Part shown: piece after piece, positions 1-64,000 of the stretch
Layout of the letters: the number at the start of each line of letters is the position of its first letter
How positions within the stretch are numbered: the first letter of the stretch is position 1
Origin: Reinekea forsetii
GTDB lineage: Bacteria > Pseudomonadota > Gammaproteobacteria > Pseudomonadales > Natronospirillaceae
Direction: 5' to 3'
Length of the DNA: 64,000 bases
Assembly (NCBI RefSeq): GCF_018860385.1
Contig: NZ_JAHKPH010000003.1
Location: forward strand, 139,585-203,584
Notes under the pieces: generated by a model
What the model saw: the letters and a program-made list of their open reading frames with translations, nothing else
What the model was told of the DNA's origin: nothing
The model's database searches: none
Made by a program: the position numbers and the translations under genes

Positions 1-72
1 TAAGAAGCTGCGCATTTTACTGGCTAAGATGGCACGAATAGCGGAACGAAACGCTTCAAATAGAATCAGCAT
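1..72 (-). CDS. MacB-like ABC transporter permease, N-terminal fragment
   Basis: The first 24 codons of a gene that runs off the left edge on the minus strand. It starts with ATG at 72, preceded by an AGAAGGAG ribosome site that lies inside the end of the ATPase gene. The peptide begins MLILFEAFRSAIRAILASKM, the short amphipathic start typical of MacB/FtsX-type permeases just before their first membrane helix. The order adaptor, ATPase, permease with 2 bp or less between genes is the usual MacAB/YknXYZ layout, so this should be the membrane subunit. Only the start is visible, so domain content is inferred from context. Confidence 0.75.
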   Translation of the reverse strand, partial: MLILFEAFRSAIRAILASKMRSFL

Positions 73-74
73 AA

Positions 75-791
75 TTACAATGCTCCTTCTAATTGAACAG
101 AATTGCGGAAATCGGAAACAACTTTGCCATCGGTTAGTTTAATTTGTCGCTGGCATCGTTCGGCGATATCAGGCTCGTGCGTGACCATGATGATGGTTTG
201 ACCTTCGCTTTGCAGTTCGTCAAATAAATCTAAAATATCGTGACTGGTTGCGCTGTCTAGGTTTCCGGTGGGCTCATCGGCGAGCAATATAGAAGGCTGA
301 GTCACTAACGCTCGCGCAATGGCAACTCGTTGGCGCTGCCCACCCGACAATTCGTTCGGTTGATGCCCCATGCGCTTAGATAAACCTACTCGCTCTAGCA
401 TAGCTTGCGCTCTTTGCTTTCGTTTTTTATAACCCACTCGCTGATAAACCAAAGGTTGCATGACATTATGCAATGCATCTACGCGCGGTAGCAGGTTAAA
501 ACTTTGAAAAATAAAGCCAATTTTACGATTGCGAACTTGGGCCAACTCACTGCCAGTCATGTCACCTACCGATTCGCCATCTAAATAATATTGGCCTTCT
601 GAAGGAGAATCTAAACAGCCCAGTAAATTCATCAACGTAGACTTACCTGAACCACTTGAACCAATAATGGCCACGTAGTCGTTGGCGGATATATCAATAT
701 CAATACCGTCCAACGCGTGCAAAGTTTCACCTCCCATCTGATAGGTACGGCGAATTTTGTTCAGTGATATAAGCGCTTGCGAATCAGTCAT
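75..791 (-). CDS. MacB/LolD-type ABC transporter ATP-binding protein
   Basis: A 238-residue nucleotide-binding subunit of an export-type ABC system, expected at the inner face of the cytoplasmic membrane. Walker A is GSSGSGKST (residues 44-52), the Q-loop lies in FQSFNLLPR (about 96-104), the signature is LSGGQ (148-152), and Walker B with the catalytic Glu is ILLADEPTGNLD (168-179). The DEPTGNLDS motif and length are typical of the MacB/LolD/FtsE subfamily. The gene overlaps the adaptor gene by 8 bp and is followed after 2 bp by the permease, so the three are translationally coupled. LolD itself is unlikely because lolC/lolE are not beside it. The substrate cannot be read from sequence. Confidence 0.93.
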   Translation of the reverse strand: MTDSQALISLNKIRRTYQMGGETLHALDGIDIDISANDYVAIIGSSGSGKSTLMNLLGCLDSPSEGQYYLDGESVGDMTGSELAQVRNRKIGFIFQSFNLLPRVDALHNVMQPLVYQRVGYKKRKQRAQAMLERVGLSKRMGHQPNELSGGQRQRVAIARALVTQPSILLADEPTGNLDSATSHDILDLFDELQSEGQTIIMVTHEPDIAERCQRQIKLTDGKVVSDFRNSVQLEGAL

Positions 792-1938
792 CGTTCTTTA
801 CCGTTATGGCTTGACCATCTTTTAACGTACGAAGAACACGGTAAGGACCAATGACCACTTCATCTGATGCCGACAAACCAGACTTAATAGCCTGATATCG
901 ATCGTCTTGGGTTCCTAGCTCAACATTTTTAGACGTAACTTTACCGTCTTTTGCAATAAACACTTTAAAAGAAACTTCACCGCCTTCCGTTTGCTCTTGT
1001 ATGGCTTCGATTGGCACCAAAGGCCAGCTTCGCTCAGAACGATTCACTATTTCGGCCCGAGTGCTCATTCCTGGGCGTAAGGTTACGTTCTCGTTACCTT
1101 GAACTTTCACCTCGACGGGGAACACTAAAGAATTTTTACCCGGTACATTGCGGGCACTGGTGGCAATTTTAGTCACTTCGCCGGTTAACTCTTCATCGAG
1201 AAAGGCTACCGCAAATACTCGCACTGGCAACCCAAGTGACACGTGACCAATATCGGCCTCGTCTACATCGATTTCAGTCAAAATAACACTTGGGTCAACC
1301 AAGGTCATCAACGAAATATCCGCACCACCTGAAACGGCCAATTCACCTTTTTTAATGTCCAGTGCACTGACTAATCCACTGACAGGGGCTTTAATGATGG
1401 TCTTCTCCAATCGTTTCTTTGCCTGATCGAGCGCTTCCTGCGCTTGCGATTGCAATAGCGATTGCATTTTTAAATCGACCTTTGCCTGCGCAATTTGATT
1501 CTCCATATCTTCAATCGTTGTGGCTTGAGCCGCCCCTTGCGAGGCCAGTTTCAATTGCCTGTTTAATTGAATCTGCAAACTCTCGATACGCAGTTGTGCC
1601 CTTTCTTTATCGATAGCCCGTAAAGCAACATTGGTTTGCTGATTATCAACTTCCGTTTCAAAGCTCTCCTGATCTAATCGAATCAACACTTGACCTTGTT
1701 TAACTAAATCACCTTCTTCTACGGTAATTTCTTCTACACGTGCATTCACTTCAGATCGAATTTGAAACTCATCACCATAAGTTAATCGGCCACTGGCCAA
1801 TACAGTCGATTCAATGGGTTGTTCAATGACCGAAAAAGTTTGAACCGTATCGGGTTCGTCGGTTGTTTTATTGTTGCCAAGATAAGATAATCCAACAACC
1901 GCCAGCACGATAATGACTACAAGTAAGAGCTTTTTCAT
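784..1938 (-). CDS. Efflux periplasmic adaptor (HlyD/MacA-like membrane fusion protein)
   Basis: A 384-residue membrane-fusion protein that would link the inner-membrane ABC permease to an outer-membrane channel. One hydrophobic anchor covers about residues 3-20. It is followed by a biotinyl-lipoyl half (about 62-95, with VEEGDLVKQGQVLIRL), an alpha-helical hairpin of about 80 residues rich in Gln and Ala (about 95-180), the second lipoyl half (IIKAPVSGLVSALDIKKGE) and beta-barrel/membrane-proximal domains. The ATG follows an AAGGAA ribosome site. It sits 22 bp after the YIP1 gene and overlaps the ATPase gene, giving an operon of YIP1, adaptor, ATPase and permease. No TolC-like gene is in view. 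Confidence 0.92.
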   Translation of the reverse strand: MKKLLLVVIIVLAVVGLSYLGNNKTTDEPDTVQTFSVIEQPIESTVLASGRLTYGDEFQIRSEVNARVEEITVEEGDLVKQGQVLIRLDQESFETEVDNQQTNVALRAIDKERAQLRIESLQIQLNRQLKLASQGAAQATTIEDMENQIAQAKVDLKMQSLLQSQAQEALDQAKKRLEKTIIKAPVSGLVSALDIKKGELAVSGGADISLMTLVDPSVILTEIDVDEADIGHVSLGLPVRVFAVAFLDEELTGEVTKIATSARNVPGKNSLVFPVEVKVQGNENVTLRPGMSTRAEIVNRSERSWPLVPIEAIQEQTEGGEVSFKVFIAKDGKVTSKNVELGTQDDRYQAIKSGLSASDEVVIGPYRVLRTLKDGQAITVKNDD

Positions 1939-1960
1939 ATGGAATTTCCTTCAAAAATTC

Positions 1961-2635
1961 TTACAACGACATTAAGCCAAATTGAATCAACGCAGGTACC
2001 ACTCCAACAACAACCGCCGTTGTTGGTTTACAGCGAGTCAGTATTTTAAAACCCAAACCATAAAGCACATAGGCCCACACAGCACCCAATGTTAAGGTTG
2101 AAAGAACATTAAAGTAGGCATCATCGAAACTAAGCCCCATAATTGAAGCCACCGATGTTTTATCAAGCGCTTGGAACAATTCAAATCCAGGCGTGACCAT
2201 CGCGTAAGATACCGCAATACTGATCAACGATATTAAGCTCGGCAAGCTACCCCATGCGACTACGGCCATCCATCGCCCAAAGCCAATTTTTTCTTCTGCG
2301 ACCAACATCGACATTAAAAAGAAATAAAGCGCAATAATTAGATACACAACTAAGGTAGCAACAGCGCCTATACTGGCAGAAGACCACCGAATTATCGCCT
2401 CAGCTTGCAATATTTGACTCAATTCTTCTGGATTAACTTCTTGTCCAGACATGATCATACTGGCTTCCATAAACTGATAGAGATCTATGCTAAGAAAGTA
2501 CCAAAAAGACACACCGGCGGTCGCGGCCACTAAGATCAGCAGTGGTATCCAAGCAGATAATGTGTTTTCTTTTATGCGGTTAAAAACCACGGCAGGGCTG
2601 GCAAAAGTATCGACCAGACTGTTTAAATTACTCAT
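1961..2635 (-). CDS. YIP1 family membrane protein
   Basis: A 224-residue integral membrane protein. The N-terminus (LVDTFASPAVVFNRIKEN) and the hydrophobic body with about five membrane segments (near 30-50, 90-115, 120-145, 165-190 and 200-222) match the bacterial Yip1-domain (PF04893) pattern, whose members often begin with a short stretch describing a 'SP..vf..i' motif. Biochemical role is unknown in bacteria. It is the first gene of the efflux operon, 22 bp upstream of the adaptor, which suggests an accessory role in the same transporter; that is inference from position only. Confidence 0.8.
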   Translation of the reverse strand: MSNLNSLVDTFASPAVVFNRIKENTLSAWIPLLILVAATAGVSFWYFLSIDLYQFMEASMIMSGQEVNPEELSQILQAEAIIRWSSASIGAVATLVVYLIIALYFFLMSMLVAEEKIGFGRWMAVVAWGSLPSLISLISIAVSYAMVTPGFELFQALDKTSVASIMGLSFDDAYFNVLSTLTLGAVWAYVLYGLGFKILTRCKPTTAVVVGVVPALIQFGLMSL

Positions 2636-2715
2636 TTATTTCTCCCTTTTCTGAGTTTTCTTTTAGTCTCACCTGAAATATCGTTTACTAATAGTGCAGA
2701 TGGTCATTTTTAGGG

Positions 2716-2759
2716 CAAAAAAAAAAGGGCTAAGTTGCCTTCAGTGCCCTTAGCCCTTT
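2716..2759 (-). terminator. Rho-independent terminator of the nadK-yeaC-DUF2797-pepN operon
   Basis: A 10-bp stem, AAGGGCTAAG (2725-2734) with CTTAGCCCTT (2749-2758), and a 14-nt loop. Read on the minus strand it is followed by about ten T. It lies about 37 bp after the pepN stop codon and separates that operon from the YIP1 operon. Confidence 0.88.
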
Positions 2760-2795
2760 GAACGCTAGCTTATTGCTGCGTATATTTTATTCAGG

Positions 2796-5417
2796 TTACT
2801 TTAATGCGTTCATGGCCAGTTCGCTCACGTCTGGTGACAAACCATCTGTAGAAACGATCAACTCTAAGGCTTGTTTCATGGGCACTCCGCGATCTTCAGT
2901 AAAGACGCGCCAGCTCTCCAACACCTTGGTGAAGCGCGCTGCAACTTGTGGGTTTACCTGATCAAGTTTCACAATTTGCTCCGCTATAAACTGATAATTA
3001 CCAACCTCTCCAGCGTGAAACGCTTCAAAATTTGAGGCAAATGCCCCCAACACTGAACGTACTTTATTTGGATTGGTTAAATCAAACGCTTCATGAGCCA
3101 TCAGCGCATTTGCTTGTGCAACATCAAAGCTTTTTTGCCCAGCGTTAAGTGCTAACCAAGTCTCAACCATTTGTGTATCGTCTTTCCACTGTCGGTAATA
3201 GTGTGTCAGAAGCTTTTCTGAGCGCTCTTGATCATCTGAAGAGAGCACCGCTTGCAAGCCGTTGAGCCTGTCCGATTGGTTATCGGCAGCACGGTACAAC
3301 GCTTCCGCGTAGTTGATCGCCTCAACTTGACCTGAGCTCACCCAATAGGATATTGCCGTGCCATGAAGCGCTCTTCGGCCTGCTTCTGCGGCGTTAAATT
3401 CATAAGGTTGAGCGCTGGCTAAACTATTCGCTAATTGCTGCCATTGCTCTGCAAAAGTAACCGCTATGTGGCGCTTCAACTTTTCTCTTGCAAAAGCCAG
3501 TGCTTGAGCATTTATCGGCGAGAACATTGTTCGCAATACCGCAAAACTTGGCAAAGTGATCATTTGCGCTTTAACAGCATCAACTAACGAATCATCGCCT
3601 AACGTCGCTTTTATTAACTCATCAACTGATTCTGGAATGGCACTATCAATATCAGCATTTAGCTGGCGGATAACCTCTACAAAAACAGACTGCAATGCGT
3701 TGGTACGATTAAATGCATTGCTGTCTTTAGTAGCGAGCGTCATTTGATCTTGATCCGATAAAGCCATGTCTACAGTGACGGGCGCAGAAAAATCTCGGAA
3801 AAGGCTGGCAACTGGCTTAGTTTTTAAGCCACTAAACGTCACCACTGTTGTTGCTTCTTTTAGCAATAACACTGAGGTATCAGAATTAAAGTCACCATCA
3901 CAAGAGATCGGAAGCTCTTCACCTTGTTCACTTAATAACGCCATTTTTACAGGAATAACAAACGGACGTTTTTCTGGCTGGTTTGGCGTTGGTCGACAAC
4001 TTTGGGTAAACGTCAATTTGTATTGGCCAGCGTTGGCATCAAAGCTTTCTTCAACCGCAACATTGGGTGTGCCGGCTTGCACATACCAGCGCTTAAATTG
4101 AGTAAAATCATGCCCACTGACTTTTTCCATACAGCCAATAAAGTCGTCTGTGGTAGCCGCTTGACCATCAAAAGTTTCAAAGTAGAGGTCTGTGCCCTGA
4201 CGAAACAATGCTTCACCTAAAATAGTATGGATCATGCCAATAACTTCAGCGCCTTTTTCATAAACAGTGGCGGTGTAAAAGTTATTAATTTCAACGTATT
4301 CTTGAGGTTGAATTGGGTGCGCATTTGGACCTGCATCTTCTGAAAACTGGGCGGCTTTGAGCATGTCTACATCGCTGATGCGTTTCACGGTTGCGTTGTG
4401 AGTATCGGCGGTAAATTGTGAATCGCGATAAACCGTTAACCCTTCTTTTAAGGTTAATTGAAACCAATCTCTACAGGTAACTCGGTTACCACTCCAGTTA
4501 TGAAAATACTCATGCGCAACAATCGCTTCAATTCGATCAAAACGATCATCGCTTGAAGTTTCAGGAGACGCTAACACAGCAGCGGAATTAAAAATATTAA
4601 GACCTTTATTTTCCATTGCACCCATGTTGAAAAAGTCACTGGCTACAATCATAAAAATATCAAGATCGTATTCACGACCGTAGCGTTTTTCATCCCATGC
4701 CATAGACCGCTTTAAGGAGTCGAGCGCGAAATCAGTTTTATGTGCATTGTGCGCTTCGGCAAATATACGTAACGATACTTCTCGGCCTGATTGAGTTACA
4801 AACACATCATCATGACGAACCAAGTCGCCTGCTACCGCGGCGAATAAATAGGAAGGCTTTGGAAACGGATCGTGCCACGTTGCAAAATGACGTCCACCCG
4901 CTAGCTCACCTTGCTCTACGGGGTTTCCGTTAGACAGCAATATTGGATATTGCTTTGCATCCGCTTCGATGCGTGTCGTAAATACAGACATTACATCTGG
5001 GCGATCTAAATAGAAGGTGATTTTTCGAAACCCTTCGGCTTCACATTGAGAGCAAATCATGGTGCCCGACTGGTACAGGCCTTCTAAAGATGTATTTTCA
5101 TTAGGCTTAATGTGAGTAATGCTTTTAAATACAAACTCATCTTTGCCTGGCTGAACCGTAAGCAGCTCATCTTCGTATTGATAATCGGATTCGGTTAATA
5201 CTAGATCATCTAATTGTATTTGTTGTATTTGTTGGTCTATGCCATTTAATTGTAAAACAGGGAAGCCCACTACTTCGGGATTTATATGCATATGCAACGT
5301 TGATTCAACTTGCGTGTAGTTTTCAAAAATTTGAATCGTTAAATCTGTCTTTTTAATGGTGTAATCTGGCTTTTTATAATCTTTTAATCGAATAGTACGT
5401 GCAGTATCAGTTCTCAT
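2796..5417 (-). CDS. pepN: Aminopeptidase N (M1 metallopeptidase)
   Basis: An 873-residue cytosolic zinc aminopeptidase that removes N-terminal residues during peptide turnover; the length matches the enterobacterial enzyme (870). The substrate-gripping GAMENKG motif is near residues 265-271. The zinc site HEYFHNW is near 301-307, with the third ligand Glu 19 residues later in LKEGLTVYRD. The DUF3458 Ig-like and C-terminal helical domains follow, as in PepN. It is the last gene of the nadK operon, 75 bp after the DUF2797 gene, and is closed by a strong terminator. The order nadK, yeaC, DUF2797, pepN is conserved in several gammaproteobacteria as I recall it. Confidence 0.97.
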   Translation of the reverse strand: MRTDTARTIRLKDYKKPDYTIKKTDLTIQIFENYTQVESTLHMHINPEVVGFPVLQLNGIDQQIQQIQLDDLVLTESDYQYEDELLTVQPGKDEFVFKSITHIKPNENTSLEGLYQSGTMICSQCEAEGFRKITFYLDRPDVMSVFTTRIEADAKQYPILLSNGNPVEQGELAGGRHFATWHDPFPKPSYLFAAVAGDLVRHDDVFVTQSGREVSLRIFAEAHNAHKTDFALDSLKRSMAWDEKRYGREYDLDIFMIVASDFFNMGAMENKGLNIFNSAAVLASPETSSDDRFDRIEAIVAHEYFHNWSGNRVTCRDWFQLTLKEGLTVYRDSQFTADTHNATVKRISDVDMLKAAQFSEDAGPNAHPIQPQEYVEINNFYTATVYEKGAEVIGMIHTILGEALFRQGTDLYFETFDGQAATTDDFIGCMEKVSGHDFTQFKRWYVQAGTPNVAVEESFDANAGQYKLTFTQSCRPTPNQPEKRPFVIPVKMALLSEQGEELPISCDGDFNSDTSVLLLKEATTVVTFSGLKTKPVASLFRDFSAPVTVDMALSDQDQMTLATKDSNAFNRTNALQSVFVEVIRQLNADIDSAIPESVDELIKATLGDDSLVDAVKAQMITLPSFAVLRTMFSPINAQALAFAREKLKRHIAVTFAEQWQQLANSLASAQPYEFNAAEAGRRALHGTAISYWVSSGQVEAINYAEALYRAADNQSDRLNGLQAVLSSDDQERSEKLLTHYYRQWKDDTQMVETWLALNAGQKSFDVAQANALMAHEAFDLTNPNKVRSVLGAFASNFEAFHAGEVGNYQFIAEQIVKLDQVNPQVAARFTKVLESWRVFTEDRGVPMKQALELIVSTDGLSPDVSELAMNALK

Positions 5418-5492
5418 GAGGCCTACTTTTTATAGTTATAACGCTTATTAGTGTGCGTTTTATGTGATTAATATTTTATGATTTGGTTTTGC

Positions 5493-6356
5493 TTAATATA
5501 GATTGACTTGGTAACCACCGAAGCGTCGGATATTAATGACTCCGGTGTCTAAAATTAGGTACTGCCCCTTTATACCCAGCAAAGTCCCTTCCACATTAGG
5601 ATCTTTATCAAAATTAAAGCTGGTGACTTTTTCAGGGTATTGTTGTACGGGAAATTCAAAGTTGAACGGATCTCCGTGACCCAACAATTGAACAGAAATA
5701 ATGCCATGTTCTGCAATCAGTTCATCTAACTGAGGTCGCGCTAACTCAACTAAACGATCACGCTCTTGCGCTAAATCGAGTGTTTCTGCCGTACCCTTAA
5801 GCATGGTACGCCAGTTTGTTTTGTCCGCAACGTGCTGCTTAAAAATCACTTCAACTAAGCCAGCTAATAAACGAGTAGACACGCGCGCGATGACCATAGC
5901 TTGAGTGGCACCTTGGTCTATCCATCGTGTGGGAATTTGACCGCCTCGAGTAATACCAACTTTTAATCCACTGGCATTCGATAAATAAACATAGTGCGAC
6001 TGCATGCAGTTTCGCTCGCCCCATTCAGGCTCTCTGCATGTTCCTTGGTCGTAGTGACACTTCTCTGGCGACATAATACAAGCATCATTTTGCGCCAACG
6101 CCATAAAGTGTTTATAGCAGTAGCCTTGACCAAAACTTTTCTTGGTCACTTCATTACAATGCAAACAACGGATTTCACCCGTATGTTCTAAGCGTATTTT
6201 TTGGCCTATTTTTTCATTTAAAGGCACTTTATTTTCGCCCACCAGCAAGGTGTACTGCACGGGTAACGATTCGCTCCAGCGTACCGGCATTTTTCTTAGA
6301 AGTCCGCTGGCGATGGCATCAGAGCCTTGATGTGACGCAAACATATCCATTGTCAT
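5493..6356 (-). CDS. DUF2797 family protein, cysteine-rich
   Basis: A 287-residue protein of the DUF2797 family, function unknown. The N-terminal half has Cys/His groups that look like zinc ligands: CLHCNE (about 59-64), CYKH (about 75-78), CIMSPEKCHYDQGTC (about 93-107) and CMQSH (about 117-121). The middle has SGLKVGITRGGQIPTRWIDQG, reminiscent of GIY-YIG-like folds, and the C-terminal part is beta-rich. Start ATG at 6356 overlaps the yeaC stop by 4 bp, so the two are translationally coupled. It is part of the nadK-pepN operon. The GIY-YIG resemblance is only an impression and needs a profile search. Confidence 0.85.
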   Translation of the reverse strand: MTMDMFASHQGSDAIASGLLRKMPVRWSESLPVQYTLLVGENKVPLNEKIGQKIRLEHTGEIRCLHCNEVTKKSFGQGYCYKHFMALAQNDACIMSPEKCHYDQGTCREPEWGERNCMQSHYVYLSNASGLKVGITRGGQIPTRWIDQGATQAMVIARVSTRLLAGLVEVIFKQHVADKTNWRTMLKGTAETLDLAQERDRLVELARPQLDELIAEHGIISVQLLGHGDPFNFEFPVQQYPEKVTSFNFDKDPNVEGTLLGIKGQYLILDTGVINIRRFGGYQVNLY

Positions 6357-6616
6357 AAGCTAGCTTCCTGATCGTCGGTGACATCAACGGTCGGTATACT
6401 TTCACTGCTCGACTTACACGCTTGCTCTAAATAACCTGTGCGTTGATTCTCTGGAATATTATGGCTAATTTCATATTTTAACATTGCCTCTATGCACAAG
6501 CCTTTTTGCTCTTTAGTCAAAGCAACGCCGTTTGGCCAACGACCTAGCTCAACCGATTCACGTATGCGACTGTAGATATCGGGCGTCATATTCTGGGCGA
6601 GTTGATCAAAATTCAT
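6353..6616 (-). CDS. yeaC: DUF1315 family protein (YeaC-like)
   Basis: An 87-residue small soluble protein matching the YeaC/DUF1315 family: an N-terminal helix MNFDQLAQNMTPDIYSRIRE, then SVELGRWPNGVALTKEQKGL and a helical core. Function is unknown. It overlaps nadK by 4 bp (ATGA) upstream and the DUF2797 gene by 4 bp downstream, so all three are coupled in translation. The last 20 residues are acidic and probably disordered. Confidence 0.88.
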   Translation of the reverse strand: MNFDQLAQNMTPDIYSRIRESVELGRWPNGVALTKEQKGLCIEAMLKYEISHNIPENQRTGYLEQACKSSSESIPTVDVTDDQEASL

Positions 6617-7533
6617 AGATCGGGGTCCTGTTCTTCATTTTCTACTTTACGACTCCAGCCTAACTTGTTACGGCAGATATCGTAATAATTATGCTCTGTT
6701 GGGTGAATTAACGTCAGTGTTTTGGGGTATTTGGTTATACACAGTTCATCCCCCTGCTCCATTGTTAAATGGTTTTGTGCATCTAAGCTAACGTGTGGGG
6801 GTGTATCATTATAATGATCGACTTTAATGGTAAGGTTTGATTCTGCACCAACAACTAAAGGCCGGTTGTTTAAGCTATGAGGGAACATTGGCACCAGTAT
6901 TAATGCGTCCATACTTGGGTGCATTAATGGGCCGCCTGCACTCATAGCATAGGCTGTGGAACCGGTTGGCGTTGATACAATTAAACCATCTGAGCGCTGG
7001 TTGTACACAAACTGCCCGTTAATCTCTAGGTCAAACTCAATCATTCGTATCGATTTGCCAGGATGCAATACCACATCGTTTAATGCGCAGTTTTCACCCA
7101 CGACCTTGCCATTGCGTAGGATCTGAGCCAACAGTAAGAATCGATCTTCGGTATTAAACTCACCTTTAAAGACATCACGCACTTGCCGATCCATTTGTGA
7201 TGGCATTATGTCGGTGAGAAAGCCAAGGCGACCTCGGTTAACACCCAGCATGGGTACTTCAAATTGGGCGACATCGCGTGCAGCAGACAAGAAGGTGCCA
7301 TCTCCGCCAACGACAATGATAAGATCGGCCCATTCACCAATATCTTGACGACTGGCTGCTTTGCCTTGAACCTTTGTGAGCACATTAGCAATTGAGTGTT
7401 CAATTTGGCATTCTTTATTGAGGTCTTGCAGCAACTGCATGAGCTTAGTGATCGATTTTTCAACACTTTGGCTGTCTAAACGCCCGAAAATACCGACCTT
7501 TGTAAACTGCATAACTTCATTGTTCGTTGTCAT
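6613..7533 (-). CDS. nadK: NAD kinase
   Basis: ATP-dependent phosphorylation of NAD to NADP in the cytosol. From the ATG at 7533 the protein is 306 residues, near the usual 290-300. The diagnostic GGDGTFL motif is at about 76-82, followed by NRGRLGFL and the NAD-binding DGLIVSTPTGSTAYAMSAGG segment. The open frame extends upstream to 7596, but that would overlap the divergent gene and add 21 residues unlike the family. A good promoter at 7551-7579 puts the transcript start about 11 nt before ATG 7533, which decides the start; no strong ribosome site is visible. A second ATG at 7512 is possible. It leads the operon ending in pepN. Confidence 0.95.
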   Translation of the reverse strand: MTTNNEVMQFTKVGIFGRLDSQSVEKSITKLMQLLQDLNKECQIEHSIANVLTKVQGKAASRQDIGEWADLIIVVGGDGTFLSAARDVAQFEVPMLGVNRGRLGFLTDIMPSQMDRQVRDVFKGEFNTEDRFLLLAQILRNGKVVGENCALNDVVLHPGKSIRMIEFDLEINGQFVYNQRSDGLIVSTPTGSTAYAMSAGGPLMHPSMDALILVPMFPHSLNNRPLVVGAESNLTIKVDHYNDTPPHVSLDAQNHLTMEQGDELCITKYPKTLTLIHPTEHNYYDICRNKLGWSRKVENEEQDPDL

Positions 7534-7550
7534 AGAGTCATAACACGTAA

Positions 7551-7579
7551 ATAATATGCTCATAGCATACCAGAGGTAA
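7551..7579 (-). promoter_or_regulatory. Sigma-70-type promoter of the nadK operon
   Basis: Read on the minus strand: -35 TTACCT (7579-7574), a 17-bp spacer and -10 TATTAT (7556-7551). Transcription would start near 7544, giving a very short leader before the ATG at 7533. The -35 box overlaps the ribosome site of the divergent gene that begins at 7584. Confidence 0.55.
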
Positions 7580-7583
7580 GAAG

Positions 7584-8474
7584 TTGAACGAACCATTTGA
7601 TGAACAGATCATTCTAAATGACTTAAGATGGGTCACCCAGGCACCATCACTGCTCAAGGCGCATACTCAAATATGGCCAAGCCATCAATTCGATGCCGAC
7701 TCTCTTATAGCCAACATCAGTGAACAACAGATACAAGCGCTCATAGACGCACGGCAGAGAAAGCTCGGTGGTTACTTTGAGCAGTTAGTTTTTACCCTAT
7801 TCTCCTTAAACGATGAGTATCAAGTTTTGGCGTTTAATCAGGTGATAAACCACCAAGGCCGTACCTTAGGTGAAATGGATCTGTTACTTGAACACTCTGG
7901 TGGCGACATCATCCATTTAGAATTGGCTCTGAAGTTTTATCTATGGGCCGAATCGACACGACCAAGCGAACTGAACTGGGTGGGCGCTGGTCTAACCGAC
8001 TTTTTCGCCCTTAAATTAGCCCGCTTAGCACACCACCAACTGCGGTTACCGAACCTCGCTATGGCCAACGGCAGCTGGCCAAAACTACCTAAGCCTAACC
8101 GCTCAATGTTGTGGATTCCGGGTAGGCTCTACCTTCCAAAAAACAAAAGACTGTGCCAAACCGAAACGCAATTTACAGACGCTCCTTGGCAAATAAACCC
8201 AGAGGCGCTAACGTCTTATTGGAGTGAAACTACGCAGCCAAAGCCAAACCTTGCCTTAGTAAAAGGCGATTGGTTGCAAGGTGTTCCAACGCACGCAGAA
8301 CGAGCTATGAGGCGATTTCAATTGCCAATGCAGTTTGCACAAGCGAATCATGCGCCCATATTTATTTTACCGAATAACTGGCAAAATGACGCAACCACCG
8401 TAATTGACAACAAACAAAGTAGCTATGACACCCTTACAAATAAGCAAAACCGTTCAGCACGACCAATACAATGA
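7584..8474 (+). CDS. DUF1853 family protein
   Basis: A 296-residue soluble protein of the DUF1853 family. The conserved core is RKLGGYFEQLVFTLF (about 54-68) followed by GRTLGEMDLLLEH and HLELALKFYL (about 93-119). The pattern of Glu/Asp and a later Lys (GEMD, then HLELALK) resembles a PD-(D/E)XK nuclease core; that is inference only. It starts at TTG 7584 with a good AGAGG ribosome site (7572-7576), divergent from nadK and only about 50 bp from its start. The end overlaps yeaD by 50 bp. Related gammaproteobacteria also carry DUF1853 near yeaD. Confidence 0.85.
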   Translation: MNEPFDEQIILNDLRWVTQAPSLLKAHTQIWPSHQFDADSLIANISEQQIQALIDARQRKLGGYFEQLVFTLFSLNDEYQVLAFNQVINHQGRTLGEMDLLLEHSGGDIIHLELALKFYLWAESTRPSELNWVGAGLTDFFALKLARLAHHQLRLPNLAMANGSWPKLPKPNRSMLWIPGRLYLPKNKRLCQTETQFTDAPWQINPEALTSYWSETTQPKPNLALVKGDWLQGVPTHAERAMRRFQLPMQFAQANHAPIFILPNNWQNDATTVIDNKQSSYDTLTNKQNRSARPIQ

Positions 8475-9297
8475 GTTAGATTGTTTGCGGATAAACAATT
8501 CCGCCGCTAGTGCCACTATTTTTTTACAGGGCGCGCACATAACCGAATACAGCAAAACGCAATCGAACAACCTGCTTTTTGTCTCTAAAGCCGAGCCGTT
8601 TAAGGCAAAAGAAGCCATTCGTGGCGGCATTCCTATTTGTTGGCCATGGTTTGGACCTCACTCGACGCAAAGCAACGCACCGGCGCATGGCTTTGCGCGT
8701 ACACGTATTTGGCAATACAGCTTAGTTCATGAAAGTGACCACAGAACCGACATTATGTTTAAACTTGAAACAGATGGCCATGATATAGGGTTCCCCTACA
8801 AAGCCACCGCAGAGCTGTTAATCAGTGTTGGTGAAACACTGGCCATGTCTTTAACCACAACGAACCTGGGTGATGAACCCTTTGCGATAAGCCAAGCCAT
8901 GCACAGCTATTTTGCGTGCGAAGATATTGCATCCGTCAAAGTTACAGGCTTAACTGGAGAGCAGGTATTAGACACTCGTAATGGCGCAAGCAAACCGTTT
9001 CCAAGAGACTTTTCATTCCATAAAGAAACCGATTGGACGGTTCTTGATAAAGGCCAACCTATCCTTTTAAGCGGCACTGGACGACCTGCAATTCAAATGA
9101 ATAGGCTCGGAAGCCGTTCTGTGGTGGTCTGGAATCCGTGGCTTGAAAAAGCATCGACTTTAAGCCACTTTCAACCTCAGGACTATCAATCAATGTTTTG
9201 CGTTGAAACCACCAATGCCGGAGATGACGCTCGCTTGATCAAACCTAAGCAAGCCCATGCTTTAGCCATGGAAATACAAGAGATCAGTGCTTCGTGA
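8425..9297 (+). CDS. yeaD: D-hexose-6-phosphate mutarotase (YeaD family)
   Basis: A 290-residue aldose-1-epimerase-like enzyme that interconverts the anomers of glucose-6-phosphate and related sugar phosphates. Family marks are LQGAHITEY (about 32-40), the RGGIPICWPWFG motif (about 70-81), the catalytic His in HGFARTRIW, the second His in MHSYFAC, and the WNPW and FVCVET-like region near the C-terminus (VVWNPWLEKA, FCVETTN). ATG 8425 is preferred over an in-frame TTG at 8404, which only adds seven residues. It overlaps the preceding gene by 50 bp and the following one by 4 bp (GTGA), so the three genes are co-translated. Confidence 0.92.
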   Translation: MTPLQISKTVQHDQYNELDCLRINNSAASATIFLQGAHITEYSKTQSNNLLFVSKAEPFKAKEAIRGGIPICWPWFGPHSTQSNAPAHGFARTRIWQYSLVHESDHRTDIMFKLETDGHDIGFPYKATAELLISVGETLAMSLTTTNLGDEPFAISQAMHSYFACEDIASVKVTGLTGEQVLDTRNGASKPFPRDFSFHKETDWTVLDKGQPILLSGTGRPAIQMNRLGSRSVVVWNPWLEKASTLSHFQPQDYQSMFCVETTNAGDDARLIKPKQAHALAMEIQEISAS

Positions 9298-9878
9298 AGC
9301 ACGTTAATCATAGCCCACGCCTGTTGTCAGCTATTGATGATATTTTGTCGGCTTATCCTAATGGGGTCACTGAGTATGATTTGATGGTCTTGCTGGATCA
9401 ACAGGAAGACTCTTTGTTTCCGAAACCTAACCTCAGTGACAAAATTTTGTTGTTTCAGCACCATTTCATGCTGCGGCATTGCTTATATCAACTTCAAACA
9501 AAATACGCCCATCAGGGTCAATATTTTCTCGATATCAGTTTAACCCGAATTGTTCGCAAGTCCTCATCAGAAGGCGAACAACAATTGAAAGAATATGATT
9601 CGCTACGGGACTACTATTTAGATCTAAATAATTTAAATAAAGAAAGTGCGGCCAGTATCGACGCCTTGCTGGATTCATTTTGGAAACGCCTAGTGAGAGT
9701 CAAAGCAGCACCTGAGGCACACCAAACCCTAGGGCTTTCTGGCCAGGAACCGTTTAAAGAGAAACAGCAGCAGTATCGTAAACTAGCGCAGCAACATCAC
9801 CCCGATAAAGGCGGCGATGCGGAAACTTTTCAGAACATACAGACAGCGTGGGAAAGCATCAATAAGAGCAAAAGTTGA
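9294..9878 (+). CDS. DnaJ-related protein with C-terminal J domain
   Basis: A 194-residue protein with an N-terminal DNAJ-related domain (about 1-135, PF12339-like) and a short C-terminal J domain. The J domain keeps the Hsp70-stimulating HPD tripeptide (169-171) within QQHHPDKGGD, followed by FQNIQTAWESIN, the usual helix IV. It lacks the Gly/Phe and zinc-finger parts of DnaJ and so is a specialised co-chaperone of unknown client. The GTG start at 9294 overlaps the yeaD stop codon. No terminator is visible before the next gene, 92 bp away. Confidence 0.88.
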   Translation: MKHVNHSPRLLSAIDDILSAYPNGVTEYDLMVLLDQQEDSLFPKPNLSDKILLFQHHFMLRHCLYQLQTKYAHQGQYFLDISLTRIVRKSSSEGEQQLKEYDSLRDYYLDLNNLNKESAASIDALLDSFWKRLVRVKAAPEAHQTLGLSGQEPFKEKQQQYRKLAQQHHPDKGGDAETFQNIQTAWESINKSKS

Positions 9879-9970
9879 CCGCTTGAAACGATGTTTACCC
9901 CAAAAAAGCGTGATACACTTCACTAAAATACGTTAATTTCGGTCTTTACGAATAAAAATAAGAGATTTAC

Positions 9971-11224
9971 ATGAAAAAACTCGCTTTGATTCTATGTGCC
10001 CTCATACCCAGCCTCAGCATGGCCACGTCTATTTCAGTCATTCACCCCAATCACAGCCCTAGTGAAGTTAAAGCATACAAAATGTTGCAAAACTCGCTCG
10101 AAAAAGTCGGGCTAACATGGTCGAGCGAACTGGCCGAAACAGCCGAATTTCCAGATTCTGAGCAAATTAAAGGACTGGTTTTTCAAGACAGCGAAACGCC
10201 TCGTATGGCGCAAATCAACGGCAAAGAGTTAGAACGCTGGTATGATTTAGGCGTTGTTCGCCACTTAACGCGTGTTGCCGACCAAAATCGGTGGCGTGAG
10301 TTTCTGCCAGACTTTGTCTATAAGCAAATACAACATCGTAGCCAAATTGTAGCCGTACCCAGTGGTTTACACGTTACGAACACCATTTGGGCCAGTAAAA
10401 GTATTATTGACCAAACGGGCCTTCCGCTCGATAACTCTTGGGAAAACTTCTTATCGCTATTAGCGGCCATTCAAGCCAATGGTATTAGCCCAATTGCTGT
10501 TATAGACATTCCACAATCGGATGCGCTAATTTTTGAATCACTGCTGTTAGCTGAAGTGGGTGCTGAGCCATACAATGCCGTCATGAAAGATTTGGACAGT
10601 TCTTCATTGAGAGCCATCGAGCCAGCTTTTGAACGCGTGTTTAAAAAGATGGATCAGCTTAAACCTTACATATTAAGGTTGCCCGCAGACTCTCAAAGCT
10701 CTCGGCTAGTGGAAGCCATTGTGGCCGGCGAAGCCGCGATGACTTTCCAAGGAACTTGGCTGCAAGGCGCATTCAATTTAAAAGGCCTCATTGCAAATCA
10801 GCAATACTACTGTGCCCAGGTACCTGGCCCTAATGAGGGTGTCGTATTTAAGCTGGAAACTTTTGCCGCGCTGGCGACCAACCAAACCGGTGCCCAGCAA
10901 CATCAAGAAGCCTTTGCGATGCAAGTACTCGACAAAGATACCCAGTTTCTATTGAACAACTATTCAGGGGCGTTACCGGTTACCCCAAACACGGGTTTAG
11001 AAGCCTTGAATGAATGCAATGCCGAACTCACCGAGCGTATCACTAACGCAACGGCTACGGGTAATATTGTAGGTTCTACAGCCTATGGAATGAACTTACC
11101 TATTCCTATTGGCGAAGAAGTTCTGTCTATCATTCATGATTACATGAAATCAGATGCTTCCGCGGCGGAGACTGCGAATCACCTACGCAAGCGCATGAAA
11201 TATGGCAGCTTTGTAATCAACTAA
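9971..11224 (+). CDS. Sugar-type ABC transporter substrate-binding protein (family 1), orphan
   Basis: A 417-residue exported solute-binding protein. The signal peptide MKKLALILCALIPSLSMA is followed by SISVIHPNHSPSEVKAY, the first beta strand of a family-1 binding protein. Internal marks are VPSGLHVTNTIWASK (about 130-145), WENFLSLLAAIQANGISPIA (about 157-176) and FQGTWLQGAF (about 258-267), the usual glucose/mannose-binding pattern. It is not a lipoprotein (no lipobox). No permease or ATPase gene lies next to it: upstream is the DnaJ-related gene and downstream, across a two-way terminator, is nfuA. It may serve a transporter elsewhere or act in chemotaxis or signalling. Confidence 0.85.
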   Translation: MKKLALILCALIPSLSMATSISVIHPNHSPSEVKAYKMLQNSLEKVGLTWSSELAETAEFPDSEQIKGLVFQDSETPRMAQINGKELERWYDLGVVRHLTRVADQNRWREFLPDFVYKQIQHRSQIVAVPSGLHVTNTIWASKSIIDQTGLPLDNSWENFLSLLAAIQANGISPIAVIDIPQSDALIFESLLLAEVGAEPYNAVMKDLDSSSLRAIEPAFERVFKKMDQLKPYILRLPADSQSSRLVEAIVAGEAAMTFQGTWLQGAFNLKGLIANQQYYCAQVPGPNEGVVFKLETFAALATNQTGAQQHQEAFAMQVLDKDTQFLLNNYSGALPVTPNTGLEALNECNAELTERITNATATGNIVGSTAYGMNLPIPIGEEVLSIIHDYMKSDASAAETANHLRKRMKYGSFVIN

Positions 11225-11248
11225 GCCATATAGCAGGGCTTCAAACAC

Positions 11249-11286
11249 AAAAAAGCGCGCTTAAGTAACCCTTAGCGCGCTTTTTT
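11249..11286. terminator. Bidirectional terminator between the binding-protein gene and nfuA
   Basis: GCGCGC (11255-11260) pairs with GCGCGC (11275-11280), and TTAA/CTTA bases extend the stem next to a short loop. It is flanked by an A run (11249-11254) and a T run (11281-11286), so it can stop transcription from both convergent genes. Confidence 0.85.
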
Positions 11287-11306
11287 AGGTTTTAACAACC
11301 GTGTTG

Positions 11307-11897
11307 TTACTGGTAATAAGCATTTTCCGTAACGGTATGGTCCGTTACATCACGCACGCCTTTTAGCTGTGGCAAACGTTCCAATAAGGTCTTTTCAACA
11401 CCGTCTTTTAGCGTTAAATCAACGGCTGAACAACCTTGGCAACCACCGCCAAATTTCAATACTGCAACGCTCTCATCCGTTAGTTCTTCTAGTGTAACTT
11501 CACCACCGTGCGAGGCTAAACCTGGGTTAATCTCGGTATACAATATGTAGTTAACTTGGTCACTCAAAGGGCTGTTTTGATTAACTTTTGGCATTTTGGC
11601 ATTAGGTGCTTTAATCGTAAGCTGGCCACCCATGCGGTCTTGGGCGTAATCTACTTCAGCTTCATCTAAATACGGCAAGCTATTACGCTCAAGGTGAACA
11701 AGTAATTTACTCATTTGAACGACTTCATCGTCGTCTTTTTCTTCGCCAGGCTTGCAATAGGCTAGGCAAGTTTCAGCGTACTTAGTGCCCGGCTGAGTGA
11801 CAAACATACGAACCGACATACCTGGCGTTGGCTGCTTTTCTAATAACCCAGCTAAATATTCTTCAGCAGATTCGGTTATATTCAATTGAATATCCAT
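11307..11897 (-). CDS. nfuA: Fe-S cluster carrier NfuA
   Basis: A 196-residue two-domain iron-sulfur carrier that hands 4Fe-4S clusters to target enzymes, mainly under oxidative stress or iron limitation. Residues about 1-100 form the degenerate A-type scaffold domain lacking its own cysteines. Residues about 110-185 form the Nfu domain with the cluster-binding CxxC pair C153 and C156 in GGGCQGCS. Length and cysteine placement match the E. coli protein. It is a single gene, convergent with the sugar-binding protein gene and followed by the shared terminator. Confidence 0.95.
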
Positions 11898-11951
11898 TCA
11901 TTACCTCTTTGACGGAAGGATCTTTGGTGCGGATTCTACCGTAATTTAATC

Positions 11952-11988
11952 AAAACAAAAATACCCGACTAAAATTGTCAGGTATTTA
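11952..11988 (-). terminator. Terminator of the class II DAHP synthase gene
   Basis: An 11-bp stem with one mismatch: AAATACCCGAC (11959-11969) against GTCAGGTATTT (11977-11987). On the minus strand it is followed by a T-rich run. It lies just after the stop at 12001. Confidence 0.7.
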
Positions 11989-12000
11989 TTTAGCATTTAC

Positions 12001-13365
12001 TTATGCAATGGAAGTTGTATTTCGGGCTTCTTTAAGCGCATCGGCGATTAAGAACGCTAATTCAAGAGCCTGATCGGCATTTAAGCGAGGGTCACACTGA
12101 GTATGGTAACGCTCGGCTAAATCAGCCTCTTTAATGTCAAAGGCCCCACCCATGCACTCTGTGACATTTTTACCAGTCATTTCAAAGTGAATACCACCAG
12201 CGTGCGTACCTTCGGCTTTATGAATGGCAAAGAAGTCTTTTACCTCTGACAAAATGGACTCTACTTTACGCGTTTTATAGCCATTGCCTGCTTTAATGGT
12301 GTTGCCGTGCATTGGGTCACTGCTCCACACCACATGACGCCCTTCTGACTTAACTTTTTGCAGCAATGCTGGGAAATGATCTGCAATTTTATCCGCGCCC
12401 ATCCGTACAATCAGGTTTAGTCGGCCGGGTTCATTATCAGGGTTTAAAACATCGATCAAACGAATCAAATCATCTGGGTCAGTGGATGGGCCAGCCTTTA
12501 AACCGAGCGGGTTATTAATGCCTCGACAAAATTCAATATGCGCGCTGTCTAACTGACGAGTTCGATCACCAATCCAAAGCATGTGTGCAGAGCAGTCATA
12601 CCAATCACCGGTTAGACTGTCTTTACGCGTTAAGGCTTCTTCATAAGGTAATAACAATGCCTCGTGCGAGGTAAAGAATTGCGTCTCACGAATATGAGGC
12701 GTATTTAAAGGTGATATGCCGATGGCACTCATAAAAGCTAATGAATCATCAATCTGATCAGCCATCGCTTGGTATCGTGCGCTTTGTGGGCTCTTCTCAA
12801 CAAAGTTCTGATTCCACTTGTGCACCTGATGAATATCAGCCAAGCCACCTTGGGCAAAGGCCCGTAATAAGTTCAACGTTGAAGAAGACTGATGATAAGC
12901 CTGCACCATACGTTCAGGGTCTGGCTGCCGCGATTGTTCAGTGAAATCGATGCCATTAATGATGTCGCCTCGATAAGAAGGCAAGGTAACGCCATCAATG
13001 GTTTCATCGCCTGCTGAACGAGGCTTTGCAAATTGCCCTGCCATCCGCCCTACTTTTACCACTGGGCTTTGACCACCAAAGGTCAGCACTATCGCCATTT
13101 GCAACAAAGCCATAAAAGTATCGCGTATATGTACAGTATGAAATTCTTCAAAGCTTTCTGCGCAATCCCCACCTTGCAATAAAAATGCTTCTCCACGAGA
13201 TACCTTAGCCAACTCAGACTTTAATTGACGCGCTTCGCCAGCAAAAACCAATGGAGGCATTGCGGCTAGTTTTTTTTCAACGTTGTTGAGAGCGGCTTTG
13301 TTTTGGTATTCAGGCATTTGACGGATAGTGTGCTCACGCCAAGAAGATGGGGTCCAAATTGTCAT
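12001..13365 (-). CDS. 3-deoxy-7-phosphoheptulonate synthase, class II
   Basis: The first enzyme of the shikimate pathway, condensing phosphoenolpyruvate with erythrose 4-phosphate to DAHP in the cytosol. At 454 residues it belongs to the plant/mycobacterial class II (AroA-II) family, not the 350-residue AroFGH class I. Marks are the start [28 protein letters not shown] (about 82-92), [12 protein letters not shown] (about 122-133) and [10 protein letters not shown] near 345-354, which carries metal ligands with later HFEMTG and E-rich segments. It lacks the N-terminal extension that carries allosteric sites in the mycobacterial enzyme, so feedback control may differ. It is monocistronic, with its own terminator. 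Confidence 0.95.
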
Positions 13366-13468
13366 TATAGTGTTGTCCTAGTGAAAACTCTAAATTGAGT
13401 CTGTTAGGTTAAGATGAAAAGAGAATATGTGGCCACCTGTGTCTGAGACACTGATGGCAACGAGGTTC

Positions 13469-13497
13469 ATTCTACAAGGATTTTTCAAAATTCTGAA
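13469..13497 (-). promoter_or_regulatory. Possible sigma-70 promoter of the DAHP synthase gene
   Basis: Minus strand: TTCAGA (13497-13492), 17-bp spacer, TAGAAT (13474-13469), giving a leader of about 95 nt. The -10 box is good and the -35 box weak. I see no leader peptide or attenuator hairpin between it and the gene. Confidence 0.35.
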
Positions 13498-13529
13498 AGG
13501 TCAGATTAAACTATCTTTAAGCTTTTTAT

Positions 13530-14642
13530 TTACACCACGCGTATGTGCCAAGGTTCATAACGCACCCCCAATGTATTATCAGCGGTGTATCGAATTTGCA
13601 CATAGCCTAGGTCTTGCAGCTTTTTAAACTCTTCAGTGCTGGCAAATTCAGCGGTAAAGTTTGCCAGCCCACCACCGACTCTACCCACATCGAAATCGCC
13701 AATGGCATGGTACGAATGCCCTGGGGGTGCTAACGAACGCGATGCACGTGATAAGTTGCCACTGGCCTGAACCGTTTTGGCCATAAACAGCTGATATTGC
13801 TTCACAATATTTCGAACACCACTGGTCAGAATAAGGGTATCCCCTACTTCGGCTGTTAACTTATTGTAAAAAGTTTCAGAGTGGCCACGGAAAACGTAGT
13901 GACCAGTGCCCGGCATTTTAACCACGTCGTTACTTGGTACCACGTTAGTCATGTTCGAAATAACTTTCTCACCAAAAAAGCCTAAACGACTGGAATTATA
14001 GTTAAACATTTTCTCTAGAAAATTCAGTTCTTCTGCGGTGAATTCTCCAATTCGGGGCGAGTATTTAGCATATTTTAAAGCTTCATCGAGCGATAAAACG
14101 TTAAAATTACCAAAGCCAACGTAATCTTGAACGCGATTAATTCGCTCAAGTGATTGCACAAGCAATTTATAGTCGGCTTCGGACAATACAACATCGTCTG
14201 TGAAGTTAGTCTCAAAGTTAGAGACCTTTTCTTGGACGGTTTCAGCAGATTCTTCAGGCGTGGCTAAGGCGATGTTTTCGATATTTGTATCAGGTAATAC
14301 CACCTCTTCCACAATATTTAACTCGCTGTCTGGGCGTGTTAAATCTGGCATGAGCTTTTCGGCTTGATCTTGCTGCAAATAGGAAAGTGCCGGTCGAGAC
14401 TGGGCTTTTTCAGGGCTCGGTAGATCGATTCCCGATTGAGGAGCCGAAGGAGATGCCAGACCCTCATCCATTGTTGGGTTATTCTCAACCATCACCTTGG
14501 CCGCGGCATGGGTGCCGCGTTGCTCAATGGTTTGCTCGTATCGCAAATGGCGACGGGAGAGCATATCTAAAGAAGCGTAACCAGCACCGGCTATCACTGC
14601 AGAAGCAGAGACAGACTGTATTAAAAATTCACGACGCTTCAC
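13530..14642 (-). CDS. Tat-exported M15-type D-Ala-D-Ala carboxypeptidase family protein
   Basis: A 370-residue exported protein. The N-terminus MKRREFLIQSVSASAVIAGA is a twin-arginine-like signal. Residues about 35-150 are Glu/Pro/Ser-rich and probably a linker. The C-terminal third (about 240-370) is a VanY-type peptidase domain with a Ser-x-His start (S310, H312) in HSYHAIGDFDVG, and EPWHI at 364-368 carrying the last zinc His. The predicted role is trimming of peptidoglycan stem peptides in the periplasm. The Ser-His-Asp motif is one residue shorter than the classic SxHxxGxAxD spacing, so metal geometry should be checked. It is a single gene on the minus strand. Confidence 0.82.
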   Translation of the reverse strand: MKRREFLIQSVSASAVIAGAGYASLDMLSRRHLRYEQTIEQRGTHAAAKVMVENNPTMDEGLASPSAPQSGIDLPSPEKAQSRPALSYLQQDQAEKLMPDLTRPDSELNIVEEVVLPDTNIENIALATPEESAETVQEKVSNFETNFTDDVVLSEADYKLLVQSLERINRVQDYVGFGNFNVLSLDEALKYAKYSPRIGEFTAEELNFLEKMFNYNSSRLGFFGEKVISNMTNVVPSNDVVKMPGTGHYVFRGHSETFYNKLTAEVGDTLILTSGVRNIVKQYQLFMAKTVQASGNLSRASRSLAPPGHSYHAIGDFDVGRVGGGLANFTAEFASTEEFKKLQDLGYVQIRYTADNTLGVRYEPWHIRVV

Positions 14643-14817
14643 TCAATTTCTCCGCTTTAAAACAATGGTCTATAACTTTAAGTATTGTCGTTTTTTTCAA
14701 AAGTGCCAATACTATTTACTCATTTTAATAGGTTACACCTCAATAGCAATGCCGAAGTGGATACAATTCATTAATCAACCCCTATAGTAGCTGACTATCG
14801 GCCTTCGCGAGCAAACC

Positions 14818-15258
14818 TTAAGGGTTATTTTGCGCTTCTACTTTTGCTTTTATAAAGTGCGAATGATGTAAATGAAGCGATTCATTTAAACGCCTAACTC
14901 GCTGATCTTCATGTTTATCTAATTCGCCATCCGCAAAGGCTACGCGCCATAGGTCGACTACTAATTCATACCGCTGTTGCTCGCCCCAGTGGTCATTAAC
15001 GACCTTGGTAAACTGATAGGTATCGTGACTGGCCTCTCTTCGCTTTATGGCCACGTCGATGCACTCTTTTATCTCGCTTTCGGTCGCATTTAAGCGTTTA
15101 GATAAAATAGACTCAATTCTTTGACGCTCGCGCTGATCCATGTCATGGTCTGCCATCATGATTTCAATGAGCAGCACTGCGGCAGCATCATCAACAGAAA
15201 GTTCTGGCTGCGTTGCTTCTGGCTCAGAATTGAAAAACGCTATAATTTGCTTAATCAT
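14818..15258 (-). CDS. TerB-family protein
   Basis: A 146-residue soluble all-helical protein of the TerB/DjlA N-terminal fold. The conserved acidic helices LLIEIMMADHDMDQRERQRI (about 28-47) and LWRVAFADGELDKHEDQRV (about 102-120) carry the paired Asp/Glu residues that bind metal in TerB relatives. There are no other tellurite-resistance genes nearby, so the name gives the fold, not the function. It diverges from the DUF2721 gene with only 32 bp between the starts. Confidence 0.85.
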   Translation of the reverse strand: MIKQIIAFFNSEPEATQPELSVDDAAAVLLIEIMMADHDMDQRERQRIESILSKRLNATESEIKECIDVAIKRREASHDTYQFTKVVNDHWGEQQRYELVVDLWRVAFADGELDKHEDQRVRRLNESLHLHHSHFIKAKVEAQNNP

Positions 15259-15290
15259 AAACCCACCTACATCAGTGAACAGATAAAAAC

Positions 15291-15680
15291 ATGACGATTA
15301 CGACGCCTGCACTGCTTTTCCCTGCTATCTCTTTATTAATGTTAGCTTACACCAATCGCTTTTTAGTCATTGCCCAATTGATTCGCTCTTTATACAAGCA
15401 AAACTCCGAAAACCCAGACACTGATTTACGCAATCAAATACTGCACCTCAGACTCAGAATCGTCGTCATTCGACGGATGCAAGTCGCAGGTATCTTATCG
15501 TTTATTTTTTGTGTAATAACTATGATCGCGCTATTTTTACAATTCGTTGAACTGGCCTACTACCTTTTTGGTTCGTCGCTGGTGCTGTTATTGATATCTC
15601 TATGCATCAGTTTGTACGAGGTTCAAATAAGCGGCCAAGCGCTAACCGTGCAACTTAAGAACCTCGAAAAGAAAAGCTAA
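15291..15680 (+). CDS. DUF2721 family membrane protein
   Basis: A 129-residue inner-membrane protein. An N-terminal hydrophobic segment (about 6-28) is followed by a basic, helical stretch (LRNQILHLRLRIVVIRRMQV, about 45-64) and two more membrane helices (about 63-85 and 90-110), the DUF2721 pattern. Function is unknown. It diverges from the TerB gene and ends 3 bp before the convergent dapE stop, with no terminator between them. Confidence 0.82.
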   Translation: MTITTPALLFPAISLLMLAYTNRFLVIAQLIRSLYKQNSENPDTDLRNQILHLRLRIVVIRRMQVAGILSFIFCVITMIALFLQFVELAYYLFGSSLVLLLISLCISLYEVQISGQALTVQLKNLEKKS

Positions 15681-15683
15681 CGA

Positions 15684-16814
15684 CTAGGCCAGTAAGTTTT
15701 CCATTATGCGGTAATACATGTCTGTCAGCTTATCGAGATCGTCGACACTGACACATTCATCGATTTGATGAATGGTGGCATTTCGAGGACCTAGCTCTAG
15801 TACTTGAGCTCCCGTCGGGGCAATAAAGCGTCCATCAGAGGTACCACCGGCGGTAGAGAGCTCTGGCTTGTAGCCAACCGTATCTTCTACTGCTTGTACC
15901 GCCGCTTGAACTAATGCACCTTGAGCAGTCAAAAATGGTTCGCCTTTAACCTCAAAACGAAGCTCATATTCAAAACCGTGTTTATCTAGCAGAGCTTGAG
16001 TTCTTTGCTGTAAAGATTCCGCGCTCGATTCCGTGCTAAAGCGAAAACTGAACATAATTTCAGCATCGCCTGGGATAACGTTGGTCGCGCCGGTTCCCGA
16101 TTTAATGTTAGATACTTGGAACGACGTTGCTGGGAAAAAGTCGTTGCCTTCATCCCAAACTTCTGTCGATAAGGTCGCAATTGCTGGGGCGGCTAAATGC
16201 ACTGGATTCTTAGCTAAATGCGGATAGGCAACATGGCCTTGCTTTCCTTTAACCGTCAGATAGCCCAACATAGAGCCACGACGACCATTTTTAATGGTGT
16301 CTCCCACTTTATCGGTACTGGAAGGTTCACCGACAAGTGCCCAATCAATTTTTTCACCACGTGCCATGAGTCTTTCGATGACCGCAACCGTACCGTGGTA
16401 TGCATCGCCTTCTTCATCAGAGGTAATTAAATAGCCAATTCGGCCTTTGTGGTTTGGGTAAGCTTTCACAAACCGCTCAGTTGCTACCACCATTGCGGCT
16501 AAGGAGCCTTTCATATCGGCTGCACCGCGCCCAAACAAATGACCATCCACAACCGTAGGTTCAAAAGGTGGGTGCGTCCACTGGCTTAAATCACCTGTTG
16601 GCACAACATCAGTATGACCAGCAAATACTAACAAGGGGCCAGAGTCACCTCGTGTTGCCCAAAGGTTATCTACATCTTCAATTCGCATGTGTTCATTGTT
16701 AAAGCCAACAGCACCGAGTCTATCTGCCATTAACTGCTGACAGCCTTTATCTTCGGGCGTTACTGAATCGCGTGAGATTAAATCACAGGTTAAATCAAAG
16801 GTAGCTGAGCTCAT
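15684..16814 (-). CDS. dapE: Succinyl-diaminopimelate desuccinylase
   Basis: An M20-family di-zinc enzyme that removes succinate from N-succinyl-LL-diaminopimelate, supplying lysine and the peptidoglycan cross-linking residue. At 376 residues it matches the usual length. Metal-site motifs are in order: [12 protein letters not shown] (about 63-74), [14 protein letters not shown] (about 93-106) with the bridging Asp, TSDEEGDA (about 129-136) carrying the catalytic Glu pair, and the C-terminal His in [11 protein letters not shown]. Usual partners such as arsC or dapD are not beside it here. It is monocistronic and its stop is nearly adjacent to the convergent DUF2721 gene. Confidence 0.97.
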
Positions 16815-16890
16815 AGGTGTCTTATTCTATAAATGTTAGTCATGAGCCGTTATCATACCCACTATTCTTAAATGATTTAAGGCTCTAATA

Positions 16891-17172
16891 GTGACGAATA
16901 AGGAAAAGCTTACTGCGTGGCTTGAAAGGCAAATTAAATCCCCTCGTTTAGCGATGCAACGCTTTACCACTGGCGGGTTTATTTTTGCCGGCGGCGTAAT
17001 GATGCTGATCTTGTCTGATCAACTGTTGTCCGATCAATTGGCTGGCGAATTTACGGCGTTATTAGCACTTTTTATTATCGGCCTGGGCGCTCTTATAGCT
17101 TTACGTGGATATTTAGCTTTAAGCCTGTACAAAGTATTGTATTATTTATTGAGTTCAAACTCAGAACACTAA
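16891..17172 (+). CDS. Small membrane protein of unknown function
   Basis: A 93-residue protein starting with GTG after an AAGG-like site. A basic N-terminus (KEKLTAWLERQIKSPRLAMQ) precedes two hydrophobic helices (about 28-46 and 54-85). I recognise no family. It lies 35 bp upstream of another unknown gene in the same direction, so the two are probably co-transcribed and closed by the terminator at 17599-17629. Confidence 0.65.
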   Translation: MTNKEKLTAWLERQIKSPRLAMQRFTTGGFIFAGGVMMLILSDQLLSDQLAGEFTALLALFIIGLGALIALRGYLALSLYKVLYYLLSSNSEH

Positions 17173-17207
17173 ACCACTGCCCGCTTTTAAGCCCTAAGGT
17201 AAGACAC

Positions 17208-17597
17208 ATGACCCGTGCGCCCGATTTAGAAATATATGTCGATCAGATCGATGTTGAGCAATCAATTACTTGGTTAAGCCAACTATTTAGCAAAGTGGCT
17301 AAAACTAAAAAGGTAAAAGGCATGCCAAAACAGTCTTTTCCTTTTGTATTTGAGCATGATCATCAACAATATGAAGGTGTAATTTACGATAAGGTTTCTG
17401 ATGGATTCACGAGCATTTGGCTAAACAGCGATCAACTTCCTTGGCAAGATGACTTATCGTTAGCAAAATTGGCGGCTGAGCAATTAAGTAAAGAAGTTCG
17501 AGTAACTCAAGGCGGTTGGGGGCCAGAAGATAATCCAGACGCTTGGCTGCGAATACAGCCCGATGGCTCAACGTCGGAGATTATTTGGAAGTCTTAA
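17208..17597 (+). CDS. Conserved hypothetical protein, soluble
   Basis: A 129-residue cytosolic protein, no family recognised. The sequence looks like a compact alpha/beta fold: EIYVDQIDVEQSITWLSQLF (about 8-27), a basic loop (KTKKVKGMPKQSF), then FVFEHDHQQYEGVIYDKV and the C-terminal VRVTQGGWGPEDNPDAWLRI. It is second in a two-gene unit with the small membrane protein, and is followed directly by a strong terminator. Base composition looks like its neighbours, so it is probably a resident gene. Confidence 0.7.
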   Translation: MTRAPDLEIYVDQIDVEQSITWLSQLFSKVAKTKKVKGMPKQSFPFVFEHDHQQYEGVIYDKVSDGFTSIWLNSDQLPWQDDLSLAKLAAEQLSKEVRVTQGGWGPEDNPDAWLRIQPDGSTSEIIWKS

Positions 17598-17598
17598 C

Positions 17599-17629
17599 AA
17601 AAAAGCCAAATCAAATGATTTGGCTTTTT
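17599..17629. terminator. Bidirectional terminator
   Basis: GCCAAATC (17605-17612) pairs with GATTTGGC (17617-17624) around a 4-nt loop, flanked by an A run and a T run. It serves the unknown gene ending at 17597 and possibly the convergent cold-shock gene ending at 17654. Confidence 0.88.
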
Positions 17630-17653
17630 ACTGTACTGAGCGTCTATCTACAT

Positions 17654-18127
17654 TTATTTTTGACGTAAAATAGTGACGTCTTCTGCTTGCAAGCCTTTGG
17701 AGCTTTCAACCACACCAAAGCGAACTCGCTGACCTTCTTGCAAAGAGCGATGGCCACGGCCACGAATCGATCTAAAATGGACAAATACATCTTCACCATT
17801 TTCACGTGTTACAAACCCAAAACCTTTACTCACGTTAAACCATTTTACAGCGCCTTCTTCACGATCATCTTCTTCAAACTGGGCAACAACAGGTGCAGCT
17901 ATCACCTGGGCCAATAAAACAAGAATTGTGACGGCACAAACGATGGCACCATAAGCGGCCCATTTCACACTGACCATACTGGTAGATACCAGTTCCGCTA
18001 CTGTTAACGATTGTAATTCTGGGATCAAGGATAAGGCTGCTGCGCAAATGATGGGTGCTACCAGCGCGACTAATAAGCTTACCGCAATCTTAACTAACCA
18101 TAATTTCAACTTCATTCTATTACTCAC
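17654..18127 (-). CDS. Membrane-anchored cold-shock domain protein
   Basis: A 157-residue fusion of a membrane part and a nucleic-acid-binding domain. Two hydrophobic segments (about 10-32 and 56-82) are followed by an acidic linker (EEDDREE) and a full cold-shock domain (about 92-155) with AVKWFN (93-98), RNP-1 KGFGFV (101-106) and RNP-2 VFVHF (114-118). Free Csp proteins have no membrane part; this arrangement would hold an RNA/ssDNA-binding domain at the inner membrane, facing the cytoplasm if both segments span. It is a single gene, divergent from slyX with a 171-bp gap. Confidence 0.88.
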
Positions 18128-18298
18128 TCTTTAATGACAGATGTCTTACTTTTATTGGAATACTTATTTAAGGCTGAAAGACAGCCATTTGTGTATCGTT
18201 ATCACTATTTACGCCTACAATTGGCGAAATCTCTGGCATAATGCCAAAATTCTCACCTATATTGCAACGTATCACATTTTTTAGGAAAGATATTGTAA

Positions 18299-18505
18299 AT
18301 GAACAAATCAGACCAAGACGTAGAGCTAGAAACTCGAATTACCTACATGGATGACACAATAGACCAGCTCAACGATGTGATTAGCCGCCAACAGCTGCAA
18401 ATCGATAAACTCGAGCGCATCGTACAAAAACTGCTCACCGATCACATTGAGCTCAAGGATCAACTCGCCCCAGAAGTCACCGACACGCCACCTCCACATT
18501 ACTAG
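18299..18505 (+). CDS. slyX: SlyX family protein
   Basis: A 68-residue coiled-coil protein. The pattern LETRITYMDDTIDQLNDVI followed by a second heptad helix and a short Pro-rich tail ending in PPPHY is the SlyX signature (the PPHY end is strongly conserved). Function is unknown. It stands 60 bp upstream of plsB in the same direction. A 7-bp inverted repeat (CCGACAC at 18480-18486, GTGTCGG at 18510-18516) spans its stop codon but has no good T run. Confidence 0.92.
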   Translation: MNKSDQDVELETRITYMDDTIDQLNDVISRQQLQIDKLERIVQKLLTDHIELKDQLAPEVTDTPPPHY

Positions 18506-18565
18506 CCTAGTGTCGGGCTTTAAAAAAACGTAAAATATCCTCTTTTAGTAAGGTATCGTGGTTAG

Positions 18566-21013
18566 ATGTTCTCTATACAAACAAAAATTCGTCAGTGGGT
18601 TCAAAAAGTCTTGTTTTGGTGGGTTAAAGTCCCAGAAAACCCTCATCACACCGACTTTGACCCGATTTTAAAAGCAAAGCATTGTGTTTACGTGCTAGAG
18701 CACCAATCTACCGCCGATGCTTTAGTAGTCGATCATCAGCTAAAAAAGCTTGGACTGCCTGGATTACATGAAAAGCTTAAGCTTTCTCCAGAGCACCAAG
18801 AGAAAGCGTTACTCACTGTTCACCCAAGAAAATCAGTATTACAGCGCCACCAACCCAGTATTACGCCCAGAATCCAGTCTTTTATAGATCATTTGGCGGT
18901 TAATTCTGATGAAGAAATTCTATTGGTTCCGATCGCTTTGTACTGGGGTCGAACGGCCAGCACCAACAACAGTATAATTTCGGCACTATTAAGCTCTAAC
19001 TGGTCTGTTGTAGGCCGGTTTCGCAAACTCTTGACGGTTTTGTTAAACGGTCGCGATACCTATTTAGAAATAAACGCACCTATTTCATTACGACAACTGA
19101 TCGATGAAAGCGAAGACCATTCAAAACTCACTCGCAAAGTAGCCCGTGTATTACGTGTGCATTTTCGCCATGTTCGCACCGCTGTCATTGGGCCAGATTT
19201 ATCTCACAAACGGGTTATCATTGACCAAATCCTCAGTTCCGAACCGGTTCGAAAAGCCATTGCGACTCATTCTTCAACTAAATCTGTCAGCTTAGATAAA
19301 TCACGCGCCGTGGCACGCAAACATGCACTGACCATAGCGGCCAATGTTTCTTACAATACTATTCGAGTTCTCGATGTGTTGCTGACTCGACTCTGGAATA
19401 AAATTTATAACGGTATTGTTTTAAATGGTATCGAGCCAGTTCGTGAACTCGCTAAAGACAACGAAATTGTCTATGTACCCTGCCATCGAAGCCATATCGA
19501 CTACTTATTGCTGAGTTATTCCTTGCACCGGAACGGGCTAAATGTGCCTCACATTGCGGCGGGTGAAAACTTGAATATGCCCATTGTCGGTAATATTTTA
19601 AGACGCGGCGGCGCATTTTTCATTCGTCGTAAGTTTGGTGGCGATAAGCTCTATAGCACTGTCTTTAACGAGTATATTCATACAGTATTCCGCCGCGGTT
19701 ACCCGGTTGAGTATTTCGTAGAAGGAGGCCGCTCCAGAACCGGCAGAATGCGCAACCCAGCTACCGGGACGCTCGCCATGACGGTCAAAAGCCACTTACG
19801 AGATAGCAGCCGACCTATTGTATTTATTCCTGTTTATATCGGATACGAGAAAGTGTTTGAAAGCGGTTCCTACTTAGGTGAACTGAAAGGCAAAACTAAA
19901 AAGAAAGAAAATCTTTTTGATCTCGTGAAAACCGTGAAACATCTGAAAAACTACGGTCATGTGTATTTAAACTTTGGCGAGCCCATAAAACTAAACGATG
20001 AGCTCAATGAGCAGGTACCTACGTGGCGAGATACTCCTTACGGCCCCAATGATAAGCCTGATTGGATGTTCCAGTTTGTCGACAGTTTATCGACCAAGGT
20101 CGTAACAAAAATCAACGCGGCCGCCGCACTAAACCCGATCAATTTAATTGCAACCGTATTGCTGTCTACTCCAAAGCAAGCCATTGAATCAACTTTTTTA
20201 GAACAGCAACTGTCTTTGTTAATTGAACTCAATAAAGAACGCGAAGACTTAGTCACCCTGCCAACAGGCACGCCTAAAGAGTGGATAGAGTACGCGGTTA
20301 AAATGAATACACTGCGCCTGATCCCTCAAAAATTCGGTGATATTTATGGTTTAGACAGCCACAATACGGTGCTGATGTCTTATTATCGCAATAACGTTCA
20401 GCATTTATTTGCGCTTCCATCTCTAGTAGCTGCATTAGTCGCTCGCAGTGAAGGTATAGAAGAAGCGGAGATGCTGTCGCTGATAACCTTGATACACCCT
20501 TACATTCGCAGCGAACTGTTTATTGACGGCGATGATGAGGAAACCGAAAAACAAGCCTTACGAATTATAAAAGATTTACTGAAGTTGCAACTTATTTGCC
20601 AGAACAGCGACGGCTTGTATTGCCCGCCTGAAGCCAGTTCCGACAAGCACCTTCAATTGCAATATTTGGCCAACATCATTCTGCCAACACTGGAGCGATA
20701 CTTACTGACACTATCGGTTTTAGTCAGATTCGGAAATGGCGAATGCAGCCAAACCGTTCTAGAAAACCAATCGCAACAAATGGCTCAGCGTCTGTCTTTA
20801 TTGAATGGACTGGATGCGCCTGAATTTTTCGACAAAGCCTTATTTAAAAACTTCATCATGACGCTTAAAAAGCGTGGTGCATTAAAGACGAATGAAGAAG
20901 GTAAACTCACTTACAGCGACAATATACCTATGGTGATCAGTAAAGCTGGCTCTGTCATGCCTAATGATATTTGGTATAACGTGTTGCAAGTGACTAAACG
21001 ATCGACTTCTTAG
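18566..21013 (+). CDS. plsB: Glycerol-3-phosphate 1-O-acyltransferase
   Basis: An inner-membrane acyltransferase that starts phospholipid synthesis by acylating sn-glycerol 3-phosphate from acyl-ACP or acyl-CoA. It is 815 residues, as usual. The four acyltransferase blocks lie in order after about residue 300: CHRSHIDYLLLSY (HX4D, near 306-318), GGAFFIRRKF, FVEGGRSRTGR and IVFIPVYIGYEKV. The last 7 codons overlap the convergent rsmJ gene by 20 bp. It probably shares a transcript with slyX. dgkA, which feeds the same lipid pool, is elsewhere in this window. Confidence 0.97.
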   Translation: MFSIQTKIRQWVQKVLFWWVKVPENPHHTDFDPILKAKHCVYVLEHQSTADALVVDHQLKKLGLPGLHEKLKLSPEHQEKALLTVHPRKSVLQRHQPSITPRIQSFIDHLAVNSDEEILLVPIALYWGRTASTNNSIISALLSSNWSVVGRFRKLLTVLLNGRDTYLEINAPISLRQLIDESEDHSKLTRKVARVLRVHFRHVRTAVIGPDLSHKRVIIDQILSSEPVRKAIATHSSTKSVSLDKSRAVARKHALTIAANVSYNTIRVLDVLLTRLWNKIYNGIVLNGIEPVRELAKDNEIVYVPCHRSHIDYLLLSYSLHRNGLNVPHIAAGENLNMPIVGNILRRGGAFFIRRKFGGDKLYSTVFNEYIHTVFRRGYPVEYFVEGGRSRTGRMRNPATGTLAMTVKSHLRDSSRPIVFIPVYIGYEKVFESGSYLGELKGKTKKKENLFDLVKTVKHLKNYGHVYLNFGEPIKLNDELNEQVPTWRDTPYGPNDKPDWMFQFVDSLSTKVVTKINAAAALNPINLIATVLLSTPKQAIESTFLEQQLSLLIELNKEREDLVTLPTGTPKEWIEYAVKMNTLRLIPQKFGDIYGLDSHNTVLMSYYRNNVQHLFALPSLVAALVARSEGIEEAEMLSLITLIHPYIRSELFIDGDDEETEKQALRIIKDLLKLQLICQNSDGLYCPPEASSDKHLQLQYLANIILPTLERYLLTLSVLVRFGNGECSQTVLENQSQQMAQRLSLLNGLDAPEFFDKALFKNFIMTLKKRGALKTNEEGKLTYSDNIPMVISKAGSVMPNDIWYNVLQVTKRSTS

Positions 21014-21761
21014 TATAAAGGTCAAAGCGACTACTTTTTCCGACTAAAGAAGTTGTCGGCTTTTGATCTGCTAGAAAGGGCGCCTGTTTTGGGCGCTTAA
21101 CCACCACTCTGTATTCAGCCATTTCTAATGCTGGGGCCAATAAAGCATCGGCATCTTCATCGCTTCCGACTAAATCGTGAAATAAAGCCATATCTTTTTT
21201 AACCTTGGCGGATTTTTCTCTGGTCGGGAACATCGGATCTAAATAAATCACCTCAGGCGCAAAACGTGCAACAGCTTCGGATTCATAGAAGTTACCGAGT
21301 TCTAAAGAAATCGATCCGGCCTCTAAAACCTCTGCCTGCTGGTGTTTTAAACGAAATAACCCATCAGCGAGAAGTTGATGGACAATAGGATGGCGTTCGC
21401 ACATTAATACCTTAGCACCCAGTGAAGCCAATACGAACGCATCGCGTCCTAAGCCAGCGGTAGCATCCACCACCTTTAAATCTTTACGTTTATTCAGCCC
21501 GATAGCTTTGGCAACGGCTTGCCCTGCACCACCACCATGTAAACGCCGGTGCGAGGAAGCATTAGAGAGAAAATCTACGCAAATTGGTTTAACTTTAGGC
21601 CATTGCTTTGGTGCTACTGATAATTTATCTTCGTTAAAGATTAAAAAAATGTCTTCTGGGTTGTTGTGAACAACTTCGACCCAATTTTCACGCAGCAACC
21701 TTGCTATGTGGTCCGGTAAAACTGAGGCATCATCTTTTGGTAGGTAAAACTTAATGTTCAT
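20994..21761 (-). CDS. rsmJ: 16S rRNA (guanine-1516-N2) methyltransferase
   Basis: A SAM-dependent enzyme that methylates G1516 of 16S rRNA. At 255 residues it has the RsmJ marks: CVDFLSNASSHRRLHGGGAG (about 67-86), the SAM-binding VVDATAGLGRDAFVLASLG (about 97-115), ERHP after strand 2, and the catalytic IYLDPMFPTREKSAKVKKDM (about 173-192). It converges on plsB with a 20-bp overlap of coding ends, so the two transcripts must run into each other's reading frame; no terminator is visible between them. Confidence 0.95.
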   Translation of the reverse strand: MNIKFYLPKDDASVLPDHIARLLRENWVEVVHNNPEDIFLIFNEDKLSVAPKQWPKVKPICVDFLSNASSHRRLHGGGAGQAVAKAIGLNKRKDLKVVDATAGLGRDAFVLASLGAKVLMCERHPIVHQLLADGLFRLKHQQAEVLEAGSISLELGNFYESEAVARFAPEVIYLDPMFPTREKSAKVKKDMALFHDLVGSDEDADALLAPALEMAEYRVVVKRPKQAPFLADQKPTTSLVGKSSRFDLYTKKSIV

Positions 21762-21815
21762 CCAGGCTACTAGTTAAGAATGTTATGTAATCGCTATTGT
21801 AAAGTAGATTGGATG

Positions 21816-22166
21816 CTAAACGTAGACATCTATACCGAAAAGTCCTGGCTGATTATCTCTCGCTTGCGGTTGGGTTTGCTGAGCCACCTGCTGATACTGA
21901 TTGATAGGCTTGCTTTCTGACCCTCCATCTTGGTTTGTGGCCAAGGTTCGATTAGCTTCTGAGGAGGCGGTAGGTTGGCTTACGGGCGCAAACTGGGTAC
22001 TTTGTGGCGACTCTGTTCTATCTTGAGTTTGTGGGCGCGCCGACGCTTTTTGCTCTGCTAGCCTTACGTTTTCGGCTTGCCCTACATTATTGGCGTTCAC
22101 GCCTGAGTTAACCGGCGATTTTGAGGTTGGCGTTGCGAGAGGGATTGAAGCGCTTTGAATTTGCAT
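21816..22166 (-). CDS. Low-complexity Gln/Ser/Thr-rich hypothetical protein
   Basis: A 116-residue protein with no hydrophobic segment. It is rich in Gln, Ser, Thr, Ala and Asn over nearly all its length and looks disordered, ending in the more ordered GLFGIDVYV. The start MQIQSASIPLATPTSKSP and this tail resemble small uncharacterised proteins I recall from pseudomonads, but I cannot name a family. It lies between rsmJ and uppP, all on the minus strand. Expression from its own promoter is possible. Confidence 0.55.
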   Translation of the reverse strand: MQIQSASIPLATPTSKSPVNSGVNANNVGQAENVRLAEQKASARPQTQDRTESPQSTQFAPVSQPTASSEANRTLATNQDGGSESKPINQYQQVAQQTQPQARDNQPGLFGIDVYV

Positions 22167-22232
22167 AACGAGTACCAGCCCAAGTTAAGATTTTAAAAGC
22201 GTAGCGCTACATCCCGGTTTTGCCAGTTAAAA

Positions 22233-23042
22233 TTACGAAAAATAAACAAAGAACAAAATGGCCCCTAAAATCAGCCGATAAATGACAAATGGAATAAAGC
22301 CTGCTTTCTCAATCCACTTAAGAAACAAAACGATACAGGCTAATGCGCTAATGAATGATAGAACCGTTCCATAGAACAGAGCCTTATAGTCGATTGCTTC
22401 GGCCGATTGAGCAATATCAACACCGATCAAGAGCCCGGCCGCTAAAATAATAGGAATCGACAATAAAAAGCTAAACTTGGCGGCATCAGATTTTTTTAAC
22501 CCCACCATGAGGCCGGCTGTCATCGTAATACCGGATCTAGAAGTACCCGGTATAATTGCCACCGCTTGAGCTAAGCCAATAAACAGTACAGATTTTATGG
22601 ATAAGTCTTCTACACCTTGCTTCTGCTTAGCCGTTACATCGGCGTACCAGAGTAACAATCCAAAAATTACCGTGGTAAAAGCAATCACTATCAAACTGTT
22701 ATCGCGAATCACAGATTCGAGTGCGCCCTTAAACAATCCACCAAATATAACCGCAGGTATTGTCCCTAATATTATAAACCAACTGAGTTTGGCGAGTTGA
22801 GAATCGTGTGGACGCTTAAATAAACTGAGCGTCCAATTCTTCGCCATCGCAATGATGTCTTTATTAAAATAAATGATGACCGCCAATAACGAGCCTAAAT
22901 GCACGGCGACATCAAAGGCTAACCCTTGGCTTGTCCAACCCAATAATTGCTCTGGTAACAGCAGGTGCGCCGAACTGGAGATGGGTAAAAACTCAGTTAA
23001 CCCTTGAATTAGCGCTAATACAATCCATTGAACTTCTGACAT
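22233..23042 (-). CDS. uppP: Undecaprenyl-diphosphatase
   Basis: An inner-membrane phosphatase (BacA/UppP) that recycles undecaprenyl pyrophosphate to the lipid carrier for peptidoglycan, and gives bacitracin tolerance when abundant. At 269 residues with about eight membrane helices it has both signature loops: QGLTEFLPISSSAHL (about 14-28, with the catalytic Glu) and PGTSRSGITMTAGL (about 165-178, with the catalytic Arg and Ser). It is on the minus strand, 48 bp downstream of tsaB, and may be co-transcribed with it. Confidence 0.97.
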   Translation of the reverse strand: MSEVQWIVLALIQGLTEFLPISSSAHLLLPEQLLGWTSQGLAFDVAVHLGSLLAVIIYFNKDIIAMAKNWTLSLFKRPHDSQLAKLSWFIILGTIPAVIFGGLFKGALESVIRDNSLIVIAFTTVIFGLLLWYADVTAKQKQGVEDLSIKSVLFIGLAQAVAIIPGTSRSGITMTAGLMVGLKKSDAAKFSFLLSIPIILAAGLLIGVDIAQSAEAIDYKALFYGTVLSFISALACIVLFLKWIEKAGFIPFVIYRLILGAILFFVYFS

Positions 23043-23090
23043 ACATCTCTCTTTTTATTGAAACTTAAAATATTTGATCATGTGCAACCC

Positions 23091-23792
23091 TTAAGAACCG
23101 ACTTTGGGTTTGTTGTCCCAAGTCACGTTATCTCTTAAGTAGGTCGGGAGCGCTAATTCTGGGCTCAGAGCAACGCTAGGGTCTTGCTGGTGTAGTTTCA
23201 TGGCTAATTCGGCACTGTCTAATGCGTTAGGAACTAAAATATGAATAGTTTGGGCAGCAACCTGTGCAGAAAGCGCTGAACTCATTTCATAACCCGCCGT
23301 CCAACCGTTTCCGATAAAAGTTACATTCTTAGGTGCAGCTTCCTTTAGTAACGAAGGAGGTAAAACCGCTTCGTCTTTTAATGGATTCGGTGTATTAGAA
23401 TCATCGACCGAATAAGGTGCAAAATAGATTTCCGACATTCGAGCATCAAGAGCCACCCAACAATCACGGTGACCCGCTTTAAAGGCAGAATAGGCTAACG
23501 AGTGCAACGTACTGATGGGGATAATTGGGCAATTTAATGCCATTGCTAATCCTTGAGCAACGCCCGCTGCGATACGAATACCGGTAAAAGAACCAGGTCC
23601 TCGTCCATAAACGATTGCGTCCAAATCACTCATGTTCAGCGAAGATTCTTGGATAAGGGCATTAATCTCACTTAATAGAATATTCGCATGTTCGCGTGGG
23701 CGATGTTGATGGAAGCTAAAATGTTGTTCAGGCGTCACAATGCTAATCGAGCAATATTCACCTGAAGTATCTAACGAAAGTATATTTTTCAT
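23091..23792 (-). CDS. tsaB: tRNA threonylcarbamoyladenosine biosynthesis protein TsaB
   Basis: A partner of TsaD and TsaE in making the t6A37 modification of ANN-decoding tRNAs; it is an inactive ASKHA-fold paralogue that stabilises TsaD. From ATG 23792 the protein is 233 residues and begins MKNILSLDTSGEYCSI, the usual start; an in-frame GTG at 23804 would add four residues. The dimer-contact motif VYGRGPGSFTGIRIAAGV (about 62-79) and WVALDARMSEIYFA (about 114-127) are typical. It is followed by uppP on the same strand. Confidence 0.94.
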   Translation of the reverse strand: MKNILSLDTSGEYCSISIVTPEQHFSFHQHRPREHANILLSEINALIQESSLNMSDLDAIVYGRGPGSFTGIRIAAGVAQGLAMALNCPIIPISTLHSLAYSAFKAGHRDCWVALDARMSEIYFAPYSVDDSNTPNPLKDEAVLPPSLLKEAAPKNVTFIGNGWTAGYEMSSALSAQVAAQTIHILVPNALDSAELAMKLHQQDPSVALSPELALPTYLRDNVTWDNKPKVGS

Positions 23793-23883
23793 AAGTTGCA
23801 GCACTAAGGTTTAATCGGCCGAATATTACCACATTTCACTCCAATTGCATGATCAAGCACCGTATTTGGCTTTTCATAGCCAC

Positions 23884-23913
23884 AAAAAAAGGCTGCCACT
23901 GCAGCCTTTTTTT
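23884..23913. terminator. Terminator of the histone-like gene
   Basis: GGCTGC (23891-23896) pairs with GCAGCC (23901-23906) around CACT, with seven A before and seven T after. It is 23 bp beyond the stop of the histone-like gene on the minus strand. The symmetric A/T runs would also work on the plus strand, but no plus-strand gene ends nearby. Confidence 0.88.
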
Positions 23914-23935
23914 CAACATTAGAAGAAAACTAGGT

Positions 23936-24643
23936 TTACTTTTTCTTCGCAGTCTTTTTAGCGCTTTTCTTCTTAGCAGGCTTAGCGTTGTGCTTTTTCT
24001 TTAAATCAGCCACTTTCGCTTTAACCTTTTTAGAAGTAGCTGTAATTCTTCCAGCTTCTTTCTTCTCAAAAGCTTTTACTTTCTTAGCATCGGCTTTAGC
24101 GCGAGAAGCTAACCATTTAGCTTCAAATGCTGCCATAGCTTTATCTAATGCTTCCGCTTTCTTAGCTTCTAAAGACGCAGCATATTCAGTAGCACGCTCA
24201 TCTGCTTTAGCTTTTGCAGCTTCTACAGTGGCTTCTATTTCTGCAACTTTCAAGTTAAATGAAGCTGTTTTAGCAGCCTCTTTAGCCGCAGCTAATGATG
24301 CACGAGCTTTATCAACACCTGATTTTGCGGTTTCAAGCTGACGCTTGACGGCCGCAGTCTTTTTCTTCTTAGCAACAGCTGCTTTTTTAGTCATTGCACT
24401 GCTTAATGCAGTTTCAGCTTTTTTAACTGCAGCGGTAGCTTTATCTACGGCTTTAGTTGCTGCAACAACGGCTTTGTTGGCAACAGCCGCTGGCTTTTTA
24501 GCGGCGGTTTTTTTAGCAGGCTTTTTAACGGCCTTCTTGGTAGTTTTTGGTTTTGCTTTTTTCGCTGCTACTTTTTTCTTCGCAGCAGGTTTTGCAGTGG
24601 TTTTTGGTCCGCGTTTTGCGGCTTTTTTCTTGGCAGCTGCCAT
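23936..24643 (-). CDS. Histone H1-like / AlgP-like Lys-Ala-rich DNA-binding protein
   Basis: A 235-residue, extremely basic protein. Residues 1-60 and about 205-235 are Lys/Ala/Pro-rich repeats (AAKKK, KPAAKKK, KKTAKKK) like the tails of eukaryotic H1 and Pseudomonas AlgP. The middle (about 60-200) is an Ala-rich heptad-like helix with alternating acidic and basic residues, probably a long coiled coil. So it has basic tails at both ends, whereas AlgP as I recall it has its KPAA repeats mainly at the C-terminus. A GAGGG ribosome site precedes ATG 24643 and a strong terminator follows. The likely role is nucleoid compaction or regulation; that is inferred from composition. Confidence 0.85.
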   Translation of the reverse strand: MAAAKKKAAKRGPKTTAKPAAKKKVAAKKAKPKTTKKAVKKPAKKTAAKKPAAVANKAVVAATKAVDKATAAVKKAETALSSAMTKKAAVAKKKKTAAVKRQLETAKSGVDKARASLAAAKEAAKTASFNLKVAEIEATVEAAKAKADERATEYAASLEAKKAEALDKAMAAFEAKWLASRAKADAKKVKAFEKKEAGRITATSKKVKAKVADLKKKHNAKPAKKKSAKKTAKKK

Positions 24644-25475
24644 AAAATATCCCTCATGTGTTCACGCACAAAAATGATCGAATAAAATTAAATCATCGAT
24701 AGAATCCTAATTTAGCTACCTAAAATCAAATTGCAAACAAAATGAGCATAAAATGAGCAAATAATGTTAAAAAAGTACGATTTTTCTTCAATTAAAACCG
24801 ATATCGACTTAAAAATTTAAAATTCTCTATTTTTAGTAAGATTTTTTATTTCTTTGGCTCAGAGTTTTTAATCGCATTCATTGCAGAATAAAAATGAAAT
24901 ACGCAATTTTATCTATTCTGAAAATCAGGTTTAAAGCGGAACAATTTAGCCTCATCATTTCATTGTAGTTCAGTAAAAAAATTCAATATTCAACGCTTGT
25001 AAACAACCCGTTTTTGAAACAAACTTTCTTCCGATTAACCGCAAAAATTTTTAACCCGTTAGTGTTTGTGTTCAATAACATTTAACTGAATATTTTCACT
25101 GTTTATTGGAATCAGTTTTAAGACTTTCCGGCACTCACCTTTTTAATCCACCCCATCCGAATAAGCGGCACACTCCTCTATAAAGTGAACGATAACCCCC
25201 TGAATGCTTTTCATTTTTACGAGCTGCCACGCAAGTCCATTTCAAAATTTGCTGAAGCGTAACTTAAAAGGTTGCTTTTATTGTTTAAAATCAATACTTA
25301 AGTTTTTTGGAGAATAAAAACCCTGCCGTTATAACGATTAAGTCTAATACTAGATAGGCGAATCTAACTGCGCTTAAAAGGCTAGATATCGGGGTTAATC
25401 GTTTTCAGAGTTTCAATAACAACTTGATAGACTTTTATTTCTTTGAAAAAGAGGCAGCAAGCTTAAAATTATCAA
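24644..25475. other. Long AT-rich intergenic region
   Basis: About 830 bp without a credible protein gene, clearly more AT-rich than the flanks. The left end must hold the promoter of the histone-like gene (minus strand). I see no tRNA, no CRISPR repeats and no convincing ribosome-site-plus-ORF pair. The right part contains the inverted repeats at 25333-25403 and leads into the candidate small RNA. Confidence 0.6.
25333..25403. repeat. 9-bp perfect inverted repeat with inner repeats
   Basis: AACGATTAA (25333-25341) is repeated inverted as TTAATCGTT (25395-25403). Between them lie a small inner dyad TAGAT/ATCTA and two copies of CTAGATA (25350-25356 and 25382-25388). As RNA it could form a branched hairpin; as DNA it could be a regulator site. 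It lies about 70 bp before the proposed promoter of the candidate small RNA. Confidence 0.45.
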
Positions 25476-25580
25476 CTATATTCTTAATTACTGTTGATCG
25501 TAGCAGCAGCAGTATGGTGACTACTCCCATGTGGGCTCTGCCCCATGATTCCGGACACTGATTTCAGTGTCCGTTTTTTT
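25476..25580 (+). ncRNA. Candidate small RNA or attenuator leader
   Basis: A plus-strand unit of about 105 nt with no protein gene upstream on this strand for 4.5 kb, yet ending in a textbook terminator. A possible promoter is TTGAAA (25443-25448), 15-bp spacer, TAAAAT (25464-25469). Hairpin 1 (25528-25547) pairs CATG-GGGC with GCCCCATG with one bulged T; hairpin 2 is the terminator (25552-25580). A 15-codon ORF (ATG 25514, stop TGA 25559-25561) spans both hairpins but has no clear ribosome site. It matches no RNA family I know (not 6S, tmRNA, RNase P, SRP RNA or RsmY/Z). It may instead be the leader of the HTH gene at 25597. Confidence 0.4.
25552..25580 (+). terminator. Strong terminator just upstream of the HTH gene
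   Basis: CGGACACTG (25552-25560) pairs perfectly with CAGTGTCCG (25565-25573) around a 4-nt loop, followed by seven T (25574-25580). The ribosome site of the next gene begins 6 nt later. Confidence 0.88.
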
Positions 25581-25596
25581 ATCTAGAGGAAAAGCA

Positions 25597-25776
25597 ATGC
25601 AAAGCGAGTTTCTATCCATTGAAAAAGCCGCAGAATTCTTAAGCGTGTCAGATATAACCGTAAAACGATATATTCGAGAGAACCTAATCCCTTCCGTTGA
25701 GCAAAATGGAAAGACCATGATCGATAAATCGGCCTTAGAGCGATACAAAGCCATTAATGATAAGTTTAAACGCTGA
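25597..25776 (+). CDS. Small excisionase/MerR-type helix-turn-helix protein
   Basis: A 59-residue protein, MQSEFLSIEKAAEFLSVSDI at the start, with the winged-helix pattern of HTH_17/excisionase proteins: EKAAEFLSVSDITVKRYIRE (helices 1-2) and a wing IPSVEQNGKTMIDKSALERY. ATG 25597 follows a clear AGAGGAAAA site (25586-25593); a GTG at 25567 in the same frame lies inside the terminator and is unlikely. No integrase, att site or phage gene is near. Only 16 nt separate the terminator from the ATG, so the gene has no room for its own promoter. The target is unknown. Confidence 0.75.
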   Translation: MQSEFLSIEKAAEFLSVSDITVKRYIRENLIPSVEQNGKTMIDKSALERYKAINDKFKR

Positions 25777-25827
25777 TTCATGAGGTGAGCTTTGGTATAA
25801 TTATCTTTTGTTTTAAAGATACTAACC

Positions 25828-26787
25828 ATGCACCCTACCTTTCAAATACTCGAGCGGCATCGCGATGAACTCGACAGCCATGCTTGTCATTATTTCGATG
25901 CCCCTGACCTTATTCCTTGGCTAAAAAAAGGCGATGATATTTTTACGTTAAATGCCGATGAGAGCTCATCTTTATCCCCATTAGAGCCCGTTTGGCAAAC
26001 TTCTGAGTTAAACATCTTATTTTATCCCAAAGCCAAAGAGCGCTTAACTTGGTGGTTGTACCAAATACAAAGTGCATTAAAAAACCAGCAGCGTATTTGG
26101 GTTGTTGGTGAGAACGATGGAGGCATCAAAAGCCTTCCGAAAAAGCTCAAAGGGTTTTTTGAATGTGAAAAGCTAGACACCGCTAGGCATTGCGCACTAT
26201 TTGAATTAACACCAAACCCAGGCATTAGCGAGCAAAGCTTTTGGACTCAATACGAAACCAATGACCTAATCATTAAGGCATTGCCCGGTGTTTTCAGTGC
26301 TAAAAAGCTCGATACCGGTACGTCTGTATTGCTAGATCACTTGCCAGATATTGCGGCGGGTAATATTTTGGAAATGGGTTCAGGCTCAGGCGTTTTGGCC
26401 TGTGAATTATTGATGCGCCATAAAGAGTGCACAATAGATACCTACGATGTCGACTTATTAGCGTACCAGTCGAGCCTTGCGACTATAACTGCCAACAAAC
26501 TAAACAACCAAGCAACGGTTTATTGGGCGAGTTCTGCAAGCAAACTGCCAACTCAGCGTTATCAAAGTATCGTTACAAACCCACCTTTCCATAAAGGAAT
26601 ACGAACAGAATACGGTCCGACAGAAACTTTTTTTTCGCAAGCGAGCGAGCGTTTAGTGAGGGGCGGTAAACTAATATGGGTTGCCAACGACTTTTTAAAC
26701 TACCAAAATCTTATCAAAGACCAATTCAAGTCGATAAAAATATTGGCTCAAACTCGGGGCTTTAAGGTTTACGAGGCTATTAAATAG
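25828..26787 (+). CDS. rsmC: 16S rRNA (guanine-1207-N2) methyltransferase, RsmC-like
   Basis: A two-domain class I methyltransferase, 319 residues. The N-terminal half (about 1-150) is the degenerate, non-catalytic copy. The C-terminal half has the SAM site GNILEMGSGSGVLACELL (about 178-195), an acidic strand 2 end (YDVDLLAYQSS), and the catalytic TNPPFHKG (about 250-257) in the place of the SNPPFHDG motif. TGTSVLLDHLP before the SAM site is also typical of the RsmC/RsmD-like MTS fold. It is slightly shorter than E. coli RsmC (343). It ends 9 bp from the convergent response-regulator gene. RlmG is the closest alternative. Confidence 0.88.
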   Translation: MHPTFQILERHRDELDSHACHYFDAPDLIPWLKKGDDIFTLNADESSSLSPLEPVWQTSELNILFYPKAKERLTWWLYQIQSALKNQQRIWVVGENDGGIKSLPKKLKGFFECEKLDTARHCALFELTPNPGISEQSFWTQYETNDLIIKALPGVFSAKKLDTGTSVLLDHLPDIAAGNILEMGSGSGVLACELLMRHKECTIDTYDVDLLAYQSSLATITANKLNNQATVYWASSASKLPTQRYQSIVTNPPFHKGIRTEYGPTETFFSQASERLVRGGKLIWVANDFLNYQNLIKDQFKSIKILAQTRGFKVYEAIK

Positions 26788-26796
26788 GGCGTCGCA

Positions 26797-27540
26797 TTAC
26801 CCGACTTCACTCACAAATAAATAGCCTTTAGAGCGAACGGTCTTTATTCGACGCGGATGAATAGGATCGTCGCCTACTTTTGGGCGAATTCTAGAAACAC
26901 GCACGTCTACAGACCTATCTTGCCCGTCGTATTCTATGCCTCTCAATTGGCTAAATATTTGTTCGCGAGTCAAGACTTCACCAGCATGGCTGGCTAATAG
27001 CCAAAGAAGATCAAATTCAGCACTGGTTAATTCAATGGTTTCATTGCTTAGCCAAGCCTCTCTCATGCCATTGTCTATCACCAAATTTCCAAACTGGAGA
27101 CGATCTTCTGATTTGGCCTGATTTTTTTCTTCCTCGGCGCGATCCAAACGACGTAACAAGGTTTGGCACCTAGCTAAAATTAAACGATGGGACGCGGTTC
27201 TGTGAATATAGTCATCAGCCCCCATGTCCAAGCCCAGTACTTGGTCGAGCTCATCGCTGTTTTGACTCATCAGTATAATGCCACCGTTAAAATACTTACG
27301 GCTTAGTTTGCAGATGGTTAAACCAGACTCCCCTTTGAGATCGACCTCTATCAATACGATATCTGGCAAGTCATCTCTGATTCTCGCTAACGCAGCTTGC
27401 GATTCAGATTCAATATTAACCTGTATACCGCTGCGTGAAAGATACTCCGCTAAAGCTTGGGCATGATTCGCATCGTCGTCAACGACTAAAATTCGCTTAT
27501 GTGCTTTGGTTTCGTCCTGGAGTCCCACGGGTTCGCTCAC
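26797..27540 (-). CDS. OmpR-family response regulator with degenerate receiver
   Basis: A 247-residue regulator: receiver (about 16-128), linker, and winged-helix DNA-binding domain (about 145-243, with TSAEFDLLWLLASHAGEVLT and VRSKGYLF). The acidic pocket D21-D23 and switch Ser92 are present. The phosphoacceptor position, expected Asp after IVLI, is Glu65 (codon GAG), and the beta-5 Lys-Pro pair after GADDY is R114-T115. Glu often mimics phospho-Asp, so the protein may be constitutively active or signal without phosphorylation. No sensor kinase lies nearby. The DNA-binding domain is intact. Targets are unknown. Confidence 0.93.
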   Translation of the reverse strand: MSEPVGLQDETKAHKRILVVDDDANHAQALAEYLSRSGIQVNIESESQAALARIRDDLPDIVLIEVDLKGESGLTICKLSRKYFNGGIILMSQNSDELDQVLGLDMGADDYIHRTASHRLILARCQTLLRRLDRAEEEKNQAKSEDRLQFGNLVIDNGMREAWLSNETIELTSAEFDLLWLLASHAGEVLTREQIFSQLRGIEYDGQDRSVDVRVSRIRPKVGDDPIHPRRIKTVRSKGYLFVSEVG

Positions 27541-27672
27541 CTAATTTTCATGAAGACATTAAATGTGGTGTGCAAATTCAAACATTGGCAACACACCCTG
27601 TTGAATTATAAATTTAGACGTTATTTTTCAAATAGCGAGGTTTCAGGGTAGATTTGTTACTTTATGTGAATT

Positions 27673-27696
27673 GCCCTGCATTTTGCAATACAGGGC
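27673..27696 (-). terminator. Hairpin after upp
   Basis: GCCCTGCATT (27673-27682) pairs with AATACAGGGC at 27687-27696 (one G-T pair) around a GCAA-type loop on the minus strand, 9 bp beyond the upp stop. It has only a poor T run, so it could be a weak terminator or an RNA-stabilising end of the mks-upp transcript. Confidence 0.5.
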
Positions 27697-27704
27697 GTCG
27701 GTTT

Positions 27705-28334
27705 TTAGCGAGTTCCGAACAATTTATCGCCGGCATCACCTAAACCTGGGACAATAAATCCTTGCTCGTTTAAGTGATCATCAACGGTTGCTACGTAGAT
27801 ATCAACATCAGGATGTTTCTCTTCAATCGCCTTAGCGCCTTCTGGAACGGCTAGTAAACACAAGCCCATAATCGAAGTGCAGCCTTTTTGCTTTAATAGG
27901 TCGATGGTGGCAATCATTGAGCCACCCGTAGCCAGCATAGGGTCGACAATTAATGCCGTGCGTTCTTGCACGTCTTCAACGACTTTATCAAAGTAGTAAA
28001 CAGGCTCTAGAGTCTCTTCATCACGATACAACCCAACAACACTGACACGTGCCGATGGAAGTAACTGTAAAACGCCATCCATCATGCCTAAACCAGCTCG
28101 CAAAATAGGGACTACGGTAATTTTTTTACCTGCAATGCGATCAACTTGCATTGTGCTGCCATCCCACCCAGTAATATCAACTTTATCGGTATCTAAGTGT
28201 CGGGTTGCCTCGTACGTTAACAAGTTGCCAATTTCCGATGCCAATTCGCGGAAATGTTTGGTACTGATACCTTCTTCGCGCATGATGCCCACTTTATGAG
28301 CCAATAATGGATGCTTAATTTCTATAATTGCCAT
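27705..28334 (-). CDS. upp: Uracil phosphoribosyltransferase
   Basis: A pyrimidine salvage enzyme that makes UMP from uracil and PRPP in the cytosol. At 209 residues it is standard length. The PRPP-binding loop [15 protein letters not shown] is near 129-143, and the uracil-binding C-terminal segment ([17 protein letters not shown], about 193-209) is intact. The start ATG lies 2 bp after the stop of the condensin gene, and its GAGGG ribosome site lies in that gene's last codons, so it is the fourth gene of the mks operon here. More often upp sits alone or with uraA. Confidence 0.97.
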
Positions 28335-28336
28335 CG

Positions 28337-31300
28337 TTACAATCCCTCTAAAAAGTCTAATTCAGCTTGCTTACGAATCACTTTACGATGATTCGCCCAT
28401 AATTCCTGTATTTTTTCTTGGTTACATTGTTGACGGTCAACCAAAACTCGCGTGTTCAACTCGCCTCGCGCACTCGCATTGGTCAGCGGCACTTTCGAGA
28501 AAACGAATTGATTCGATATCATATCCATAAATGGACCTGATTTACTGGTTGGCATTATAAAGAGTAACTGTAGCCCTAAACTTTCGGTTAGGTATCGGAT
28601 TACTTCTTTAGATCGTGTCTCATCCATCTTAGAAAAGGCTTCATCGACCAGTACCATTCTCAGATGACTGTCGCCTTCGTTAAATCGAAATGCAGAGGTA
28701 ATCGCCGCAGAGCGAATGATATAGGCGGGAGTTTCAAGCTGCCCACCCGAGCCTGTACCGTATTGAGAAAGTGCAATGGGCTGCTTACCTTCGGGCTGCT
28801 TATAAATTTCATAACTGCGATAGTTACGGTAATCTGAAATTCGCTCTAATTCTCTTAATGCTCGCTGCTCATCAACATCAAGCAGCATAGTCATTAATTG
28901 ATCTCTAATTTTGCTAGAGCGTTCTGTCAATTTCGTATCAAATAAGGTATTGCCCTCACCAATAGATGGGCTTTTAAATACTTCGTCAAAGAAGTGCCAA
29001 TACTCTTTAAATTCTGGCACCCATTGATAATCGAACCAATACTTTTCTCTATCGGCACCAAATCTATGATGCTCCAACTCTTTATTAAGGTTCTGTAATA
29101 CCCGCTTACCTTCATTGATAGAATGGTAAATGGCGTGGCATAAATTCGTCACGAATGCGCTATTAAAACTTTCACGTAGCGAGGCCAGTTGGTCGACCTT
29201 CTCCACTAACACATTGTTTCTCATACGGTTTAAGCCATTATCAATGGCCCGCCGTAAATTCACCATACCGCGGAAAAAATCTAAACTATGCAGCTGGCCA
29301 TAATCCATGTCTATTTCGATCGCATCTTGCTGCTGACATTCTTGATTATGCTCTTTCAGCAATACTTCCAACTCATGAGCTTTAGCTGTTAACTCACTCT
29401 CAAGAGATTTACGCAGATTCTCTTCACGATCGGCATCGGTATCGGCCGCCTGCTCATCGGCCGCCTTAAGTCGTGCATCGACATCGAAGTTCGGCCAAAA
29501 CTCAACAATATTTCGTAAATACTCTTCTTTTTCTTCTGAACGAAGCTGTGTATCTTCCTGCTGTTCCGATAAATAGCCACACTGCTTAGTCAACCCGGCT
29601 ATACGCTCCTGCAATTTGCCTTTTTGCTCATTGCCATCGCTGATCTTTTTATCAAGTTCAGCTAACGCCGTTGATACTTGCTTATACTCTTCTTCGATTC
29701 CTTGAACATCACTTAGGTCTAACGAAGTAAGTGCTTGTTCGGCGTTTCTTAGCTCGCGATGGGTTTCCAGCATATCCCGCATAAACTGGCCATGCTGCAT
29801 ATGCGTCAATTGATTCACGGCATTGTATAGGCTGCGAATTTCATCAACGCCGGCTTGAAGCTCATTCGCTTGTTTTGCGAGTTCGTTTAATTCATTTTTC
29901 TTTGCATCTAATGCTCGTTCACGAGCACCCTGGCCAAAGACTAAATCTGAAATAGGCAAATCACAGCGGTACATGGCGTAGGCTCCGCTGCCTAAGCCAG
30001 CGGGGGTGACGCCTCGTCGCGTTTTCTTCAATTCTTGCGCATCTTTGCACTGCTCTACCATGCCATAACTGGCTGTTAAATAAGATTTTGCGATGGCGTG
30101 ATCAAATTTAAGGAGATGTACAATTGAGTTGCTGGGCAACTTAATGCGCTGAGCGTCTTGTTTCGCTTTACTGCCTTGAATAACCCTAGCGCGATTATCA
30201 CGTGGTAAGGCTCGTACAATACTGATGGCTTCGGCTTCGTAATCTGGCTCAACTAATATGGCAAATCGTGCACCGGCCATATAGCCTTCTAATGATGACT
30301 GCCATTGCTCATCTAAAATTTCAACGTAATCACACAATACCCTAGGGTCTGCTTCTGGGCATTCACGTTTGATGGCCTCTATCGCAATTCGAACATGATG
30401 AGGGTAATTCACCTGCGCCGATGCCAAACTATCGATGTCTTGTTGTTTACGAGAAATGGATTGTCGAGTTTGCAGTAATCGTTGTTCGCGTCGATCAACT
30501 AGACGCTGCGCTTGATCACGCAAGGAAACCCCGCTGCCCTGCATTTGCTCATCAAACCACAGTTGACGCCACTCATTTAGCAGTGACTGTTGGCTGAGCG
30601 CAGCATCGAGATGGGCCTCTAACGGGCTGATGTCAATCCAGTCTTGATTCAATAAACTTTGAAAATCAATTTCCAATTTAGATTGTTGCGCCACCTGTTT
30701 GGCCAGCTGGTGCAAACGCTTATCGCCAAGACCTTCTATCTCTGTAGCTAAAGAGGACTTAAGCAGCAACTGGTGTAGGCTATTGCTAGCGGTTAATGTT
30801 TTTTCAAGCGCCATATTTTGACGCAGCAATGGCTCAGCTTGTTTTTGCAGCTTTTCTGTGGCTTCTTTTACTTTCGTTTCAAATCGATCTTTATCTTGCA
30901 ACGCCTCCACGCCTCGGCGTTGCGCTTCAATAGAAACCAATTGGTCATGGGTTTGCCGTCGTCTTTCTGTTGCAACATCTAAATCATTGATTAACGCTTC
31001 GTGACTATTAATTACTTTTTGCTGTTCCGATTTTACCGCCAAGTAACGTTGTTGATCGGCAACATAGCGGGATTTAGCCGCGATGTAATCTGTGACGTTG
31101 TAATCTATCCATCGATCAACATAGCTTTCACCAGCGCTTCGAGCTTGGGCTAACCGGTCAATGATCGACTTAAGTCTATTAGCCTCGTTCTCCATTCCAT
31201 TAATGGTTTTCATTAAATCTGAAACTGTGCGAATGGCTTCGCCGAGATCTTTCTTTTCGAGGATTTCTTGAGCGACAAAGCCGTCTATGCTTTTAACCGG

Positions 31301-31963
31301 CTTATAAGCCATGAATCGAGAGAAAGCACGCGCCGCATTCATGGCTTCACGTTCACTGATGGCATCGGAACGGCCTTTCAACGCTGCGTATAATCGCCGT
31401 AAATACTGCTTTTTAGTGTCATACTTTTCTACACTGACTTTACGCGAACTCAACCGACTGACAATTTTATCTAAAGAAATTACTTGAGATCGGCCATCAT
31501 TCTCTTGAACAAAATCAGACTTAGAAAGTGACTCACCGGCACTGATAAAATAGGCAATATCCGATTGACGAGCAATAGGGGTCGCACCGGCTTTATCTAA
31601 AAAGGCTGAAACACCAATGATTGCCGTAAACGGCTCAGCTGATTCGCCTTGTGTTGGGTGAAAGACAGCGGCTAAATAACCCACTGTTGGGTCTAACCGT
31701 GCAAAAGATCCATCATCACACCCCAGTACATAAGAAGCCAGCGTACGAACCTGTTTGCCGCGCCCACGCTGGGTAGCTTCATCTTGACCGGGGTTGTACT
31801 GGAATAAAGTATCGTGCGCGGCCGTCATAATAGTTTGCAGGGCATCAGCGGCCGTGGTTTTACCCGACCCGTTACCGCCACTAAATAAATTAATCGGACC
31901 AAAATCAAATTCCATCACTGGAATATTGCCCCAATTTACGTAAATAAATTTCTTTAAATGCAC
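28337..31963 (-). CDS. SMC-like ATPase of an MksB/JetC-type condensin
   Basis: A 1208-residue SMC-like protein. Walker A is GGNGSGKTT (29-37). Long Gln/Glu/Leu-rich coiled coils cover about 240-560 and 690-960, separated by a hinge-like region (about 570-680). The ABC signature [11 protein letters not shown] is near 1066-1076, and Walker [14 protein letters not shown] near 1103-1115. The protein would close DNA-entrapping rings with the MksE/MksF-like partners upstream (3-bp gap to mksE). GTG start 31963 has an AAGGAA site. Family choice is between MksB and Wadjet JetC. No JetD/MksG nuclease is present, which favours a housekeeping condensin. Confidence 0.85.
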
Positions 31964-31966
31964 GGG

Positions 31967-32668
31967 CTATTCCTTTTCGATGTCATTTTCAGCGGTGAGG
32001 TTGAGGTCTTCAGGCTCATCACCTTCTGGCGAATCTTGCAGTGGTGTTTCGCCTAGCAAAGAGGACAGCACATCATCGGAAACGTAACTGATGATCATAG
32101 GTCGAATACGAATCCATAGGTCGCTGCTGTCTTCGCTCAATTCTTGATTCAATTGAATCAAACGCAATTGTTTGAGCCGTTTGAAAATAGAGCGACGATC
32201 TGTCAGCTGCTCAGGCAAGGTGCGTTTCAATAGGTTACGTAAACTCAACGTCACATTTTCAATAGACACCAATACACAGCCTTGGTCGTCTAGCTGACCT
32301 TCTCGCAGAGCCCGATCATATAAACTGCGCAGCACAAGAACCACGGCGACCTCGTTTTGGGTCAACCGAATACGGAACCCACCGTTAAAAGGCTGGTCTT
32401 CGTGGTCAGACAAACCAGGAACTTCAGCGCCTGGCGGAAAAAGACGGACAAAATTGAATCGTTGATCGTGAGCGATACGTATACCAATGATAGATAAGTA
32501 ATCTTCTACTAAATCTTGCAACCGCACAAAACGATCGTATAGCACTTGTTCTGTTTGGCTCTCATCGCGACACAACACACCGTAATCCATTAATCGAATC
32601 AATAGTTCGGAATATTCGTTTTGACTGACGCCTGCTTTTTCAAGCTGCTGTTCAATTTCCTGAAACAA
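31967..32668 (-). CDS. MksE/JetB-like condensin subunit (DUF4194-like)
   Basis: A 233-residue, mostly winged-helix protein of the KITE type that binds the kleisin in MukBEF/MksBEF complexes. The N-terminal [20 protein letters not shown] and the segment [15 protein letters not shown] are like DUF4194/MksE; the last 35 residues are acidic and disordered. It starts with TTG at 32668, overlapping the end of the kleisin-like gene by 17 bp with a GAGGAAG site inside that gene, and is followed 3 bp later by the SMC gene. Assignment rests on gene order and this general similarity. Confidence 0.78.
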
Positions 32669-34133
32669 GGTTGGCTTCCTCTAAACTGTTTTCCGCATCG
32701 TGAGTGAGACTAATTTCAAACAGGTCTTGCGATGTAAAATACTCACTGTGTACGGGATCTTGATGAATATATTTAACGTTAAATTTAAATTCGCTGCTAA
32801 AAGAATTTGCACTACCAACCTCAATGGCATGAGAGAGCGACAGCAATTCATCTGCAGATTTAACCGGTAAATCTGATGTTCTAACCGACTCACCTCGCGT
32901 CAAATGCGAGATTAAATATTGGCGCACCTGGTTATCGTTTATTAAAAATGCTTGATCTAACCACTGCTGCACCACTAACTCTTTGCGTGCTGATTGATCA
33001 AAATCTCCTATCTGGTCTTCGACGACATCTAAAGAGAACTCTCGGCGCACTCGTTTGTTATGCAACCGTATGGTTGAGGGATCTAAGTAGCCCAATTGAG
33101 GGACAGACATTAATTGGCTCGCTCTGTCCAGTAACGCGCTTTGTTCACTGTCTGATTTTTCAACGAACTGCTGACACACTTGAACCATGTCATTGTGGCT
33201 GGAGCTAGACAAATAATTCATTTGCCGAATAATAAGGTCGGCTCGCTTGGTAAAGCCTTGCAATGCCTTTCTGAGTGCGGGCAGCATAATGTCGCTGGCC
33301 GCCTGCAAACGCGTTTCTATGCTATCTAAAATAAGCCAAAGCACCGATTGATTTTCTTGAACTAGCTCAGGCAATAGCTCTCTTAATCGTTTTTCAGCGT
33401 TTTGTTTGAAGGTTTTATTTTTGTTGCGGATGTTATGAATGATCTCAACTATGTGATCCCGATATTTTTCAACGTTGTCGGCAGAGAGTCGAATGGCTAA
33501 GTCGGGCTGGAATCGTCGTTCCATAAAATCAAAGAAGTCTTCTGTCGCTTGCGCGATCATGGCATGGGTTTCCATTTCTCGCACTAAAGATCGCTTTCGT
33601 TCGTCTAACTCAGCAATGATATCGGTAAAATCACTGATGATGCTTTCAGAATATTCCCAAGCATCTAGGAGATCATAAACTTCACCACTTTCAAAAAATG
33701 AATTAATAGCGTTTCGCACATTTCGTGTATTTCGGTGACGTGTACGAATAGATGACATGTCATTTTGCACAAATGGTTCGGTAAAGGTTCGACCCATTCG
33801 GCTGAAATTGAAAGAGCTTTGTAAGTTGGCTTCGTCGACTTGTTTTTCTAGCCAGCCATGATCGAGTAACATAGAAAGAATCCAATTCGATTTTTCACGA
33901 TTGGTACGAAACCGACCATCGAACTCATCATCACCACTCGACAACACTGGCGAACGCTCCAATGCCGCGCTGAAAGTATCGATGACATCATCGCGATTAA
34001 GCGCGTGGCCATAATCGGCACTCGAACTGGCATACAACCGCCGATACAGCTCTTTCAGCGCATCGACAATTTGCTCACGATACTTACTCGTCAGGGGTCT
34101 AAAAAACTGCTCACGTTTTTGATCAAAAAACAT
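32652..34133 (-). CDS. MksF/JetA-like kleisin subunit
   Basis: About 493 residues from ATG 34133; the frame continues upstream to TTG 34175, but the [20 protein letters not shown] start fits the family (FF..L..) and an AGAGAG site precedes it. N-terminal winged-helix region (to about 110), central helical bundle and coiled coils (about 150-330), and a C-terminal winged-helix domain, as expected for the kleisin that bridges the SMC heads. It is first in the operon kleisin, MksE-like, SMC, upp, which is the mksF-E-B order of pseudomonads. It diverges from bcp with about 240 bp between starts. Confidence 0.78.
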
Positions 34134-34370
34134 CCAAGCTCTCTGTAATATCAATAACTTAGCGGAAATCGCCAAAACGCCCCAGCATACAACAAATCTG
34201 CGGCTAAAACGAGATTCGAACGACGTTACGCCTCAAAAAACACTCTGGCCCACGGGCTCCTTTACATTATCTTTGTGGGCTTGGCTGGTTAAAACTATTA
34301 CACGTTAATTGAGCATTTCATCAAGCCACGATAACCTATGGCCACTTTATAGGATATTAAGGACTCAATT

Positions 34371-34853
34371 ATGGCTCTACCTCCATTACAATTGCCTACA
34401 GTGGGCAAAGCGGCCCCTGCTTTCACGACCGTAAACCAATCTGGTGAAAAGGTGGCTCTCACCGGCCTTAAGGGTAAGCGCGTCGTCCTTTATTTTTACC
34501 CAAAAGCCATGACACCTGGCTGTACCACGCAAGCGTGCGGCATAAGAGATACCCAAGCCGAATTTAAAAAGCGCAACGCTGTTGTTTTAGGCATTAGCCC
34601 GGATGCGCCGTCACGTTTAGAAAAGTTCATTGAAAAGCAATCTTTAAATTTTGACCTTCTAAGCGATGAAGACCACAAAATTGCTGAAAAATACGGTGTT
34701 TGGGCGCTGAAAAAATTCATGGGAAAAGAATATGTCGGCATACATCGCCTTACTTTTATTATTGATGAAAAAGGCAAGTTGGTTCACATCATGGAAAAGG
34801 TGAAAACCAAGTCTCATCACGATGATGTACTCGAAATTCTTGATAATCTTTAG
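34371..34853 (+). CDS. bcp: Thioredoxin-dependent peroxiredoxin (Bcp/PrxQ)
   Basis: A 160-residue peroxiredoxin that reduces hydrogen peroxide and organic peroxides using thioredoxin. The peroxidatic Cys51 and resolving Cys56 sit five apart in TPGCTTQACGIRD, the Bcp/PrxQ arrangement. The fold is complete (KGKRVVLYFYPKAMTPGC, then ISPDAPSRLEKF and FIIDEKGKLVHI). Its length matches E. coli Bcp (156). It diverges from the condensin operon and is upstream of a TPR protein gene 81 bp later. Confidence 0.96.
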   Translation: MALPPLQLPTVGKAAPAFTTVNQSGEKVALTGLKGKRVVLYFYPKAMTPGCTTQACGIRDTQAEFKKRNAVVLGISPDAPSRLEKFIEKQSLNFDLLSDEDHKIAEKYGVWALKKFMGKEYVGIHRLTFIIDEKGKLVHIMEKVKTKSHHDDVLEILDNL

Positions 34854-34934
34854 CTTCTGTTTCGGTGCCTGTGATCCAATTCATGGTGCACCGTTGTAAA
34901 AAGCTTAACGTTTTAATCACATTAGAAGAAATAA

Positions 34935-35579
34935 ATGACCAAATCGATCATTGCTGGCCTGATACTCTTACTGTCGAGCGCTGCTAACGCTTGGGATAAT
35001 AACGACATCGATCAAGCTTGGCGCACCGAAAATATTGATCAACTAACCAAATTTGCGGAACTCGATGGGTTTGATGCCCTTTACAGCCATTATCGACTTG
35101 CATTATTAGCACAGGAGCAAGGCGATAAAAAACTGGCAAAAAAATCACTTGAGACTATTTTCGATGCGCTTGAAGACAATTATCAAAGTTCAGACCAAGC
35201 CGCCTTGTATTACAACGCTCTCGGTTTATCGATCGCGCTAAAACCATGGACCGCAGCTTTTACACTTAAAAAAGCGAACAATGCATTGGAATATAGCGAT
35301 TCGGCTACCCCTAACCATGCACCGTCTCTCGTTGCGAAAGCCGTAGGGCTCATTAACCGCCCAGCCTTTGCTGGCGGAGACAAAGCCCAAGCCCTAATAT
35401 ATTTAGATGAAGCCCTTGAGACTTATCGACTATCAGAAGCGTGGGGCTATGAAGATGCTTGGCTTTGGAAAGTTAAAGTATTGGCCGCGCTAGACCAGCC
35501 TGAACAGGCGCAAGCCGCTCTAAAAGCGTTGCTGACTAAGTTCCCCGATTTCAAAGCAGCAGAGCGTCTAGCATTGTAA
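34935..35579 (+). CDS. Exported TPR-repeat protein of unknown function
   Basis: A 214-residue protein with a signal peptide (MTKSIIAGLILLLSSAANA) and helical repeats: YSHYRLALLAQEQGDKKLAK, ALYYNALGLSIALKPWTAAF, and EDAWLWKVKVLAALDQPEQA look like TPR/Sel1-type helix pairs. It should be periplasmic. I recognise no named family, although PNHAPSLVAKAVGLINRPAF with GGDKAQALIYLDEAL recalls periplasmic TPR proteins of unknown role. It is downstream of bcp and 51 bp upstream of the asparaginase gene, so it may be in a small operon with the latter. Confidence 0.72.
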   Translation: MTKSIIAGLILLLSSAANAWDNNDIDQAWRTENIDQLTKFAELDGFDALYSHYRLALLAQEQGDKKLAKKSLETIFDALEDNYQSSDQAALYYNALGLSIALKPWTAAFTLKKANNALEYSDSATPNHAPSLVAKAVGLINRPAFAGGDKAQALIYLDEALETYRLSEAWGYEDAWLWKVKVLAALDQPEQAQAALKALLTKFPDFKAAERLAL

Positions 35580-35630
35580 TTGAAAGAAACTTCGTTACCA
35601 TTTCCAATTATGTAATTAATTGGAACCCTT

Positions 35631-36614
35631 ATGGCGCACTACCTCATTATAAATACCGGCGGAACCATTGGCATGGTCGACGGTCCTAAAGGCCTAACTC
35701 CCAGCGCTGGTATCATAGAGCAAACCATGCAGACAGCCCCAGAACTCGATGCATGGCGTGCCCACCGTTTAAGCTGGAAGCAGTGGCAGCCACTACTGGA
35801 TTCATCCGATTTAAACCCACAGCATTGGCTCGACATTAAAATGTCGATTGTCGATGCAATGAGCCAAGGCAACCTTGATGGTGTATTAGTGATTCACGGA
35901 ACCGATACTCTATCTTACAGCGCGGCTGCATTAAGCTACCTGCTAACTGGCTGTAAAATACCTGTCGTTATTACTGGCTCTATGCTGCCTATTGGAACAA
36001 AAAATACCGACGCGCTTGCCAATTTAGCGTTGGCACTAAAGGGTTTAGAAAGTAAGCGAGCTGAAGTTATGGTGGCCGTAGGCGATTCCTTACTGCCGGC
36101 GGCAAAAGCCACCAAGGCAACAACCTTTAAGCATCAGGCATTTACTGCCTGCCAGTGGCAAGACGTGCAGTGGAATACTCCATCTCCTAAGCCAATGACC
36201 AATCCGTTTTCACAGTTGTCCCAGTGGAAAGATGTTAAAATCGGTCTGTTTACGCTGTTTCCAGGTACCACATTTGAAAGCCTTTCGATGATGATTAGTG
36301 GTGACTATCGCGCCATAATTATTAACGCATTTGGAAATGGAAACGCCCCAAGTAATCCAACTTTTTTAGAATTGTTGGCGCAGGCCACCGAGAAGAACAT
36401 ACCGATATTTATTCGCAGCCAATGCTTTGAAGGGTCGGTCGATTTCGAACTTTACGCGGCTGGCGCTATGTTTAAAGAGCATAACGCCATAGAATGTGGG
36501 CACATGAGTGTGGAAGCGGTACTCACTAAGCTGCAGTTGATCAGTGCCATCACCCATTCAAGTGAAGAATTAGTGAGCTTATTTAAAACGCCCCTGAGCC
36601 GAGAATGGCAATAA
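35631..36614 (+). CDS. ansA: L-asparaginase, type I (cytoplasmic)
   Basis: A 327-residue asparaginase hydrolysing L-asparagine to aspartate and ammonia. It has both catalytic-threonine signatures: INTGGTIGM (residues 7-15, with Thr12) and GVLVIHGTDTLSYSA (about 83-97). There is no signal peptide, so it belongs to the cytoplasmic type I. KATTFKHQAF and the C-terminal SQCFEGSVDFELYAAG are also typical. It is followed after 46 bp by a small unknown gene and hrpB. Confidence 0.93.
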   Translation: MAHYLIINTGGTIGMVDGPKGLTPSAGIIEQTMQTAPELDAWRAHRLSWKQWQPLLDSSDLNPQHWLDIKMSIVDAMSQGNLDGVLVIHGTDTLSYSAAALSYLLTGCKIPVVITGSMLPIGTKNTDALANLALALKGLESKRAEVMVAVGDSLLPAAKATKATTFKHQAFTACQWQDVQWNTPSPKPMTNPFSQLSQWKDVKIGLFTLFPGTTFESLSMMISGDYRAIIINAFGNGNAPSNPTFLELLAQATEKNIPIFIRSQCFEGSVDFELYAAGAMFKEHNAIECGHMSVEAVLTKLQLISAITHSSEELVSLFKTPLSREWQ

Positions 36615-36660
36615 CACTCTTTGAAAGAGCTCAGCAATATAACTGTAAGAGAGATTCTCA

Positions 36661-37047
36661 ATGACTGAAATATGGACACCGGCATCTGAAAACGATGCCT
36701 TTCCTTCCGAAGCTCTAAACCGCGTACTGGAACTAACCCCAATTGACCAACTGCCTTCAAATTGCCCCGACGAATTATTGCCGTTGCAGCCATGGATGAA
36801 GCGCCCTTTTGCTCAATGGCAAGAAACTCTGGAGGCACTTGATGTAGCGCAACTGACGCATTTGGTACGCTTTTTTACCTTGGCCGAAACACAGTGGACT
36901 GACTGGCAAGCAGGCGATAAAAACCCTGCCATTTGGGCAAGTAAAGTTTTAAAACAGAAGCAAGCCTTCCCTGATAAAACATTGATTGCCTGGATACGCC
37001 AAGTATCGACCAATAGATTCATACCCTATGGCAATATTCTGGGTTAA
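36661..37047 (+). CDS. Conserved hypothetical protein upstream of hrpB
   Basis: A 128-residue soluble protein, no family recognised. It has several Trp residues (IWTPAS, QPWMKRPFAQWQ, TQWTDWQAGDKNPAIWASKVL) and ends in WIRQVSTNRFIPYGNILG. The NRF-P-G end looks conserved in small proteins found beside hrpB in related bacteria, as far as I recall. ATG 36661 follows an AGAGAG site. Its stop is 2 bp before the hrpB start, so the two are coupled, suggesting a functional link with the helicase. Confidence 0.7.
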   Translation: MTEIWTPASENDAFPSEALNRVLELTPIDQLPSNCPDELLPLQPWMKRPFAQWQETLEALDVAQLTHLVRFFTLAETQWTDWQAGDKNPAIWASKVLKQKQAFPDKTLIAWIRQVSTNRFIPYGNILG

Positions 37048-37049
37048 AA

Positions 37050-39386
37050 ATGCCACAACTCCCCATTGAGTCCATTAAATCTGAAGTGTTGTCGGCTTGG
37101 CAAACGGGCGGCTGCATAGTCAGTGCGCCTCCAGGCTCGGGGAAATCAACGCAACTGCCGCTCTGGGGCCTAGATTTACCTTTTAAAAAAACATTTTTAC
37201 TGATTCCAAAGCGGATTGCCGTAAAGCTAGCGGCCAATCAATTAGCCAACAATTTAAATCAAAAGGTTGGGGAAACTGTTGGCTATCAATTGCGACAAGA
37301 TCAGTGCCTAAGCAACCAAACGCGAATCATCGTAACCAGCTATGGTAGTTTTTTACAGATGCTATTGAATGACACTGAATCTGTATCTAATTGCACGGTT
37401 ATTATGGATGAATTTCATGAGCGAGCGCTTGATCAGGATGTCAGTTTTGCGCTGATTCAGGAGGCCATTGCACTACTCGATGAGCCTGTGCCATTGATCA
37501 TCATGTCGGCAACGTTAGAAGTAGAGCAACTTCAAAAAATGACTGAGTTGCCGCTGATTGCTTCTCCTGGCTTTAGCTATCCAATTGACATTGAATATCG
37601 AAAACTAGATTTAGATCGCAGCACAGAATTTGCGCAATTCATTGAAAAAATTTGGCAAAACAGCCGCTCTCACCTGTTGGTGTTCTTAGCAGGTTTAAAA
37701 GAAATAAGAGCGCTTGAGCGAACTATCAACAATACCATCCCTGTACTGGTTCTTCATGGACAGCTAAATAACACCCCTAATCTAGAACAACTAAACACGG
37801 TCGAAAAAACAGTCATTTTAGCCACTAATATCGCTGAAAGCAGTGTAACGCTCGCCAACGTTCATACTGTTATCGACAGTGGCCTAGAGCGATTTGCCAC
37901 AACGCACCCTATTACTGGAATTTCAGCGCTAAAAACCCGACGAATCAGCCAAGCCAGCGCCACTCAGCGTGCCGGCCGTGCTGGACGTCTAGGGCCAGGA
38001 AAGGTCTTTCGGTTATGGAGCGAAGATGAGCATCAATCTAGAATTCCCTATCAACCTGCCGAAATTACACAGGCTGATTTAACCCTAAGCCTTTTGCAAC
38101 TCGCCTTATGGGGAACTCGGTTCGATCAAGCCTCTTGGTTAACCCAACCCGATAAAAACAGAGTAAAAGCGGCCGACCAAAAGTGCGAACACTGGGGCGC
38201 ACTTAAAGATGGACAAATAACCCAACACGGTGAAGCCATGTTAGCGACAGGGCTTGACCCTACGTTGGCTCATTTTGTCGTGACCGCCAAACATTACGAA
38301 TGCTTGCCTGCGGCGATTATATTTGCGGCGACTTTATCCGTTGATCCGGCTCAATTGGCTCAAAACTTCAAGCCAACTTCAATGCCCAACCATTCACAAA
38401 TAAGACAAGAAGCAAAACGTCTCGCAAAGCGCCTCAAGCAAGAAATTCATGCCCAGTTTAAACCATTAGATTCTTTAGCCTTAGTCAAAGCATTTCAACA
38501 ACGATTAATTTATTCGCCAACAATAGGTGCGCCGAAACTCTTTAATGGCGCTTCTGTCAGCTTTATGAACTCCAATGATAGTGAGTGGTCACTGATGCTC
38601 GAAGGCCACCAGCAGGATCGCAGCATTCGCGTTTTTCATGCTCTGCCCATCGAGTCAGACACGGTGTTTAAAGCAATAAAAGTAGATCAGGCGGTGCAAT
38701 TTCGGCCAAGTCAGAGGCAAGCGTTTTGGCGTATTGAGACGGTGGGCCAAATAGTCATAAAGCAAGAGCCATTTAAAGCAAACCCTGAAGAGAAAACACA
38801 AGCTTGGGAGAGCTACATCGCCAATCATGGAGAAAGTGCACTGCCGACAAGCTCAAGCTTGCTCGGTTTAAAACAGCGCTGGCAAATAGCAAAGAAAGCA
38901 CTGAATAACTGGCCAGAATGGCCCGACGCATCGGATTGGTTGGGAATTGCTCAACCTTTTTTAACAGGTTTAAACGCCTTAGCGGATTTAGATACTGTAG
39001 CGGCCTTTAAACATTGGGCTGGTTATGAGCAACTGGCCACCCTTGACCAATTGTGCCCAAAGCAATGGCAATGCCCATCTGGTCGCTCAGTCCCTTTAGC
39101 GTATCAACCTCAAAACGGCAAAGTAGTTGCCCAATTAAAGCTCCAAGAAGCCTTTGGCTTAAATGAACAACCAACCGTGGCAAACAATTTGGCCATAACC
39201 TTAGAGCTCACGGCCCCGAATGGTCGGCCCGTTGCAACCGTGCACGACTTACCTCATTTCTGGCGTAACATTTACCCAGAAGTTCGAAAGGAGCTTCGCG
39301 GGCGATACGCGAAGCACCCTTGGCCTGAAGACCCTATTGGCTTTAAGGCCACAGCAAAAACTAATCGCCAGTTGCGAGCCACCTAA
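37050..39386 (+). CDS. hrpB: ATP-dependent helicase HrpB
   Basis: A 778-residue DEAH/RHA-type helicase of unknown RNA substrate. Motif I is APPGSGKSTQLP (about 28-39), motif II is DEFH in MDEFHERALDQD (about 116-127, DEFH in place of DEAH), motif III is MSATLE, and motif VI QRAGRAGRLGPG (about 307-318). The HrpB C-terminal domain (KELRGRYAKHPWPEDP near the end) is present and identifies HrpB rather than HrpA. It starts 2 bp after the hypothetical gene and ends 68 bp before dgkA. Confidence 0.96.
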   Translation: MPQLPIESIKSEVLSAWQTGGCIVSAPPGSGKSTQLPLWGLDLPFKKTFLLIPKRIAVKLAANQLANNLNQKVGETVGYQLRQDQCLSNQTRIIVTSYGSFLQMLLNDTESVSNCTVIMDEFHERALDQDVSFALIQEAIALLDEPVPLIIMSATLEVEQLQKMTELPLIASPGFSYPIDIEYRKLDLDRSTEFAQFIEKIWQNSRSHLLVFLAGLKEIRALERTINNTIPVLVLHGQLNNTPNLEQLNTVEKTVILATNIAESSVTLANVHTVIDSGLERFATTHPITGISALKTRRISQASATQRAGRAGRLGPGKVFRLWSEDEHQSRIPYQPAEITQADLTLSLLQLALWGTRFDQASWLTQPDKNRVKAADQKCEHWGALKDGQITQHGEAMLATGLDPTLAHFVVTAKHYECLPAAIIFAATLSVDPAQLAQNFKPTSMPNHSQIRQEAKRLAKRLKQEIHAQFKPLDSLALVKAFQQRLIYSPTIGAPKLFNGASVSFMNSNDSEWSLMLEGHQQDRSIRVFHALPIESDTVFKAIKVDQAVQFRPSQRQAFWRIETVGQIVIKQEPFKANPEEKTQAWESYIANHGESALPTSSSLLGLKQRWQIAKKALNNWPEWPDASDWLGIAQPFLTGLNALADLDTVAAFKHWAGYEQLATLDQLCPKQWQCPSGRSVPLAYQPQNGKVVAQLKLQEAFGLNEQPTVANNLAITLELTAPNGRPVATVHDLPHFWRNIYPEVRKELRGRYAKHPWPEDPIGFKATAKTNRQLRAT

Positions 39387-39454
39387 AAACAAGCCTTGCC
39401 TGATGAGTGTATTGCTATACCATACGCCTCAAATTATGAGCATGCTCTGACCTT

Positions 39455-39868
39455 ATGAAGCAAGATATTTCAAGCAACAAAAGTACATCGATTCCTGAAA
39501 AAAAGCCCAATGGCATTAAACGCATATGGCTGGCTACTCAGTACAGTTATCGTGGTCTTATCGCTACCGCTCAACATGAAGAAGCGTTCCGACAAGAGCT
39601 ATTGCTGTTATTGTGCGCTTTTTTATTGATGCCTTTATTTGCAACAAGCTGGTTCCACGCTGTTGCACTGATAGGATCGGTTATCATGATTTTGATCGTA
39701 GAATTACTGAACAGTGCAATTGAAGCCATTGTTGATCGTGTAGGATTAGAGTTTCATGAATTGTCTGGGCGAGCTAAAGATATGGGGTCTGCAGCGGTTT
39801 TTTTAAGCATCACCTTGGCGGGAATGATTTGGTTGGTGTCTATTATCCAGTGGTTTTTACACCACTAA
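39455..39868 (+). CDS. dgkA: Diacylglycerol kinase
   Basis: A 137-residue inner-membrane enzyme phosphorylating diacylglycerol to phosphatidate, recycling lipid released by membrane-derived oligosaccharide or LPS modification. The N-terminal 25 residues form an extra polar stretch. The family core is ATQHEEAFRQEL (about 37-48), then ELLNSAIEAIVDRVG (about 86-100) with the catalytic Glu, and LSGRAKDMGSAAVFLS (about 109-124). Three membrane helices. It ends 4 bp before a convergent unknown gene. Confidence 0.95.
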   Translation: MKQDISSNKSTSIPEKKPNGIKRIWLATQYSYRGLIATAQHEEAFRQELLLLLCAFLLMPLFATSWFHAVALIGSVIMILIVELLNSAIEAIVDRVGLEFHELSGRAKDMGSAAVFLSITLAGMIWLVSIIQWFLHH

Positions 39869-39872
39869 GTTG

Positions 39873-40250
39873 CTATAAAGCAAATTCTTCGTAAGGCCAC
39901 ATTGTTGCGGGCCGATCTTCTACCCGCTCGATTGCGCCTAAGTTTCGCTCCAAATAAGCCATAATTGTCATGGCAATTTCAAACTCACTGTTTTCGTCTA
40001 AACCCTTTGTTGTTACAGCAAAACACAGGCGACGGCGAGTTCGCATTTGGGCTCTAATTTTCACACTATCGGTAACAAATTGATCTAAAAACCCAGTTAA
40101 TTCTTGAGGTTCTTTAAGATCTTGATGCAGGGTAAGCCACCAAACACGCTCCCAACAATTAGCCGCCAGTCTAATTCTAGGAGGCATTGGGGGAAAATCT
40201 TTAGGGGAATAGGATGGTGAATGAATTCTAGAGACCTTCGCTGCCGTCAT
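39873..40250 (-). CDS. Hypothetical protein
   Basis: A 125-residue soluble protein, no family recognised. After a Pro/Ser-rich start (about 1-22) comes IRLAANCWERVWWLTLHQDL and a basic stretch RAQMRTRRRLCFAVTTKGLD, ending EDRPATMWPYEEFAL. ATG 40250 has a GAGG site at normal distance, which supports it being a gene. It is convergent with dgkA. A later start at the internal Met22 is possible. Confidence 0.6.
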   Translation of the reverse strand: MTAAKVSRIHSPSYSPKDFPPMPPRIRLAANCWERVWWLTLHQDLKEPQELTGFLDQFVTDSVKIRAQMRTRRRLCFAVTTKGLDENSEFEIAMTIMAYLERNLGAIERVEDRPATMWPYEEFAL

Positions 40251-40391
40251 GATCGTGAACCTCGATGCTGAATTAGGCTTCCATCCCTGAATTGAATAAA
40301 TAATGTACTACAATTATAGAAGTCATGGCAGTTTGTCAAATTTAAGACCGTTAATTGGCTTAACTTATTTTAATTTCGTGATATATGTCTA

Positions 40392-40418
40392 AAAATTGAA
40401 CAGCCAAAATTGAACAGC
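40392..40418. repeat. Tandem 13-bp direct repeat
   Basis: AAAATTGAACAGC occurs twice in a row (40392-40404 and 40406-40418, period 14) in the non-coding stretch between the unknown gene at 40250 and arsR. It could be a replication-slippage duplication or a pair of protein sites on one face of the helix (period 14 is not a multiple of a helical turn). Confidence 0.6.
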
Positions 40419-40454
40419 ATCACCTTCAGTCACGTCAACAATGACGCCTAAAAA

Positions 40455-40491
40455 GGGAAAAAGAGAGGATTTAGGCTCTAATCAGAGCCTA
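40455..40491 (-). terminator. Terminator overlapping the arsR stop codon
   Basis: TAGGCTCT (40472-40479) pairs with AGAGCCTA (40484-40491) around AATC. The arsR stop codon lies in the right arm (40489-40491). On the minus strand a pyrimidine run with T5 follows. The T run is interrupted, so strength is uncertain. Confidence 0.55.
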
Positions 40492-40800
40492 TTTCGCGCA
40501 ATATAGGTTATAAAGTACGGAGATGATCGCTTCAGCTTGTGGGCTTGCTATAGAATAATAAACCGTTTGAGCCTCTTTGCGCACTTTCACCATCTTGTCA
40601 TTACGTAGACGAGCTAAGTGCTGCGATAAGGCCGATTGACTCAACGGGATGCGTTCATTTAATTCGCCAACGCATTTTTCACCTGAAATCAGGTTACATA
40701 ATATTAATAAACGGCTTTCATTACTGAGCGATTTCAATAACGCCGCCGCTTCAGACGCGTTTGATTCAAGCATTTCAATTGGTAAATCTAGCGTATCCAT
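40489..40800 (-). CDS. ArsR-family repressor, SqrR/BigR-like
   Basis: A 103-residue ArsR-type winged-helix repressor: SEAAALLKSLSNESRLLILC, the DNA-reading helix LSQSALSQHLARLRNDKMV, and the wing VRKEAQTVYYSI. It lacks the CVCDL metal site of arsenic-sensing ArsR. It has Cys35 and Cys101, 66 residues apart, the same distance as the persulfide/redox-sensing pair of SqrR (41/107) and BigR (42/108) as I remember them, plus an extra Cys43. So it probably senses reactive sulfur species or redox state. A dyad operator candidate lies upstream at 40858-40893. No sulfide-oxidation gene is adjacent. Confidence 0.88.
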   Translation of the reverse strand: MDTLDLPIEMLESNASEAAALLKSLSNESRLLILCNLISGEKCVGELNERIPLSQSALSQHLARLRNDKMVKVRKEAQTVYYSIASPQAEAIISVLYNLYCAK

Positions 40801-40857
40801 TTGTTTGACCCTGATAGAAAGGCTACATTTTACAAGAATTTACAGACTAACTCTACG

Positions 40858-40893
40858 ATAACTGATGCACTTTACTTGGCATCATTCAGTTAT
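40858..40893. promoter_or_regulatory. Nested dyad, candidate ArsR-family operator
   Basis: Two perfect inverted repeats share this stretch: ATAACTGA (40858-40865) with TCAGTTAT (40886-40893), and TGATGC (40863-40868) with GCATCA (40879-40884). It lies between the divergent arsR (start 40800) and RDD gene (start 40937), the usual place for an autoregulated ArsR site. The two dyads are offset by 2 bp. Confidence 0.5.
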
Positions 40894-40936
40894 TCCCATA
40901 TCCTGCCCGAAAAAGCGAATATCTATAGGTCTCTTT

Positions 40937-41371
40937 GTGTCGATAGAAAAGTCAAATGTAGCGTTATACCGAATTATTGGCAGTGTCGTTTATGACTGGC
41001 TCGTATTGTTAGGATTGTTGATGGTTTTCGGTTTTTTTGCCGTTGCCATCAACCATAGCCTGACCGGTGAAGAAGCTATTTCCAGCGAAAACATCTTTTT
41101 TAAGCTTTATATTCTGGCCGTTATAGCCTTGTATTTCGTATATTTTTGGCATCGATCAGGGCAAACCGTTGGTATGAAAGCTTGGAAAATACAGTTGCAA
41201 TCAGTAGATCAGACCCCAATTAAAGCAAAGCAATTATTCACACGGTTAATAGTAGCGGTACCCAGCTATGCTATAGGCTTAATAGGCATTTTATGGCTGT
41301 TTACACCGTCAAAGCGCACCTGGCAAGATTTGGCCAGCGGCACACAATTAACCTTTAAACCTAGAAAGTAA
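40937..41371 (+). CDS. RDD family membrane protein
   Basis: A membrane protein of the RDD family, about 144 residues from GTG 40937. The frame is open upstream to an ATG at 40865, but that ATG lies inside the candidate operator and adds 24 unlikely residues (KKRISIGLF). The RDD pattern is VALYRIIGSVVYDWLVLLGL at the first helix, a second helix (about 50-65) followed by WHRSGQTVGMKAWKIQL, and a third helix with VPSYAIGLIGILWLF, then KRTWQDLASGTQL. Transport substrate is unknown; some RDD proteins act as Na+/H+ antiporters. It diverges from arsR. Confidence 0.82.
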   Translation: MSIEKSNVALYRIIGSVVYDWLVLLGLLMVFGFFAVAINHSLTGEEAISSENIFFKLYILAVIALYFVYFWHRSGQTVGMKAWKIQLQSVDQTPIKAKQLFTRLIVAVPSYAIGLIGILWLFTPSKRTWQDLASGTQLTFKPRK

Positions 41372-41445
41372 CGAAGTTGGCACTTTATAAGTCAACTCAT
41401 CATTATAATTAAAACGCTCACTTGAATAACAAATGGAACTCACCC

Positions 41446-42912
41446 ATGAAAATTACATATTCAAACTCCCCTATCAAAGATATTTCCCAGCAGCTAATGG
41501 TTGCATTCCTCTTTGAAGACGCCGACACAAAAAGCTTTTCAGCCCTAAAAGATAGTCAATCTGCACTTATTGAGTCACTGGTTGATATCAAAACAATAAA
41601 ATCCGATCTGGGTTCAGTGACGCCTCTAATTGGTCACGCCGGTTTACCCGCTGCGCACGTGGTTGTAATTGGCTGCGGCAAAGCCGAAAACTTTAAAGAA
41701 GCTGAAATCATCAAGACCATGGCCTCTGTAACGGCGGCTATCAAGAGCAGTTCAGCGAAATCATTGGCGCTTTGTGTTGATGACATCACGACTTCTTCTC
41801 GCGATGCTGTTTGGTGTGCTGGTAAATGCACCGAAACTATTTTGACCGGTCTATATGAATACGATACGACTAAGAGCAAAAAAGCCGATTCAACAACGCT
41901 CGAAGAGATTCACTTCATAACGGAAGCAACTGAGTTAGACCAAACCATTGTTAATGCCAAAGCTATTGCACACGGAACCAACATTGCTCGTGAGTTAGGC
42001 AACTTACCTGCTAACATTTGTGACCCAGATTATTTAGCCGCTCAAGCAACCAATTTGGCCGATGCGTACGATGAAGTTGATGTTGAGATTTTAGAAGAAA
42101 CTCAACTAGAAGAGATGGGTATGGGTGCTTTCATGGCTGTTTCTCGTGGCAGTGAAAAAGGCGGCAAAATTCTAGTCATGAAATACAACGGCGGCCCAGC
42201 TGGAGAGAAACCTCATGTATTAGTGGGTAAAGGCTTAACATTTGATTCGGGCGGCTACAGCTTAAAGCCACCAGCGGGCATGGAAGAAATGAAATGGGAC
42301 ATGCTGGGCGCGGCTTCAGTTATTGGCACCATGAACACCATTGCAGAATTAAAGCCAAACATGAACGTCATTGGTGTGGTTGCAACGGCTGAAAACATGA
42401 TAAGTGGTGGCGCGACTCGCCCAGGCGATGTTGTTACCTGCATGAACGGCAAAACTGTTGAAATTATTAACACAGATGCCGAAGGGCGTTTGGTGTTGTG
42501 CGATACCTTAACGTACGTTGAGCGATTTGAACCGAAATCTGTCGTCGACATTGCTACGTTAACGGGCGCTATTGTCATAGGCCTTGGGCACCATGCGACT
42601 GGCGTCTACGCGAATGACGAAGTATTGCAACAAGAGCTTGTAAGCGCGGGTATTGCTAGCTGGGATCGTGGTTGGGCTATGCCTCTTTGGGATGATTATA
42701 AAGACCAATTGAAATCACCTTATGCCGATATGCGTAATGTGGGCACACGTGCCGGCGGTTCTATTACGGCGGCTGTATTTTTAAGTGAATACGCTAAAAA
42801 CTACAAGTGGGCACATTTAGACATTGCCGGCACTGGTTGGTCTTCAGCTAAAGAAGGTGCTTCTGGTCGCCCTGTGGCCATGTTGACACAGTACTTGTTA
42901 AGCCAAAAATAA
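41446..42912 (+). CDS. pepA: Leucyl aminopeptidase
   Basis: An M17 di-metal aminopeptidase, 488 residues from ATG 41446 (a TTG at 41422 would add eight residues). The metal site is in VGKGLTFDSGGYSLKPP (about 260-276), and the family signature NTDAEGRLVL is near 342-351. In gammaproteobacteria the protein also acts in plasmid dimer resolution and transcriptional control. It stands upstream of holC and valS, the conserved order, but a strong terminator at 42935-42961 separates it from holC here. Confidence 0.96.
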   Translation: MKITYSNSPIKDISQQLMVAFLFEDADTKSFSALKDSQSALIESLVDIKTIKSDLGSVTPLIGHAGLPAAHVVVIGCGKAENFKEAEIIKTMASVTAAIKSSSAKSLALCVDDITTSSRDAVWCAGKCTETILTGLYEYDTTKSKKADSTTLEEIHFITEATELDQTIVNAKAIAHGTNIARELGNLPANICDPDYLAAQATNLADAYDEVDVEILEETQLEEMGMGAFMAVSRGSEKGGKILVMKYNGGPAGEKPHVLVGKGLTFDSGGYSLKPPAGMEEMKWDMLGAASVIGTMNTIAELKPNMNVIGVVATAENMISGGATRPGDVVTCMNGKTVEIINTDAEGRLVLCDTLTYVERFEPKSVVDIATLTGAIVIGLGHHATGVYANDEVLQQELVSAGIASWDRGWAMPLWDDYKDQLKSPYADMRNVGTRAGGSITAAVFLSEYAKNYKWAHLDIAGTGWSSAKEGASGRPVAMLTQYLLSQK

Positions 42913-42934
42913 ATAAACTTTGGTGATTAACAAC

Positions 42935-42961
42935 AAAGCACTCTACGGAGTGCTTTTTTTT
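42935..42961 (+). terminator. Terminator of pepA with a UACG tetraloop
   Basis: AAAGCACTC (42935-42943) pairs with GAGTGCTTT (42948-42956) around TACG, a very stable UNCG-type loop closed by C-G, followed by a run of T through 42961. It isolates pepA from the holC-valS unit. Confidence 0.9.
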
Positions 42962-43091
42962 GCCTGCAAATAGGTGATCTGGTTCTTAATTATCCGCCAC
43001 ATCCCAGTAATTAAGCTTGATTAATAGCCCCATTACGCGCAAAAATGTGTAAAATTCAGAGCCCTACAGCTTATAAAGAAAAGCGAAATTC

Positions 43092-43520
43092 ATGACTAAG
43101 GTAGATTTTCATATTTTGCCGGCGTTTCAAGAGCATGAGCGTATTAAATATGTCACTCGGCTCATACGAAAAGCGCAGTCCCAATCGTTGAATGTACTCA
43201 TCAGTACAGAAGACGAGGCACATCAGCGTGCGGTCAGTGAAGGATTATGGGCCAGTTCGCCCGATTCTTTTTTAGCACACCAACACATAGATGAGGGTTT
43301 TCATCCTGTTCAAATCAGTTGCAGTGATGCTTGTGGTCAACACCATCAAGTTCTCATAAACCTATGTAACGAAACGCCAAACTATTTCTCTCGATTTGAG
43401 CGTGTCTTTGAAGTAGTTAGCCAAGAACCTTCTGTGCTTAATGCTTCGCGGTCTCGTTATAAATTCTACAAAGATCGTGGCTATGCTTTAACTCGTCATG
43501 ATTTAAGGGATAGGGTTTAA
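43092..43520 (+). CDS. holC: DNA polymerase III subunit chi
   Basis: A 142-residue clamp-loader accessory subunit that binds SSB and psi. The start KVDFHILPAFQEHERIKYVTRLI and the HIDEGFHPVQI and LINLCNETPNYFSRFERVFEVV segments are typical of HolC. It is the second conserved member of pepA-holC-valS, 2 bp upstream of the unknown gene that precedes valS. Confidence 0.94.
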   Translation: MTKVDFHILPAFQEHERIKYVTRLIRKAQSQSLNVLISTEDEAHQRAVSEGLWASSPDSFLAHQHIDEGFHPVQISCSDACGQHHQVLINLCNETPNYFSRFERVFEVVSQEPSVLNASRSRYKFYKDRGYALTRHDLRDRV

Positions 43521-43522
43521 CC

Positions 43523-44035
43523 GTGTCGAAACAACCTCAGAATCACACGCTTTTAGAAGACTTAGAAGCCATACAAAAAAGCTTAGATAAGATTTCTAAA
43601 TCTGAGCCGGTGATTCCGACGTTGGAAGAAATTGTTGGGCACAGAACACCTACAACGGTTAACCCAAAAAACCCGTTTTTATCGAGCCAATCATTATCAG
43701 AGCTTATTAGCATTCGCAATGAAGCTGAAACGCACGCAGCTCAAGAACTAGCACGCATTACGCCCGTTCGGCCTATTGAAGAAATACTGAAAGAAGAGCA
43801 ACCCAAGCACAGCGCACCCGACCCAAGCATTGTCATCGAACAAATGGAGCATATGTTTGAAAGCTGGATAGAAAGCGCGGTCAGTGACTATATGTCGCTG
43901 TTTGAAAGTGAATTACGCAATCGATTACAGCAAGATTTTAAAACCTTGGTCACGCAATGGTACAAAGACCATGACCTGCCTATTCCTGAAGGCTTTGAAC
44001 GCAGCGAAGATTCTGAACCAAAAGATGAGCAATGA
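43523..44035 (+). CDS. Acidic hypothetical protein between holC and valS
   Basis: A 170-residue acidic soluble protein, no named family. The N-terminal 45 residues are polar (LLEDLEAIQKSLDKI and PTLEEIVGH), followed by a low-complexity section. The C-terminal part has a helical core IVIEQMEHMFESWIESAVSD and LESELRNRLQQDFKTLVTQW, then an acidic tail. Pseudomonads also carry an unknown gene between holC and valS, and this seems its counterpart. It is joined to holC by a 2-bp gap. A role with the chi/psi subunits is suggested only by position. Confidence 0.72.
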   Translation: MSKQPQNHTLLEDLEAIQKSLDKISKSEPVIPTLEEIVGHRTPTTVNPKNPFLSSQSLSELISIRNEAETHAAQELARITPVRPIEEILKEEQPKHSAPDPSIVIEQMEHMFESWIESAVSDYMSLFESELRNRLQQDFKTLVTQWYKDHDLPIPEGFERSEDSEPKDEQ

Positions 44036-44143
44036 GCCTGACCCAAGCCTTTGACTTATGTATAATCAGCCTATTCGAAGTTACACCCTAAACAAATAAC
44101 ACAGCCATTTATTCGTAAGTGAGACAGAGAGCACCCCATTCCC

Positions 44144-47035
44144 ATGGAAAAGACGTATCAACCACATAATATTGAAAGCAAACATTACGACATTTGGGAG
44201 AAGAAAGGTTACTTCAAGCCCAACGGACAAGGTGAAGAAACATACAGCATTATGATTCCACCGCCCAATGTCACCGGTGTCTTGCACATGGGTCACGCCT
44301 TCCAACAAACCATTATGGATGCGCTCACTCGTTATAATCGAATGATGGGTAAAGAAACACTTTGGCAGCCTGGTACTGATCACGCGGGCATTGCAACTCA
44401 AATGGTTGTAGAACGTTTATTAGCCGCAGAAGGCAAAACGCGCCACGATTTAGGGCGTGAAACCTTTATTGACCGTATTTGGGAATGGCAAGAACAGTCT
44501 GGCGGCACCATTGGTTCACAGATGCGACGTTTAGGCGATTCGGTTGATTGGTCTCGTGAGCGCTTCACGATGGACGATGGCATGAGTGAAGCCGTTCGTG
44601 AAGTATTTGTTCGCTTGCACGAAGATGGCTTGCTATACCGCGGTAAGCGACTGGTGAATTGGGACCCTAAATTCCACACCGCCATTTCTGACTTAGAAGT
44701 AGAGAACAAAGAAGAACAAGGCCACATGTGGCAGTTCCGCTACCCTCTGGCCGATGGTGCTAAAACGGCCGACGGTAAAGATTACCTTGTAGTTGCAACG
44801 ACCCGCCCTGAAACTATTCTAGGCGACTCGGCTGTTGCGGTTCACCCAGAAGATGAGCGCTACGAAAGTTTAGTGGGCAAGTTTGTAGACTTACCTCTGG
44901 TAGGACGTAAAATTCCGATTGTGGCCGATGATTATGTTGAAATGGATTTCGGAACGGGCTGTGTAAAAATCACCCCCGCACACGATTTCAACGACTACGA
45001 AGTGGGCAAACGTCACCAATCACAAGTGATCAATATTTTCGACCAAAGCGCCGCTGTTTTAGCAACCGCACAGGCTTTCGACTACAGCGGTAAAGCCGTT
45101 GAGGATTTCGACGGCACTCTCCCTGAAGGGTACGCAGGCTTAGATCGTTACGATGCTCGTAAGAAAATCATTGCCGATTTCGAGGCCATTGGCCTACTCG
45201 ATTCCATTAAAGACCACACCCTAATGGTGCCACGTGGTGACCGATCCGGTGCTGTTGTAGAACCTTGGTTAACCGATCAATGGTATGTCTCGGCGACTAA
45301 GTTAGCGGTTCCAGCTGCTGAAGCCGTACGCTCAGGGCAAATTGAATTTGTACCTAAAATGTTCGAGAACGAATACTTCCGCTGGATGGATAACATTCAA
45401 GATTGGTGTATTTCTCGGCAGCTTTGGTGGGGTCATCAAATTCCAGCATGGTACAACGAAGCTGGCGACGTTTTTGTGGGTCGCAACGAAGAAGAAGTTC
45501 GTAGCAAATACAACATTGCCGACAGCGTTACCTTACGTAGAGACGAAGACGTATTAGACACTTGGTTCAGTTCGGCGCTGTGGACATTCTCGACCCTAGG
45601 TTGGCCTAACAATATGGAAGAGGTGATGAAATACCACCCGACCAATGTATTAGTAACAGGCTTCGATATTATTTTCTTCTGGGTGGCACGCATGATCATG
45701 ATGACCATGCATTTCATTAAAGATGAAAACGGCCAACCACAAGTACCGTTCAAAACAGTTTATGTAACGGGCTTAATTCGGGATGAAAACGGTCAGAAAA
45801 TGTCTAAGTCTAAGGGCAATGTATTAGACCCTATTGACTTAATCGACGGTATCGACATTGAATCGTTAGTGAATAAGCGTACCAGTGGCATGATGCAGCC
45901 TAAGTTGGCGGAGAAAGTCGCTAAGGGCACTCGTAAATCATTCCCTGAAGGCTTTGCCGAAAGTGGCAGCGATGCATTGCGCTTTACTCTCACGTCTTTA
46001 GCGTCATTATCTCGCGATATTAACTTCGACGTTAAGCGCCTAGAAGGCTACCGAAACTTCTGCAACAAAATTTGGAATGCATCGCGCATGGTGATGCAAA
46101 ACACCTTTGAGCGTATCGAAGAAAGTGACGATTTTGGCGCACCATTAGATTGCGGTCAAAACGGCGGCGATGTTGAATTCACCCTGGCCGATCGCTGGAT
46201 TCAATCTCGCTTACAAACGCTAGAAACCGAAGTACACAAGCACTACGCACAGTACCGCTTCGATTTAATGAGCCAAAACTTATATGACTTTATTTGGAAC
46301 GAGTACTGCTCTTGGTATTTAGAGCTTTCAAAACCGGTACTGTGGAATGAAGACAGTACAGAAGCGCAATTACGCGGTACACGCCAAACATTGGTTCGTG
46401 TTCTAGAAACGTTGATGCGTTTATTACACCCTATTATGCCGTTCATCACTGAAGAAATTTGGCAAAACATCAAGCCAGTTTCGGGTGCCACTGGCGATTC
46501 ATTAATGTTACAGCCGTTCCCAGTTGCCGATGAAAGTAAAGTCGATACCGCTGCCGAAGCCGATTTAGAATGGGTGAAAGGCGTTATCATGGGCGTTCGT
46601 AACATTCGTGGTGAAATGAATATTTCACCCGGTAAAGCCATTCCAATTTTATTGCAAAATGGTAACGCTGAAGATAAGCGACGCTATGAAGAAAACGCGG
46701 CGTTCTTAAAACAGCTGGCCAAACTAGAAAGCATCAGCTGGGTTAATGAAGGGGAAGATGTACCGCACAGTGCCACCGCTCTAGTTGAAAAACTAAAAGT
46801 ATTGGTCCCTATGGCTGGGTTAATTGATGTGGATGCAGAATTAGCTCGCGTGGCTAAAGAAGCCGAAAAGATAAATAAAGAGCTGGCCCGTATTGAAGGC
46901 AAGTTAAACAATGAGAAATTCATTGGTAAAGCGCCTCAAGCCGTTGTCGATAAAGAAAAAGAGAAGGCCGCCGCCTTGCAAGATAAGCTTTCAGATCTAA
47001 ATGCACAGGCCGAACAACTTAAAGCACTCGCATAA
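44144..47035 (+). CDS. valS: Valine-tRNA ligase
   Basis: A class I aminoacyl-tRNA synthetase of 963 residues. The HIGH-type motif HMGH is at 48-51 ([15 protein letters not shown]), the KMSKS loop near 551-555 ([11 protein letters not shown]), and the editing domain lies between about 190 and 340 ([13 protein letters not shown]). The anticodon-binding and C-terminal coiled-coil arm ([19 protein letters not shown], about 900-960) are complete. It is 108 bp downstream of the hypothetical gene. Confidence 0.98.
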
Positions 47036-47063
47036 ATAAGTTGAGTTAAGCTTACTTATTAAG

Positions 47064-47117
47064 GGCATGTTATTTTCAGTAACCTCGGTGCAGGCCGAAC
47101 GCTGACGATAACATGCC
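47064..47117 (+). promoter_or_regulatory. Long three-part hairpin between valS and bioA
   Basis: Three nested stems: GGCATGTTAT (47064-47073) with ATAACATGCC (47108-47117); TCAG (47076-47079) with CTGA (47102-47105); and TCGG (47085-47088) with CCGA (47095-47098), separated by internal loops. It is followed by only TTTGTT, so it is a poor terminator. It may be a valS 3' stabiliser or a control element of bioA, whose start is 31 bp later. It is not a BirA box. Confidence 0.55.
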
Positions 47118-47147
47118 TTTGTTCATTATTAAGGTTCAAGGTTGACC

Positions 47148-48437
47148 ATGACAATAGATATAGAATTTGATAAACAGCACCTTTGGCACCCCTATACCTC
47201 AACGACACATCCCCTACCCTGCTACCCAGTAAAAAGCACTCAAGGCGTACGCATAGAATTTGAAGACGGCACCCAAGTGATCGATGGTATGGCTTCATGG
47301 TGGTCGGCGATTCATGGATACAATGTTCCCGAAATTAACCAAGCCATTATTGAACAAACCCAAACCATGGCGCACGTTATGTTTGGCGGCTTAACGCATA
47401 AACCGGCCATTGAGCTAGGCAAAAAGCTGGTTGCTATGACGCCTGAAAAACTGCAAAAAGTTTTTTTAGCCGATTCAGGATCAATCGCCGTAGAAGTCGC
47501 ACTAAAAATGGCCATGCAATACTGGGCAGGCAAGAACAAAACCAATAAATCTAAAATTGTGACCGTGAACAACGGTTACCATGGCGATACCTTTGGTGCG
47601 ATGAGCGTGTGTGATCCCGTGAATGGCATGCACACCTTATTTGAAAACGCCCTCGCCAAAAATCTCTTTTTAGGAGAAATTCCGCTAGGTTTTGATACCC
47701 CAGTCGATGCTGAACTTGCGCAACAATTTGAACATCAAATAGCTCAACAGGCCGATGAACTGGCCGCCTTTATCATTGAGCCTATTGTGCAAGGTGCCGG
47801 CGGTATGCGTATTTATAACCCACAGTGGTTGCGCCTCATTCGACAATGGTGTGACAAGTACGGTTTACTGTTGATTGCGGATGAAATAGCCACCGGCTTT
47901 GGCCGCACGGGTAAAATGTTTGCCTGCGAACACGCTAACATAACCCCCGACATCTTGTGCTTAGGCAAAGCCATTTCAGGGGGTTATATGACCTTAGCCG
48001 CCACTCTAGCCACCGATGAGGTTGCCAACGGTGTGTGCGCCTCTGAAGCGGGTGTATTTATGCACGGACCTACCTTTATGGGCAACCCACTGGCCTGTGC
48101 TACCGCCATTGCGTCTCTAAGCTTGCTCATAGAGTCAAATTGGCAAAGCCGCGTGCGCAACATAGAAAGCCAGCTAACTCATGCGTTAACGCCTTTAACG
48201 GCTTTAAACTGCATTGAAGACATTCGCACGATTGGCGCTATTGGCGTCATGGTCATGAAAGAGCCGGTTGATACCGCCTTAACACAAAACTACTTTATTG
48301 AACGCGGTGTTTGGGTACGGCCTTTTGGCAAACTCGTATACATTATGCCCGCTTACGTGATGAGTGAAGCCGATTTATCGACCATAACAGACGCAATGAT
48401 TGGCTTTGCAAACGCAACAGAAACGACTAAGTTTTAA
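47148..48437 (+). CDS. bioA: Adenosylmethionine-8-amino-7-oxononanoate aminotransferase
   Basis: A PLP enzyme of biotin synthesis, transferring the amino group of S-adenosylmethionine to KAPA to give DAPA. It is about 429 residues from ATG 47148 (a TTG at 47142 is less likely). Marks are HLWHPYTSTTHP near the start, DGMASWWSAIHGYN (about 46-59), the PLP-contact GYHGDTFGAMS, and the PLP lysine in LCLGKAISGGYMTL near residue 274. HGPTFMGNPLACA confirms the BioA rather than other class III transaminases. No other bio gene is beside it in the window. Confidence 0.95.
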   Translation: MTIDIEFDKQHLWHPYTSTTHPLPCYPVKSTQGVRIEFEDGTQVIDGMASWWSAIHGYNVPEINQAIIEQTQTMAHVMFGGLTHKPAIELGKKLVAMTPEKLQKVFLADSGSIAVEVALKMAMQYWAGKNKTNKSKIVTVNNGYHGDTFGAMSVCDPVNGMHTLFENALAKNLFLGEIPLGFDTPVDAELAQQFEHQIAQQADELAAFIIEPIVQGAGGMRIYNPQWLRLIRQWCDKYGLLLIADEIATGFGRTGKMFACEHANITPDILCLGKAISGGYMTLAATLATDEVANGVCASEAGVFMHGPTFMGNPLACATAIASLSLLIESNWQSRVRNIESQLTHALTPLTALNCIEDIRTIGAIGVMVMKEPVDTALTQNYFIERGVWVRPFGKLVYIMPAYVMSEADLSTITDAMIGFANATETTKF

Positions 48438-48485
48438 TAAGCCAAAACTACCCTTTTTATTAATTTAATGTAAATCAGGATAATC

Positions 48486-48740
48486 ATGAAAATACTTATA
48501 CGTAATCTCGACCGTAAAACCACCAAAGAAGAATTAGAAACTTTATTTAAAGAATATGGCAACGTACAATCTTGCAACATTGTTGTCGACAAAGAGACGG
48601 GCGAATCTAAAGGTTTTGCTTTTGTTGAGATGCCAAAATCTGGTGAAGCGAAAGCCGCTATTCAAAACTTAAACTATAAAAAGCTAGGTAACGAATCGAT
48701 TCGAGTGAAACGCGCACAAACAAAAACCGAAGAAGAATAA
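48486..48740 (+). CDS. RRM-type RNA-binding protein
   Basis: An 84-residue single RRM protein. RNP-2 is ILIRNL (3-8) and RNP-1 KGFAFVEM (42-49), with the beta-alpha-beta layout DRKTTKEELETLFKEYGNV between them. It is like the small glycine-poor RRM proteins common in marine proteobacteria and cyanobacteria, which are often cold-responsive. The C-terminal tail is short and charged (KRAQTKTEEE). It is a single gene 49 bp after bioA and may share its transcript. Targets are unknown. Confidence 0.93.
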   Translation: MKILIRNLDRKTTKEELETLFKEYGNVQSCNIVVDKETGESKGFAFVEMPKSGEAKAAIQNLNYKKLGNESIRVKRAQTKTEEE

Positions 48741-48777
48741 TCGCACCGCCAACTGAAGGAAACTTTACAAAAGCCCC

Positions 48778-50580
48778 CTATTCAGGGCGATATAAACTTT
48801 CAATTTCCTGCTGATATTGCTCGGCAATATTCTTACGACGAACTTTCATTGTGGCGGTTACTTCACCGTCGTCATGATCCAACTCTTTCGGAAGCAGATA
48901 AAAGGTTTTTATCTGTTCAACCCGCGCTAGTTGCGTATTGGCCTTTTCCACTTCTTCGGCAATTAATTCTCTAACTTCAGCAGACTGTGTTAACGATTTA
49001 AACGTGGTGTAGCTGATATTATTCTGTTCAGCCCACGTTGGAACGGCATCAGGATCTATTTGCAACAACGCTGTAACATAGGGGCGCTGATCGGCAATGA
49101 CGATGCACTCTTTGATATAGGTCGAAGCCTTCACAGTATTTTCGATTAAACTTGGCGATAAGTTTTTACCGGCGGCATTAATCATAATGTCTTTTTTACG
49201 GTCGATAATACTAAAGGACCCGTCTGGGTGGGCTTCAGCAATATCGCCAGTATGCAACCAACCGTCTTGAATCGCTTCTGCGGTGGCTGGGTCGTTTTTA
49301 TAATAGCCCTTGAAGATAATGCCACCTTTTACCAGTAGCTCACCGTCTTCGTCGACTTTACATTCAACATGGGTACAGGGTTGCCCGACTCTACCTAAGG
49401 AGTTCATGTGCCAAGGCTGAATGGTGGCGGCACCGGTCGTTTCTGTCATTCCAAAAATTTCACAAATTCGAATACCCATGCCCCGCATCTGCGACAATAA
49501 AGAAGGAGAAATAGGCGCCGCTGCCGTCATAGCAAAGCGGCAACGCGCCAACCCCAAATAGGCACGAATATGCTTATAAACCAATGCATTCCAAAAAGCG
49601 TAAGTGAGCTTTTGTGACAACGACCAATTTACGGGCAATACTTCGCCAAGTTCAGCAGCACGGCCCATGGCACGCAAAATTAACCAACCTCGTACGCGAC
49701 CGCTTCGCGAAGCTAATACGCTAATCTCCGCTTGCATTTTCTCCCATATACGAGGAACACCAAAGAACACATCGGGTGAAATTTCTTGCAGGTCTGTACG
49801 GATAGTCCGCAAACTTTCACCAAAATTAATAACAACCCGATTAATCAATAAGTTTAGAGTCGACATCGCCTGTTCGGCAATATGACACAAAGGAAGGTAG
49901 CTCAGTAAGTTCATACCTGGAAACGTTTCAATGGCATCTCGAATCACCAGCATTTCATGCCATATATTTTCGTACGAAATCATCGCCGCCTTAGGAAGAC
50001 CGGTAGAGCCGCTGGTAAAAACAATGAGGGCGGTGTCATCCTTAGACTGCTTGTCATGATATTCGTTGACGCAGTTCGGATTAGCTTGCAACGCTTGAGC
50101 ACCAGTAGCCTGCAAAGTGTCTAAGGTTATTAGCTTGCTATGATCGTATTTTTCTAACCCTTTTGGGTCAAAAACAATAATGTGCTTTAATAATGGCAGC
50201 TGGTCTTCAATCATTAAAACTTTATCGACCTGCTCTTGGTCTTCACAAAACACCATCGTGCAGTCGGCACTTTTCAATAGGTAAACCACTTCATTCGAAG
50301 GGCTGGTTGGGTAGACACCACAAACCACACCACTCATAAAGTTAATGCCTAGTTGCGCGAGCAGCCACTCTTCACAGTTCTCGGCAATGATACCGATATG
50401 ACAGCCACGCTCTCCGCCCAGTTCAATTAAACCTGCGGCAATAGATTGAGTAACCTTTAAGAAGTCTTGCCAAGTTTTCTGCTGCCAGATGCCATGCTTT
50501 TTCTGCCGTAATGCGATCTCGTTTGGGTAAGCCTCAGCATTTCGTTGCAGAATCTGAGTTAGGCTGTAATACGATTCCAT
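48778..50580 (-). CDS. AMP-dependent acyl-CoA synthetase (long-chain type)
   Basis: A 600-residue adenylate-forming ligase that activates a carboxylate with ATP and CoA. The P-loop IVFTSGSTGLPKAAMISY is near 186-203, the A5-like motif EIFGMTETTGA near 378-388, and the GDIAEAHPDGSFSIIDRKKD (about 442-461) hinge region with the catalytic Lys near KVRRKN. The long N-terminal and C-terminal parts (DGEVTATMKVRR) match FadD/ACSL-like enzymes. It is last in the liv-type transporter operon, 10 bp after livF, which suggests that the imported substrate is an organic acid to be activated. Confidence 0.92.
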   Translation of the reverse strand: MESYYSLTQILQRNAEAYPNEIALRQKKHGIWQQKTWQDFLKVTQSIAAGLIELGGERGCHIGIIAENCEEWLLAQLGINFMSGVVCGVYPTSPSNEVVYLLKSADCTMVFCEDQEQVDKVLMIEDQLPLLKHIIVFDPKGLEKYDHSKLITLDTLQATGAQALQANPNCVNEYHDKQSKDDTALIVFTSGSTGLPKAAMISYENIWHEMLVIRDAIETFPGMNLLSYLPLCHIAEQAMSTLNLLINRVVINFGESLRTIRTDLQEISPDVFFGVPRIWEKMQAEISVLASRSGRVRGWLILRAMGRAAELGEVLPVNWSLSQKLTYAFWNALVYKHIRAYLGLARCRFAMTAAAPISPSLLSQMRGMGIRICEIFGMTETTGAATIQPWHMNSLGRVGQPCTHVECKVDEDGELLVKGGIIFKGYYKNDPATAEAIQDGWLHTGDIAEAHPDGSFSIIDRKKDIMINAAGKNLSPSLIENTVKASTYIKECIVIADQRPYVTALLQIDPDAVPTWAEQNNISYTTFKSLTQSAEVRELIAEEVEKANTQLARVEQIKTFYLLPKELDHDDGEVTATMKVRRKNIAEQYQQEIESLYRPE

Positions 50581-50589
50581 TATTTGTCC

Positions 50590-51381
50590 TCAGCTCAACC
50601 AGCGCTTACGTCGCTTGTAATGTTTAACGTTGCGGAAAGACTTCTCTTCATCTGCGTCTCCCATGCCCAGATAAAAAGTTTGAATGTCTTCATTCGCTTT
50701 CAGTTCATCTATACGCCCTTCCAGTACAACTTTTCCGTTCTCTACAATGTAACCCTGATGAGAAACAGAAAATGCGGCCCGTGCATTTTGCTCAACTAAC
50801 AACATACTGACATTTTGCTCACGGTTTATCTGCGCAATGATGGAAAATATCTCTTCTACCAACTTGGGCGCTAAGCCTAACGAAGGTTCATCGAGTAAAA
50901 TCAGTTTAGGTTCGGCAATTAACGCTCGTGCCATTGCCAGCATTTGCTGCTCGCCGCCAGAAAGTAAACCCGCTAACTGGCGCGAGCGCTCTTTTAATCG
51001 TGGAAAGTAAGTGTATACCTGATCAAAAGCTTGCTTGGGCTTACGCCCTGTTAAAGCATAGGTTGCTGCTTTTAAGTTATCTTCAACCGACATTTCGGCA
51101 AAGATACAACGCCCTTCCCTCACATGAACCAAGCCCCGGCGTGCTAATAAATGAGGCTTTAACTGGCGAATAGAATCCCCGTCAAAGATGATATCCCCCG
51201 CTTCAATATGGCCGTTTTCTAGCGCCAACAACCCTGAGGCCGCTTTTAGAACCGTGGTTTTACCGGCTCCATTCGCCCCCAGCAACGCGGTGATTTCTCC
51301 CGGTTTTACCGAAATAGAAAAACCTTTCAATACCTGAACGGCATGATGATAATTCACGTTGATGTTGTTGATCTGCAGCAT
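50590..51381 (-). CDS. Branched-chain amino-acid-type ABC transporter ATPase (LivF-like)
   Basis: A 263-residue ABC ATPase of the LivF type. Walker A is GANGAGKTT (about 34-42), the signature LSGGEQQMLAMARAL, and Walker B ILLDEPSLGLAP; LLVEQNARAAFSVS is the usual switch region. The C-terminus carries a basic tail (NVKHYKRRKRWLS) beyond the usual LivF end. It follows the solute-binding protein gene after 62 bp and precedes the acyl-CoA ligase by 9 bp. Confidence 0.92.
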   Translation of the reverse strand: MLQINNINVNYHHAVQVLKGFSISVKPGEITALLGANGAGKTTVLKAASGLLALENGHIEAGDIIFDGDSIRQLKPHLLARRGLVHVREGRCIFAEMSVEDNLKAATYALTGRKPKQAFDQVYTYFPRLKERSRQLAGLLSGGEQQMLAMARALIAEPKLILLDEPSLGLAPKLVEEIFSIIAQINREQNVSMLLVEQNARAAFSVSHQGYIVENGKVVLEGRIDELKANEDIQTFYLGMGDADEEKSFRNVKHYKRRKRWLS

Positions 51382-51443
51382 TCATTGATCCTATTAGAGG
51401 TTTATCGGGCAACGCTTGGGTCGGTTATCCGACCCACCTATGA

Positions 51444-52640
51444 TTATGTTTCTATCCAATCAGATACCGGCGTAAACAACTTAGATTCAGCGCTGTAACG
51501 GTATACACGACCTTGGCCAATTTTGTGCTCAGCTAATGAAACTGGCTTCCCGAAAAACCCGCCTGTATCCCAATCTTTAATTGACCGCATAGATGCCATT
51601 AAATTATCAGCCGTAATCGGTTTATCGGCTTCAATGGTGATCTCCATCGATTTTTTCCAAATCAATAGGTTGATGTAAGCCTCTAACGCCCAAGTAACGA
51701 TGTACCCTGGGAAATCTGGATTCTGATTCTTCTTCCAAGCGTTTACCATTTGGTAATAAGGAGCGTCTTCCATATCGTAGAAATAACGGTATGGCATTAC
51801 TCCTTGATAGCCATCTAAAAATGGACCGGCTTGATCGGTCACTTTATCGGCGACCACTTTTTCCATGCCCCAGAAGGTACCCATGAACTGAGTCGGCAAA
51901 CCAAAGGCTCTAGCAGCACCAATCAGCTGAGGCCATACGCCAGTAACATAACCTTGAAGTATGGCGTATTCTGGATTAGCTTGAGCCAGCTTGGTGACGT
52001 GCGATTCAATATCGGCGCCCGCTGTTTTCGTGACTTCTTCCAATACAATCTTGATACCTAATGATTCACACACTTTTCTAGCATGCGGAATTGGATCACG
52101 GCCAAATTCAGAATCTGAATAAATCAACGCGACGGTTTTTCCGCCTTTGCTCGCTATGTCTTTGAGTAATATTTCAACCTGATCTTGATAGCTGGGACCG
52201 GCCATAAACTGGTACGGCCGTTTAGCCGGATCAGCAAGAGACGACGCAAAGGAAGTCGACATCATCATCACGGCGTTATCGCCTGTTAAAGACGGCCCCA
52301 CTAATTCCATAAAGCCGGTTGAATCTCCAAAATAACCATGCAACGGACCACTGGCGCGAGCACGCTCGAAGTTTGCCAAGGCATTCTTGGGTACGTACCC
52401 AGAGTCTTCAACTTCAATTTTTATAGGTTTACCACCAATACCACCGGCGTCATTTACCATCATGGTAAAATCGGTTAGGGCCGGCGCCACCAATTGCCCA
52501 GCCGTGGCAAACGGGCCCGTCATTGGTAACGACCCTCCAACCCGCCAAACTTTTTCTTCGGCTCTAACAATGGCAGGCGCAAAACTGGCTGCGGTTAATG
52601 CAGCCCCTGCTTTAATAAAGGTACGACGTTTCATGGACAT
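51444..52640 (-). CDS. ABC transporter substrate-binding protein (HAAT family), Tat-exported
   Basis: A 398-residue periplasmic binding protein with a twin-arginine signal (MKRRTFIKAGAALTAASFAP). The mature part begins WRVGGSLPMTGPFATAGQLV, the Leu/Ile/Val-type binding fold, with two lobes and FERARASGPLHGYFGDSTGF and KTVALIYSDSEFGRD. ATG 52640 has a GGGGAA site. It sits third from last in the liv-type operon. The ligand is unlikely to be only branched-chain amino acids, given the acyl-CoA ligase partner, but this is inference. Confidence 0.9.
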   Translation of the reverse strand: MSMKRRTFIKAGAALTAASFAPAIVRAEEKVWRVGGSLPMTGPFATAGQLVAPALTDFTMMVNDAGGIGGKPIKIEVEDSGYVPKNALANFERARASGPLHGYFGDSTGFMELVGPSLTGDNAVMMMSTSFASSLADPAKRPYQFMAGPSYQDQVEILLKDIASKGGKTVALIYSDSEFGRDPIPHARKVCESLGIKIVLEEVTKTAGADIESHVTKLAQANPEYAILQGYVTGVWPQLIGAARAFGLPTQFMGTFWGMEKVVADKVTDQAGPFLDGYQGVMPYRYFYDMEDAPYYQMVNAWKKNQNPDFPGYIVTWALEAYINLLIWKKSMEITIEADKPITADNLMASMRSIKDWDTGGFFGKPVSLAEHKIGQGRVYRYSAESKLFTPVSDWIET

Positions 52641-52658
52641 GGTTGGTTCCCCTTGTTT

Positions 52659-53711
52659 TTATTTTGAGAATGGCCAGCGTGCTACCACTCGCCAGAAACG
52701 ATCCCATATTGACACCAGACCCATGGGTTCGAAAATTAGAAATAGAATAATGATCAGGCCAAAAACAATATCCCGAATAGAGCTAAAATGAATCAACGCT
52801 CGACCATCGCCACCGGTGATCCAGCCGCTGACTATTTTCAGCATTTCTGGAATCATCAAGATCAGTAAGGTGCCGAATATAGGCCCAAGCGTTCGCCCCA
52901 TACCGCCTGCGATCAAACAAACCACCAACGTAATTGAAAGGTTTAAGCTGAAGTCTTCTGGCAAGATGGCCGGAAAAAAATACGCCCAAAGCGAGCCAGC
53001 AGCACCACAGTAGGCGGCCGAAATAGCAAAACTTTTTAGCTTATAAGCAAACAAAGAAATTCCGAGAATTTCAGCGGAGTGATCATTGTCTCGAATACCA
53101 ATTAGCGCTCGCCCGAATCGAGTTCGAAATAAATTCTGCGCAAACAAAACCATCGCTAAGCAAATCGGAAGAATAAAATAATACTTCTGGGTGTTTGTGA
53201 GCATTTCCTGGCCAAAGAAAACAGCGTTGGGCGTTTCTATGCCTTGCCGACCTCCTGTCCAAGGTGCCAACCAATCTTGTCGAATAAAAAATAAAATAAT
53301 GAAATTTGCCGAGAGAGTGGCAACGGCTAAATAAAGCCCTTTAACACGAACCGACGGTAAGCCGAATAAGAAACCAAAGCCAGCGGCCACCAGAGTAGAA
53401 ATCAACAGCGTTATGAGCGGAAACAAATGCTCGACATACTGATGCAGTACAACCGTGGTATAAGCGCCCACTGCGAAGAAAGCGCCATGGCCAAGTGACA
53501 TTAACCCTGTGTAGCCCACCAAAACATTTACGCCAGTCACCGCAATGACATAAATGGCAATCTGCCCGGCTAACAGCAACACATAATTATCGGCGAACAG
53601 CGGCAATGCAAAAAGAAAAATAATCGATGCAATAAACCCCGCTCGCTTCGCCCAATTATTCCAAAGGCTCTCATCGGCGGCGTATGTCGTTTTAAAATTT
53701 CCGGTAATCAT
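52659..53711 (-). CDS. HAAT-type ABC permease, LivM-like
   Basis: About 350 residues from ATG 53711, whose ATGA overlaps the livH stop; the frame continues upstream to 53756 inside livH and is not used. Membrane helices run from about 24 to 320, with VGYTGLMSLGHGAFF (about 85-99) and RDNDHSAEILGISLFAYKLK (about 220-239), the LivM signature, then GGMGRTLGPIFG. Length and topology fit the permease partner of LivH. Confidence 0.93.
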   Translation of the reverse strand: MITGNFKTTYAADESLWNNWAKRAGFIASIIFLFALPLFADNYVLLLAGQIAIYVIAVTGVNVLVGYTGLMSLGHGAFFAVGAYTTVVLHQYVEHLFPLITLLISTLVAAGFGFLFGLPSVRVKGLYLAVATLSANFIILFFIRQDWLAPWTGGRQGIETPNAVFFGQEMLTNTQKYYFILPICLAMVLFAQNLFRTRFGRALIGIRDNDHSAEILGISLFAYKLKSFAISAAYCGAAGSLWAYFFPAILPEDFSLNLSITLVVCLIAGGMGRTLGPIFGTLLILMIPEMLKIVSGWITGGDGRALIHFSSIRDIVFGLIIILFLIFEPMGLVSIWDRFWRVVARWPFSK

Positions 53712-54712
53712 ATACGTTCTATCTCCGCCTGCCCCATCAGTCCGTTCGGCCGCCAAATAATGACCAGCAATACCAACACGTAAGGAACAATTTCAGCGTA
53801 CTCGCCACCAAACTTCCATTGCGTAAAGGCTTCAAATATTCCAATAATCATCGAGGCAATAAACACACCGGCGTATGAATCTAAGCCGCCCATCAACACA
53901 ACCGCAAGCACCGATAAGCCAAACAAACCCAGAGTGGGCGACAACCCATTTCGGCTGGCTAGGATTGCCCCAGCAATTGCACCCGTGGTAGCCGCTACAA
54001 CCCAGGCAGTGGTAAATACTGCAGGAACATTTATACCCATAGCGTAAGCGGTCGATTGATCTTCGGCGGTGGCCCGTACAGCAACGCCCGACCGAGTAAA
54101 ACGAAGAACCAATAACAAGCCAATAAATATCATGAGCGCGATCACGAAATTAATCGCCGATGAACTGAACAGAAATACCTGTGAATCAAAAACCGTAAAG
54201 CGGATAGGAAAGTTGGGTCCTAACGGAGGAACTTGATCTATATCGGCAGACCAAATTAAACTCGCGCTACCTTCAAGCACCCAGATTAACCCTACCGTAC
54301 AGAGGATCATCGATAGGCTGCTTTTGCCAATCAATGGCCGCATAAATACACGTTCAATAAACACCGCCAGCAAGGCATTGCAAACCAGCGACCCTACCAC
54401 GCCCAAAATAATACGCGGCAGATTACTCACCCATGCCGCTATCGCTGCTTTGGGCGAAAACATCATGGCCCCTTCTTTATACGCCAGTAGCCATTCTGGT
54501 TCCCATTTGGCCACCCAATCTGGCATAAACTCGGCACCGGGCAAAATAACGGCGAATGTAAAATAGAAATAGGCACCGAACATAATGATATGCCCATGGG
54601 CGAAACTGACCACTTTGGTCGATTTAAAAATCGACACGATACCCACTGCAATTAGAGCATACAGCGCCCCATTCATAATACCGTTGAGTAAATATTGGAT
54701 GACTTGAGCCAT
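53708..54712 (-). CDS. HAAT-type ABC permease, LivH-like
   Basis: A 334-residue permease with about eight membrane helices. It starts MAQVIQYLLNGIMNGALYAL, the LivH pattern, and carries ATAEDQSTAYAMGINV and the cytoplasmic-loop LASRNGLSPTLGLFGL with VVLMGGLDSYAGVFIAS. Its start codon shares one base with the livG stop region (54712), and its stop overlaps livM by 4 bp. Confidence 0.93.
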   Translation of the reverse strand: MAQVIQYLLNGIMNGALYALIAVGIVSIFKSTKVVSFAHGHIIMFGAYFYFTFAVILPGAEFMPDWVAKWEPEWLLAYKEGAMMFSPKAAIAAWVSNLPRIILGVVGSLVCNALLAVFIERVFMRPLIGKSSLSMILCTVGLIWVLEGSASLIWSADIDQVPPLGPNFPIRFTVFDSQVFLFSSSAINFVIALMIFIGLLLVLRFTRSGVAVRATAEDQSTAYAMGINVPAVFTTAWVVAATTGAIAGAILASRNGLSPTLGLFGLSVLAVVLMGGLDSYAGVFIASMIIGIFEAFTQWKFGGEYAEIVPYVLVLLVIIWRPNGLMGQAEIERI

Positions 54713-55485
54713 TAAGCCACCTCCATGTCACTGCTGCCCAAATAGGCTTCAATGACTTGCGGGTTCGCTTGCACATCGGCCGGAGCACCGGCTGCAATCT
54801 GCTTCCCGAAATTAAGCACAACGACTTGATCAGATATATCCATGACCATACCCATGTCATGCTCAACCAATATGATCGTAGTTCCCCATTGTTCCTGTAT
54901 ATCTAAAATAAAGCGGGCAATGTCTTCGGTTTCTTCACGGTTCATTCCAGCGACAGGTTCATCGAGCATGAGCAATTTCGGCTTCATCGCTAGCGCTCTA
55001 GCAAGTTCGACCCGTTTTTGTAAACCATACGGCAGCGCAGCAACAGGTGCTTTGCGAATATGGTCTAACTCCAGGAAATCGATGATGTCGCGCTCTATTT
55101 CTTCTCGAAAAGCTATTTCTTCACGTTGTGCTCGGCCGTAATACCAGCCACCACTGAATAATCCAGACTTCAACCGGGTATGGCCGCCGAGTTTTATGTT
55201 ATCGAGTACCGACATGCCCCGAAACAGAGCTAAGTTTTGGAAAGTACGAGACATGCCGCGCTTTGCACGGTGGTCTGGACGCTCGCGCGTGATGTCTTCA
55301 CCTTGGAAAAGAATTGCACCACTTTGCGGCTGATAAAAGCCCGATATTATATTGAATAAACTGGTTTTACCGGCGCCATTTGGTCCAATAATTGAAGTGA
55401 TTTCGCCCTCGCGAGCTGTAAAACTGAGGTCTACGAGTGCACGAATACCACCAAAACTCAAACTTGCGTTCGAAACGGTCAGCAT
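54712..55485 (-). CDS. HAAT-type ABC transporter ATPase, LivG-like
   Basis: A 257-residue ABC ATPase. Walker A GPNGAGKTS (about 34-42), signature LPYGLQKRVELARAL (about 155-169, with LPYG in place of LSGG as usual for LivG), Walker B LLMLDEPVAGMN, and switch VEHDMGMVMDISD. A 20-residue insertion after RTFQN..LFRGMSVLDNI is typical. ATG 55485 has a GGAG site. It is the first gene of the six-gene operon and lies about 53 nt after the predicted transcription start. Confidence 0.94.
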   Translation of the reverse strand: MLTVSNASLSFGGIRALVDLSFTAREGEITSIIGPNGAGKTSLFNIISGFYQPQSGAILFQGEDITRERPDHRAKRGMSRTFQNLALFRGMSVLDNIKLGGHTRLKSGLFSGGWYYGRAQREEIAFREEIERDIIDFLELDHIRKAPVAALPYGLQKRVELARALAMKPKLLMLDEPVAGMNREETEDIARFILDIQEQWGTTIILVEHDMGMVMDISDQVVVLNFGKQIAAGAPADVQANPQVIEAYLGSSDMEVA

Positions 55486-55514
55486 TAGTTATTACGCTCC
55501 GTAAAAGCTGTTCA

Positions 55515-55574
55515 TTGACAGCCGTTGTTTTTATTATTTCAGTCATACTAAACATAGTTGAGGTAGGCTGTCAA
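55515..55574. repeat. Perfect 9-bp inverted repeat flanking the livG promoter
   Basis: TTGACAGCC (55515-55523) recurs inverted as GGCTGTCAA (55566-55574), 42 bp apart. The right copy covers the -35 box of the livG promoter; the left copy lies in the transcribed leader about +15 to +23. This is a plausible pair of half-sites for a regulator acting by looping or for two dimers. Confidence 0.55.
55545..55574 (-). promoter_or_regulatory. Sigma-70 promoter of the liv-type operon
   Basis: Minus strand: -35 TTGACA (55574-55569, perfect consensus), 18-bp spacer and -10 TAGTAT (55550-55545). Transcription would start near 55538, leaving a leader of about 53 nt before livG. Confidence 0.6.
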
Positions 55575-55663
55575 AAGAAATGACTCTGCGTCATTTAAGA
55601 CTTTAGTGGTGATAAAAACGATCTCGTTAGAATTATAATTTTTTCGAATTGCGCGCAACGCTC

Positions 55664-56089
55664 TTAGTCTATTAGCCTCCAAAGCTGTTCACGCTCTTGA
55701 TTGGTTAACTCATAGAGATTTAAAAAGGCCGGCCATCCGTTGTAAATAAAAAAAACAGAATTAAATACCTTTTTGGGCTTTGAAATATCTATTAGATTAT
55801 AAACTTTACGACCCGATAGCATTTCGCTAAAAATGAGAAAATTTTCATCGAATTGAATTAACGGGTAGCTATACAACAAATGCAAATGCCTCAGTATAAC
55901 AAACCACATATAGACGAGCACAATTAGGATTGTTAGGGGAAATAAAGCCACTCCATTGTTTATAAGCATATCTATTCCAACATATAATAGGAGCGTCGAT
56001 ATAGGCAATCCTATGATTACAACCAGCAAGAAAATTGGAACGGCTATTCTGTTTAAACTTTTTGAACGACCTAGCTCTACTAAAGGCAT
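55664..56089 (-). CDS. Hypothetical two-helix membrane protein
   Basis: A 141-residue protein with two close hydrophobic segments (about 16-38 and 47-68), then a cytosolic beta-rich domain (YPLIQFDENFLIFSEML, KVYNLIDISKPKKV) ending in LTNQEREQLWRLID. The helix pair followed by a compact beta domain recalls PH-like membrane proteins, but I recognise no family. It stands alone between the liv operon and the glycerate kinase gene, on the minus strand. Confidence 0.65.
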   Translation of the reverse strand: MPLVELGRSKSLNRIAVPIFLLVVIIGLPISTLLLYVGIDMLINNGVALFPLTILIVLVYMWFVILRHLHLLYSYPLIQFDENFLIFSEMLSGRKVYNLIDISKPKKVFNSVFFIYNGWPAFLNLYELTNQEREQLWRLID

Positions 56090-56269
56090 TCTTACTCCTG
56101 ATTCTGACTAATATTCCATGTAACCGATCGGCTCAAATCCAAGCGACACTGAGTAAATATTGCTGAATACGGCCTAGACTGCAAGTTAATTTGTATAGAA
56201 TACCGCTAGCTTGCTTTAAAGTGTTAAAACCGTCATATTTCTATGCTGAGCCTTTTTGAAACCGACCTC

Positions 56270-57406
56270 ATGAAAATAGTGATCGCGCCAGATTCTTACA
56301 AAGAAAGCTTAACGGCTTATGAAGTAGCAAAAACCATTCACCAGGCTTTTTTGCAACACCTCCCTGATGCTGAATACCACTTAGGGCCAATGGCCGACGG
56401 CGGTGAAGGCACAGCTTCATTACTGGCTGAAGCCTGCGGCGGAGAAATGATCACTATCATGGTACAAAACCCACTAGGCGAATCGGTTGAAGCTCAATAC
56501 GGCTTATTTGGCGATACGGCGGTTATTGAGATGGCTCAAGCCAGTGGCTTACACCTTGTAAAACCTTCACAGCGCAACCCAGACATAACCTGCAGTTATG
56601 GCACAGGTGAGCTCATTGCTCATGCATTAGATCAAGACGTTTCTAAGGTCATTGTAGGTTTAGGCGGTAGCGCGACTAACGATGCTGGACTTGGCATGCT
56701 CATGGCGCTTGGGGCTAAGTTTTTTGATAAGCAAGGGGATGCTTTAAAGCGTGGCGGCGCATCACTGTCAAAATTGGCCTCGATTGATACCACCAATCTT
56801 CATCCAAAGATAAAAAATGTCAGCTGGCAAATTGCTTGCGACGTCGACAACCCTCTCGTAGGACCTAACGGGGCAAGCGCTATTTTTGGACCACAAAAAG
56901 GTGCCACCTCAAAGCAAGTATCACATTTAGACGATGCCCTAAAACACTTTGCTACGAAAATAGAACAACATATCGGCATAAACGTAAGCGATACTCCTGG
57001 CGCAGGTGCAGCGGGCGGATTAGGTGCAGCATTTTTAGCTTTTATGAAAGGTCAACTTAAGCCAGGCATTGATATCGTTGCTGACACGTTAAAATTATCT
57101 GAGGCCTGCCTTGATGCCAATATAGTCATCACCGGCGAAGGAAGAATGGATGGTCAAAGCCTATCTGGAAAAACACCGGTAGGTGTTGCTCGAATAGCAA
57201 AAGCGGCCAACGCCAAACAAGTTTTAGCCATTGTGGGTAGCATTGAAGAAGGATACGAAAAAGTTTACTTACATAATATTGATGTAATTTTTAATTGCAT
57301 ACCCAAACTAGAACCGCTAGACAGAGTCCTAAAAAATGGTGCCCGAAACTTAACGATAACGTCTGATTCGATTGCGCGATTAATTAAGGGCATTATTGCG
57401 GGGTAA
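56270..57406 (+). CDS. Glycerate kinase
   Basis: A 378-residue type I glycerate kinase (GarK/GlxK family) forming 2-phosphoglycerate (or 3-phosphoglycerate) from D-glycerate. It starts MKIVIAPDSYKESLTAYEVA, the family start, at ATG 56270; an upstream ATG (56243) adds nine residues without a ribosome site. Marks are GPMADGGEGTA (about 46-56), GLGGSATNDAGLGML (about 137-151), CDVDNPLVGPNGA and TGEGRMDGQSLSGKTP. Its last 27 bp overlap the end of the convergent arsJ gene. No glyoxylate or tartronate genes are adjacent. Confidence 0.94.
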   Translation: MKIVIAPDSYKESLTAYEVAKTIHQAFLQHLPDAEYHLGPMADGGEGTASLLAEACGGEMITIMVQNPLGESVEAQYGLFGDTAVIEMAQASGLHLVKPSQRNPDITCSYGTGELIAHALDQDVSKVIVGLGGSATNDAGLGMLMALGAKFFDKQGDALKRGGASLSKLASIDTTNLHPKIKNVSWQIACDVDNPLVGPNGASAIFGPQKGATSKQVSHLDDALKHFATKIEQHIGINVSDTPGAGAAGGLGAAFLAFMKGQLKPGIDIVADTLKLSEACLDANIVITGEGRMDGQSLSGKTPVGVARIAKAANAKQVLAIVGSIEEGYEKVYLHNIDVIFNCIPKLEPLDRVLKNGARNLTITSDSIARLIKGIIAG

Positions 57407-58600
57407 TGCGATAGACAGCAGTGTGGCTATGGCTACAAAACCCGAAGAAAACCACAAGCATACTATTAAGCCATAATCTTGGTATAGCCAACCCGAAAGC
57501 ACGGTACCTAAAAGTCGGCCCATGGCGTTTGCCATGTAGTAGAAGCCAACGTCTAAAGACACGCCCTCTTCACTGGCATAGCTCACTATCAAATAACTGT
57601 GCAGTGAAGAGTTTATAGCGAATATAGCGCCAAATATTAGTAGGCCAATAATGATTGCGGCCTTGTCGTGCCATTCCAACATTAAAGTTATAGCAATCAT
57701 TGCAGGTATTACGCTCAACAATAAGGCCCAGGTTAGCGCGTGTTGGCCATCGGAGTTTTGCCCTTTGGCGGACCCTGTTATTTTCGGTGCAATGGTTTGC
57801 ACAAACCCATAGCCAATAACCCAAAGTGCTAAAAAACCGCCTACCCAAGAATGATTCCATCCAAACTGGCTAGAGAGGTAAACGGGCAGTGCAACAACAA
57901 ACCAAACATCACGCGCACCAAATAAAAACAATCGTGCGGCTGAAAGCACGTTTACGGCTTGGCTTTTCGAGAAAAGTTCTGTGAATTTGGGTTTGGTTTT
58001 TGCTTTGCCGATATCTTTCTTTAACTTAATCAGGCTCAGTACCCAAACCAACGCTAACAGCACCACCATGATCCCTATTGCGTTTCGGAACCCAAACGCC
58101 GCTAACAAAGTGCCACCCATAAAAAAACCAATGCCTTTCAGGGCATTTTTAGAACCAGTTAATATCGCTATCCATTTAAATAATTGGCCTTCGGCATCGC
58201 TAGGCACGAGCATTTTAATGGCACTTTTTGCGCTCATTTTGTTTAAGTCTTTGGCAATACCCGATAGCGCTTGCGCGGCCATGACCCAAGGTATAATTAG
58301 CAGGTTAACGGGCACGAGTAACATGGCTAAAGCCACTATTTGCAAAAATAGGCCAATGTTCATGGTTTTATTTAACCCTAAACGGGCGCCTAACCAACCG
58401 CCTACTAAATTGGTGATTACGCCAAACACTTCGTAAAACACAAACAACATGGCGATATCGAATGGGCTGTAGCCTAATCCGTAAAAATACAGCACCACTA
58501 GCATGCGTAGTGCGCCATCGGTCAGGGTAAACGCCCAATAGTTACCGGTGATCAAAATGTATTGGCGCAGCGATGCAGGCAGATTAGCAAGCCCATTCAT
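57380..58600 (-). CDS. arsJ: Organoarsenical efflux MFS transporter ArsJ
   Basis: A 406-residue major-facilitator permease. The N-terminus LRQYILITGNYWAFTLTDGA and FVFYEVFGVITNLVGGWLGA (about 53-72), with AQALSGIAKDLNKMSAKSAI (about 114-133), are the ArsJ pattern. ArsJ exports 1-arseno-3-phosphoglycerate made by the adjacent GAPDH, giving arsenate resistance without an arsenite pump. It starts 3 bp after the gapdh stop, so the two are coupled, and converges on glycerate kinase. No arsR, arsB, acr3 or arsC is in the window. Confidence 0.93.
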   Translation of the reverse strand: MNGLANLPASLRQYILITGNYWAFTLTDGALRMLVVLYFYGLGYSPFDIAMLFVFYEVFGVITNLVGGWLGARLGLNKTMNIGLFLQIVALAMLLVPVNLLIIPWVMAAQALSGIAKDLNKMSAKSAIKMLVPSDAEGQLFKWIAILTGSKNALKGIGFFMGGTLLAAFGFRNAIGIMVVLLALVWVLSLIKLKKDIGKAKTKPKFTELFSKSQAVNVLSAARLFLFGARDVWFVVALPVYLSSQFGWNHSWVGGFLALWVIGYGFVQTIAPKITGSAKGQNSDGQHALTWALLLSVIPAMIAITLMLEWHDKAAIIIGLLIFGAIFAINSSLHSYLIVSYASEEGVSLDVGFYYMANAMGRLLGTVLSGWLYQDYGLIVCLWFSSGFVAIATLLSIALPRNNALN

Positions 58601-58603
58601 TTG

Positions 58604-59617
58604 CTATGAGTCCTTATCGGCTAAGCCAATCTTTCGCATCAACTCAGCTACGCGGTTAGCGTAACCCCACTCGTTGTCATACCAGGCATAAATTTTTACT
58701 TGGGTGCCATTAACGACCATGGTTGATAACGCATCCACAATGCTAGAGCGAGGATCAGTTTTATAATCAATTGACACTAAGGGGCGTTCTTCATAACCGA
58801 GAATGTCTTTTAATTCGCCTTCAGCGGCCTCTTTGAGTAACTGATTCACTTCTTCTGCTGTCACCGCTCGGCTTACTTCGAATACGCAATCAGTTAATGA
58901 GGCATTCGTTAAAGGCACTCGAACCGCATGGCCGTTTAATTTACCTTTTAGCTCAGGGAAGATATGAGTGATGGCCGTTGCAGACCCGGTTGTGGTTGGT
59001 ATTAAACTGGTGCCGCAAGATCGTGCTCTGCGCAAATCACTGTGCGGCGCATCTATGATCGTTTGAGTATTTGTGATGTTGTGAATGGTGGTCATTGAGC
59101 CATGCTTAATGCCAATTTTTTCATGAATCACTTTAACAACAGGAGCCAAGCAATTGGTGGTACATGAAGCGGCGGTCACTATCGAGTGTTGGGTTTTATC
59201 GTACAGATGATCATTCACCCCCATCACCACATTGAGCACACCTTCTTCTTTTACCGGCGCGGTCACGAGAACGCGTTTTACGCCTTGGTCTAAATAAGCT
59301 TGCAGCAAAGCTTTGGTTTTCATTTTACCACTAGCGTCGATGACCACATCACAGTCGGACCAGTCGGTTTCAGCTATGGTTTTATGTTGACTGCAGCGAA
59401 TAGTATGTTTATGGAGGGCCATGTTATTGCCTTGTGCTGTGGCGTCATAAGCGCAACGGCCATGCACCGAATCAAAGGTGAGTAAATGAGCCAGTGTTTC
59501 AGCGTTACCAGCTGGATCATTTATTTGTACGAACTCTACATCATCCCAGTCTATTGCAGCTCGCAGTGCTAAGCGTCCCATGCGGCCAAACCCATTAATG
59601 CCTACTTTAATTGTCAT
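58604..59617 (-). CDS. ArsJ-associated glyceraldehyde-3-phosphate dehydrogenase
   Basis: A 337-residue GAPDH paralogue that in arsJ operons uses arsenate in place of phosphate to make the unstable 1-arseno-3-phosphoglycerate exported by ArsJ. It has the Rossmann start [15 protein letters not shown], catalytic Cys152 in AASCTTNC and His179 in [11 protein letters not shown]. The [21 protein letters not shown] stretch differs from housekeeping GAPDH (usually YTNDQNLLD) and matches the ArsJ-linked branch as I recall. It has an AAGGTGAG ribosome site and is preceded by a Pho-box promoter. Confidence 0.93.
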
Positions 59618-59640
59618 CTGTTGCTCACCTTAAATTATTA

Positions 59641-59674
59641 ATAATATTTCAAACTTATGACCGTTTGATGACAA
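59641..59674 (-). promoter_or_regulatory. Predicted Pho box and promoter of gapdh-arsJ
   Basis: Minus strand: the 18-bp TTGTCATCAAACGGTCAT (59674-59657) is two PhoB half-sites, TTGTCAT and CGGTCAT, 11 bp apart start to start, each 6 of 7 to CTGTCAT. After exactly 10 bp comes -10 TATTAT (59646-59641). This is the E. coli phoA promoter layout (box, 10 bp, -10) with no separate -35 box. Transcript start near 59634, about 17 nt before the gapdh ATG. Confidence 0.7.
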
Positions 59675-59814
59675 TTTTATACCAACTGGCTGGGCATCGC
59701 ACCGTATCGAATCATCTAAACTTATACAGAAATGTTCATTTTGACTTGATAGGTTATATGGCAGAATCGATGCTGTAGATGTTTATCACACACCTGTTTA
59801 CGATAGGAGCACAC

Positions 59815-61086
59815 ATGAAATTAGAGTCAATTGCTTTACACGAAGGGTATACCTCTGAAGAGACAACAAAATCTGCAGCGGTTCCTATTTACCAAACCAC
59901 TTCCTACACTTTCGATGACACTCAGCACGGCGCAGATCTATTTGATTTGAAAGTAGCCGGTAATATTTATACTCGTATCATGAACCCAACAACCGATGTG
60001 CTAGAAAAGCGAATTGCCGCAATGGAAGGTGGTATCGGTGCAGTAGCTGTGTCTTCTGGCATGGCAGCCATTACTTACGCGATCCAGTGTATTTGTGAAG
60101 CGGGTGATAACATTATAAGTACGAGCCAGCTTTATGGGGGTACGTACAACCTGTTTGCTCATGCCTTCCCAAGACAAGGTATCGAAACTCGCATGATTTC
60201 TCATGATGATTTCGATGGCTTTGAAAACGCCATTGACGAAAAAACAAAAGCTATTTTCTGTGAATCTATCGGTAATCCTGCGGGCAACATTGTTGATATT
60301 GTTCGTTTGTCAGAAATAGCTAAAAAGCACGGCATCCCTTTAATCGTTGATAATACCGTTGCGACTCCATACTTGTGCCGCCCCTTTGAATTAGGTGCCG
60401 ATATTGTTGTGCACTCACTCACCAAATACATTGGCGGCCACGGTACCTCTATTGGTGGTGCCATTGTAGACTCGGGCAAATTTGACTGGGCTAAACACAA
60501 AGAACGCTTCCCTGTTTTAAATGAACCAGACCCTGCATATCATGGCGTTGTATACACTGAGGCCTTAGGCGAAGCAGCTTATATTGGCCGTTGCCGAGTA
60601 GGTCCATTGCGTAACACGGGTGCCGCTATTTCGCCCATGAACTCTTTCCAAATTCTTCAAGGTTTAGAAACGCTTGGATTGCGCATGGATCGCCATTGCG
60701 AAAACGCTGAGAAGCTTGCCGATTACCTACAAAAGCACGAAAAAGTTGAGTGGGTAAATTACGCAGCACTTCCTAATAGTCCGTTCAATGCAGCATGCAA
60801 AAAAATAACCTCGGGCAAAGCTTCTGGTGTTTTAAGTTTTGGCATAAAAGGCGGTATTGAAGCCGGCATTAAGTTCATTGATGCGTTACAGATGATCTTA
60901 CGCTTGGTAAACATCGGTGATGCAAAATCTCTGGCCTGCCATCCTGCTTCGACCACACACCGACAGTTAAATGAAAAAGAGCTCGCGGCAGCAGGAGTAA
61001 GCACAGACTTAGTCAGAATCTCTGTAGGCATTGAACACATAGACGACATAATTGCCGATGTGAGCCAAGCACTAGAGAAAGCTTAA
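59815..61086 (+). CDS. metY: O-acetylhomoserine aminocarboxypropyltransferase (MetY)
   Basis: A 423-residue PLP enzyme of the Cys/Met-metabolism family that makes homocysteine from O-acetylhomoserine and sulfide. ATG 59815 is preferred over ATG 59779 because an AGGAG site lies just before it. The PLP lysine is K204 in VVHSLTKYIGGHG, with YTRIMNPTTDVLEKRIAAME (about 52-71) and SSGMAAITYA. The 60-residue insertion with YHGVVYTEALGEAAYIG is the MetY mark distinguishing it from MetB/MetZ. It diverges from gapdh-arsJ. I see no SAM riboswitch upstream. Confidence 0.94.
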   Translation: MKLESIALHEGYTSEETTKSAAVPIYQTTSYTFDDTQHGADLFDLKVAGNIYTRIMNPTTDVLEKRIAAMEGGIGAVAVSSGMAAITYAIQCICEAGDNIISTSQLYGGTYNLFAHAFPRQGIETRMISHDDFDGFENAIDEKTKAIFCESIGNPAGNIVDIVRLSEIAKKHGIPLIVDNTVATPYLCRPFELGADIVVHSLTKYIGGHGTSIGGAIVDSGKFDWAKHKERFPVLNEPDPAYHGVVYTEALGEAAYIGRCRVGPLRNTGAAISPMNSFQILQGLETLGLRMDRHCENAEKLADYLQKHEKVEWVNYAALPNSPFNAACKKITSGKASGVLSFGIKGGIEAGIKFIDALQMILRLVNIGDAKSLACHPASTTHRQLNEKELAAAGVSTDLVRISVGIEHIDDIIADVSQALEKA

Positions 61087-61123
61087 TTTATTACCCGTTA
61101 ATGTGTTAACTTAGCGTGATTAT

Positions 61124-61165
61124 AAATAGTTAAACTGAGTGAAATCGGTTTAACTATTTTTTTTT
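61124..61165 (+). terminator. Terminator of metY
   Basis: A perfect 12-bp stem, AAATAGTTAAAC (61124-61135) with GTTTAACTATTT (61148-61159), 12-nt loop, followed by T through 61165. It isolates metY from the S66 peptidase gene. Confidence 0.88.
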
Positions 61166-61208
61166 AGAAAAACCGACTGAATTTGCAACAAAACTAAGGA
61201 GAGTGCGT

Positions 61209-62207
61209 GTGTTATTCCCGACCCCATTAAAGCCTGGCGACAGTATTGGTTTCTTTACCCCATCTTCACCTGCTACGGTATTTGCACCTAATCGTTTTCA
61301 ACGGGCAAAAGATTATTTAATCGGTAAAGGGTATAAGCTAGTTGAGGGCAGTTTAACGGGGAAGTCAGATTTCTATCGTTCAGGTTCAATACAAGAGCGT
61401 GCCGAAGAACTAAACGGCTTAATTCGTGATCCAAAAGTACGCTGCATAATGTCGACGATTGGCGGCAGCAATAGTAATGCATTGCTCCCTTATATTGATT
61501 ACGAAGCGCTGCGAAAAGACCCAAAGATAATTATTGGCTATTCCGATGTTACTGCCATTTTATTGGGTATTTATGCCCAAACAGGTCTAGTTACATTTTA
61601 TGGCCCTGCTCTGGTAGCGTCGTTTGGTGAATACCCGCCTTTAGTAGACGAAACCTTTCAATCGTTTATTGAACTTCTAGCAGCGAATTCAGACCATTAC
61701 GAATACAAAATACCAACTGCTTGGACGGATAAAAAAATTGACTGGGAAAATCAGACTTCAGCAAAGCCAGTGTACCCAAATAAATGGGGGTTCAATGGCT
61801 CAGGAAAAGTAACGGGCCGCATCATAGGAGGTAACTTAAACACCATGGCTGGAATCTGGGGAAGCAAATATATGCCCGAGATCCAAGCAGGCGACATTCT
61901 GTTAATTGAAGATTCCTTGAAGAGTATTGAGAACGTAGAACGTTCGTTTGCACACTTAAAAGCTTGCGGCATATTCGACCGCATTTCTGCAATTGTACTA
62001 GGCAAGCATGAACTCTTCGATGATAAAGGCTCAAATCGCACGCCTTACGACGTACTCTTAGAAGTACTTAATGACCAACCTATGCCCATTTTAAATGGCT
62101 TTGACAGCTGCCATACACACCCTATGTTAGTAACCCCTTTAGGTGTGCAATGCACGATAGATTTTGATGAAGATAGAATATCTTTGGTAAGCCCTTGGTT
62201 GTCTTAA
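61209..62207 (+). CDS. S66 family peptidase (LD-carboxypeptidase/MccF-like)
   Basis: A 332-residue serine peptidase of family S66, which includes LD-carboxypeptidase LdcA (peptidoglycan recycling) and the microcin C self-immunity protein MccF. GTG 61209 is chosen because AAGGAG (61196-61201) lies 7 bp before it; an in-frame GTG at 61203 is too close. The nucleophile elbow is IIGYSDVTAIL (about 110-120), with later EDSLKSIENVERSF carrying the Glu and HTHPMLVTPLG the His. The length and SSPATVFAPNRFQRAKDYL start are more like MccF than LdcA. No microcin genes are nearby. Confidence 0.88.
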   Translation: MLFPTPLKPGDSIGFFTPSSPATVFAPNRFQRAKDYLIGKGYKLVEGSLTGKSDFYRSGSIQERAEELNGLIRDPKVRCIMSTIGGSNSNALLPYIDYEALRKDPKIIIGYSDVTAILLGIYAQTGLVTFYGPALVASFGEYPPLVDETFQSFIELLAANSDHYEYKIPTAWTDKKIDWENQTSAKPVYPNKWGFNGSGKVTGRIIGGNLNTMAGIWGSKYMPEIQAGDILLIEDSLKSIENVERSFAHLKACGIFDRISAIVLGKHELFDDKGSNRTPYDVLLEVLNDQPMPILNGFDSCHTHPMLVTPLGVQCTIDFDEDRISLVSPWLS

Positions 62208-62224
62208 AGTCAATAAGTAACTAA

Positions 62225-62830
62225 TTAACCAAAATGCTCTTTAATGAACGCGAGGGTATCGGTGGTAGTACAATGATGTACGCTGTCGACGCCCATACTC
62301 TGCGCGGCAATTACATTTGCTTCGCTGTCGTCAATAAAAACGGCCTGCTCGATTGGCGTGTCAACTATGCTCAAGGTTTTTGCAAAAAACTCTAGGTTCG
62401 GTTTAGCAACCCCAATATCAGAAGAATTGATGACTACGCCAAAGGCATTCTTAAGTTTTGCTGTTACTAAATCAGAGGGTAAGCGGCTAGTGGCGTTGGT
62501 TACAAGTACTATTTTTGCGCTGGGAGCTCGGGCTTTTATTTGCGCTAAAAAGTCATGATCTATTTTAAACTTTGCATTGCTCCAAAAAGCAACGAGTTGC
62601 TTTGCTATTTCTTGGTTGTGCAATTGGCTTAACTTTAATTCAACGTGGCTTTGCCATTCTTCATGGCTAACCTGCCCAGTGATAGCAGGCACCAATAAGT
62701 TGCTGTCAAAAGCAACCGAAAACAAGGTTCCCGGCTCTATTCCTAATGCTTCTTCTTTTAGTTTTATGTCATCGTTAAACCAGTGGCGAATCACTCCATC
62801 AAAATCAATTAAAATAGTGTTTTTCGCCAT
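62225..62830 (-). CDS. HAD-superfamily phosphatase
   Basis: A 201-residue haloacid-dehalogenase-type hydrolase. Motif I is DFDGV with nucleophile Asp9 and Asp11 (ILIDFDGVIRH), motif II VLVTNATS (about 109-116), motif III Lys in VAKPNLEFF (about 139-147), motif IV FIDDSEANV (about 165-173). It has a helical cap (about 15-85) typical of HAD-IA. Substrate unknown. It lies 5 bp after the dnaE stop on the same strand, so it is probably co-transcribed with dnaE. Confidence 0.88.
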   Translation of the reverse strand: MAKNTILIDFDGVIRHWFNDDIKLKEEALGIEPGTLFSVAFDSNLLVPAITGQVSHEEWQSHVELKLSQLHNQEIAKQLVAFWSNAKFKIDHDFLAQIKARAPSAKIVLVTNATSRLPSDLVTAKLKNAFGVVINSSDIGVAKPNLEFFAKTLSIVDTPIEQAVFIDDSEANVIAAQSMGVDSVHHCTTTDTLAFIKEHFG

Positions 62831-62835
62831 AACGC

Positions 62836-64000
62836 CTAGTACCTAAACTTATAACCGGACTCACTGAAATCTTGCTTTAACTGATGCAAGACTTCATCTT
62901 GTAAGTGAATGCGATGTTTTTCGTTTAATTTAACCAAACCGTTCGAGGTTTCATTTTGGTAGTTGACCCAAACTGAACATCCTTGATCTTCAGGTAAATC
63001 ACTTTTAACCAAAGTTTTTAGTTTTTTCAGAAACTCCGGAGCTTTGTCGGCCGTTGTTTTAAATTCGATACCTTTAATGAGGGCTTGCCGTGCATCCACC
63101 AATGTATAAACGCGTTGCGCTCGAATTCTTGGCCGCTCGTTGTAATCATCCCAGCCGAGTTCTGCTTCTACGACCACTACGGTATCGGGTACCAGCACGT
63201 CTTTGAACTGCGCATACAACTCACCGAATAAAGTCATTTCAACACGGCCAGTACGGTCGTCTAGCGTAACAATACCCATTGTATCGCCTTTTTGGGTTTG
63301 CCGTGTTCGCACACCCATCACAAGTCCGGCAACTGTTTTGATATTGCCACGGCGAGCACGTTTAAGTTCTTCGGCCGAGCCATCTAGCTCACCTAACCTG
63401 AGTGATACGACCTGCTTAACTTCATCCTCAAACTCATCGATCGGGTGGCCGGTTAAATATAAGCCTAAGGTTTCTTTCTCGCCAGCTAAGCGAACTTTCA
63501 ACGGAGCATCTTGAACTTTTAAGTAAGGCTCATAGACATCGGCTTCAACTTCGGCTTGAATTTCTCCGAATAAATCCATCATGCCTGCCGCTGCGTTGGC
63601 GGCGCTTTGATCGGCCGTTTTTATGGCATCTGCCATGGCGGCGAGCATGACGGATCGGTTAGGTCCGATATTATCGAGCGCACCGGCTTTAATTAGGGCT
63701 TCAATAGCGCGTTTATTTACTTTTTTGCTGTCTATACGCTGACAAAAATCGAATATATCGGTAAACGGTTCACCACTATTGCGGGCGGCAACAATGGCTT
63801 CCACCGGACCTTCGCCTACGCCTTTAATCGCCCCTAAGCCATAAATTATTTGGTCGTTCTCGTTAACCGTAAAATAATAAGCGCCAGCATTAACATCAGG
63901 AGGCAACACATCAATATTCATTTCTCGGCAATCTTCAATAAAGATCACCACCTTTTCAGTGTTTTGCAATTCCGAAGACATGGTGGCCGCTAAGAACGCG
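62836..64000 (-). CDS. dnaE: DNA polymerase III subunit alpha, C-terminal part
   Basis: The last 388 codons of dnaE; the gene runs off the right edge and is open to the last base (AFLAATMSSELQNTEKVV at the edge). It is the replicative polymerase catalytic subunit. Visible here: part of the fingers/beta-binding region with IYGLGAIKGVGEGPVEAIV, the helix-hairpin-helix section FDFCQRIDSKKVNKRAIEAL, ETLGLYLTGHPIDEFEDEV, and the C-terminal OB-fold KTVAGLVMGVRTRQTQKGDT near the end, then the tau-binding tail. Nothing suggests it is broken. The ATG at 63981 is internal, not the start. Confidence 0.97.
   Translation of the reverse strand, partial: AFLAATMSSELQNTEKVVIFIEDCREMNIDVLPPDVNAGAYYFTVNENDQIIYGLGAIKGVGEGPVEAIVAARNSGEPFTDIFDFCQRIDSKKVNKRAIEALIKAGALDNIGPNRSVMLAAMADAIKTADQSAANAAAGMMDLFGEIQAEVEADVYEPYLKVQDAPLKVRLAGEKETLGLYLTGHPIDEFEDEVKQVVSLRLGELDGSAEELKRARRGNIKTVAGLVMGVRTRQTQKGDTMGIVTLDDRTGRVEMTLFGELYAQFKDVLVPDTVVVVEAELGWDDYNERPRIRAQRVYTLVDARQALIKGIEFKTTADKAPEFLKKLKTLVKSDLPEDQGCSVWVNYQNETSNGLVKLNEKHRIHLQDEVLHQLKQDFSESGYKFRY

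Follow-up and report, generated by a model that had tools for sequence, protein, structure and literature searches.

A probable Pho box in front of the arsenate-export genes gapdh and arsJ of Reinekea forsetii

Arsenate and phosphate share an entrance into the cell, so exposure to arsenate is greatest in cells that lack phosphate. One way out is offered by a glyceraldehyde-3-phosphate dehydrogenase (GAPDH) together with the permease ArsJ: GAPDH forms 1-arseno-3-phosphoglycerate and ArsJ exports it, a mechanism restated in PMC5930303. In the var operon of Vibrio cholerae (arsR-varG-varH-arsJ) one promoter, upstream of arsR, is repressed by ArsR and induced by arsenate (PMC9601151). Here we ask what controls this pair in Reinekea forsetii. 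The initial annotation of a stretch of 64,000 nucleotides of its genome (called the window throughout) had proposed that PhoB, the regulator of phosphate starvation, takes this role.

The genes concerned are listed below in window coordinates.

58604..59617, minus strand: gapdh, ArsJ-associated glyceraldehyde-3-phosphate dehydrogenase, 337 aa; NF033735 573.9 bits (cut-off 450), PRK08955 661 (cut-off 563)
57380..58600, minus strand: arsJ, organoarsenical efflux MFS permease, 406 aa; NF033734 625.8 bits (cut-off 400)
59815-61086, divergent to gapdh: O-acetylhomoserine sulfhydrylase gene, sharing a 197-bp intergenic region with gapdh
56243-57406, convergent to arsJ: glycerate kinase gene

The first two names, given originally from the letters alone, are borne out by the curated models NF033735 and NF033734. 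With gapdh first and arsJ next, 3 bp apart, and with both proteins above curated cut-offs, the two genes are predicted to encode a GAPDH-ArsJ pair, and the ArsJ match is the only one in the genome. There is no pst gene adjoining gapdh-arsJ. At its other end arsJ overlaps the 3' end of the glycerate kinase gene by 27 bp (57380-57406). A role of this kinase in recycling the exported carbon was considered and rejected: a relative of it was found in none of the 80 listed gapdh-arsJ loci, 78 of which have at least 2 kb downstream (the other 140 loci mostly carry too little downstream sequence), so we regard the neighbourhood as a coincidence. The kinase gene has no upstream PhoB-type site among the best of the window.

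In front of gapdh the following elements are found.

59679..59685, minus strand: weak third half-site TTGGTAT, upstream in the same 11-bp phase, absent from the initial annotation
59657..59674, minus strand: core of the putative PhoB box, with direct half-sites TTGTCAT (59674-59668) and CGGTCAT (59663-59657), spacer CAAA and an 11-bp period
59641..59646, minus strand: -10 hexamer TATTAT, 10 bp after the box
59624..59631, minus strand: likely ribosome-binding site of gapdh, AAGGTGAG, read from the sequence

Re-reading of the minus strand gave exactly the layout that had been described before: TTGTCAT, CAAA, CGGTCAT, 10 bp and TATTAT. The 10 bp that separate the box from the -10 hexamer are AAGTTTGAAA (59656-59647, minus strand). 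From the box to the gapdh start there are 39 bp, and from TATTAT to the gapdh ATG (59617) 23 bp. Each half-site agrees with CTGTCAT in six of seven positions; in the second one, a G stands at a position where about 88% of the training half-sites have T, which counts against a PhoB site. We take this layout to resemble that of the phoA promoter of Escherichia coli. A simple scan for sigma-70 promoters in 57300-59850 gave two matches (shuffle mean 6.2) and none at the gapdh promoter, as expected for a promoter where no -35 is present. No RNA family reached its gathering score in 56000-62300.

The genome encodes what such a promoter would need. PhoB (TIGR02154, 354.5 bits, cut-off 296.2) and PhoR (TIGR02966, 372.8 bits, cut-off 334.2) are both present, and so are a PstS-family protein (TIGR02136, below its cut-off), PstC and PhoX. 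In the 3.42 Mb of the genome (21 contigs) the pattern YTGTCAYN6GTCAY occurs at seven sites, against two for the reversed control; it was written after the phoB, pstS, phoX and arsJ sites were known and is therefore partly fitted. The seven sites are those before phoB, pstS, phoX and gapdh-arsJ, one intergenic site (C3:207328) and two inside genes, presumably an SdhD-like reading frame and, in antisense, an MraZ-like one. Only the first four have a hexamer exactly 10 bp after the box that matches TATAAT in at least four of six positions: TTTAAT for phoB, TAGGAT for pstS, TAATAT for phoX and TATTAT for gapdh-arsJ. The intergenic site, TTGTCATTAAAGTGTCAT at C3:207328-207345, is a strong PhoB-type site behind a response-regulator gene, with no -10 at ten bases; we take the reading frame after it to be Spy/CpxP-like. 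The proposal of a PhoB-type promoter thus stands as a prediction, with the same layout before phoB, pstS and phoX and with PhoB and PhoR encoded, and we consider it probable that gapdh-arsJ belongs to the Pho regulon under the control of PhoB.

What, then, of the usual arsenic sensor? No ArsR match lies in window positions 55001-64000, and the arrangement of an ars or var operon, with arsR in or beside the operon, is not seen. The earlier statement that no ArsR is present holds for this neighbourhood. It does not hold for the window as a whole, which contains one gene of the family about 19 kb from the box:

40489-40800, minus strand: ArsR/SmtB-family gene, closest to the sulfite sensor BigR, below the BigR cut-off and above the HTH_metalloreg cut-off

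Genome-wide there is no match to Acr3 (TIGR00832) and none to ArsB (PF02040); of the families of arsenical exporters that were tested, only ArsJ is represented. One ArsC scores above its cut-off (TIGR00014, 142.1, cut-off 106.05), and there is in addition one ArsC-family reductase (PRK10853).

To place the locus among its relatives we collected gapdh-arsJ loci widely. An ArsJ match is present in 81 of 194 whole genomes of relatives (the present one included). Of these 81 genomes 75 entered the survey, the present one among them, and so did 66 of 71 new ones. Of 221 loci, 23 lacked a gapdh start ahead of arsJ, through a different gene order or a cut contig, and three were duplicates; 195 remained. 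Sites were scored by a half-site matrix trained on 17 pstS sites of relatives, with the present genome excluded and with a background for each region; a 22-position matrix that included the spacers had been dropped for its odd top matches, such as the one at -250 in locus L338. At p<=0.01 a box precedes gapdh in 21 of 195 loci in the sense orientation and in 3 of 195 in antisense. Upstream of other genes in the same loci the frequency is 15 of 719 (Fisher 8e-7 against 21 of 195), and this control holds some true Pho sites, since three of the 15 are divergent genes of Vibrio loci, two of them PstS-like. From 75 genomes of the same phylum, 40 spread across families were taken as well. In a second set of 50 further loci, made up of 11 from Gammaproteobacteria with short flanks and 39 from outside the class (10 of 60 were dropped for want of a gapdh start or of room), the box is found six times in sense and twice in antisense.

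In the three Vibrio loci the divergent gene (L069:668-1708 and L080:715-1737, minus strand, and its similarly placed counterpart in L084) lies near arsR-gapdh-arsJ and is itself preceded by a strong Pho box, CTGTCACATNATTGTCAT. In the two that were scanned, this gene is of the PBP_like_2 type (PstS-like): another tie of arsenate export to phosphate uptake.

Close to home the picture is mixed. Among the 80 relatives in the matches listed, 79 have a readable upstream region, and within the 327 bp that precede gapdh none of these 79 (ArsJ 66-74% identical) has a site with at most two mismatches. Five genomes of the same genus with an ArsJ gene were compared: two of them carry the box, and the other three have no site with at most two mismatches. 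The two boxed ones carry three tandem half-sites, TTGTCATCTACTTGTCATAGAGGTGTCAT (G004), and the box CTGACATATTTTTGTCAT (G005), and neither has an ArsR match in the locus. Two others (G001 and G003) have ArsR upstream and no box, while the fifth (G002) has neither and shows a gene similar to dual-specificity phosphatases upstream. Conservation of the site, which had been proposed as a check, is accordingly not found among the 79 listed relatives and is found in two of five same-genus genomes and in 21 of 195 loci (p<=0.01).

The statement in the initial annotation that arsJ operons are usually accompanied by an ArsR gene agrees with the survey: 144 of 195 loci have an ArsR match. These calls come from an HMM built from 67 reading frames of the surveyed loci, not from a curated model. 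The upstream flank reaches 2 kb or more in 182 of the 195 loci, every boxed one among them, but the downstream flank reaches 2 kb in 77 only, so that a more distant ArsR would be missed. ArsR is absent from 16 of the 21 boxed loci and from 35 of the 174 others (Fisher 4.7e-7, kinship ignored). Counted as independent pairs on the ArsJ tree, the link goes the expected way in 6.0 pairs against 0.3 (median p 0.0625), and on the GAPDH tree, where 187 rows were kept, in 4.7 against 1.2 (median p 0.375). It is not replicated in the 50 further loci, where ArsR is absent from three of six boxed loci and from 17 of 44 others (Fisher 0.67). Because the link weakens with phylogeny and fails in the further loci, we do not claim as a rule that the box replaces ArsR. 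Two of the boxed loci without ArsR lie beside other arsenic-type genes, an ArsP-like permease (L319) and ArsA (L174).

Five of the 21 boxed loci do contain an ArsR gene; in three of these (L186, L278 and L279) it is the next gene upstream of gapdh, and the box falls between the two. Boxes thus occur both with and without an ArsR neighbour, so a PhoB switch in place of ArsR fits the present genome but not all. The mixed loci speak in favour of dual control, where PhoB activates gapdh-arsJ and an ArsR-family repressor encoded elsewhere represses it as long as there is no arsenic. With seven HTH_5 matches the genome has candidates for such a repressor. However, the three that were examined are the BigR-like protein of the window (40489-40800), a generic ArsR/SmtB protein and a MarR_EPS protein, and no arsenic genes are found among the reading frames viewed around the latter two; the other four matches lie in larger open frames. 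The generic ArsR/SmtB gene adjoins two reading frames that we take to be AHSA1-like. We consider dual control unlikely in Reinekea.

It could also be that the box is a chance motif in an A+T-rich intergenic region and that the operon is constitutive or controlled in some other way. Most gapdh-arsJ relatives lack a box, and by mismatches the site is not exceptional: CTGTCATN4CTGTCAT with at most three mismatches occurs at 208 sites in the genome, against 145 for the reversed pattern, and the gapdh-arsJ box is one of 19 with two mismatches, some of them inside genes; none has fewer. Since 19 sites tie, the mismatch count alone is weak and fails to single out this box, and plain mismatch ranking was dropped as too coarse. 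The genome-wide rank, on which the initial annotation had wished its site to be judged, is therefore high by the strict pattern (one of seven) and middling by mismatch count. By the half-site matrix, in contrast, the box is the top site of the window on both strands, with 17.7 bits against 16.0 for the next, and dinucleotide shuffling of the 200 bp upstream of gapdh did not reach its score in any of 300 rounds (p=0.003, the floor). A chance motif would also have to share by accident the exact 10-bp spacing to the -10 that is common to phoB, pstS and phoX, and it would not explain a recurrence well over the antisense and other-gene controls.

The spacing to the -10 speaks against chance in the other loci as well. 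Across the 21 boxed promoters, agreement with TATAAT, which played no part in picking the sites, peaks exactly 10 bp after the box, with a mean of 3.43 of 6 against 1.74 at random offsets; none of 20000 draws is as high, and the mean is 3.35 without the promoter of the window. For comparison, the match at 10 bp is 1.85 for the 168 best sites with p>0.05 and 4.22 for the pstS promoters of relatives, 18 in number. The six boxed promoters from the second set reach 3.17 at 10 bp but 3.50 at 7 bp. The peak is not wholly independent of the box, because an in-phase third half-site ends with a T there; L283 and L192 have a strong third half-site. Taken together, we find a chance origin of the box quite improbable.

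Finally, that the box serves the divergent O-acetylhomoserine sulfhydrylase gene, with which gapdh shares its 197-bp intergenic region, is hardly credible: the repeats, the -10 and the distance to the start codon fit gapdh, the box is reversed and 140 bp away from the other start, and a relative of that gene is found in none of the 220 other loci, 20 of them boxed (tblastn 1e-15, in stretches that mostly extend 2-3 kb upstream).

If gapdh-arsJ does belong to the Pho regulon, how did it come to do so? The ArsJ tree requires at least 17 changes of the box state and the GAPDH tree 14, so if all 21 calls are right the box would have been gained or lost repeatedly. In the genus itself, the ArsJ proteins of the two boxed relatives are only 58-60% identical to that of the window, and in the tree each has the other as its closest neighbour. 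Their cassettes lie at other chromosomal places, one of them (G005) behind a gene for a 651-aa protein and the other (G004) behind a gene that we take to be carboxynorspermidine-decarboxylase-like. Because these two differ in place and in ArsJ lineage, the box is not simply inherited with one cassette. Outside the Gammaproteobacteria, four of the six boxed loci of the second set (L378, L381, L384 and L385) come from a single family (f246), in which four of the eight loci examined (nine were fetched) have a box and four do not. Its boxes before gapdh-arsJ read TGACAT or TGTCAT, five bases and TGACAT, followed by a similar stretch; they could be the PhoB box of that group or the site of another regulator. 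As a tentative proposal, to which we give somewhat less than even weight, arsenate detoxification may have been rewired repeatedly from ArsR to PhoB: cassettes of separate lineages and at separate places would each have gained a PhoB promoter, often losing ArsR, and the phosphate exported would be recoverable by the co-regulated PhoX and Pst.

Published systems offer partial parallels. The var operon of V. cholerae has in common with Reinekea a GAPDH and ArsJ pair for arsenate resistance, in Reinekea as predicted from the sequence; Reinekea differs in having no neighbouring arsR, nothing between gapdh and arsJ, and a PhoB-type promoter. A precedent for the control of an arsenic gene by PhoB is found in another gammaproteobacterium, Halomonas sp. 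HAL1, where PhoB binds a Pho box at the arsenite oxidase genes aioBA, as tested by binding and with mutants (PMC4563254). In contrast to gapdh-arsJ, aioBA oxidises arsenite, and the HAL1 box lies on the antisense strand between -21 and -3 relative to the start codon, while the Reinekea site is predicted from sequence. In Halomonas GFAJ-1 the arsenic island holds pst together with mfs1-mfs2-gapdh (PMC5930303). Here too an ArsJ-GAPDH pair is tied to phosphate genes, but the tie is one of gene neighbourhood, with no Pho box reported in the available part of that paper, and Reinekea has no adjacent pst.

In cyanobacteria a GAPDH and MFS pair is likewise found among phosphate-related genes. Of three comparisons under P limitation in Nodularia, two show a rise of the ArsJ-associated GAPDH (log2 +1.57 and +2.41, the third 0.09) and one a rise of arsJ (1.20); the authors state that most arsenate-related genes were without a strong response and that a conserved P-box was not found (PMC9846622). 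The Nodularia cluster includes an ArsR gene (PMC3610870). The P-acquisition genes of Prochlorococcus HLII include gap1, mfs and arsR (PMC10504305), the MFS protein not being named ArsJ in the accessible text of that paper. The literature that we searched, mostly without subscription papers, does not mention a Pho box in front of arsJ.

The course of events under PhoB control can be sketched as follows. When phosphate is scarce, PhoR would phosphorylate PhoB, and we infer that PhoB-P then binds the tandem half-sites, takes the place of a -35 and recruits RNA polymerase to TATTAT, as it would at phoB, pstS and phoX. GAPDH and ArsJ would be made together with Pst and PhoX, that is, the outlet alongside the high-affinity phosphate importer. 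Arsenate entering by Pst would be turned into 1-arseno-3-phosphoglycerate by GAPDH and exported by ArsJ. Each molecule exported costs the cell one phosphate group, which is odd for a starvation gene and counts against Pho control; the phosphate might be regained outside from 3-phosphoglycerate by PhoX and Pst.

With a Pho switch present, no arsenic-sensor gene adjoining and similar switches elsewhere, detoxification may precede the sensing of arsenate. If so, one regulator would switch on entrance and exit together, which would make a clear example of anticipatory control. The same gene pair exists in ArsR-wired and in apparently PhoB-wired copies, which lend themselves to a natural comparison. 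Reinekea is probably marine, and PhoB control of gapdh-arsJ can be tested directly in cultured marine Gammaproteobacteria. If it is true, arsenic-resistance transcripts in phosphate-poor water need not report exposure to arsenic.
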